Part shown: piece by piece, positions 1 to 35,367 of the stretch
Numbering within the stretch: the stretch's first letter is position 1
How the letters are laid out: each line of letters opens with the position of its first letter
Source of the DNA: Candidatus Acetothermia bacterium
GTDB lineage: Bacteria > Bipolaricaulota > Bipolaricaulia > Bipolaricaulales > Bipolaricaulaceae
Assembly (NCBI GenBank): GCA_003563005.1
Contig: PWTC01000018.1
Coordinates: 1-35,367, forward strand
Direction of reading: 5' to 3'
Length of the DNA: 35,367 nt
Made by a program: the position numbers and the translations under genes
Notes under the pieces: model-generated
Database searches by the model: none
Seen by the model: only the letters and a program-made list of their open reading frames with translations
What the model was told of the DNA's origin: nothing

Positions 1-2
1 GC

Positions 3-563
3 AAAGTGGGTCTGGGCATCTCCTATGCCACTACCCCGCGGGGGGCGAACCACATGGAAGGCACCCATGACACCCTCCTCGCATCGCCGGACGCCACGCC
101 CGAGCTCGGTGTGACCGAGCCCGTGGACCGGTTCGCCGTGGAGGGCAAGGCGGACATCACGTTGCTCTACGAGAACCTTCGGTCGTTCACCAACTCCCTC
201 GTCATGTGCGTCTTCACCACCAGCATGTCCGGATCGCACTACAACTACCCCACCATTCGCCAACTCGTCGGCGCGGCCACAGGCCAGCAGATCACGGTCG
301 ACGACATGCTCGCTATCGGAGCACGTAACTACGCGCTTCTGCGGCTGTTCGCCTCTCGATGCGGTCGCACTGCAGCGGATGACGGCCTGCCTCAGCGGTT
401 CCACGAGGCCCTGCCCGCTGGAGCTTCCGCAGGGCGCCCCATCGACCGGGCGGCCTTCGCTCAGGAACTCGAGCGCTATCGGGCCCTTCGCGGTTGGGAA
501 GGAGACGGCCCGACAGCGCACAAGCTTCGGGAGCTGGGTCTAGGAGACCTCATAGGCGGATGA
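3..563 (+). CDS. Aldehyde:ferredoxin oxidoreductase (tungsten/molybdopterin), C-terminal part, 5' truncated by window edge
   Basis: The reading frame is open from base 3, so the gene begins outside the window. About 187 residues are visible; family members are usually about 600 residues long. They show the C-terminal AOR signatures: GISYATTPRGANHMEG near the visible start, and a Cys in VMCVFT that matches the fourth ligand of the [4Fe-4S] cluster (Cys494 in the Pyrococcus furiosus enzyme). The family oxidises aldehydes to carboxylic acids with ferredoxin, using a bis-pterin tungsten cofactor in the cytoplasm. The stop overlaps the start of mobB, a pterin cofactor gene, which supports the call. 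The substrate cannot be told from this fragment, and related BamB-type subunits cannot be fully excluded. Confidence 0.85.
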   Translation, partial: KVGLGISYATTPRGANHMEGTHDTLLASPDATPELGVTEPVDRFAVEGKADITLLYENLRSFTNSLVMCVFTTSMSGSHYNYPTIRQLVGAATGQQITVDDMLAIGARNYALLRLFASRCGRTAADDGLPQRFHEALPAGASAGRPIDRAAFAQELERYRALRGWEGDGPTAHKLRELGLGDLIGG

Positions 564-1042
564 TGACTGTGAAAGCGATCGCGATCATCGGACACCACGA
601 CGCGGGCAAGACGACCTTCCTCACCCGCCTCATCCCAGCACTCACGGCACGCGATTACCGTGTAGGCTGCGTGAAGCACGTGGCGCCCGATGTCGAGCTG
701 GACACGCCTGGTAAGGACTCGTACCTCCTGGCCAAGGCGGGAGCCAAGCGCACGCTCGTCTATTCCGACGTCCGAGGCGCGTTGCTCTGGGACCACCCGG
801 GAGAGCCCGTCGACATGGTGCTCGCACGCCACTTCAGCGACCTCGACCTCATCCTGCTCGAGGGGTTCAAGGACGCCGATCTGCCCAAGATCGAGGTGTA
901 CAGCTCCGGCGAACCCCTCGCTGGCCGCATACCTGTGCTGGCCGTCGTGGCCTCAGGCTCGCCCCGAGTCCCCGACGGCGTGCCTGTGTTGCCTCCCGAC
1001 CCAGACATAGTAGCGGACTTCCTCGAAGCCGAGGTGCTCTGA
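560..1042 (+). CDS. mobB: Molybdopterin-guanine dinucleotide biosynthesis protein MobB
   Basis: A 160-residue protein, close to the usual MobB length. It has a P-loop GHHDAGKTT at residues 11-19 and the typical MobB features GCVKHVAPD, DSYLLAKAGAKRTLVYS and LDLILLEGFKDADLPKIEV. MobB is a GTP-binding adapter that assists attachment of a nucleotide to molybdopterin. The frame stays open upstream to 494, but the start at 560 (or the second ATG at 563) overlaps the TGA of the oxidoreductase gene (ATGA) and gives the normal N-terminus. The pairing suggests that MobB serves the tungsten/molybdenum pterin of the upstream enzyme; this is inferred from position. Confidence 0.9.
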   Translation: MMTVKAIAIIGHHDAGKTTFLTRLIPALTARDYRVGCVKHVAPDVELDTPGKDSYLLAKAGAKRTLVYSDVRGALLWDHPGEPVDMVLARHFSDLDLILLEGFKDADLPKIEVYSSGEPLAGRIPVLAVVASGSPRVPDGVPVLPPDPDIVADFLEAEVL

Positions 1043-1049
1043 GGCGGGC

Positions 1050-1493
1050 TCAATCCAGGCCGGGGATGGCCGCGAGATCGAAGTTCGTGAGCAGCCTGAC
1101 AAGGTAACGCACGGCACCTGCCGCCTCCGCGGAGAGGCCTTCGCCTGTGCCCAATTTGCCCGGCTGAACGCCTACCACGACGAGCTCTTCCGCGGCCTCT
1201 TGGAGCAAGGGAACGAGCAAGGTAAGCGGAAGACCGTGTGTGGTGCCGAGCATCACGGGTATGGAGGGAAGAGGAAGCCTGCGAAAAGAGCCCGGGGCGA
1301 GACCCATGTCGGCCGCATCCACGACAACTACGAGATCGGGCTCCAGTCGCTTCACGGCGCCGATGACGTTCTCCAGCGCCGTTCCAGCAGTCCAACACGT
1401 CCAGTCGGACCCAGCCAGTTGCTCGGCGACGTGGAGGCCGACAGCGTCATCAAGCCCCAGGGGGTTCCCCATGCCGATCAGGACTCGGCGCAT
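1050..1493 (-). CDS. Hydrogenase maturation protease (peptidase M52, HycI/HybD family)
   Basis: A 147-residue protein with the M52 signatures: GMGNPLGLDDAVG at residues 7-19, a buried strand ending in VVVVDAADMG (Asp59), a TTHG segment (His86) and GVQPG at 108-112. These match the nickel-sensing residues of HybD (Glu16, Asp62, His93), except that Asp16 replaces the Glu. The family removes the C-terminal tail of the [NiFe]-hydrogenase large subunit after nickel insertion. Its ATG overlaps the stop of the FNR-like gene by one base, so it is the last gene of the operon. No hydrogenase gene lies in the window. It converges on mobB. Confidence 0.87.
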   Translation of the reverse strand: MRRVLIGMGNPLGLDDAVGLHVAEQLAGSDWTCWTAGTALENVIGAVKRLEPDLVVVVDAADMGLAPGSFRRLPLPSIPVMLGTTHGLPLTLLVPLLQEAAEELVVVGVQPGKLGTGEGLSAEAAGAVRYLVRLLTNFDLAAIPGLD

Positions 1494-2245
1494 CAGGCCA
1501 GGTTTTCCCTAAGGAAGGTTCGAAACCGATGTGCCAAGCTGTGCAGGTGCTCACGCTTTCGGATCACGATCCGCTGTCCCTCCAGCTCGAGGATCTCCCG
1601 CTCACGCAGGTCGCTGAGGACGCGGATCGCTGTCTCCGTGGACACTCCAGCCATCTCTGCCAACTCCGCGCGCGGCAGTTCCACGCCGATGTCCAGGCCT
1701 TCGGGCACCTCGCGCCCAAAGGCGCGTGCCAGCTCCAGCAGCACGCGTGCCACGCGCTCCTTGGCCGAGCGGGAGGTGATCTCGACGAGCTTGTCGCCGA
1801 AGACCTTCACCTCACGCGCGAGCTTCTCCACCAGCCGCAGCGCCACGTCGGGATGACGGCGCACGAACTCGAGGAAGTCCTCCTTGGGGATGAACATAAG
1901 TTTCGACCGCTCCAGCGTCCGTGCGTAGCAAGTGTAGGTTTCCTTGTCGAACAGGGTCTTCTCCCCCAGGATCTCACCAGGGCCAAGCAGTTTGAGGATC
2001 TGAGAGTGGCCTGCACGTGTGTGCTTGGCGATCTTGATCTTGCCGTCACAGACGATGTACAGACCGAAAGCTGGCATCCCCTCATGGAACACGGTCTCGC
2101 CCGCTTGGAGGTCCATGGGGCGCATGACCGCCCTCAGATCACGCTGGGCCTCCTTGCTCACGCCCTGGAAGACATACGAACACCCGAGCTTGCAGGACCG
2201 ACACGGGTCAGCCCTGGTCGGGGTTCGAACGGGAGCCTCCCGCAT
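1493..2245 (-). CDS. FNR-like Crp/Fnr transcription regulator with possible Fe-S cluster
   Basis: A 250-residue Crp/Fnr protein. An N-terminal C15-x2-C18-x3-C22 cluster is followed by a cyclic-nucleotide-type beta-barrel (about 35-130), a dimer helix (about 130-155) and a winged HTH (about 165-235). The recognition helix reads VSTETAIRVLSDL and keeps the E-x3-R pattern that reads TTGAT-type half sites in FNR. A further Cys106 lies in KETYTCYART, so four Cys resemble the FNR [4Fe-4S] ligand set. The start overlaps the end of accA by 38 bases; starting later would delete the Cys cluster, which favours this start. It probably senses oxygen or redox state; cluster binding is inferred from Cys placement. 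Confidence 0.85.
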   Translation of the reverse strand: MREAPVRTPTRADPCRSCKLGCSYVFQGVSKEAQRDLRAVMRPMDLQAGETVFHEGMPAFGLYIVCDGKIKIAKHTRAGHSQILKLLGPGEILGEKTLFDKETYTCYARTLERSKLMFIPKEDFLEFVRRHPDVALRLVEKLAREVKVFGDKLVEITSRSAKERVARVLLELARAFGREVPEGLDIGVELPRAELAEMAGVSTETAIRVLSDLREREILELEGQRIVIRKREHLHSLAHRFRTFLRENLA

Positions 2246-3164
2246 GTCGATACCGTTTGTACCTCATCGCCATCCGTTCGTCCAGCGACCGGACGTGTAG
2301 CTCGCCCAGATGTCGCACGATAACAGCCTGCAAGGCGTCCGCGGTCGCTGCAGGATCGTTATGCGCACCACCGAGTGGTTCGGGGACCACCTCGTCGGCA
2401 ATCGCCAGCTCTAGGAGCCGAGGTGCGGTGATCCGCAGCGCACCAGCCGCCTCAGGCGCTGCACCGGCATCCTTCCAGAGGATGGCGGCCGCGCCTTCGG
2501 GGGAGATCACCGAGTAGGTGGCGTTCTCCAGCATGATCACCCGGTCGGCCACAGCCAGCGCGATGGCGCCGCCCGAGCCACCCTCCCCGTGGATGACCGA
2601 GATCGTAGGCACGCGCATGCTCAGCATCCGCGCGATACACGCCGCGATGGCGCCGGCGATATTCTGCTCTTCTGCCTCCACACCCGGGTAGGCGCCCGGG
2701 GTGTCCACCAGGGTCACAAGGGGGAGGCGCAGGCGGTCGGCGATGTCCATCAGGCGGAGCGCCTTTCGGTACCCCTGAGGTTTTGCCATGCCCGACCTGC
2801 ACGTCCGCTGCTCCTCGGCAGTCGCCCCACGGTGGTGGAAGAGCAACACCGCTCGGTGCCCCCCGAGCCGTGCCAGGCCTCCCCGGAGCGCCGGGTCGTC
2901 ACCGATCGCACGGTCCCCGCGCAGTTCGTAGAACGACTCGGTGACCGCTTCGACCAGCCTCAGGCCCCGAGGCCGATCGGTGTGGCGCGCCAGCGCGACG
3001 CGATCCCAATCCGATAGGCTGGCGTAGCGCTTCTCCTTGAGTCCGTGGAGTTTGCGCTCCAGAAGCTCGAGTTCTTCTTTCAGGTCCAGTTCTCCATCGA
3101 CGACCATCTGACGCAGCTCGGCGACCTTGGCCTCCAAGACCCGGATCGGTTCCTCACTCGGCAT
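2208..3164 (-). CDS. accA: Acetyl-CoA carboxylase carboxyltransferase subunit alpha
   Basis: A 318-residue protein, the same size as E. coli AccA (319). An N-terminal coiled helix pair (residues 1-50, with LKEELELLERKLHGLKEKRY) is followed by the crotonase-type carboxyltransferase core. Family signatures include GMAKPQGYRKALRLM, LVTLVDTPGAYPG, AEEQNIAGAIA, GEGGSGGAIALAVAD and ENATYSVISPEG. With AccD it transfers the carboxyl group from biotin on AccB to acetyl-CoA, the first step of fatty acid synthesis. It overlaps accD by 11 bases and the FNR-like gene by 38, so translation is probably coupled. accB and accC are not in the window. Confidence 0.97.
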   Translation of the reverse strand: MPSEEPIRVLEAKVAELRQMVVDGELDLKEELELLERKLHGLKEKRYASLSDWDRVALARHTDRPRGLRLVEAVTESFYELRGDRAIGDDPALRGGLARLGGHRAVLLFHHRGATAEEQRTCRSGMAKPQGYRKALRLMDIADRLRLPLVTLVDTPGAYPGVEAEEQNIAGAIAACIARMLSMRVPTISVIHGEGGSGGAIALAVADRVIMLENATYSVISPEGAAAILWKDAGAAPEAAGALRITAPRLLELAIADEVVPEPLGGAHNDPAATADALQAVIVRHLGELHVRSLDERMAMRYKRYRHAGGSRSNPDQG

Positions 3165-4008
3165 GTCCGCCCTCCGTCAGTACCCCCAGCACGCGGCCAA
3201 GTTCGTCGTGCAGAGCCTCACGGGTGACCACCTGATCGACAATGCCGTGCTCAAGGGCGAACTTCGCCGTCTGAAACCCCGCCGGCAGGCGCTCTCCTGT
3301 CGTCTGCTCGATCACCCGCGGTCCGGCGAATCCGATCATGGCACCCTGTTCCGCGACAGTCACATCCGCGAGGCTCGCCACCGAAGCCAGCATACCTCCC
3401 GTCGAGGGGTACGTCAGCACGGCGATGAACGGGATGCCCGCCTCGGCGAGCAAACTCCGGGCAGCCACGGTCTTGGCCATCTGCATGAGCGACACGGTCC
3501 CCTCCTGCACGCGCGCGCCCCCAGAGGCGACGACGAGCACGAACGGGTTCTTCCCTTCAGCAGCCCCTTCGATCGCCGTAGCGATCTCCTCTCCCACCAC
3601 CCACCCCATGCTCCCTCCGATGAAGCGGAAATCCATCACCGCGAGCATCACCGGATGGCCGGACACCCGCGCGCGTCCCACCATCACCGCGTCGCGTAGT
3701 CCCGTCAGGCTCTGGGCCTCGGCGAGCCGCTCCTCGTACGGGCGGCGATCGACGAATCCCAGAGGATCGGATGAACTGTGCCCTACCGTGAGGGGCTGAA
3801 ACGAACCCTCGTCGCACAGGGAGGCGATACGTTCTTGCGCTGTGAGGAAGAAATAGGCCCCGCAGCGCGGGCATATGTGGTTCGTCTCCCTGAGCTTGCG
3901 TCGAAACACGAGCTCGCCGCACTCGGTGCACCGCAGCCAGAGGGATTCCTCGACGCGGCCGAGCTCCACCTCAACGTACCGACCGCGGTCATCGCGCCTG
4001 ATCGGCAT
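3154..4008 (-). CDS. accD: Acetyl-CoA carboxylase carboxyltransferase subunit beta
   Basis: A 284-residue protein, the usual AccD length. The N-terminal zinc ribbon has Cys at 27, 30, 46 and 49 (CTEC...CPRCG). The carboxyltransferase core shows DPLGFVDRRPYEERL, VMDFRFIGGSMGWVVGE and VASGGARVQEGTVSLMQMAKT. It forms the alpha2beta2 carboxyltransferase with AccA. Its start overlaps the end of the upstream DUF502 gene by 20 bases and its end overlaps accA by 11, giving a tightly packed transcript. Nothing is odd in the catalytic region. Confidence 0.97.
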   Translation of the reverse strand: MPIRRDDRGRYVEVELGRVEESLWLRCTECGELVFRRKLRETNHICPRCGAYFFLTAQERIASLCDEGSFQPLTVGHSSSDPLGFVDRRPYEERLAEAQSLTGLRDAVMVGRARVSGHPVMLAVMDFRFIGGSMGWVVGEEIATAIEGAAEGKNPFVLVVASGGARVQEGTVSLMQMAKTVAARSLLAEAGIPFIAVLTYPSTGGMLASVASLADVTVAEQGAMIGFAGPRVIEQTTGERLPAGFQTAKFALEHGIVDQVVTREALHDELGRVLGVLTEGGHAE

Positions 4009-4648
4009 CTACTACCTCCTTCTTCTGGAGCCGCTGCGGGACGACCACACCGCCCGACAGCACCAGGCTGAACCCCTCGTCCATGGTGAGGTCCAACGGG
4101 ATCACCTTCTCCCGCGGCAAGAACAACACCCAACCCGAGAGGGGGTTCGGCGCTGTAGGGATGTACACGGAGACCACTTCTGCCCCGAACACCTGGTCCA
4201 GTCCCGCCAGTTCGTCGCTTGTCAGGACCCCTATAACATACGACCCAGCCTTCGGGAACTCCACCAGGACCAGGCGCTTGTGTTGTCCAGGGATGATCTC
4301 GCGCTTGAGCAACGCGTGCGCAAGCTGCCGTGAAGCCCAGTAGACCTTGCGAAGCCCCGGCAGCGCCAGCACACCTTGTTCAAGAAGGGTCACGATGCGT
4401 CTGCCGAGCCAGTAGCGCGCCACGGCACCCACGAGGATGATGACCGCCAGGATGATCAGGATCTCGGTCCCAGGGATGTACCGGCCGAAGACCCGCGTCA
4501 GAAACTGCGACAGCGCCGTCTGCGGGCCCAGTAGTGCGTTCAGCATACGAAAGATGAGCCACAGGACGTACAGTGTCAGCCCCACGGGGAGGATGACGAG
4601 CAGGCCGGAGACGAGCATATCGCGCAGCAATCGAAAGGTCTTCTTCAT
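3989..4648 (-). CDS. DUF502 family membrane protein
   Basis: A 219-residue protein of the DUF502 family. Two transmembrane helices lie near the N-terminus: about residues 10-35 (LVSGLLVILPVGLTLYVLWL) and about 60-85 (ILIILAVIILVGAVARYW). A soluble part with the typical FPKAGSYVIGVLT, VYIPTAPNPLSGWVLFLP and DLTMDEGFSLVLSGGVVVP segments follows. The chosen ATG has GGAGG ten bases upstream (complement of 4658-4662); a longer open frame reaches 4735 but reads unlike coding sequence. The biochemical role of the family is unknown. It is first in the operon with accD and accA, which hints at a link to membrane lipid supply, by position only. Confidence 0.85.
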   Translation of the reverse strand: MKKTFRLLRDMLVSGLLVILPVGLTLYVLWLIFRMLNALLGPQTALSQFLTRVFGRYIPGTEILIILAVIILVGAVARYWLGRRIVTLLEQGVLALPGLRKVYWASRQLAHALLKREIIPGQHKRLVLVEFPKAGSYVIGVLTSDELAGLDQVFGAEVVSVYIPTAPNPLSGWVLFLPREKVIPLDLTMDEGFSLVLSGGVVVPQRLQKKEVVDADQAR

Positions 4649-4704
4649 GGCTCGCGTCCTCCGGTCAGCATAGCGTGAAGCAATGCTACCACACATGGAG
4701 ACGG

Positions 4705-4735
4705 TTGGGAAACAACGTGGGCTTTGGGTTATCAT
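4705..4735 (+). promoter_or_regulatory. Possible sigma-70 promoter of acsA
   Basis: A TTGGGA box (4705-4710) and a TATCAT box (4730-4735) are separated by 19 bases, about 50 bases before the acsA start. The -10 box is good (5/6); the spacing is a little long and the -35 weak. Only a suggestion. Confidence 0.35.
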
Positions 4736-4785
4736 GCCGGCGTTGCATATCGGACCCGCAATACGCGAAAGGAGGAGTGCCTACG

Positions 4786-6744
4786 GTGTCCAAGGGTGAG
4801 AAGTGGGTACAGCCTGATCCAGAGAGGACGAATTGGTACTGGCCCAACGAGACGGCCAAAGCCCGGGCGTGGGTGTCGGACCCAGCTGTCTACGAGAAGG
4901 CGGCCGCAGATCCGGAGAGCTTCTGGGCCGAGCGCGCAGAGGAGCTCGACTGGTTCGAGCGATGGAGCAAGGTTTACGAGGATGCCCCCTACGAGTTCAA
5001 GTGGTTCTCCGGGGGAAAGCTCAACCTATCACACAACTCGATCGATCGGCACGTGAAAGCGGGCAAGGGTGACAAGATCGCGCTCATCTGGGAGCCGGAG
5101 CCGGCTGACGAGGAAGGGCGCGTGCTGACGTACAAGGAGCTGCTCGCCGAGGTGAGCAAGCTGGCCAATGCCCTCAAGCAGATGGGGGTCGCCAAGGGAG
5201 ATCGCGTCGGCATCTACCTCCCAATGGTCCCTGAGGCCATCATCGCCATGCAGGCTGTGGTACGCATCGGGGCCGTGCACTCGGTCGTGTTCTCCGCCTT
5301 CTCAGCAGAGGCCCTGCGCGACCGAATGCTCGACTGCGGCGCGAAGGTGCTCATCACCGCCGATGGATATTACCGTCGAGGCAAGCCGATCCCCCTCAAG
5401 CCCAATGCGGACAGAGCTCTTGCAGGGACACAGGTGCAGAAGGTACTCGTCGTGAAGCGCTCCGGATCCGACGTTCCCATGGAGTCGGGCCGTGACGTCT
5501 GGTATCACGAGGCCGTCAAGGGTGCGTCGGAGACCTGTCCACCCGAACCCATGGACGCCGAGGACCTGGCATTCATCCTGTACACATCTGGGACAACGGG
5601 GAAGCCCAAAGGCGTAATGCACACGACTGGCGGCTATGCCGTCCACGCGTACGCCACCTCCAAGTGGGACTTCAACCTCCACGAGAATGACATCCACTGG
5701 TGCACGGCCGATGTGGGCTGGATCACAGGCCACACGTACATCAACTACGGCCCCCTCATGAACGGCGTGACGACGCTCGTCTACGAAGGTACGCCGGACT
5801 ACCCGGACTTCGGCCGCATGTGGCAGGTCATCGAGAAGCACAAAGTGACCGTGTACTACACCGCGCCCACCGCGATCCGTATGCACGTCAAGTGGGGAGA
5901 GGAGTGGCCGGAGAAGTACAACCTGTCGACGCTGCGTGTGCTGGGCACCGTGGGAGAGCCGATCAACGAAGAGGCCTGGCTCTGGTACTTCAACCATATC
6001 GGTGGAGGTCGTTGCCCGATCGTGGACACCTGGTGGCAGACGGAGACCGGCGCCACGTGCGTCCAAGCGCTTCCGGGGATGGGTCCGTTCATCCCGACCG
6101 TGGCCGGAAGGCCGTTCCCCGGCATCCGCGCCGCGATCGTCGACGCCGGCGGCAATGAGGTCGCGCGCGGCGAAGGTGGCTACCTCGTGTTACAGCCTCC
6201 CTTCCCGCCGGGACTGCTCCGCGGGCTGTACGGTGATGTAGAGAAGTATCGCGGGACCTACTTCTCCGAGTACGGTCCGGGCCTCTACTTCACCCGCGAC
6301 GGTGCACGCATGGATGAGATGGGCAACATCCGCATCACCGGGCGCGTCGACGATGTGATGAACGTCGCCGGCCACCGACTGGCCACTGCCGAGGTCGAGG
6401 ACGCGCTGACCCAGCACGCACTCGTCTCTGAGGTCGCGGTGGTGTCGCGCCCCGATGAGGTGAAGGGAGAAGTGCCCATCGCCTTCCTGCTCCTGAAGAA
6501 GGGTGCGCAGCCTTCCGACGGGCTGAAGAAGGAACTCATCAAGACGGTCGACCAGCACATCGGGCCCACAGCCCGACCGGCGGAGATCTACTTCGTCGAC
6601 GACGTGCCCAAGACCCGCTCCGGTAAGATCATGCGTCGCGTTCTCAAGGCGCTGGTACGCGGCGAGCCAGTGGGGGACGTGGCCACGCTGCGAAACCCCG
6701 AGTCGGTGGAAGAGCTCAAGCAGGCCGTCGGCTACAAGTCATAA
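4786..6744 (+). CDS. acsA: Acetyl-CoA synthetase, AMP-forming
   Basis: A 652-residue cytoplasmic enzyme that activates acetate to acetyl-CoA through acetyl-AMP. Landmarks are the P-loop-like YTSGTTGKPKG at residues 266-276, VDTWWQTETG with the acetate-pocket Trp417, the GRVDDVMNVAGHR hinge, and PKTRSGKIMRR near the C-terminus with catalytic Lys614. That lysine corresponds to Lys609 of Salmonella Acs, which is switched off by reversible acetylation. The GTG start at 4786 is chosen because GGAGGAG lies at 4771-4777; the frame stays open upstream to 4675 but that extension does not resemble the family. Two GNAT-fused proteins of the PatZ type are encoded about 1.4 kb downstream, so acetylation control is likely. 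Confidence 0.96.
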   Translation: MSKGEKWVQPDPERTNWYWPNETAKARAWVSDPAVYEKAAADPESFWAERAEELDWFERWSKVYEDAPYEFKWFSGGKLNLSHNSIDRHVKAGKGDKIALIWEPEPADEEGRVLTYKELLAEVSKLANALKQMGVAKGDRVGIYLPMVPEAIIAMQAVVRIGAVHSVVFSAFSAEALRDRMLDCGAKVLITADGYYRRGKPIPLKPNADRALAGTQVQKVLVVKRSGSDVPMESGRDVWYHEAVKGASETCPPEPMDAEDLAFILYTSGTTGKPKGVMHTTGGYAVHAYATSKWDFNLHENDIHWCTADVGWITGHTYINYGPLMNGVTTLVYEGTPDYPDFGRMWQVIEKHKVTVYYTAPTAIRMHVKWGEEWPEKYNLSTLRVLGTVGEPINEEAWLWYFNHIGGGRCPIVDTWWQTETGATCVQALPGMGPFIPTVAGRPFPGIRAAIVDAGGNEVARGEGGYLVLQPPFPPGLLRGLYGDVEKYRGTYFSEYGPGLYFTRDGARMDEMGNIRITGRVDDVMNVAGHRLATAEVEDALTQHALVSEVAVVSRPDEVKGEVPIAFLLLKKGAQPSDGLKKELIKTVDQHIGPTARPAEIYFVDDVPKTRSGKIMRRVLKALVRGEPVGDVATLRNPESVEELKQAVGYKS

Positions 6745-6780
6745 GACGAGCCCGAAGCAGAGGAGACCATCAGAGACAGA

Positions 6781-6807
6781 GGGGGCGGACAGCAGTCCGC
6801 CCCCTTT
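6781..6807 (+). terminator. Rho-independent terminator after acsA
   Basis: A perfect 10-bp stem (GGGGGCGGAC / GTCCGCCCCC) with an AGCA loop is followed by TTT. It lies 36 bases after the acsA stop and ends only 22 bases before the next ATG, so it may also set the level of read-through into the transporter gene. Confidence 0.85.
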
Positions 6808-6829
6808 CCGTGAACGAGAGGGGTGCAGT

Positions 6830-8107
6830 ATGGCAGAACTGAGGGTGTTGGGGCTTCCTGCAGAGCGCGGGCGATGGCTGTACGTCAGTCTAGGGACACT
6901 CATCAACATGTGCCTGGGCGCGGTCTACGCCTTCAGTGTGTTCCGCAGGCCCCTGGAACGCCTCTGGGGCATCGGCGCCACCGAAAGCGGCCTCCCGTTC
7001 ATGGTCTTCTTGGCCGTGTTCAGCGTGGGCATGGTCGCCGCCGGGCGCAGCCTGGACCGGTGGGGTCCTCGGCGCGCCGGACTCGTCGGCGCAGCGTTGG
7101 TGGGCGCTGGCTGGCTCCTCGCAGGGCTCTCCCCCAACGTGGGTGTCCTCACCGTCCTCTATGGTGTGCTGGGCGGCGCCGGGGGGGGGGTGCTCTACGG
7201 TTGTCCCATCTCCGTCGCCGCGAAGTGGTTCCCTGATAGAAAGGGACTGGCTGTGGGGCTGACACTGATGGGCTTTGGCCTGTCGGCACTGGTCATGGCT
7301 CCACTGCTCAGCCTCGGGATTCGCGCGCTGGGCCCGCTTCCCACGTTCTCCGTGTTCGGCGGCGCATTCCTGGTGCTTCTCCTCGTCCTCTCCCTGCCAT
7401 TGCGGGTGCCCCCCGCGGGCTGGCGCCCAAGCGGCTGGGCACCCTCCCCCGCGCAGTTGGAGGCAGCCGTAGAACTCACACCGGCGGAGATGTTGCGCTC
7501 AAAGTCCTTCTACGCCCTGTGGGGCTGCTTCACCGTCGGGTGTCTCTCAGGGCTGATGGCGATCGGGATCGCGGCCCCCTTCGGTCAGGAAGTGGCGAAC
7601 CTCGCCGATGCTCCCGCGGCGCTTGCCGTCTCGGTGTTCGCACTGTTCAATGCGGGTGGGCGGCCACTGTTCGGGTGGCTCACAGATCGCCTCACCCCGA
7701 AGTCCACCGCGACGCTCTCCTTCAGTTCGATCGTCCTCGCCTCGGCGCTGCTTGCCCTGTGGGGCGAGGGCAACGCCCCAGTCTACTTTGTGGGTTTCTG
7801 TGTCCTATGGCTCAATTTGGGCGGATGGCTCGCCATCGCCCCCACAGCCACCGCCACCTTCTTCGGAACCAAACACTACGGGATCAACTACGGCTGGGTG
7901 TACACAGGCTACGGATCGGGTGCAATCCTGGGGATGGTTCTCTCAGGGCTTCTCAGGGATCTGACACAGAGCTATGTGTCCGTCTTCCCGCCGATCATGG
8001 GATTGGCCTCAGTGGGCCTGGTGCTGGCTCTTGTCTTCCTGAACCCCGTGCGGAGGCAGGAACCAGTGACCATCCCGAGGCGCAGCCGGCGGCGAACCCA
8101 TCGATGA
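6830..8107 (+). CDS. MFS transporter, oxalate/formate antiporter (OFA)-like family
   Basis: A 425-residue protein with about 12 hydrophobic helices and MFS features: LDRWGPRRAG between helices 2 and 3, GRPLFGWLTDRLTPK in the central part, and a Gly-rich GGAGGGVLYGCPISVAAKWF segment typical of OFA carriers. KGLAVGLTLMGFGLSALV and the late HYGINYGWVYTGYGSGAILG also match OFA proteins. OFA members move small monocarboxylates or dicarboxylates across the inner membrane; next to acsA, acetate or a related acid is a reasonable but unproven substrate. A GAGAGGGG SD site precedes the ATG. A run of ten G (7181-7190) lies inside the coding frame. The gene converges on the PatZ-like gene with a 24-base gap. 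Confidence 0.85.
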   Translation: MAELRVLGLPAERGRWLYVSLGTLINMCLGAVYAFSVFRRPLERLWGIGATESGLPFMVFLAVFSVGMVAAGRSLDRWGPRRAGLVGAALVGAGWLLAGLSPNVGVLTVLYGVLGGAGGGVLYGCPISVAAKWFPDRKGLAVGLTLMGFGLSALVMAPLLSLGIRALGPLPTFSVFGGAFLVLLLVLSLPLRVPPAGWRPSGWAPSPAQLEAAVELTPAEMLRSKSFYALWGCFTVGCLSGLMAIGIAAPFGQEVANLADAPAALAVSVFALFNAGGRPLFGWLTDRLTPKSTATLSFSSIVLASALLALWGEGNAPVYFVGFCVLWLNLGGWLAIAPTATATFFGTKHYGINYGWVYTGYGSGAILGMVLSGLLRDLTQSYVSVFPPIMGLASVGLVLALVFLNPVRRQEPVTIPRRSRRRTHR

Positions 8108-8131
8108 GCCGTTCTGCTGTTGCGCGCTGGC

Positions 8132-10384
8132 TCACCGCAGCCGCCTCTCGGCAAAGGCCACCCCATCCTCGACCACAATCCGGATGTCAAAACCTCGTCG
8201 CTTGAGTAGCCGCATCATACGCACATTGTCTGGGGTCATCTCGCACGCGACCCGCCGCGAGCCCAGCTCCACGGCCCTCTGTACCATGAGGTCGGTCAAG
8301 TGCCCACCCAACCCCCTGCCCTGCCAGGGGTCGCTGACGAACACAGCGAACTCGGCCAGTTCCCGGTCTGGATCCGTGAACAGCTCGCCTTCGCCCACCA
8401 TGGTGCGCAACCCCGAACTCCCCACCTCGGCCACCACGACCCACTCACGGCGGTAGTCAATGCAGCAATGTCGAAGCGCCATTCGCCTCGAGGCCTCATG
8501 GTGCACCGAGTGGTAACGCAAGCGGAGGGAGTCGGGTGAGGACCGGGCGAGCATGCGGCGCCAACGGGGCCCGTCGTCGGGCCGAACAGGGCGCAACGTA
8601 ACACGTGTCCCATCCTTGATTTGGACGGTCTGCGTACGTTCTTCTGGGTAGGGACAGAGGCAGAGATGAGGGCCGAGAGCTGCAGCGTCGACACGCGCGC
8701 GGGCCCCAAGAGCCACGGCGCCCTCGACTGTAGCCGCCACACGCTCGAGTTTGAGTTCCACAAGTGCAGGGACGTCGAAGGCGAGGCGCGAGAGCCGCAG
8801 CAGCAAGATTACCATCTGCTCCACTACGCGTGACGGGAGATCCCCCGGCAGTTCGGCCAGCAGCGAACGAGCTGCAGGCCCGGTCAGCGGAGGCAGCCCC
8901 ACCACGGGGGGGCAACGCCGGCCGTCAAGGGTGCGAGCGAGGATGATCCTCCCGAACTCCGGATGGTGGCGGAGTTCTACAGAGAACGTGTGAGCTCCGG
9001 ACCTAGGCGCATGTCCAGCTACCACGATCCCCCAGCGGCGGAGCACATCCTCGAGCGGAAATCCTTCAATATCGCCGCACGGAAGCGCGTAGGAGGCGCC
9101 CGCTGCAGGGCGCTCAGGCAAGGGGCCCCAGGGGCGATGCAGGTCCTCCAGGTTCCGCACGTAGTCGGCCAGATAACCCAACGCACGGACTGCATCGGCC
9201 AAGCTCGTGTAGACCGGGAGGCCCGCACCGCGCACCGCCGCCGCGCTCGCTGGGTCGCCGCTCACCCCGGCCAGGACCCTGCCGCGTCTGGCAGCCTTCA
9301 CGCCCAGCGCAGCGGCCAGCCTCCCGTCGGCCTCGCCCGGAACCCTCATCGCCAACATGTGGACGCCCGGGTCACGCAGCAGCGCTCCCGACACCTCCAG
9401 AAGCGTCTCACGGTCCCCCAGTCCCGGACAGCGCACCTCTCCAGGCCGCAGTGTGCAGCCCCACGCACGCAGGCCGACACGCGTCGCGACGGAGAGCTCG
9501 GCATCGCCACGAGCTTCCTCCTCTGGTCCAGGCGGCACCAACACGCAGATACGCCCGCCAAGAGGCACGCGTTCGAGTCGGGCGAGGAGCTCGACAAGGC
9601 CTCCAAGATGCTCCATGTCCTCCAGCGGCACCGCAGCCGCACGGCGCATCGCGGAGGAGAACACGACTCTCTCCCACGCCGAACCTGACTTCCAGGTGAT
9701 CAGAGGACGATCGCGGGCGAAGGCCCACACCGCAGGAAGGAACGCATCGGCTGGGGGCATGCTGTCCACGTGGACCAAGAGCGCACGCACACGCCCACGT
9801 CCTCGCAAGTAATCGATGACATCTGCCAGATCCACGTCGGACTGCCCGCCAACGCAGATCAGGTGGCTGAGACCAAACCCGGAAGCCTTCGCATGGCAAA
9901 GGAGCTTGCCCCACAACTCCGGCGCCGAGGAGACCACGGCCAGACCACCCTGCAGCGGCATGCCAGCAGTCAGGCTGGCGTTGAGCCGAAGCCCAGGGAT
10001 GATCAGCCCGTGGGAACCCGGACCGATGAAGCGCGTGCGTGGGAACTCTCGACTCAGCGTACGTATCACATCGGACTCCGCAGTCCGCGAGAGCACGATG
10101 ACAGCGGACGCCGCCGACAGAGCACACACCCTCAAGGCCCGTTCGATGCACTCCGGGGGGGTATCCACCAGGACCAGGTCCAGACCCGAGGGAAGTTCCT
10201 CCATCGAGGCCACCGAGCGGACGCCGCTCACAGCCGAGCCCCGCGCTCCCACGTGGAGCACCTCGCCAGCGAATCCGTGTTCCAGGATGTTCCGCAGCGC
10301 TCGCCGGCCAAGCTGTCCAGGACCTTGCGACACGACCCCTACGCTCCTAGGTCGGAATCCTTGCTGCAGATGCCGTATGCCCAC
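8132..10384 (-). CDS. PatZ-like protein: degenerate NDP-forming acyl-CoA synthetase fused to GNAT acetyltransferase
   Basis: About 750 residues; a paralogue of the upstream gene. It starts with a CoA-binding domain (GFRPRSVGVVSQ), continues through degenerate succinyl-CoA ligase-like domains and ends in a GNAT domain (about residues 585-750; DPWQGRGLGGHL is the acetyl-CoA loop). Compared with its neighbour, the SHTGALAG motif holding the catalytic His is gone (FSSAMRR; ungapped alignment puts Met at about residue 246 where the His should be). About 85 residues of the ATP-grasp domain are missing, including the THKTDVGG loop. It is therefore probably not a synthetase but a protein acetyltransferase, like enterobacterial Pat/PatZ, which also lacks the His. 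The GTG start at 10384 (GAGG five bases upstream) aligns with the paralogue; the frame is open to 10525, so the start is uncertain. Confidence 0.85.
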   Translation of the reverse strand: MGIRHLQQGFRPRSVGVVSQGPGQLGRRALRNILEHGFAGEVLHVGARGSAVSGVRSVASMEELPSGLDLVLVDTPPECIERALRVCALSAASAVIVLSRTAESDVIRTLSREFPRTRFIGPGSHGLIIPGLRLNASLTAGMPLQGGLAVVSSAPELWGKLLCHAKASGFGLSHLICVGGQSDVDLADVIDYLRGRGRVRALLVHVDSMPPADAFLPAVWAFARDRPLITWKSGSAWERVVFSSAMRRAAAVPLEDMEHLGGLVELLARLERVPLGGRICVLVPPGPEEEARGDAELSVATRVGLRAWGCTLRPGEVRCPGLGDRETLLEVSGALLRDPGVHMLAMRVPGEADGRLAAALGVKAARRGRVLAGVSGDPASAAAVRGAGLPVYTSLADAVRALGYLADYVRNLEDLHRPWGPLPERPAAGASYALPCGDIEGFPLEDVLRRWGIVVAGHAPRSGAHTFSVELRHHPEFGRIILARTLDGRRCPPVVGLPPLTGPAARSLLAELPGDLPSRVVEQMVILLLRLSRLAFDVPALVELKLERVAATVEGAVALGARARVDAAALGPHLCLCPYPEERTQTVQIKDGTRVTLRPVRPDDGPRWRRMLARSSPDSLRLRYHSVHHEASRRMALRHCCIDYRREWVVVAEVGSSGLRTMVGEGELFTDPDRELAEFAVFVSDPWQGRGLGGHLTDLMVQRAVELGSRRVACEMTPDNVRMMRLLKRRGFDIRIVVEDGVAFAERRLR

Positions 10385-10411
10385 TTCGACCTCGTCGCAG
10401 CGGGTCCTCCA

Positions 10412-10436
10412 CCCGCCGCCCCACACCCCCCCACCC
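10412..10436 (-). promoter_or_regulatory. G-quadruplex-forming tract before the degenerate PatZ-like gene
   Basis: On the minus (mRNA-sense) strand four G runs of 3, 7, 4 and 3 are separated by T, TGT and CGGC loops, a canonical quadruplex pattern. The tract lies in the 73-base gap between the two tandem genes, about 27 bases before the proposed GTG. It may influence translation or transcription. If translation began farther upstream it would simply encode a Gly/Trp-rich stretch. Confidence 0.45.
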
Positions 10437-10457
10437 AACGTATCCGATCCGGGATGG

Positions 10458-13160
10458 CTACGCCGCGAGTTCCTTGTGGGCGAGCACCACACCCTCCTCG
10501 AAGCGGCTCTCGATCTTGAAGCCACGGTTGCGGAAAATCGTGATCATACGCGTGTTGTCAGGAGTTGTCTCCGCCTGTACGTGCAGGACGCCCCAGCCAC
10601 GTGCGATCTCCAGGCAGTAGTCCGTGAGCTGGCCCCCCAGGCCCTTGTCCTGCCAAGGGTCGGCGACGAACACTGCGTACTCCGCCGTCTCCCGGTCGGC
10701 CCCGGCGACGAGACGTCCCACACCGGCCAGCTTGCGTTCCCCGTCCGCCTCGATCTCGGCTACGATGGCCAGTTCTCGGTCGTAGTCCGTAAAGCAGTAG
10801 CGGGTGGCCATCTCGTGCGTGCTCTCCTTGAAGATGTACCTGAAACGGAAGCGGATCGACTCCCGCGAGGAGACACGCAGCATCTCGTGCCACCGAGGCT
10901 CGTCCTCGGGACGGATGGGTCGAAGCACAACCGGAGTCCCATCCTCCATCTTGGTCTTGCGGACGTACTCGTAAGGGTAAGGACGAATGGCCAGGTGGTC
11001 GTAGCGACCGTACGGAAGCCTTCTTTCGCCCACACGGTCGGGCTCGATGACGATCCGTGCATCGAGCGCTATAGCCTCGTCGGGCGTCGCCAGCAAGGGG
11101 TTGATGTCCAATTCCGCGATCTCGGGATAGTCAGCCACCAGGTAAGAGAAGCGCATGATCACCTCAAGCAGCTTGTCCAGATCGACAGCCGGACGACCCC
11201 GGAAACCTGTGAGGAGCCTCCAGGAACGCAACGACTCAAGCATGCGCCGCGCCAGACGTTCGTTGAGCGGCGGGAGCGCCAAGGCGCGATCTCTGAACAC
11301 CTCAGCCGCGGTACCTCCCGTGCCGACCATGATGACGGCGCCGAAGGCCGGATCATGCTTGGCGCCCAGGATCAGCTCGAAGCCGTGCCGAGCCTTGATC
11401 ATGCGTTGCACGGTGACGCCCTGAACATCCGCCTCGGGCTCCGCTTCGCGCGCCGAGGACACGATCCGTTCGAAGGCCGCGCACACAGCGGCGGCATCCT
11501 CAAGATCGAGCACAACCCCCCCCACATCCGTCTTATGCGTGATGTCCGGCGAGTGAACCTTGAGCACCACCGGGTAGCCGATCTCTTCAGCGATCTTCAC
11601 CGCCTCGTCGGCAGAAGTTGCCTCCTGAAGGAGGGTCGTCGGGATGCCGTAGGCGTCCAACAGCTCCTTTGAGGTCCCTTCGGAGAGGGTCGTGCGTGCC
11701 GTGTCCGAGAACACCGCGTCGAAACGCTCCTTGATCTTCTCCCGGTCAAGCTCGAAGCGTACCGGGATGTCCCGAGGCGTCTCGTACAGGATGTCCAGGT
11801 TGCGCGCGTAGTGCACCAGATGCATGAAGGCACGGACTGCCTGCTCAGGGGTGGTGTACGTGGGGACGTTGGCTTCCGTGAGCACCTCCCCCCCCTCACT
11901 CACCGTGCGCCCACCCATCCATGCGGCGAGCAGGGGCTTGTGTCCCTCCGCAGCGATGCGGCCGATCTCCCGCGCCGTCGCCGTAGGATCGGTCATGGCC
12001 TGGGGGGTCAGGATGATCAGCACGGCATCCACGCCCTCGTCCTTGAGCACCAGTTCCGTGGCCTTGGCGAAGCGCTCAGGTCCGGCATCACCAAGGACGT
12101 CCACGGGGTTGCCTCGTGACCAGAACGGTGGTAGAAGCGCGTTGAGATCTCTGAGCGTCTCCTCCGACAGCGTGGCCAGGCTCCCCTCCCGGGCCAGCAG
12201 CGCGTCGGTGGCCATGACGCCTGGCCCACCTGCGTTGGTGACGATGGCCAGCTTCGCTCCGGTCGGGGGACGTACGCGGGCCAGGAGCTCTGCGGAGTCG
12301 AACACATCGTCGATCTCGAACACCCGCACGATCCCCGCACGCTGGAGCGCAGCATCATAGACAGCGTCCTCACCGGCCAGCGCCCCTGTATGACTGGCCG
12401 CGGCCTTGGCTGACTCAGCGAATCGGCCCGATTTGTAGGCGACGACAGGCTTCTCCTTGGCGAACGCTCGAGCAGCGGACATGAACTCGCGCCGCTCGGA
12501 GACCGACTCCATGTACAGGATCATGGATTGGGTAGCTGGATCCTCGCCGAAGTAATCGATGAGATCTCCGAAATCCACATCGAGCATGTTGCCTACGGAG
12601 ACGAAGTAGGAGAAGCCGATCTCCCGCTCGAGTGCCCAATCCAAGACCGAGGTACACAGCGCTCCCGACTGGGATACGAACGCCACATGCCCTGCCTTGG
12701 GCATCGCCCCGGCGAAACTCGCGTTGAGCTTGAGCGACGGCACGATCACCCCAAGACAGTTGGGCCCAACGATGCGCATCCCAGGGAACTCCTTGGCGAC
12801 AGCCCCCACCTTCTCCTCAAGGGCGCGGCCCTCCTCCCCAATCTCCTTGAAACCCGCGGAGTTGATCACAATGCCCCGGATCCCGACCTCACCGCACTCG
12901 CGTATCAGATCGGGCACAGAGGACGCCGGTGTACAGATGATGGCGAGATCCGCTGTACGAGGCAGGCTGGAGACGGACGGATATACGTGGATCCCCTGCA
13001 CGGATTCCCGCTTGGGGTTCACCGGGTAGATGACGCCCTTGAAACCCGAGCCCACGAGGTTCCTGAGCACCGTGTAGCCCACACTGTTAGGGTTGTCGCT
13101 GGCCCCGATCACCGCCACGCGCTCGGGTTTGAAGATCTTATCTAGATTGCGGATGCTCAC
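10458..13160 (-). CDS. NDP(ADP)-forming acyl-CoA synthetase fused to GNAT acetyltransferase
   Basis: A 900-residue, three-part protein. Residues 1-460 are the alpha-like part: CoA-binding VAVIGASDNP, GPNCLGVIVP, SQSGAL, and ASHTGALAG with His257, the position phosphorylated in Pyrococcus ADP-forming acetyl-CoA synthetase. Residues 470-715 are the ATP-grasp beta-like part: PVVLKVHSPDITHKTDVGG, GTGGTAAEVFRD and ELDINPL. Residues 740-900 are a GNAT domain with DPWQDKGLGGQL. Both synthetase catalytic regions look intact, unlike E. coli PatZ. It may interconvert acyl-CoA and acid with ADP/ATP, acetylate proteins such as AcsA, or both. The GTG start at 13160 has AAGGAGGA four bases upstream; an in-frame ATG at 13181 lacks such a site. 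Confidence 0.9.
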   Translation of the reverse strand: MSIRNLDKIFKPERVAVIGASDNPNSVGYTVLRNLVGSGFKGVIYPVNPKRESVQGIHVYPSVSSLPRTADLAIICTPASSVPDLIRECGEVGIRGIVINSAGFKEIGEEGRALEEKVGAVAKEFPGMRIVGPNCLGVIVPSLKLNASFAGAMPKAGHVAFVSQSGALCTSVLDWALEREIGFSYFVSVGNMLDVDFGDLIDYFGEDPATQSMILYMESVSERREFMSAARAFAKEKPVVAYKSGRFAESAKAAASHTGALAGEDAVYDAALQRAGIVRVFEIDDVFDSAELLARVRPPTGAKLAIVTNAGGPGVMATDALLAREGSLATLSEETLRDLNALLPPFWSRGNPVDVLGDAGPERFAKATELVLKDEGVDAVLIILTPQAMTDPTATAREIGRIAAEGHKPLLAAWMGGRTVSEGGEVLTEANVPTYTTPEQAVRAFMHLVHYARNLDILYETPRDIPVRFELDREKIKERFDAVFSDTARTTLSEGTSKELLDAYGIPTTLLQEATSADEAVKIAEEIGYPVVLKVHSPDITHKTDVGGVVLDLEDAAAVCAAFERIVSSAREAEPEADVQGVTVQRMIKARHGFELILGAKHDPAFGAVIMVGTGGTAAEVFRDRALALPPLNERLARRMLESLRSWRLLTGFRGRPAVDLDKLLEVIMRFSYLVADYPEIAELDINPLLATPDEAIALDARIVIEPDRVGERRLPYGRYDHLAIRPYPYEYVRKTKMEDGTPVVLRPIRPEDEPRWHEMLRVSSRESIRFRFRYIFKESTHEMATRYCFTDYDRELAIVAEIEADGERKLAGVGRLVAGADRETAEYAVFVADPWQDKGLGGQLTDYCLEIARGWGVLHVQAETTPDNTRMITIFRNRGFKIESRFEEGVVLAHKELAA

Positions 13161-13565
13161 GCGCTCCTCCTTACTGTCCATAGTCTACGCTGTATGCCCT
13201 TTCCCGCAACGCATCGATCCAGCGCAAGAGACGTCCAGAAGTGGTCTTCCGGTCACAAACGCACCAGTGTCCGTCCGATCGAGGTTGATCCCGGATGCGT
13301 CGAGCCTTAGCCTGAGGGCTGCGCGTTGCGGTTCACCGGAGAGGGGATCACGGAGGGGCCCAGGCGGAACACGGAGTTCCGCCGCGAGCTCTGAGGAGAT
13401 CTGCCCTTCCGAGTGTCGGTGAGGCGCGTGCGACAGAGCGTCCACGGTCAGGCCCGCGGTGCTCCGTCACACGCCACCGAAGCCTCGGTCCATCCTCGTG
13501 CCCGAAGATCGCCGAAGCTACCCGACAGACGCTGCAGCGCGGTGGAAGAACAAAAGGAGGACAAC
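13161..13565. other. Intergenic region between divergent patZ-like and parvulin genes; no convincing gene
   Basis: About 400 bases hold the outward-facing control regions. On the minus strand a weak TTGCGG (13204-13209), 16 bases, TAGACT (13182-13187) pair could be the promoter of the acyl-CoA synthetase gene. It would give a very short leader that includes the SD at 13165-13172. An 86-codon minus-strand frame (13185-13445) has no recognisable similarity and no SD. I see no RNA gene or strong hairpin here. Confidence 0.4.
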
Positions 13566-15086
13566 GTGCGTTATCGAACCATGTGGAGCGTGCTCGTGGT
13601 GTTGCTGACAGCGGCCCTTCTGGCCGGTTGCGGCAGGGAGGCTGCGCCCCCCGCCGAGTCCGTCAACGGCGCAACACCCGACCCCGTGAATGTTGCCACC
13701 CCTGATGAGCCAGCGACGGACGAGACACCTAACGACACAGTGGAGATCGCCACCCCCGATGAGCCGGTGGTAGACGAGTCACCGGACGCGACAGCCGTGG
13801 ATACGCCCTCGGAGCTTGAAACCGAGGTGATTGCGACACTGAATGGACGCCCGCTTAGCCGCCGGCACTTCGAGCACACCAAGGACTCCGTGCTCTACTA
13901 CTACCAGCGGGTCTACCAGCAGTTCGGGATGGACATCCGGTATCTGCTGGAAGGTCCCCGCGGGCGGTTGTTCGAACTGGACATAGAGCTCGCTGCGCTA
14001 GATGGGATGTTGTCTGAGGCGCTCGTGCAGCAAGAGGCCGAACTGCGTGACATCGCGATCTCTGAGGCAGCGATCGAGGAGGAGTTCCAGGTTCAGTACA
14101 CGCGCATGCTCGATCGCGAGGGGATCACGGAGCAACAGCTCCGTGACTACTTCGCCCAGCAGGGAGCGAGTCTCGAGTCCTGGAAGGCCGAGGCGCGCGC
14201 GCAGGTGAAGCAGCAGATGCTGCGCGACGCCGTGGCCCGCGCCGTGGTGGGGCCACTCGAGATCAGCGACGAGGAGCTTCGCGCCTACTTCGAAGAGCAT
14301 CGGGCCCAGTACGGCGTTCCGGCCAAGGTTTCGGCCTCCCACATCCTTGTCGAGGACGAGGAGAAGGGCCGACTGCTCCTGGAGGAGCTTGCCGGGGGAG
14401 CTGAGTTCGCCACCCTGGCCCGTGAGCACTCGACCTGTCCCAGCGGGCAGGAAGGAGGGGCGCTCGGCTGGTTCGGCCGCGGCGCCATGGTTCCCGAGTT
14501 CGAAGAGGTTGCCTTCTCCCTTGAGATAGGCCAGATGAGCGACCTTGTGGAGAGCGACTTCGGCTTCCACATCATCCTGGTGACGGACCGCCAGGAGGCC
14601 GAAGAGGCCGTATTCGACGACAAGCGCGACCAGGTCCGCACAGATGTGGAGGAGGCCAGGCTGCGGGAGATCTTTGGCGATTGGATGGACCACGCACTCG
14701 ACGATGCAGAGCTCGACATCCACGATCCGGTCCTCAATGCATGGCACATCCAAGATGAGGATCTCGACAAGGGCATCGCCGCCTTCGTGCAGATCCGTGA
14801 CGATGGAGCGTCCGACGACGAGTATCTCGCCTTCATCATCGGCGCCCTCTACCAAGAGCGGATGGAGAAGACAGAGACCGAGCTCACGCGGTTGACCGAC
14901 GAGGACAGCGACGCCCCGGACCGCCAGGCACGCATGGAGGAACTCCAACAGCGGATCGAGGCTGACCGTGAGGCTGCGCTTGCCGCCTACCGCGAAGCTG
15001 TGGCCGAGCTCGGAGAAGTCCAGGCCATTCTCGACCGCATCGACAGGCTGGATACCACACCATCGGAGGAGAACTCGGAACGCTGA
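13566..15086 (+). CDS. Peptidylprolyl isomerase lipoprotein (parvulin, PrsA/SurA-like)
   Basis: A 506-residue secreted lipoprotein. The signal peptide ends in the lipobox LLAGC with Cys22. It is followed by an acidic, Pro/Thr-rich linker (about 30-85) with repeated ATPDEP/DETP units, a SurA_N/PrsA-type helical segment (about 90-245, starting IATLNGRPLSRRHFE), and a parvulin domain (about 250-350: VSASHILVEDEEKG, LGWFGRGAMVPEFEE, SDFGFHIILV). A helical, charged C-terminal tail looks coiled-coil. It would help fold exported proteins outside the cytoplasmic membrane. The GTG start is set by AAAGGAGG at 13553-13560; the open frame continues to 13413 but only this start gives a signal peptide. Confidence 0.9.
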   Translation: MRYRTMWSVLVVLLTAALLAGCGREAAPPAESVNGATPDPVNVATPDEPATDETPNDTVEIATPDEPVVDESPDATAVDTPSELETEVIATLNGRPLSRRHFEHTKDSVLYYYQRVYQQFGMDIRYLLEGPRGRLFELDIELAALDGMLSEALVQQEAELRDIAISEAAIEEEFQVQYTRMLDREGITEQQLRDYFAQQGASLESWKAEARAQVKQQMLRDAVARAVVGPLEISDEELRAYFEEHRAQYGVPAKVSASHILVEDEEKGRLLLEELAGGAEFATLAREHSTCPSGQEGGALGWFGRGAMVPEFEEVAFSLEIGQMSDLVESDFGFHIILVTDRQEAEEAVFDDKRDQVRTDVEEARLREIFGDWMDHALDDAELDIHDPVLNAWHIQDEDLDKGIAAFVQIRDDGASDDEYLAFIIGALYQERMEKTETELTRLTDEDSDAPDRQARMEELQQRIEADREAALAAYREAVAELGEVQAILDRIDRLDTTPSEENSER

Positions 15087-15104
15087 CCTCAAGAACCCTG
15101 GATT

Positions 15105-15148
15105 GAGAGCCGAGCCCTGGGCCCGCGTGGGCTCGGGGCTCGGCTCTC
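15105..15148 (+). terminator. Long hairpin after parvulin lipoprotein gene (terminator-like)
   Basis: Perfect 13-bp arms (GAGAGCCGAGCCC / GGGCTCGGCTCTC) with an 18-base GC-rich loop start 18 bases after the stop codon. No T run follows, so it may be a Rho-assisted terminator or an mRNA 3' stabiliser. The rest of the gap to rpsI, about 280 bases, holds only the rpsI promoter. Confidence 0.55.
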
Positions 15149-15352
15149 CTCCAGAAGCCGCTGTGCCAGAAGGCCTCAGTGGCAGAACACCGCAGGAGTG
15201 AATCGCTGCGTGGCCTTCATACAGCGGCTGCGCTCCCTCGCCCTCTGGGCTTTCGATGACCTCTAGGATGGGCGACTCGCCACACGGCTAGCTCACGAAC
15301 CGGGCTATCTGCCCCAACGTCGTCCTGCCACCCCCACACGCCCTGGCGCTGG

Positions 15353-15381
15353 TTGACAGATGCGCACACCGTGGATAGCAT
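15353..15381 (+). promoter_or_regulatory. Sigma-70 promoter of the rpsI-rpmE-yqhQ-like operon
   Basis: A consensus TTGACA (15353-15358), a 17-base spacer and TAGCAT (15376-15381) lie about 45 bases before the rpsI start. The -35 is perfect, the -10 is 4/6 and the spacing ideal. Confidence 0.8.
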
Positions 15382-15425
15382 TCGGAGCTTGATTCCTGCG
15401 AAAGAGTCCGGAGGTGACACGTCCT

Positions 15426-15872
15426 TTGAGTCAGGGAGAACAGAACCACGAGTTGAGCGTCCGACCGGCGGGCAGCATGCAGCACGGCGTGGGGCGCCGC
15501 AAGGAGTCCGTCGCGCGCGTGTACCTGCGTGATGGCAAGGGCGAGATCATGGTCAACGGCAAGCCGGCCCGGGAGTTCTTCGGCGCCTTCTTGTCCGTGG
15601 AAGACCACCTGAACCGCCACCTGATGACGCCCTTCTACGTGACCGGCACGGTCGGCCGCTACGATGTCCGCGCCCGCGTCAACGGCGGTGGGACGACGGG
15701 TCAGCTGGAAGCCCTGCGCTTGGGCATCGCCCGCGCCTTGGTGGAGGCGACGCCCGAGTTCAAGAAGCCCCTCAAGGACGCTGGCCTGCTCACGAGGGAT
15801 GCCCGGGCTGTGGAACGCAAGAAGTACGGACGCCGCAAGGCGCGGAAGAAGGAGCAGTACTCCAAGCGGTGA
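15426..15872 (+). CDS. rpsI: 30S ribosomal protein S9
   Basis: The S9 body begins at [15 protein letters not shown] and ends in the classic basic tail [24 protein letters not shown]-type region that reaches the P-site t[23 protein letters not shown] is the central signature. The start is uncertain: TTG at 15426 has a perfect GGAGGTGA SD (15410-15417) eight bases upstream and gives 148 residues. GTG at 15414 lies inside that SD. ATG at 15477 gives the usual 131-residue length but has no SD. The usual partner rplM is not next to it; rpmE follows after seven bases. Confidence 0.95.
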
Positions 15873-15879
15873 GGAAAAC

Positions 15880-16104
15880 ATGAAGAAGGATATCCATCCA
15901 GAGTACCAGGAGTCGGTCGTTCGTTGCAGCTGCGGAGCCGAGCTGAACACACGTTCCACGAAGAAGGAGATGCGCGTGGACGTGTGCTCCCAGTGCCATC
16001 CGTTCTTCACGGGGGAGTCTCGACTCGTAGACACCGAGGGCCGTATCGAGCGTTTCGAGCGCAAGTACGGGAAAGCTTGGCAACGCGACGCTGAGAAGAA
16101 GTAG
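15880..16104 (+). CDS. rpmE: 50S ribosomal protein L31, zinc-binding (C+) type
   Basis: A 74-residue protein with MKKDIHPEY at the start, zinc ligands Cys16, Cys18, Cys36 and Cys39 (RCSCGA ... [11 protein letters not shown]), and the [10 protein letters not shown] end typical of L31. It is the zinc-containing form rather than the Cys-less paralogue. It starts seven bases after rpsI with TGAGGA as the ribosome site and is followed three bases later by the DUF1385 gene, so all three are probably co-transcribed. Confidence 0.96.
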
Positions 16105-16107
16105 TCG

Positions 16108-16974
16108 ATGCCCATCGGCGGCCAGGCCGTCATCGAAGGCGTGATGATCCAGAACGGCCACCGCGTGGCGGTGGCCGTGCGCACGCCAGGCGGCGCCATC
16201 GAACTCCGACGCCTCCCAGGCGGGCCCCGCTTTCCCCGCCTAAGCCGAATCCCCTTCATCAGGGGGCCCTTCAGGCTGTACCAGATGCTCTCCCTGGGGC
16301 TACGTGCGTTGAACCTATCGGCCGAGTTGGCCACCGGAGAGAAGGAAGGAAGCGGAGGGCTCGCCATGGTACTGGGGATCGTGGGGGGGCTGGCCATCGC
16401 CCTCGGAGGCTTTGTGGCACTGCCGGCGTATCTCGTTTCCCTCATGCCCATCGACCGGCGCATCCTCTACAGCCTGGTGGAAGGAGGCATCCGCGTCCTG
16501 TTTTTCCTAGGCTACGTTTGGGCTATCGCTCGTCTGCCTGACATTCGCCGAGTGTTCCAGTACCACGGAGCCGAACACAAAGCTGTACACGCCTTCGAAG
16601 AGGGAGAGGGATACTCGCTCGAGGCTGCCCGTTCACGCAGCCCCCTCCATGCCCGGTGCGGATCCGCGTTCCTTCTGCTGTTCGTGTTCGTGGCGATCCT
16701 CGTGTTCTCTTTCCTGCCCGCCCATCCCCTCTGGGTGCGGCTCGTAGGGCGCCTTGCCCTGCTGCCGGTGGTGGCGGGGTTCACCTACGAGATACTGCAG
16801 GCTGGCGCACGTCGTTCCGGCTCCTGGTGGATGCGCCTGCTGCTAGGTCCAGGCCTCTGGCTCCAACGCCTCACCACCCAGGAGCCATCCGACGATCAGA
16901 TCGAGGTAGCTCTGGCTGCCCTTCGTCACGCGACCGAGGACGCGACCGCTGCCAGCGCCTCGACCGATGCATAA
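16108..16974 (+). CDS. DUF1385 family membrane protein (YqhQ-like)
   Basis: A 288-residue protein opening with PIGGQAVIEGVMIQNG, the DUF1385 signature. It has four or so hydrophobic helices (about 85-115, 125-145, 190-215 and 215-240) and a conserved YHGAEHKAVHAFEEGE followed by HARCGSAF. The His/Glu/Cys-rich central motif suggests a metal site. The B. subtilis homologue is YqhQ; the biochemical role is not established. In B. subtilis yqhQ lies near efp, and here efp is about 3 kb away on the other strand. Its last 49 bases overlap the end of the convergent PHP gene. Confidence 0.9.
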   Translation: MPIGGQAVIEGVMIQNGHRVAVAVRTPGGAIELRRLPGGPRFPRLSRIPFIRGPFRLYQMLSLGLRALNLSAELATGEKEGSGGLAMVLGIVGGLAIALGGFVALPAYLVSLMPIDRRILYSLVEGGIRVLFFLGYVWAIARLPDIRRVFQYHGAEHKAVHAFEEGEGYSLEAARSRSPLHARCGSAFLLLFVFVAILVFSFLPAHPLWVRLVGRLALLPVVAGFTYEILQAGARRSGSWWMRLLLGPGLWLQRLTTQEPSDDQIEVALAALRHATEDATAASASTDA

Positions 16975-17831
16975 GGCACGTGCATCGCTCCCAACGTCTC
17001 CTTGACCGACCCGGGCCCGTGATCGTCGGATCCCCCCGTGGGGATGAGGTCCAGTCCCTCCGCCCACTCACGGATCATGGAAGGTGGTGCGAGAACCGGT
17101 GTGCTGCTGCGCTCATAAGGATAGTACACCTCGATGCCTGCCATCCCGGCTCGACGTAGCTCGCGGAGCAGCCCTCCCCAGTCGGAGACGTCCATGAACG
17201 CCGGATGGGCAAGCGCCGCGGCCCCTCCGGCCCGGCGGATGGACCGGATCACCTCGGTACAGCCGGGCCGCGGCAGCGGGACGTAGCAGGGGGCGTTCGA
17301 TGCCAGGAACTGCCGGAAAGCGAGATCGAGATCGGCCGCCACGTTTCGTTCCACCAGCGCCGCTGCAAGGTGCGGCCGCCCTACGGAACCTTGTGTGCGC
17401 GCGGCTACTTCCTCATACCGTATCTCCGTGCCGAGCAGCCGGTTGCAGCGGGCGATCATGGCACGCATGCGCTCCACCCGCGCCTCCTTCATGGACCCCG
17501 TCAGCGCGCTTAGCCCCCCATGCTCCGGATCCACGAAGTAGCCAAGCAACTCCCCCCGGAACCCGGAGAGGTCGGCCTTGATTTCGATGCCAGCGATGAG
17601 CTCGATCCCGTACGAGAGCTGAACCGGTCGGTTGAGTTCGGGGCCAACGGTGTCATGATCCGTGATCGCGATGCAGTCCAGCCCTGCAAGCGCTGCCCTA
17701 CGAGCGGTCTCGGCCAAGCCAAGTGTGCCGTCGGATGCGTTCGTGTGAAGGTGAAGGTCCGCTCGTAGACGACCGCACGGCTCGCCCGTGGGAGCGCCCA
17801 CAGCGCCTCTCCCTGTTGGGCTATCCCTCAT
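16926..17831 (-). CDS. PHP-domain phosphoesterase (RNase AM / YciV-TrpH type)
   Basis: A 301-residue metal-dependent phosphoesterase. Motifs in order: DLHLHTNASDG, AITDHDTVG, GIEIKAD, SVGRPHLAAAL, ALAHPAF and GGSDDHG, giving the full His/Asp set for a trinuclear metal site. YciV/RNase AM proteins hydrolyse 3',5'-nucleotide bisphosphates and trim RNA 5' ends; this is the closest match. The ATG at 17831 overlaps the nusB end by 11 bases. A GTG at 17801 with GGGAGAGG just upstream is an equally good start and leaves 13 residues before DLHLHT. It is the last gene of the efp-asp23-nusB cluster. Confidence 0.88.
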   Translation of the reverse strand: MRDSPTGRGAVGAPTGEPCGRLRADLHLHTNASDGTLGLAETARRAALAGLDCIAITDHDTVGPELNRPVQLSYGIELIAGIEIKADLSGFRGELLGYFVDPEHGGLSALTGSMKEARVERMRAMIARCNRLLGTEIRYEEVAARTQGSVGRPHLAAALVERNVAADLDLAFRQFLASNAPCYVPLPRPGCTEVIRSIRRAGGAAALAHPAFMDVSDWGGLLRELRRAGMAGIEVYYPYERSSTPVLAPPSMIREWAEGLDLIPTGGSDDHGPGSVKETLGAMHVPYASVEALAAVASSVA

Positions 17832-18228
17832 GATTGCGCGCGTCCCGCCACACGCGGTCGAGGATGCCGTTGATGAACGCTGGTGCCTTGTCGGTACCAA
17901 ACCGCTTCGCCAACTCCACAGCTTCATCCATCACGACTTCAGCCGGGGTGCCCGTGTAGAGGAGTTCACCTAGCGCAAGCCGGAGTATGTTCCGGTCGAC
18001 CAGTGCCAGTCGGTCCAGGCCCCAACCTTCGGCGCGCGCGTCGATGATCGCGTCGATGTCGCCCTGGTGTTCCAGTACCTCACTGAGAAGCGTCGCGGCA
18101 AACGCGTGTTCTTGGACGGGAACCGGCACTGCCCCCAGAGGGTCCGCCGCCGGTGACGTGGGATAGTACTCAGCGCGATACAGCGCCCGCAGGACGGCCT
18201 CACGCGCTCGCCGCCGTGCGCCCTTCAC
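17821..18228 (-). CDS. nusB: Transcription antitermination factor NusB
   Basis: A 135-residue helical protein with the NusB pattern: RRRAREAVLRALYRAEY at the N-terminus, LDRLALVDRNILRLALGELLY in the middle and VVMDEAVELAKRFGTDKAPAFINGILDRV near the end. It binds boxA RNA with NusE (S10) and promotes rRNA antitermination. The start overlaps the amaP-like stop by four bases (ATGA), showing coupling. The order efp, asp23, nusB resembles Gram-positive gene neighbourhoods. Confidence 0.95.
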   Translation of the reverse strand: MKGARRRAREAVLRALYRAEYYPTSPAADPLGAVPVPVQEHAFAATLLSEVLEHQGDIDAIIDARAEGWGLDRLALVDRNILRLALGELLYTGTPAEVVMDEAVELAKRFGTDKAPAFINGILDRVWRDARNHEG

Positions 18229-18767
18229 GCAGTAGGACCGCTGTCCGGAAGATCCGTTCTCTTCTCGCTCCTGGGCGTGGTTCCGCGGATGGAGAGGGTG
18301 ATCTCGTGAACAGGAATTCCGGTCTTGTTCTGGATCTCACGCCCAAGGAGCTCCTGCACACGCTCGGCCAGCTGCGGCACCTCCTCGCCTGACGGCAGGC
18401 GAAGCGCCACGCGCAAGTACACCCCATCGTTAGCGGATCGGATCGCGATGCGGAAACCGGAAAGACCCAAGTCATGGGTCAGCAGCGCGGTGGCGAGCTC
18501 CCTCAGCGCTTGGGGCGCGATGACGATCTCCCCCTTGGGGCCCGGCCGCCGGGCCGCACGGCGCGAGGCTGCCGCACCCGACAGGGACAGAGCCAACCAC
18601 ATCCCCACGCCGACGAACGTGAAGGCGAGCACGCCGAGCACCGTGCGGCCGACCCAGGTCGTCAGGCCCGTGATCCAGTGCGCCGGCAGACCCATCACTG
18701 CAGCCCAGACCGAGAGCCCCGCCGCGCCCAACAGCAGAATCAACGCCAACCCTCCCAAGAGAACCAT
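18225..18767 (-). CDS. AmaP-like alkaline shock response membrane anchor protein
   Basis: A 180-residue protein with two N-terminal membrane helices (about 2-26 and 35-62) joined by a short loop, then a basic linker (RRAARRPG). A soluble domain follows (about 75-165) with VIAPQALRELATALL and VQELLGREIQNKTGIPVHEITLSI. The layout matches AmaP, which tethers Asp23 to the membrane in Staphylococcus. The ATG at 18767 follows the asp23 stop by one base, with GGAG eight bases upstream. Its position directly after two asp23 genes is the strongest support for the role. Confidence 0.8.
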   Translation of the reverse strand: MVLLGGLALILLLGAAGLSVWAAVMGLPAHWITGLTTWVGRTVLGVLAFTFVGVGMWLALSLSGAAASRRAARRPGPKGEIVIAPQALRELATALLTHDLGLSGFRIAIRSANDGVYLRVALRLPSGEEVPQLAERVQELLGREIQNKTGIPVHEITLSIRGTTPRSEKRTDLPDSGPTA

Positions 18768-18768
18768 C

Positions 18769-19176
18769 TCAGTTCTCCAGCGCCTCTTCGGCCTCGTCGG
18801 CAAACACAAGCCGGACGATCTCGATGTCCACCGTGCGCACTGCCAGACCCGTCATCCGCTCCACATCGGCCTTGATGCGCTCCTGCAGCTCCTCGGCCAC
18901 CGTCCTCAACGAACGGCCATACTCAGCTGCGATCTTCATGGACACCTTGACCTCGCCGCCCTCGATGGTCGTGTCCACAAGACGCTTCGCCGCATCGGCC
19001 TTCTTGAACGCCCCGCCCTTGGGCGGCAGCACCCCGTCGATCTCGGAGGCAGCGAGGCCTGCAATCGTGGTGATCACGTCTTTGGAAATGCTTACCGCAC
19101 CCGTTCCTTCCGTGACCTCCTGCGTCAACTCATCTTCCCTGTCCGGTTTCTGCGTGCGGCCCTTCCGCTCAGCCAT
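18769..19176 (-). CDS. Asp23/Gls24 family envelope stress protein (copy 1)
   Basis: A 135-residue Asp23 protein: a charged N-terminal tail (residues 1-25), then GAVSISKDVITTIAGLAASEIDGV, the paired-strand core EVKVSMKIAAEYGRSLRTVAEELQ and a VRTVDIEIVRLVF end. Asp23 forms a layer at the cytoplasmic membrane through AmaP in staphylococci and responds to cell-wall stress. The start overlaps the stop of the second asp23 gene by eight bases and the stop lies one base before amaP. Confidence 0.88.
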   Translation of the reverse strand: MAERKGRTQKPDREDELTQEVTEGTGAVSISKDVITTIAGLAASEIDGVLPPKGGAFKKADAAKRLVDTTIEGGEVKVSMKIAAEYGRSLRTVAEELQERIKADVERMTGLAVRTVDIEIVRLVFADEAEEALEN

Positions 19177-19558
19177 GGCTCTCCTCCTCTTCGTCCAGGA
19201 CGAGCTCCTCTTCCGGCGGGATCACGCGCTTTACGAACACGTTCACCTGTCCTACCCGAACGCCGGCGAGCTGCTCGAGGTCTTCGCGGACGACCTGCTG
19301 GACCCCCTGAGACACCTCGTGCACGGGGTAACCCAGCAGAACCGCAATGCGAAGCTCCGCGTTGACAGTGTCTCCCTGTGCCTGGAGGTGGACGGTCTCC
19401 TCACCGCCGCCGAAGATGGCGATGACGCCGCCACCGCTGCGCGCGGGGCGCACACCTTCGACCTTCTCCAGCGACTTGGCCACGATCGAGGCCAAGACAT
19501 CGGACTGAATGTACAGCCGCCCTAGCCCCAACTCCAGCTGTGCCTGTTGTTCCGCCAT
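19169..19558 (-). CDS. Asp23/Gls24 family protein (copy 2, divergent)
   Basis: A 129-residue Asp23-type protein, divergent from the neighbouring copy. It has LGRLYIQSDVLASIVAKSLEKVEGV, a Gly-rich turn SGGGVIAIFGGGEE, a VNAELRIAVLLGYPVHEVSQGVQQ core and an acidic C-terminal tail rich in Glu. The pair could form a hetero-oligomer on the AmaP-like anchor; that is inference. It starts nine bases after the efp stop with GGAGG (complement of 19562-19566) close to the ATG. Confidence 0.85.
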   Translation of the reverse strand: MAEQQAQLELGLGRLYIQSDVLASIVAKSLEKVEGVRPARSGGGVIAIFGGGEETVHLQAQGDTVNAELRIAVLLGYPVHEVSQGVQQVVREDLEQLAGVRVGQVNVFVKRVIPPEEELVLDEEEESHG

Positions 19559-19567
19559 CTTGCCTCC

Positions 19568-20131
19568 TTAGCCTACGCGCTCGACATAAGCACCCGTGCG
19601 CGTGTCGATCCGAAGCACCTCACCCTCACGGACGAACAACGGCACCTTGATGAGGAGCCCCGTTTCCATTGTAGCGGTTTTCTCCCCGCCCGTTGCTGTG
19701 TCGCCCTTCACCCCCGGTGGGGTCTCCATGACCTTCAGTTCGACGAAACTCGGCGGCTGGATCTTGAGCAGTTTGCCCTCATAGAACTGAGCCAGTAGAT
19801 CCATTCCCTCAAGCAGGTAGCCCTTGATCTCCTCGAGTTCCTTGGTCGGAACGTGGTACTCCTCGAACGACTCCTTATCCATGAACACGTATGCGGTGTC
19901 CGTGCTGTACAGGTACTGAAGCGGCCGCGTCTCCAGGAAGGCCGACTCCAAGTTGGACGATTCCCGCAAGGTCTCCGTGATCGTCCTGCCCGAGCTCAGG
20001 GACTTGAGCTTGGCGCGTACGAACGCGCTCCCGCGCGCCTTCTTGACGTGCTCGAACATGACGACCTCGTACAACTCTCCATTGTAGACGATGGTCATCC
20101 CCCGTGTGATGTCCCCGATGCCGATGCCCAT
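19568..20131 (-). CDS. efp: Translation elongation factor P
   Basis: A 187-residue three-domain EF-P, full length (KOW-like domain about 1-65, then two OB folds). Signatures are LKSLSSGRTITETLR, YLYSTDTAYVFMDKESFEEY and the C-terminal GLLIKVPLFVREGEVLRIDTRTGAYVERV. It relieves stalling at polyproline by binding the ribosome between P and E sites. In the tip loop the usual Lys34 of E. coli is replaced by Arg33 (HVKKARGSAF), so lysylation by EpmA is not possible. No modifying enzyme gene lies nearby. AGGAGGAC precedes the ATG. Confidence 0.96.
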   Translation of the reverse strand: MGIGIGDITRGMTIVYNGELYEVVMFEHVKKARGSAFVRAKLKSLSSGRTITETLRESSNLESAFLETRPLQYLYSTDTAYVFMDKESFEEYHVPTKELEEIKGYLLEGMDLLAQFYEGKLLKIQPPSFVELKVMETPPGVKGDTATGGEKTATMETGLLIKVPLFVREGEVLRIDTRTGAYVERVG

Positions 20132-20160
20132 GAATGTCCTCCTCGTTGTTGAGACCTAGC

Positions 20161-20190
20161 TTTATAACATGGCCCCGTGGGGTCGGGCAA
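20161..20190 (-). promoter_or_regulatory. Sigma-70 promoter of the efp-asp23-nusB cluster
   Basis: On the minus strand TTGCCC (complement of 20185-20190), an 18-base spacer and TATAAA (complement of 20161-20166) lie 30 bases upstream of the efp ATG, in the gap after the DUF2227-like gene. Confidence 0.65.
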
Positions 20191-20222
20191 GGGAGCGAGT
20201 CCGAGAACCGAGCAGCAACAGC

Positions 20223-20693
20223 TCAGCCCCTTCGCGACGACACACCACGTCGGCACGCGCTCCACATCCTGTCAAGGGCAACATGAAGCAAGCTTGGCAG
20301 GTACACCCCCGCCAGCGCGGCCGGCGCGAGCGCCCAGGGAACCTCACGCGGTGCAGCGAACCCCAACGGACGCAGCAGGACAAGCCAGCCGATCGTGCCC
20401 AAGAGACCCAGATATCCAAGGCGCGTTGCGGGCCCCCACAGCGGATGGTGCGAGAGTCCGCGGTGCCGGAAGGCCCGCGCGTACGGTCTCCACAACAGTC
20501 CGGCTCGCCCCCACCTGCGCGCGGGTCCAGCCCACGCCAGATCAAGATCGGGGGAGAGGAACAGGCTGCTGGCCACGTAGCAGACAGCAAACGCGGTCAG
20601 TGTCGGTCGGGACAGACCCGCAGCCACCCCTGCAGCTGCCCACAGGGGCAGGGTTGCCAATTCTACCGTAAGGTGTACGCTTCCCTTCGGCAT
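20223..20693 (-). CDS. DUF2227-like putative metal-binding membrane protein
   Basis: A 156-residue protein with about four hydrophobic segments and two motif blocks: SSLFLSPDLDLAWA (about 42-55) and AFRHRGLSHHPLWGPATRLGYLG (around 70-92). The Asp pair plus the H-x3-S-H-H cluster resembles DUF2227/YdjM-type proteins thought to bind metal at the membrane face; no activity is established. A later SLLHVALDRMWSA adds another His/Asp. The ATG at 20693 has only a poor ribosome site. It diverges from groES and lies upstream of the efp promoter. Confidence 0.65.
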   Translation of the reverse strand: MPKGSVHLTVELATLPLWAAAGVAAGLSRPTLTAFAVCYVASSLFLSPDLDLAWAGPARRWGRAGLLWRPYARAFRHRGLSHHPLWGPATRLGYLGLLGTIGWLVLLRPLGFAAPREVPWALAPAALAGVYLPSLLHVALDRMWSACRRGVSSRRG

Positions 20694-20732
20694 GAGAGAC
20701 TGTAGCCCCTGACTCCCCTGAGCGCACAACCC

Positions 20733-20761
20733 TTGACCCTCTGCGGGGGACCGGCTACAAT
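20733..20761 (+). promoter_or_regulatory. Sigma-70 promoter of groES-groEL
   Basis: TTGACC (20733-20738), a 17-base spacer and TACAAT (20756-20761) are each one base from consensus. The predicted transcription start near 20768 falls at the first base of the CIRCE element. Confidence 0.85.
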
Positions 20762-20768
20762 GCTCTCG

Positions 20769-20795
20769 TTAGCAAACTCAACCACAGAGTGCCAA
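20769..20795 (+). promoter_or_regulatory. CIRCE operator (HrcA binding site)
   Basis: TTAGCAAAC-N9-GAGTGCCAA matches the CIRCE consensus TTAGCACTC-N9-GAGTGCTAA at 15 of 18 arm positions, with the exact nine-base spacer. It lies just downstream of the groES promoter and 16 bases before the groES ATG, the usual place for HrcA repression that is lifted on heat shock. hrcA is not in the window. Confidence 0.88.
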
Positions 20796-20811
20796 ACATG
20801 AGGAGGTGGGC

Positions 20812-22720
<1,909 letters not shown>

Positions 22721-22745
22721 TCGTCTGAAGTCCGGAGGGTCTCAA

Positions 22746-22788
22746 CCGGGCCGCGCGCGTCGCCAGACGCCCGCGGCCCGGATTTCTT
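22746..22788 (+). terminator. Terminator of the groESL operon
   Basis: A 10-bp arm CCGGGCCGCG (22746-22755) pairs with CGCGGCCCGG (22772-22781). The stem continues past one C-C mismatch into GCGTC / GACGC around a GCCA loop, giving about 15 pairs, followed by ATTTCTT. It starts 26 bases after the groEL stop. Confidence 0.85.
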
Positions 22789-22815
22789 GCGCAGGGACAG
22801 GGATGTCCCCATAAT
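22787..22815 (+). promoter_or_regulatory. Probable topA promoter with a dyad in its spacer
   Basis: TTGCGC (22787-22792), a 17-base spacer and CATAAT (22810-22815) lie 23 bases before the topA ATG. The spacer contains a perfect inverted repeat GGGACA-N4-TGTCCC (22794-22809), which could be an operator. Confidence 0.5.
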
Positions 22816-22838
22816 GGCCGGCGAGGTGACACGGGTAG

Positions 22839-25046
22839 ATGGCCAAGAAACACGTTCTGATCGTAGAATCGCCGACGAAAGCTCGCACACTGTCGGGGTA
22901 CCTGGGTCGTGGATACGAGGTGTGTTCCTCCAAAGGGCACGTGCGCGACCTTCCGGCGCGGGAGTTCGGTGTGGACGTCCGGCGCGACTTCGCGCCCACA
23001 TGGGAAGTCCGTGACCGCAAACTGGTCTCCGCGCTCAAGAAGGCTGTGGCCGATGCGGACCGCGTGTACCTGGCCACAGATCCCGACCGCGAAGGGGAAG
23101 CGATCGCCTACGACATTGCCGAGCTCCTGGGGGATGCGGACGGAGAGCGTTTCGGTCGCGTGCTGCTGCATGAGATCACCGCCGAGGCAGTACGCCGGGC
23201 ACTCGGACAGGCCGGCAAGATCGACCCGCACAAGGTCGAGGCCCAGCGGACGCGCCGGATCCTCGACAGACTCATGGGGTACGAGGTGAGCCCGGTCATG
23301 TCGCGCGTCCTCGCCGGTCGTAAGTTCGAGGGACTTTCGGCCGGCAGGGTTCAGTCCGTTGCGCTCCGCTTCCTCTGCGACCGCGAACGGGAGATCCACG
23401 CCTTCGTCCCGCAGACCTATTGGCAGGTCGAGCTCGCATTTCCCACCAAGCCCCCGTTTACCGCAGCCTTTCCCGACCGCGTCACCGAGGCCTCCCTGCT
23501 GGAGAAGATGCGCGCGGCGCTCGCTGAGGAGCGCTGTGTCGTCACCGACGTGACCGAGGAGGAGGTCAAACGCCGACCTTCGCCCCCGTTCATCACCTCC
23601 ACGCTTCAGCAGACCGCATCGAGCGAGCTGGGGCTCTCTCCGCGACGCACGATGCAGCTCGCCCAAGAGCTGTACGAAGGCGTGGAGATCGACGGGCAAT
23701 CCGTGGGACTGATCACCTACATGCGCACGGACTCGGTGCGCGTATCCGAGGGAGCCGTTTCCGAAGCACGCGCGCACGTGCGGAGCACGCTGGGCAAGGA
23801 ATACCTGAGCCCCCGCCCCCGCGTCCACAAGAACAAACGCCGCACCCAGGATGCGCATGAGGCCATCCGCCCAACCTCCGTCGAGCAGACACCCGAACAG
23901 GTGGCACACCACTTGAGGGCCGACCAACGCAAGCTCTACGAACTGATCTGGCGCAGGTTCGTCGCCACTCAGATGGCCGATGGCCTCTGGACCCGGCGCA
24001 AGGTGGAGATCCGGGCCGGCGACTTGGCCTTCCGCGCGTCCTCTTCGCGACCGTCCTTCCTCGGATTCGCACGCCTGTACCCGGTGGCCGAACTCGAGGA
24101 CGAACAGCGCCCACTGCCCGAGGATCTGAGCCCCGGCATGGAGCTCCCCGCACCGGAGCTGCACACGGAGGAGAAGCAGACCGAGCCCCCCGGCCGGTAC
24201 ACCGAGGCCGGCCTGGTGCGCAAGCTGGAGCGCGAGGGCATCGGTCGCCCCAGCACCTATGCAGCCATCGTCTCGGTCATCCAGGAGCGCGGGTATGTCC
24301 GGCGCGATGGAGGCAGCCTGAAACCCACCCTGCTGGGGCAACTCGTTAGCGAGTTCCTCGCTGCCCACTTCCCCGAGACCGTGGAGCAGGGATTCACCGC
24401 GTGGATGGAGGAAGAACTCGACAGAATCCAAGAAGGAGAAGCGGAGCGGCTGGAGGTCCTGCGCGCCTTCTACGAGCGGCTCCACAAGCGCCTCGAGGCG
24501 GTGGAGCGCCTGCTCAGCCGTGGTGAGCGGTTCCAGCTCCTCAGCGATGTGAGCTGCCCCGCCTGCAACGCCCCCATGACCGTGCGTGTCTGGAAAGGGA
24601 GCCTGTACCTGGGCTGTTCACGCTATCCCGAGTGCCGCACCACCAGGAGCATCCCGCCGGACATCGCCTACACCTGGACCGAGGATCGTGTGGAGCTGGC
24701 CCGGGCACTGGAGCAGGCGGCCGAGGCACCCGATGCCCCGTGCCCACAGTGTGGGACACCGATGCTGCTCCGGCACGGAAGGTTCGGACGCTACATGGCC
24801 TGCCCGAGTTGTCGGCAGACGGCGCCCGTGTCCACCGGCGTGACGTGCCCCTCCTGTCAGGAGGGTGAAATGGTCGAGCGCTTCGCACAGAAGCGGGGCA
24901 CGTTCTACGCCTGCAACCGCTATCCCGACTGCCGATTCCGTGTCTCCGGGCGTCCGATCGAATCCTGCCCGGAGTGCAAGGAGGGTGTGCGCTACGAGGA
25001 CCCGCGCCAGGGCGTCCGCTGCTCCAACAAACACTGCCCCTCATAG
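22839..25046 (+). CDS. topA: DNA topoisomerase I
   Basis: A 735-residue type IA topoisomerase. The TOPRIM domain (about 1-115) has VLIVESPTKART and DPDREGEAIAYD. The core has the active-site Tyr294 in LITYMRTDSVRVS and the GIGRPSTYAAIV motif. The C-terminal third carries four zinc-ribbon-like units: CPAC...CSRYPEC, CPQC...CPSC, CPSC...CNRYPDC and CPEC...CSNKHC. It relaxes negative supercoils. GAGGTGA at 22823-22829 is the ribosome site. It converges on rpoD. Confidence 0.97.
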   Translation: MAKKHVLIVESPTKARTLSGYLGRGYEVCSSKGHVRDLPAREFGVDVRRDFAPTWEVRDRKLVSALKKAVADADRVYLATDPDREGEAIAYDIAELLGDADGERFGRVLLHEITAEAVRRALGQAGKIDPHKVEAQRTRRILDRLMGYEVSPVMSRVLAGRKFEGLSAGRVQSVALRFLCDREREIHAFVPQTYWQVELAFPTKPPFTAAFPDRVTEASLLEKMRAALAEERCVVTDVTEEEVKRRPSPPFITSTLQQTASSELGLSPRRTMQLAQELYEGVEIDGQSVGLITYMRTDSVRVSEGAVSEARAHVRSTLGKEYLSPRPRVHKNKRRTQDAHEAIRPTSVEQTPEQVAHHLRADQRKLYELIWRRFVATQMADGLWTRRKVEIRAGDLAFRASSSRPSFLGFARLYPVAELEDEQRPLPEDLSPGMELPAPELHTEEKQTEPPGRYTEAGLVRKLEREGIGRPSTYAAIVSVIQERGYVRRDGGSLKPTLLGQLVSEFLAAHFPETVEQGFTAWMEEELDRIQEGEAERLEVLRAFYERLHKRLEAVERLLSRGERFQLLSDVSCPACNAPMTVRVWKGSLYLGCSRYPECRTTRSIPPDIAYTWTEDRVELARALEQAAEAPDAPCPQCGTPMLLRHGRFGRYMACPSCRQTAPVSTGVTCPSCQEGEMVERFAQKRGTFYACNRYPDCRFRVSGRPIESCPECKEGVRYEDPRQGVRCSNKHCPS

Positions 25047-25078
25047 AAAAGGGGACAGGCTTCTTTTTCGGGGACCCG
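25047..25078. repeat. GGGGACAGGCTTCTTTTTCGGGGAC-type short repeat fragment
   Basis: Directly after the topA stop, GGGGACAG and CGGGGACC flank a GCTTCTTTTTC core. Similar GGGGACAG...TTTTTC...GGGGAC segments are, to my recollection, scattered through many bacterial genomes near REP/RAYT-type elements. No transposase is present here, so this would be a solo remnant. The T run could also help end topA transcription. Confidence 0.4.
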
Positions 25079-25123
25079 AGGCCACCGGCCCCGTACGATG
25101 GAACCCACTCAGTAAGGCAGGTG

Positions 25124-25149
25124 GGCCGCGCCACGTACGTGGCGCGGCC
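25124..25149. repeat. 26-bp perfect palindrome between convergent topA and rpoD
   Basis: GGCCGCGCCACGT is followed directly by its reverse complement ACGTGGCGCGGCC. The symmetry extends to GTG/CAC flanks with one extra G. Lying between two convergent stops, it probably acts as a shared bidirectional terminator, although no T run follows on either side. A protein-binding site is an alternative. Confidence 0.6.
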
Positions 25150-25162
25150 ACTGCGGTCCGTA

Positions 25163-26131
25163 CTAGAACTCCTCTTCAGAGAGCAGGCGGAACTTCTCCA
25201 GTTTTCTAATCAGATCCGAGTTCTTCAGCTTCTCAAGCGCCTCTTTCTGGATCTGCCGTACCCGCTCGCGTGAGATCCCAAACGTCTCCCCCACCTCGTC
25301 CAGCGTTCGGGGCTGGTTGTCATCAAGGCCATAGCGAAGCTCCAGCACACGCCGCTCGCGCGGCGTGAGGCGGTCCCGAAGAGCCCTCTGCAACTCCTGC
25401 TGCAGCAGCTCCTTGAACGTCTCTCGGGTGGGCGACATGGCCCCCATGTCCTCGACGAAGTCACCAAGCACCGAACCCTCGTCCTCGTAGCCAATCGGCG
25501 AGTCGAGCGAGGCCGTGTACTGCGCCGTCTTCTTGGCTTTGATGATGTTCTCCACCGAGGTGTCGAGGTACGCGGCCAGTTCGTCGAGCGTGGCCGAGGC
25601 GCCGTGCTCCTTGGTGTGCTCCCGCTCCGCCTGGTAGATCTTACGAATGAGCTCATTGATGTGCGTGGGCACACGGATCGTGCGCGACCGGTTGGTGATC
25701 GCCCGCAGGATCGCTTGGCGGATCCACCAGGTGGCGTAGGTGGAGAACTTGTACCCCTTTCGCCAGTCGAACTTCTCGGTCGCCTTCATGAGCCCCAGGT
25801 TGCCTTCCTGGATTAGATCGAGGAATGGCAGGCCACAGCCTCGGTACTTCTTGGCGATGGACACCACGAGCCTCAGGTTGGCGGCGGCCAACTGCTCCTT
25901 GGCGGTCTTATCGCCAGCCTCAACCCGCTTGGCGAGCTCCACTTCTTCCTCTTTTGTCAGGAGCGGCACCCGGGAGATCTCGTCGAAGTACGTTCGAATC
26001 GGGTTCTCCGGAGAACGGCGCTCAGCTCCCTCGTCCTCAGGCCACTTCACTTCAGTCTCCTCCACTTCCTCACGCCCGAGCTCTTCCTGCCTCTCCTTGA
26101 GCCCATCACGGGCGCTCATAACGATCTCCAT
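25163..26131 (-). CDS. rpoD: RNA polymerase primary sigma factor (sigma-70/SigA, short form)
   Basis: A 322-residue group 1-like sigma factor. Region 1.2 has [17 protein letters not shown]. Region 2 has [32 protein letters not shown] and the -10 reading part [17 protein letters not shown]. Region 3 starts at [13 protein letters not shown]. Region 4 has the -35 reading HTH ([23 protein letters not shown]). Region 1.1 is replaced by a short acidic tail of about 45 residues. It directs polymerase to the TTGACA/TATAAT-type promoters seen in this window. AGGAGGG lies upstream; a TTG at 26134, just before the ATG, is an equally spaced start. Confidence 0.95.
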
Positions 26132-26204
26132 CAAGCTCGTACCCTCCTCGTGTTCTGTGCCTATGGGCAGTAAATATGGGAGGCCTGTCGTCTGACATGC
26201 CCAA

Positions 26205-26233
26205 CACTATAGCACAATGCGCCCAGGTTGTGA
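26205..26233 (-). promoter_or_regulatory. Near-consensus promoter of rpoD
   Basis: On the minus strand TTCACA (complement of 26228-26233), a 17-base spacer and TATAGT (complement of 26205-26210) are each one base from consensus, about 75 bases before the rpoD start. Confidence 0.75.
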
Positions 26234-26315
26234 AGGGCACGATTGTGCTAATCCCATCGATGCAATCGTCTCGTTCTGGACCCTATGGTAACCTGCGAGG
26301 CAGGCGGGGGGCACC

Positions 26316-26912
26316 TCAAAGGAGTGCGCTCAGCGCGCGCCGCGCCTCGTGAAGATCCTCCACAACAGTGTATCCAGCCCCCTCCGGCACCCACCGACGC
26401 ACCCAGGCCCTCGGCGCGACCAGGAACGCATGGTGCAGTTCTGCGGCTGCGGCAGCCGCGACATCTAGATGCGTGTCCCCGATCGCCACGGCCTCGGTCG
26501 GCCGGGCTCCCACCTGACTAAGCGGGGTCAGGAAGGCCTCGGGGGAGGGCTTCATCGGGTTGTCCTCGCGCGTCACCACGAGGTCGAACCTCAACCCTGT
26601 GGCAGCCAGCACGGCCTGCGTGCTGCGCGCCGAGTTGTTGGTCACCAGGATGGCCTGCAGACCTCTGTGTCGGATGAAGGTCATGAGCTCTCGCGTGCCC
26701 GGCATGAGTACCCCTTCGGACGCGCCTCGATGCTCGAAGGCCTCGAGCGTTGCGAGGCCCCGCGCGCGCGTGGCCGCATCGGCACGCTTCAGATGGTCCA
26801 TGATCGGCACCCCATCCTCCGGAAGGCCGATCGCGCGCCGCACTTCCGCCCAGTCCACCGGAGAATCCCAGATGGTCCCATCCATGTCCAGCAGGATAAC
26901 CTTGATGCCCAC
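26316..26912 (-). CDS. HAD-superfamily hydrolase (phosphatase-like)
   Basis: A 198-residue HAD protein with all four motifs: LLDMDGTIWD (nucleophile Asp9 and general acid Asp11), AILVTNNS, the Lys of NPMKPSPEAF, and AIGDTHLDVAAAAAA for Mg binding. The helical cap between motifs 1 and 2 is short, as in the PGPase/Gph type. It probably dephosphorylates a small metabolite; the substrate is not evident. The GTG start lies immediately after the stop of the methyltransferase gene, so the two are likely translated from one mRNA. Confidence 0.87.
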   Translation of the reverse strand: MGIKVILLDMDGTIWDSPVDWAEVRRAIGLPEDGVPIMDHLKRADAATRARGLATLEAFEHRGASEGVLMPGTRELMTFIRHRGLQAILVTNNSARSTQAVLAATGLRFDLVVTREDNPMKPSPEAFLTPLSQVGARPTEAVAIGDTHLDVAAAAAAELHHAFLVAPRAWVRRWVPEGAGYTVVEDLHEARRALSALL

Positions 26913-27731
26913 TCAGCCTCCGCGTTCCCGTGGCACGATGGCGCGCGTGGCGATGAACGTGGGCATGAACGCCTCCAGCGGATCCCCTTCGCCAGGGCTG
27001 CAGCGATCCTCGAAGAGGTGCGTCAGCAGGAATCCGGCATCGAGCTGTCCGCCGATCTGGGCCTCAAGGCTGTGGCTGAACTCCAGCGGTTCACCGATCT
27101 CGAGCCTTCGGGCAAGCTCATCGGGTGCCAGGTCCGCCACATCGGAGTAGGGAAGCCGGTGGCGGACGGTCACCACCCCGCGCTCCAGGGCCTGGAGATC
27201 AAAGATGTAGACCACAGGATTGCCGAAACCCGCCATCATGATGCCCCCCGGCCGCAGGACACGAAAGGCCTCGCGCCACACCGGTCGCACATCCGGCGCG
27301 AAGTTGTTCGAGGTGGGATGGAACACGAGATCGAAGGTGGCATCCTCGAAACCGGACAGATCCGCCATATCGCCCAAAACCGTGGCGATCGTCAGGCCCT
27401 CGCGCTCGGCAACCACCCTGTCACGGGCAAGCTGCGCTGGCGCGTTGTCCAGCACCGTCACTCGGGCCCCGCAGGCCGCTAATATCGGACCCTGCTGCCC
27501 GCCTCCAGAGGCGAGGCACAACACGTCGCTCCCCGTCAGCTCAGGGAACCACGACAGCGGCACAGGCCGTGTCGGCGTCAGCAGGACGCCCCAGCGTCCC
27601 TCCCGCGCTGCGGCGATGGTCGCGCTGTCGACAGGCTGTGTCCAACGATTGCCCAAGGCAACCTGCCGGTCCCAAGCCGCTCGGTTGAACGCGACCACGT
27701 CGGACGGTCTCATCTCGGACGGGGTAGCCAT
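26913..27731 (-). CDS. Class I SAM-dependent methyltransferase (UbiE-like)
   Basis: A 272-residue protein with motif [21 protein letters not shown], the acidic end of strand 2 in [39 protein letters not shown] and a [15 protein letters not shown] segment. The first 65 residues ([18 protein letters not shown]) are typical of small uncharacterised methyltransferases in which the Gly-rich loop reads ASGGGQQ. The substrate is unknown. A perfect AAGGAGGT lies just upstream of the ATG. It diverges from the ACT gene, and the gap holds a short palindrome at 27787-27801. Confidence 0.85.
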
Positions 27732-27868
27732 GCGACCTCCTTCCTCCGGCCCAGGAGAACTGCCCCGCAGGCCGCCAGATCATACCGACGCGCGGCGCGT
27801 CAATCAGGCCCCATCCTGCCGGCAGCGCGTGCCAGGCAGGTGTAGAATGCAGTCGGGAGGTGATCGGC

Positions 27869-28243
27869 GTGCGTGAGTTCTCGTTCATACTTGGGAACGA
27901 GCCCGGAAGGCTCGCGGAGGTGGCTCAGGAGCTGGGAGAGCATCAAGTCAACCTGGAAGGGATCGCTGCGCTGACCGTCCTCGACGAGGCAGTGGCGGCC
28001 ATGGTGCCCGACAACGCGGATCAGGCACGTAAGGTGTTCCGGAAGCTGGGCGTCGACTTCGACGAGCGCGAGGCCATCCTCATGCCCATGCCGCACCAAC
28101 CCGGACAGCTTGCCACACTCATGGGGCGCCTGGCCGACGAGGGCATCAACGTGCTGTCCTGCTATTGGTCCGTGGAGAAGAACCATATCGTGTTCACCGT
28201 CGACCAGATCGAGCGCGCCAGATCGGTGCTGCGCATCGTCTAG
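27869..28243 (+). CDS. Tandem ACT-domain protein
   Basis: A 124-residue protein made of two ACT domains: EFSFILGNEPGRLAEVAQELGEHQ-type at residues 1-65, and MPHQPGQLATLMGRLADEGINVLSCYW at about 70-120. ACT pairs bind amino acids or other small ligands and are usually regulatory; no enzyme domain is attached. The GTG at 27869 is preferred because GGGAGGTGAT (27855-27864) sits just upstream; another GTG at 27860 lies inside that site. The PlsC-like gene follows after 23 bases and may be co-transcribed. Confidence 0.85.
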   Translation: MREFSFILGNEPGRLAEVAQELGEHQVNLEGIAALTVLDEAVAAMVPDNADQARKVFRKLGVDFDEREAILMPMPHQPGQLATLMGRLADEGINVLSCYWSVEKNHIVFTVDQIERARSVLRIV

Positions 28244-28266
28244 CAACCTCCGGAGGGCACAGTGCC

Positions 28267-29220
28267 GTGAACCCAAGGAGGCTCGGACCGCAGGCCTTCT
28301 GGGAGGAGATGCGCGCGGCGTATGCGACGGGGAATATCGTGCGCCTGGCACGCACCTATGCCCACGGGTTCCGCCAGCCGGGGCTTGCCCTTCCACTCCG
28401 CGTCTTCGAGTCGCTCTTCCCTGCAAAGCGGATACTCCAGATCGCCGTCCAACTCGAGCACGCGATCGCCTCTCGAGGGCTAGCCGATGCAAGCGATTGG
28501 TTGCTGAACACCTATATCGTCCGCTGGGAGTGCGCTCTCCCGACCGAGACATCGCATACGCTGAGAACAGAACCCCTTCTCATCTACGGCAACCATCCTT
28601 CGATGCTCACGCCTTTCCTCGTGGCCGCCGCCGTCCGGCGGTCCGACCTGCGCATCGTCAGCAGCAATCGTCTGCATCACCTTCTGCCCAGCTATGCCCC
28701 GCACTCCCTGCCCGTGGAACGCCGGTCCCGGGGCTGGCGCGATCACTACAGCCGTGGCGGGATCAGCAACGTGCTGGTCACCAAGCTGCTCGCTCGCCTG
28801 CATCCGCTCGAGCCCGTTCTCAGGGTGCGCGAGGCGAACCGCCGCACGCTGGAGTTCGGCGCTTCGCACGTAGCCAGCGGGGGAAGTCTGCTGATCGCCC
28901 CGGAAGGCGGGGCGGCACATCGGCGCCCCTGGCATGTGGGGCTCGGGGTGATTGCACAGGGAATTCTGGAACGGGATCCGCAGCTCGCCCCCTATGTTCT
29001 TCCGTACTGGGAGCGCCATTCATCCAACCGCCGCATCTTCGCCCACCTTCGTGCAGGCCCCGTCTCCCAAGCCAAGCTCCGCTGGGTGTACCGCCGACCT
29101 GTGACGATGACGTTCTCCGTGCCTGTTCGGTTGGTTGAGCTAACCGGCGGATCCCGAGATCCCCATGAACTCACGGAACGCCTGCGGAGGCACTACTGCG
29201 AGGTCTTCCCAGAGTACTGA
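28267..29220 (+). CDS. PlsC-like acyltransferase family protein (divergent)
   Basis: A 317-residue protein with an acyltransferase-like core: LLIYGNHPSMLTPFLVAAA (about 103-121), a basic middle segment and LLIAPEGGAAHRRPW (about 208-222). These resemble blocks I and III of glycerophosphate acyltransferases (NH-x4-D and FPEG). However, the Asp of the H-x4-D pair is replaced by Thr, so catalysis may differ or be lost. It has no clear membrane helix. GGAGGG at 28252-28257 sets the GTG start. A role in lipid acylation is suggested, not shown. Confidence 0.6.
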   Translation: MNPRRLGPQAFWEEMRAAYATGNIVRLARTYAHGFRQPGLALPLRVFESLFPAKRILQIAVQLEHAIASRGLADASDWLLNTYIVRWECALPTETSHTLRTEPLLIYGNHPSMLTPFLVAAAVRRSDLRIVSSNRLHHLLPSYAPHSLPVERRSRGWRDHYSRGGISNVLVTKLLARLHPLEPVLRVREANRRTLEFGASHVASGGSLLIAPEGGAAHRRPWHVGLGVIAQGILERDPQLAPYVLPYWERHSSNRRIFAHLRAGPVSQAKLRWVYRRPVTMTFSVPVRLVELTGGSRDPHELTERLRRHYCEVFPEY

Positions 29221-29234
29221 CTCGGACTTGATCC

Positions 29235-30038
29235 TCAGCCCCTCTCGCGGCGCCAGTACTTGCGCTTTGTGCCATCGCTTGGTTCCTCAAAACGCGACCA
29301 GCTGAACCCCTGCTCCACGAGGAACGCGTGTGCGTCATTGTCCACATCGTTGTTGCCTGGACACAAGATGACCATGCCGTCGCCGCGTGTGACGCGCGAG
29401 AGCTCACGGAGTTCGGCGGGCGGATCGTCCCCGAACACGTGGCCTGCCAGAGTGACGTCGGCGTGACCGTCCGGAAACGGGATGTCGGTGATGATCCCAT
29501 CCGCTGGATGCACGTTCGCCAGACCCCGTGCGCGGGCCTTTTGCAGCAGGTACCGGCGGAGGTTGGCCACCGGCTCGACCGCGAACACGTGCTTGGCCCC
29601 CGCCTCGGCGGCCACCAAGGCCAGTCGGCCGGTCCCCGACCCGACGTCCAGGACGGTCCGGCCTGCCAAGTCGACCAACGCTAGGAGTTCCTCGGAGTCC
29701 CAGCCGAGGAACGGCTGGGCATCGTAAACGGAAGGGTCGAGGGCGTACACAAGCAGGTCCTCGATCGCTCGGAGCACGGCGACCTCGGCGGCACGCACCC
29801 GCTGTGCATCCGCAGTGCCCGCTGTGGAGAGGAGCAGCTCGTCGACCCACGGCGCGACCTCAGGGCATTTCCGACGGATGAACCATGAGACGGCAGGGTT
29901 GGCGGCCAGAGCCATCGCGAGCTCTTCACGCCCTGCTCCCTCCGCGATCCAGCCCGGAAGCCAGGTGAGCTGCACGCGCTCAAGAAGCAGCAGCGCGTTG
30001 AACGGCAGTTCCGACACATCCATCCAGCCTAGAGCCAC
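29235..30038 (-). CDS. Class I SAM-dependent methyltransferase
   Basis: A 267-residue protein. Residues 1-105 form a helical N-terminal region without recognised domain. The C-terminal Rossmann part has TVLDVGSGTGRLALVAAEAG, VFAVEPVANLRRYL, DIPFPDGHADVTLAGHVFGDDP and DGMVILCPGNND. The substrate is unknown. The start is GTG with AGGAGG four bases upstream. It is transcribed toward the PlsC-like gene, leaving a 14-base gap between the two stops. Confidence 0.85.
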   Translation of the reverse strand: MALGWMDVSELPFNALLLLERVQLTWLPGWIAEGAGREELAMALAANPAVSWFIRRKCPEVAPWVDELLLSTAGTADAQRVRAAEVAVLRAIEDLLVYALDPSVYDAQPFLGWDSEELLALVDLAGRTVLDVGSGTGRLALVAAEAGAKHVFAVEPVANLRRYLLQKARARGLANVHPADGIITDIPFPDGHADVTLAGHVFGDDPPAELRELSRVTRGDGMVILCPGNNDVDNDAHAFLVEQGFSWSRFEEPSDGTKRKYWRRERG

Positions 30039-30227
30039 ACGCCCTCCTCATTGCCGGTGTACGGATCCACAGCGATGGTATCTTCCCGGCGACCGACCTC
30101 AAACCCCGTCTGGAGCACCGTATCAAGGATTCCACAGATGAACCAGACCCCAAGGCGTTCCTGCCGCTCACATGCCATCGCCCCTGCCTCGCGTGTACGA
30201 TAGGAGCGGACACAAAAGGAGGTGCAC

Positions 30228-30572
30228 ATGGACGTACTACTTACGCTCAAGATCATCGTAGCCGTGGGGACCATGGCGGCTGGCTTGGTCTCCCTCGTCT
30301 CGCCGGAGACCGCAGGCAGGTTCACCGGCCTGCGCCCAGACGGCGGTCGTGGCGTCTCGGAGATCCGTGCGGTGCTCGGCGGCCTGTTCATCGGCCTCGG
30401 GCTTGCGGTCATCATTTTTCAGTCCCCAGGCGCATTCCGTACGCTCGGGGTAGGCTACCTCGCCATCGGCTCAGTGCGGGCGGCCTCGATCTTCTTCGAC
30501 AAGGCCCCCACGGGCTCCAACTGGCTCAGCTTGGCGGCAGAGGCGGTGTTCGGGATCATCCTGCTCATCTGA
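30228..30572 (+). CDS. Small four-helix membrane protein, DUF4345-like
   Basis: A 114-residue protein with four predicted membrane helices: about 5-25, 45-62, 68-85 and 95-113. Between helices 1 and 2 lies SPETAGRFTGLRPDGGRGVSEIRAVLGGLF, the type of G-R-x-E-I-R-A-x-x-G-G motif seen in DUF4345 proteins. Function is unknown. AAAGGAGGTG at 30216-30224 gives a strong ribosome site five bases before the ATG. It ends nine bases from the convergent PGI stop. Confidence 0.7.
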   Translation: MDVLLTLKIIVAVGTMAAGLVSLVSPETAGRFTGLRPDGGRGVSEIRAVLGGLFIGLGLAVIIFQSPGAFRTLGVGYLAIGSVRAASIFFDKAPTGSNWLSLAAEAVFGIILLI

Positions 30573-30581
30573 TTTCCGCTC

Positions 30582-32243
30582 TCAGCCCAAGCACTCCCGC
30601 AAGCTCTGCAGGCCTCCCGGGACATCTTGACCCAGGTGGATGTGGATCACGCGCCTCCCCCTTTCCCGCAGGGCTTGGCGATCCCCCAGTGCTTGTGCCG
30701 CCTTGAGAACACCGAAGCTCAGCGAGGCAGACGTCGCGCCCGGCACGTCCGGTATAGGCAGATCCTGCACCGAATCCGAGGTGAACTGGACGAAGAGTCC
30801 CTTGTCGGGACCTCCCTTGTGCAGCTGTCCCGTCGAGTGCAAGAATCGTGGGCCGTAGCCGACCGTGGTGGCCAGGCGCAACCGGTCGCGCAGACAGGCG
30901 CGCAACGCCGCGAGTTCCCCGTCCGTCTCCTGCGTCGGGGCAACGAACGCCTGCAGTACGATGTACCCCCCCGGCAAGGCCCCATCGAGCAGTTCCGCCA
31001 GCGTCTCGGGTGCGCCTCCGTTCGGCGGATCCTCGGGCAGACTCCGCGAACTGCGGTAGCGCTCCACCGCCTCGCTCGCACGCGCCTTTGCCGCCTCGAC
31101 GTCGGGCTGATCGAAGGGGTTCACCCCGAGCACAGCGCAGGCGACTGCAGTGGCGAACTCCCACAGGTAGAACTGCGCCCCCAGATCGTACGCATCGCGC
31201 AGCCGGAGGCGGATCACCGGATGCCCGGCACGCTCGAGTGCGCCTAGCTCCTGCAATCCGGAATCATCGCCCTCCAGCCTCAGATCGACGAACACCCTAT
31301 CGGCACCATAGACCTCCGGGGGCCCCAGCGGCTCGTCCACCACAGGGAGGATGCCCTTGCCTTCCTTGCCCGTGCTCTCGGCGATGAGTTGCTCGATCCA
31401 GTCACCCAGCCCGGCGAGCGCGGGCGAGATGACGAGCGTCAGCTTGTCCTTCCCCGTCTCCGCCAGCGCGCCCAAGGCAGCCCCAAGGCCAAGGCCCGGG
31501 TTCGCACCAGCCTCTCCTCCCGCGTCGCACAAGACCTTCATCGCGAGCGCCCTCGAGAGAAGTCGGTCTAGTTCGGTCCCCAACAGTGCAGCAGGGACCA
31601 ACCCGAAGTACGACAGGGCCGAGAACCGCCCGCCGATCTCGGGGTCGTTGAGGACGACACGGCGGAACCCGAGTCGCTCGGCCAACGCCTGAAGCGGGCT
31701 ACCCGGATCGGTGATCGCGAGGAACCGGCGGCCAGCCTTCTCCGCGCCCATGCTCCGGAGCATGCGGCTGTAGAAGTGGTTGAACAGCGACAACGTCTCC
31801 GTCGTCGTCCCCGACTTGGTAGCCACCAAGAACAAGGTATGGTCGAGATCACAGCGTGCCTCCAGCGCGTGGATGACGTCCGGATCGGTCGTATCGAGCA
31901 CCGAGAGTGACCTGGCCGGTGCCCCCGGCTCGGCAAGCACCGCGCTCAACACCTCTGCGGCGAGGCTGGACCCTCCCATACCGAGAAGGACACCAGCGCT
32001 GAGACCGTCCTCGTTCATGCCGGCGGCCAACGCTTGGAGATTGCCCTGCTGCGGGAGCATCCCTCGGGCGCAGTCCAACCACCCCAGACGGTCCGAGATA
32101 CCTTCCGGATCAGGCTTCCACACCGTGTGATCGTGCGCTAGGATGCGCTCGACGACATGATGAGATGCCAGATGCTCTACTGCGGAACCCACCGTGGAGC
32201 GATGCGGCTCCGCTTGGGGCAGCTGCAACTCGGTCCTCGCCAT
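30582..32243 (-). CDS. pgi: Glucose-6-phosphate isomerase, of the transaldolase/PGI-fusion type but standalone
   Basis: A 553-residue protein matching the PGI half of bifunctional transaldolase/glucose-6-phosphate isomerases. Motifs: GVLLGMGGSSLAAEVL, SVLDTTDPDVI, ATKSGTTTETLSLFNHF (sugar-phosphate SIS loop), GGRFSALSYFGLVPAALLG, ESTGKEGKGILPV, VNPFDQPDVEAAKARA and FLHSTGQLHKGGPDKGLF. It interconverts glucose-6-phosphate and fructose-6-phosphate in the cytoplasm. The N-terminal transaldolase domain is absent. The ATG at 32243 with GGAGG just upstream is chosen; the frame stays open to 32702 but that part overlaps the DUF3307 gene and does not look like transaldolase. Confidence 0.88.
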   Translation of the reverse strand: MARTELQLPQAEPHRSTVGSAVEHLASHHVVERILAHDHTVWKPDPEGISDRLGWLDCARGMLPQQGNLQALAAGMNEDGLSAGVLLGMGGSSLAAEVLSAVLAEPGAPARSLSVLDTTDPDVIHALEARCDLDHTLFLVATKSGTTTETLSLFNHFYSRMLRSMGAEKAGRRFLAITDPGSPLQALAERLGFRRVVLNDPEIGGRFSALSYFGLVPAALLGTELDRLLSRALAMKVLCDAGGEAGANPGLGLGAALGALAETGKDKLTLVISPALAGLGDWIEQLIAESTGKEGKGILPVVDEPLGPPEVYGADRVFVDLRLEGDDSGLQELGALERAGHPVIRLRLRDAYDLGAQFYLWEFATAVACAVLGVNPFDQPDVEAAKARASEAVERYRSSRSLPEDPPNGGAPETLAELLDGALPGGYIVLQAFVAPTQETDGELAALRACLRDRLRLATTVGYGPRFLHSTGQLHKGGPDKGLFVQFTSDSVQDLPIPDVPGATSASLSFGVLKAAQALGDRQALRERGRRVIHIHLGQDVPGGLQSLRECLG

Positions 32244-32278
32244 CGACCTCCCTCCTCCTGCGAGCGTGATGCCCGCGC

Positions 32279-33046
32279 CTACCTCGCGCCTACCGGCAGC
32301 GCCTGCAGCAGCCAGGTCACCACCAAACCTGTCGCTACGGCCAACGTGAAGCTCAGCATCGTGCCGATCAGAACATACTCGGCCTGATCGCGCGCCGTCG
32401 CACCACGGAGTTCCCCGAAGCGCAGCACAGACTTCGCCGCGATCAAGAACCCGATGAACTCGAAGCGATGGACGACGATCGCCGTCACCACGAGCAGACG
32501 CTCGAGTCGTCCGATCCACAGGCCCGCACGCTCCAGTCCTGGACCCCCCTCGGACGCAATGCCCGGCCTCCAGGCACGGGTGAGCACGCCCACGAGCAAC
32601 CCAGCCGGCCAGAAAACGGTCATGTAGGCCAAGAGCAGAACCCAAAACCGGGGTTCGGCGGCCACGGCCCTCATCGCCGCCAACATGTCGGCCCATCCCC
32701 AACCCGATGCCAGGGCCCAGACAAGAACCAGCACGAGGAGATGCCCGATCTGGTCGAGCACGAACACATCCACTCCCTCATCGCGCTGAGCTTTCCATCC
32801 GTCCAGGAGCAGATGGCTGGCGAAGACGGCCGCCGGAAGCCACAGCGCCGTCCACAGACCCGCAAACAGATAGGCGAGCACCGCAGCCAGCGCGCTGTGG
32901 ACGTAGAGCCAGATCGAGGTCCAGCCACGCCGCGTGCGCTCTTCTACCCATCCCCTGCGCTGCAGCACGAAGTCCGCCAGCACATGCGAAGTGAGCAGCC
33001 GCAGCAACAACACAACGCCACCCACACTGAACCCGTTCACATCCAT
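32279..33046 (-). CDS. DUF3307 family membrane protein
   Basis: A 255-residue protein with about six hydrophobic helices. The N-terminus has the DUF3307 signature LLTSHVLADFVLQ...W (about 17-35), followed by LYVHSALAAVLAYL and VFASHLLLDGWK, so His and Asp residues recur in the membrane. LDQIGHLLVLVLVW and a C-terminal half with RFEFIGFLIAAKSVLRFGEL complete it. The family has no assigned biochemical function. It follows the SatD-like gene by 21 bases, a pairing that I recall as common in other bacteria, and precedes pgi by 35 bases. Confidence 0.85.
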   Translation of the reverse strand: MDVNGFSVGGVVLLLRLLTSHVLADFVLQRRGWVEERTRRGWTSIWLYVHSALAAVLAYLFAGLWTALWLPAAVFASHLLLDGWKAQRDEGVDVFVLDQIGHLLVLVLVWALASGWGWADMLAAMRAVAAEPRFWVLLLAYMTVFWPAGLLVGVLTRAWRPGIASEGGPGLERAGLWIGRLERLLVVTAIVVHRFEFIGFLIAAKSVLRFGELRGATARDQAEYVLIGTMLSFTLAVATGLVVTWLLQALPVGAR

Positions 33047-33067
33047 AGGCTCGTGGTCCTATATACA

Positions 33068-33751
33068 TTACTCATAAGCTCTCGAACCTCTTTCTTCGTC
33101 GATCAGTATCTGGTAGCGCTCGCATAGCTCGATGATCGCCCATGCACCGGCGCGCTGCAGACGATCGCGGACCGCCGGCTGGGAGATACCGAGGCCCTCC
33201 GCGATCGCAGTCTGCGTCATGCCACGGATCCGGTCGGACGCCGCCTCCGCCTGCTCCGGGGACCACCGGTTGACCACCGCATCCAACAGGGCGCACCCCA
33301 CCCGGAGTTCCGCGTCCACCTCGGGCCAGGGCGTGCGCACCACCGTCCTCTGATCGCCCCTGAGCCCATCGAGCGCCGGTCCAGAGCGACGGAAAGCCTC
33401 GCCATCGCCCTCGGCAGCCTTCCGCCCGGGAAGGTAATCTACACGGCCGATCCCGATCGCAGTGCGCACATCGACCTGGTGACGCATCGATCCTTGTCGA
33501 CGCCGCACTTCCGCCCGCAAAAGGATAGCTGCCTGCAGCGCCTCGCCCGCACGCACGAGCACACCCTGGAAGCTGTCGCCGCGGTATACGCTGAACGGGG
33601 CACATACCGCGTCGGGCAGTGCGGCATCGATAAGGGTGAAACCTGCCTTCAGATCGCGAAGCAGTGCCCGTCGCTCCTCGGGCTTCCGCTTGCTGAAGCC
33701 GACGATGTCTCCGGTGATCACTGCATAGATCGCGTCTGAGTTCTTCCGCAC
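33068..33751 (-). CDS. SatD-like protein with cyclase-like fold motifs and C-terminal HTH
   Basis: A 227-residue protein. The N-terminal domain (about 8-105) begins AVITGDIVGFSKR (Asp15) and contains VYRGDSFQGVLV (Asp59) and VRTAIGIGRVDYLP. These resemble the first metal motif, the second metal motif and the following strand of class III nucleotide cyclases. The two Asp are 44 residues apart, as in mammalian adenylate cyclase (D396/D440). The linker has EGDGEAFRRSGPALDGL. An HTH of the Trp-repressor/sigma type lies at about 178-203 (TQTAIAEGLGISQPAVRDRLQ). Enzyme activity is not shown. The start is GTG with only a weak AGAGGA upstream. The DUF3307 gene follows. Confidence 0.8.
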   Translation of the reverse strand: MRKNSDAIYAVITGDIVGFSKRKPEERRALLRDLKAGFTLIDAALPDAVCAPFSVYRGDSFQGVLVRAGEALQAAILLRAEVRRRQGSMRHQVDVRTAIGIGRVDYLPGRKAAEGDGEAFRRSGPALDGLRGDQRTVVRTPWPEVDAELRVGCALLDAVVNRWSPEQAEAASDRIRGMTQTAIAEGLGISQPAVRDRLQRAGAWAIIELCERYQILIDEERGSRAYE

Positions 33752-33763
33752 CGTACGCGCCGT

Positions 33764-33803
33764 CCTCTATAAGATCCGAAACCTATATCACCATCCTATA
33801 AGG
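33764..33803 (-). promoter_or_regulatory. Repeated TATAG boxes upstream of the SatD-like gene
   Basis: Three AT-rich copies occur within 40 bases: CCTCTATAAG (33764-33773), CCTATATCAC (33782-33791) and CCTATAAGG (33795-33803), read on the plus strand. A further CCTATATAC lies in the satD-DUF3307 gap (33058-33066). They stand out in this GC-rich sequence. They may be the promoter -10 region and/or binding sites for the HTH of the SatD-like protein. Confidence 0.4.
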
Positions 33804-33939
33804 CCTGATGGCACGTGTCAAGTCGGCGCACTTGTCCGCGACACACGCACAACCGCCGTCTGCCAGGCCGACGAAGCTCTCCACGCTGTCCGTCTCTGCT
33901 GTACCATGGAACGACTGGTGCCAGAAGGGAGGAAGCACG

Positions 33940-34197
33940 ATGTGGCCGTGGGGAGTCCTGGCCGGGATCGGCCTGCTCATGCTGATTGCGCTCATCGCCC
34001 GGCCCGCTCAGAAGCTGCAGTGCCCCCACTGCGGTGCCACCGGCATGGTGAGGGTGAGGACCATCCGAGTGCGCGAGGTGAACACCTCGTCGCACATCCT
34101 TGGGTCCTACAGAAATCCGTTCGCGCACACACAGGGGGTCATCAAGACCAGACTCCAGGCGCACTGCAAGCAGTGCGGCATGACCTGGCAGTACTGA
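33940..34197 (+). CDS. Small membrane-anchored zinc-ribbon protein
   Basis: An 85-residue protein with one membrane helix (WGVLAGIGLLMLIALIA, residues about 4-20) followed directly by a four-Cys ribbon: CPHCG near residue 28 and CKQCG near 78. The spacer contains TIRVREVNTSSHILGSYRNPF. The length and layout suggest a membrane-tethered nucleic-acid or protein binding ribbon; no function is known. The ATG at 33940 follows AAGGGAGGAAG; the frame is open to 33808 but that extension lacks coding character. Both genes around it are on different transcripts. Confidence 0.65.
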   Translation: MWPWGVLAGIGLLMLIALIARPAQKLQCPHCGATGMVRVRTIRVREVNTSSHILGSYRNPFAHTQGVIKTRLQAHCKQCGMTWQY

Positions 34198-34202
34198 GGC
34201 AT

Positions 34203-34226
34203 GGCCGAGGCTGTGCATGCTCGGCC
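34203..34226 (+). terminator. Weak hairpin after zinc-ribbon gene
   Basis: GGCCGAG and CTCGGCC form a 7-bp stem around a 10-base loop, five bases after the stop codon. No T run follows, so termination is uncertain. Confidence 0.35.
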
Positions 34227-34288
34227 CCACGGAGTCCCCGTCACTGCTGACCAGGACAGCTCCCGGTTCCTCATGTGGGCATACCCAC

Positions 34289-34316
34289 CCTCCTGTGCTA
34301 TGGTAGGCACAGGAGG
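34289..34316 (+). promoter_or_regulatory. Hairpin that sequesters the SD of the beta-helix lipoprotein gene
   Basis: CCTCCTGTGC (34289-34298), an 8-base loop TATGGTAG, and GCACAGGAGG (34307-34316) form a perfect 10-bp stem. The right arm is the AGGAGG ribosome site of the gene starting at 34325. In mRNA the site would be fully paired, suggesting a translational switch (thermometer-like or ligand/protein dependent) if transcription starts upstream of 34289. As DNA it could instead be an operator. Confidence 0.6.
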
Positions 34317-34324
34317 TGAACTGC

Positions 34325-35188
34325 ATGAACCATCCCAGGATACGTCATCTTGCCACGCTCGCCTTGGCGGCTGCGCTGGCGCTCGCCAGCGGATGCGGCC
34401 AGCGGGAACAACCTACTGAGCCCTCCGAACCATTGACCCAAGACGAGCCCACGGACGATTGCATCGTGAACCTCACCCCCGGCGAGTCGATTCAGGCGGC
34501 GATCGACGAAGCGCCTGTTGGGACGGTGATCTGTCTGGCTGCTGGTGTATGGGAGGAACATCTCACCATCGACAAGCCCCTCACCCTGCGCGGCACAGGC
34601 AGGGCATCCACCACGATTCGCGCCCTCGAGGCCGGAGCTCCGGTGATCCACGTTCAAGTCTCCGAAGGCAGAGAGTCACCGGTCGTCATCTCCCGACTCG
34701 CCGTGACCGGGGGCACCCAACTCGGCGGGGACGGGATTCGTGCTGTCCATACCTCTCAGACCGTCATCGTGGACGTGTTGATCGAGGACAACTGGTGCGG
34801 CGTCTTCGGTTGGCACGATGCCCATGTCTCCGTGACGGGAACAGAGATCAGGCAGAACGAATACGGGATCTGGATGCGAGACAGCTCTCGCATCGCTCTG
34901 GAGGTGTCGGCCGTGGCCAGCAACACATGGGATGGTGTCTTCCTGCGCGACGCCGCGGAGGCTAGCATCGAAGGGAGCCGGATCTACGCCAACGGGAGGT
35001 ACGGAGTCGTTCTAGCCGAGGCTCCCTGTTTCCCCATAGACGCAGCGTTCGCCGGTTCTATCAGCGGCCTAGGGAACACCATCCCCGGTCCGGCCGAGGA
35101 GGACGGCAACGAGGGAGGCGCTGTCTGCCCCGGCGACCTCGCGTTCCTCATGACCAGCGCCGGCGGAGAGATGGATCGAAGGGAGTGA
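34325..35188 (+). CDS. Lipoprotein with right-handed parallel beta-helix (NosD/pectate-lyase-like repeats)
   Basis: A 287-residue exported lipoprotein with signal peptide and lipobox ALASGC (Cys24), then an acidic Pro/Glu linker (about 26-45). Beta-helix repeats follow, starting with the typical LTPGESIQAAIDEAPVGTVICL and LTIDKPLTLRGTG. Later rungs read GDGIRAVHTSQTVIVDVLIEDN, CGVFGWHDAHVSVTGTEIRQN, YGIWMRDSSRIALEVSAVASN and DGVFLRDAAEASIEGSRIYAN. Such proteins sit on the cell surface; some bind or cleave polysaccharides, but no catalytic set is apparent here. The ATG follows AGGAGGTGA (34311-34319), which lies in a hairpin. An in-frame GTG at 34316 is less likely. Confidence 0.85.
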   Translation: MNHPRIRHLATLALAAALALASGCGQREQPTEPSEPLTQDEPTDDCIVNLTPGESIQAAIDEAPVGTVICLAAGVWEEHLTIDKPLTLRGTGRASTTIRALEAGAPVIHVQVSEGRESPVVISRLAVTGGTQLGGDGIRAVHTSQTVIVDVLIEDNWCGVFGWHDAHVSVTGTEIRQNEYGIWMRDSSRIALEVSAVASNTWDGVFLRDAAEASIEGSRIYANGRYGVVLAEAPCFPIDAAFAGSISGLGNTIPGPAEEDGNEGGAVCPGDLAFLMTSAGGEMDRRE

Positions 35189-35247
35189 ACTTCCTGCACC
35201 GCGCCCACCGCGCGGCTCACGATGACCCGAACACGGAGGGCCCTACC

Positions 35248-35324
35248 TGGTGGAGGCGAGCGGGCTCGAACCGCCGACCCCCGGCTTGCAAAGCCGGTGC
35301 TCTCCCAGACTGAGCTACGCCCCC
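35248..35324 (-). tRNA. tRNA-Ala (anticodon UGC)
   Basis: A full cloverleaf of 77 bases including an encoded CCA (35248-35250). The acceptor GGGGGCG pairs with CGCCTCC and has the G3-U70 wobble that marks alanine tRNAs. The D arm is GCTC/GAGC. The anticodon stem is CCGGC/GCCGG with loop TTTGCAA, giving TGC. The T loop is TTCGAGC with a GGCGG/CCGCT stem. It decodes GCN alanine codons. The gene reads toward the convergent lipoprotein gene. Confidence 0.97.
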
Positions 35325-35367
35325 AAGGTGGAAGCAGCGGCAACGCTGTCCCTATCGGCAGGATAGC

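What the first reader, a model, noticed from the sequence alone, without database searches (positions are those of the whole stretch)
8132..13160. Tandem acyl-CoA synthetase-GNAT pair: one intact, one a pseudo-synthetase that keeps its acetyltransferase
The two neighbouring genes are paralogues with the same domain order. The longer has His257 in SHTGALAG and a complete ATP-grasp part. The shorter lacks that His (FSSAMRR at the site) and about 85 residues of the ATP-grasp domain including the THKTDVGG loop, yet its GNAT loop (DPWQGRGLGG) is intact. In enterobacteria the single His-less protein Pat/PatZ acetylates Acs, and acsA lies only about 1.4 kb away. This suggests duplication followed by division of labour: one metabolic or bifunctional enzyme and one dedicated acetyltransferase, perhaps working as a hetero-oligomer that senses acyl-CoA.
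Basis: partly seen in the sequence, partly recalled or inferred. Interest (0 to 1): 0.75.

Follow-up and report, generated by a model that had tools for sequence, protein, structure and literature searches.

The report
Duplicated acetyltransferase that lost its synthetase
In an uncultured Bipolaricaulota (Acetothermia) bacterium, a two-in-one enzyme gene (acetyl-CoA synthetase fused to a protein acetyltransferase) was copied side by side, and the copy has lost its synthetase machinery while keeping a strongly conserved acetyltransferase, arriving at a design much like the E. coli regulator PatZ, probably by a separate route.

Summary
LONG (window 10458-13160/13181, minus) is an intact fusion of NDP-forming acyl-CoA synthetase (ACD) and GNAT. 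SHORT (8132-10384, minus, 750 aa) is its tandem paralogue: the catalytic-His loop (about 15 residues) and a 76-residue ATP-grasp block are deleted, other phosphoryl-transfer motifs are gone, and the GNAT core with the Glu equivalent to PatZ E809 remains. The window comes from Ca. Bipolaricaulota/Acetothermia. LONG is near-universal in its family. SHORT occurs in 3 of 40 family genomes (2 genera), always directly after LONG and with the same two main deletions. It is not decaying: the frame is open despite near-saturated synonymous change, and its GNAT is 66-76% identical between genomes against 28-57% for the scaffold. acsA lies convergent to LONG in 14 of 21 loci; every AcsA found near it keeps PKTRSGK, and the genome has a sirtuin. 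SHORT most likely acts as a dedicated Pat-like acetyltransferase; AcsA is the favoured but unproven target. A second, phylogenetically separate pseudo-synthetase-GNAT paralogue exists in another family of the class. Trees disfavour a PatZ origin but do not exclude it (AU p about 0.05). New variant of a known kind (type I lysine acetyltransferase).

The parts
8132..10384 (-). SHORT: pseudo-synthetase-GNAT, 750 aa, start GTG 10384-10382
   Evidence: start homologous to the starts in L058 and L059; orthologues in G010 and G017 at 47-50% identity
8138..8617 (-). GNAT domain of SHORT; Glu at 8351-8353 equals PatZ E809; loop DPWQGRGLGG
   Evidence: 66-76% identical between orthologues, dN/dS about 0.1
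9680..9685 (-). Point in SHORT where the catalytic-His loop (about 15 residues) is deleted
   Evidence: Alignment; same deletion in all three orthologues
9029..9034 (-). Point in SHORT where 76 residues of the ATP-grasp domain, including the THKTDVGG loop, are deleted
   Evidence: Alignment; same deletion in all three orthologues
10385..10457 (-). LONG-SHORT spacer, 73 bp, G-rich with a G7 run; 6 bp in both relatives
10458..13160 (-). LONG: intact ACD-GNAT fusion, 900 aa from GTG 13160 (907 aa from ATG 13181)
   Evidence: universal or nearly so in the family
12390..12392 (-). Catalytic phospho-His codon of LONG (SHTGALAG; His257 or His264 by start)
11535..11537 (-). ATP-grasp His codon of LONG (THKTDVGG)
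10467..10946 (-). GNAT domain of LONG; Glu834 at 10680-10682 equals PatZ E809
6830..8107 (+). MFS transporter, convergent with SHORT, conserved between acsA and the ACD-GNAT
4675..6744 (+). acsA, AMP-forming acetyl-CoA synthetase, with the Pat-type acetylation motif PKTRSGK (start probably GTG 4786)
   Evidence: convergent with LONG in 14 of 21 loci

Best explanation
In an ancestor of two Bipolaricaulota genera, the gene for an intact ADP-forming acetyl-CoA synthetase-GNAT fusion (LONG) was duplicated in tandem. The downstream copy (SHORT) lost every part needed for phosphoryl transfer (His loop, phospho-His helices, ATP-grasp lid) but kept the folded scaffold and a constrained GNAT. SHORT is a dedicated protein lysine acetyltransferase that uses the inactive synthetase as scaffold or acyl-CoA sensor, like PatZ. 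It is made with LONG and most likely acetylates AcsA at the PKTRSGK lysine, reversed by the sirtuin, so that AcsA does not run against LONG-driven, ATP-yielding acetate formation. Shown by computation: duplication, deletions, predicted fold, constraint, co-location, motif, sirtuin. Inferred: acetyltransferase activity, the AcsA target, sensing, co-expression and the direction of metabolism.
For: Domain and motif anatomy. Same tandem and same two main deletions in G010 and G017, spacer 6 bp. GNAT dN/dS about 0.1, scaffold about 0.3, frame open near synonymous saturation. SHORT falls among family ACD-GNATs in the GNAT tree (98/94) and beside the same genera's LONGs in the full-length tree (90/75). 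AlphaFold model pLDDT 83.7, pTM 0.84; best solved match is E. coli PatZ, TM 0.83. acsA convergent with LONG in 14 of 21 loci and adjacent on the same strand in two f5 loci. PKTRSGK in all 14 AcsA found near LONG in f1 loci. Sirtuin present; AckA and Pta not found. PatZ also lacks the catalytic His and needs its synthetase-like domain for activity (PMC8556138).
Against: No assay. AcsA is not shown to be the substrate; most relatives keep the acsA cluster without SHORT. Twelve of 22 fixed GNAT differences cluster in one block (LONG 759-797), which could mean a new acceptor. Parts of the acyl-CoA-binding Rossmann loop are altered in SHORT, so sensing may be lost. The genome is 88% complete, so absence of AckA/Pta is tentative. 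dS is near saturation, so the ratios are rough.
Confidence: 0.6

Rival explanations
1. SHORT is an active acetyltransferase but has moved to another acceptor (another protein, or a small amine), while LONG keeps AcsA.
For: Of 22 positions fixed differently in the two GNATs, 12 lie in LONG 759-797 (39 of 160 residues; about 5 expected by length; block chosen after the fact), including HE to RR, FRYIFK to YHSVHH and CF to CC. Relatives without SHORT keep the acsA cluster.
Against: SHORT stays next to LONG and acsA in all three genomes; no other candidate substrate was identified.
Confidence: 0.27
2. SHORT works mainly as a partner of LONG in a mixed oligomer, tuning its synthetase or acetyltransferase activity.
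For: Adjacent genes in one direction with a 6-bp spacer in two genomes; scaffold retained and predicted to fold; PatZ works as tetramers or higher (PMC8556138).
Against: The GNAT, not the scaffold, is the most conserved part; no interface evidence; the complex could not be modelled here.
Confidence: 0.15
3. SHORT came from a Pat/PatZ-type gene by transfer rather than from LONG.
For: Top fold match is PatZ; holding SHORT with the Pat group is not firmly rejected (AU p=0.052 full length, 0.057 GNAT). Long branches make its place uncertain.
Against: lnL falls by 19 and 11; GNAT identity 48% to LONG against 30% to PatZ; tandem position; SHORT has deletions PatZ lacks.
Confidence: 0.06
4. SHORT is a decaying pseudogene.
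For: Many synthetase motifs lost; scaffold evolves fast (28-57% identity).
Against: Open 750-codon frames in three genomes at synonymous distances of 1.6-2.4; a crude simulation gives about 12 stops at 0.8 random replacements per site; GNAT dN/dS about 0.1.
Confidence: 0.02

Closest known systems
E. coli PatZ (YfiQ) / Salmonella Pat, type I (class I-alpha) lysine acetyltransferase; PDB 9it0, 9isq
   Same: Inactive NDP-forming acyl-CoA synthetase region followed by GNAT; no catalytic His; Glu809 equivalent kept; same fold (TM 0.83)
   Different: SHORT also lacks the ATP-grasp lid, the SQS helix and the Glu of ILYxE, which PatZ keeps; it has an intact tandem paralogue; trees favour a separate origin
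Intact ACD-GNAT fusions (LONG; Cupriavidus respiraculi L060)
   Same: Same architecture; paralogue of SHORT
   Different: Both catalytic His motifs and ATP-grasp intact; potentially bifunctional
NDP-forming acetyl-CoA synthetase, Ca. Korarchaeum ACD1 (4xyl/4ybz), Pyrococcus 2csu
   Same: Fold of the N-terminal region (TMt 0.74-0.80)
   Different: ACD has His loop and ATP-grasp lid and no GNAT
f5 pseudo-synthetase-GNAT (L093, L101, L119)
   Same: ACD-GNAT paralogue with loss of the THKTDVGG lid and second GG helix beside intact copies in the same genomes
   Different: Keeps SHIG at the His site; a clade with SHORT is rejected (AU p=5e-12), so a separate event

Membership tests
[quoted passage not shown]
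   in SHORT the N-terminal region is reduced to about 585 aa by deletions
Type I (class I-alpha) bacterial lysine acetyltransferase, Pat/PatZ type | Synthetase part inactive, catalytic His absent | tested here: met
   SHORT: loop deleted in all three orthologues. LONG does not meet this: SHTG intact
Type I (class I-alpha) bacterial lysine acetyltransferase, Pat/PatZ type | GNAT Q/RxxGxG/A acyl-CoA loop and E809-equivalent Glu | tested here: met
   QGRGLGG and LAEFAVFV
Type I (class I-alpha) bacterial lysine acetyltransferase, Pat/PatZ type | Acetylates a lysine of AMP-forming Acs; cooperative acetyl-CoA binding and oligomerisation | not testable with these tools
   Needs assay; the target motif PKTRSGK is present in AcsA
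Descent from the PatZ lineage | Groups with PatZ in trees | tested here: inconclusive
   Best trees place it with the family's LONGs; Pat grouping AU p 0.052 and 0.057
NDP-forming acetyl-CoA synthetase (ACD) | Phospho-His loop and ATP-grasp with THK.DVGG | tested here: not met
   SHORT lacks both; LONG meets both

The most novel reading that the evidence does not exclude
PatZ-like regulators arise repeatedly: a bifunctional synthetase-acetyltransferase duplicates and one copy sheds its chemistry to become a dedicated sensor acetyltransferase. This happened separately in the two Bipolaricaulota families and in the Pat lineage, and here parent and derivative still sit side by side beside the likely target.
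Probability: 0.4. Interest if true: 0.6.

Novelty: new variant of a known kind. Interest (0 to 1): 0.45.

Why it matters
Why Pat-type acetyltransferases carry a dead synthetase is not settled. Here an apparently intact parent and a stripped derivative are neighbours, next to acsA, so the roles of the synthetase chemistry, the scaffold and the GNAT can be separated with natural proteins. It also suggests enzymatic acetylation control of acetate metabolism in an uncultured phylum, in a genome where no acetate kinase or phosphotransacetylase was found.

Tried and rejected
Random decay of SHORT: rejected by open frames and constraint. Chance synteny: rejected, since 14 of 21 loci have acsA nearby, always convergent. 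A common origin of SHORT and the f5 pseudo-synthetase: rejected. A virus-borne copy: no relative in viral contigs. The 618-aa plus-strand ORF 9816-11672 lies antisense to both genes and was taken as a shadow frame (not tested). Paper searches for a described intact ADP-forming synthetase-GNAT enzyme found none in the open-licence library, which is weak evidence. An ancient duplication before the family split is not excluded (AU p=0.14).

Full report
OBSERVATION. The window carries two minus-strand genes with the same domain order. LONG (10458-13160, or to 13181) has CoA-binding, succinyl-CoA-ligase-like, ligase-CoA, ATP-grasp_5 and GNAT domains. SHORT begins at GTG 10384 and ends at 8132, 750 aa. 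BLASTP between them gives E=6e-59, 35% identity over the C-terminal part and 29% over the N-terminal part. The His loop of LONG (SHTGALAG; His257 from GTG 13160, His264 from ATG 13181) is deleted in SHORT, as are 76 columns of ATP-grasp with the THKTDVGG loop. Further signatures are gone: Rossmann GA, GPN to GPG, SQSG, Glu of ILYxE, TNAGGPG, NPVD and the second GG helix. That these serve phospho-His chemistry is family knowledge (succinyl-CoA synthetase, ACD1), not tested here. The GNAT loop and the E809-equivalent Glu remain.

SOURCE. The record names suggest the soda-lake sediment set of PMC6146748, an inference. The window's own genome is 1.4 Mb and 88% complete.

DISTRIBUTION. LONG-type proteins occur in most of the 40 genomes of the family, often incomplete MAGs, and in families f4 and f5; no match at E below 1e-150 was found in the other families of the class that were searched. 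SHORT is found in three genomes of two genera (G000, G010, G017), each time directly after LONG; the spacer is 73 bp in the window and 6 bp in the other two. In relatives without SHORT the acsA cluster is kept; in L045 the MFS gene directly abuts LONG.

CONSTRAINT. Between SHORT orthologues the GNAT is 66-76% identical and the synthetase-derived segments 28-57%; in LONG orthologues the figures are 74-88% and 69-91% (the short GNAT linker is left out). Rough dN/dS is about 0.1 for the SHORT GNAT, 0.28-0.37 for its scaffold, and 0.06-0.15 for LONG (dS near saturation). The frames are open in all three genomes. The GNAT is therefore selected, and the scaffold is under weaker but real constraint.

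ORIGIN. In a full-length tree SHORT joins the LONGs of the same two genera (90/75, not firm); in a GNAT tree it lies within the family's LONGs and stand-alone GNATs (98/94) and apart from PatZ. Holding SHORT with the Pat group costs 19 and 11 log units, AU p=0.052 and 0.057: disfavoured, not excluded. An older duplication before the family split is not rejected (p=0.14). SHORT has long branches, so these placements carry a risk of artefact.

A SECOND CASE. In family f5, G053, G059 and G056 hold an ACD-GNAT paralogue (L093, L101, L119) beside intact copies. L093 and L101 keep SHIG at the His site but lack the ATP-grasp lid and second GG helix; L119 also keeps SHIG and lacks the THKTDVGG motif, but its frame ends before the GNAT. 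The G053 and G059 copies are identical, so one may be a binning error. A clade of SHORT with L093/L101 is rejected (p=5e-12), so this loss is a separate event.

FOLD. AlphaFold with eight sequences gives pLDDT 83.7 and pTM 0.84 for SHORT. The best solved match is E. coli PatZ 9it0 (TM 0.83, E=6e-54), then ACD-type enzymes.

FUNCTION. acsA lies within 5.3 kb of LONG and convergent in 14 of 21 loci (14 of 20 in the family; at least one of the others ends at a contig end), and next to it on one strand in two f5 loci. All 14 AcsA found near LONG in the family carry PKTRSGK, the type of motif acetylated by Pat (own knowledge). A sirtuin is present, and AckA and Pta were not found. PatZ and Salmonella Pat have inactive synthetase regions that are needed for activity and, in Salmonella Pat, bind acetyl-CoA (PMC8556138). 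The best reading is a dedicated acetyltransferase acting on AcsA. The chief doubt is the acceptor: 12 of 22 fixed differences between the two GNATs fall in LONG 759-797, a block noticed after the fact.

VERDICT. The finding is real, lineage-restricted and under selection. It is a new variant of type I lysine acetyltransferases; its interest lies in the parent-derivative pair and in the sign that such loss recurs. No biochemical step has been shown.

Noticed in passing
window 10385-10457: The spacer between LONG and SHORT is G-rich with a G7 run (GGGTGGGGGGGTGTGGGGCGGCGGGTGG, minus strand), absent from the two relatives: possible slippage or quadruplex site ahead of SHORT.
   Followed up: no
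L093, L101, L119: Separate pseudo-synthetase-GNAT paralogue in family f5; the copies in G053 and G059 are identical, which may be a binning error.
   Followed up: partly
L104-L112: Stand-alone GNATs of about 165-220 aa (some in longer frames) from the same family occur in many relatives and group beside LONG in the GNAT tree, as if the GNAT had escaped the synthetase.
   Followed up: partly
window 1493-4008: Crp-type regulator, accA and accD (acetyl-CoA carboxylase) lie upstream of acsA and are conserved in several relatives: an acetyl-CoA locus.
   Followed up: partly
G000:C26:4932-7004 (L002): A second ACD-type synthetase (40% identical to LONG over residues 13-714); the match does not reach the GNAT.
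   Followed up: no
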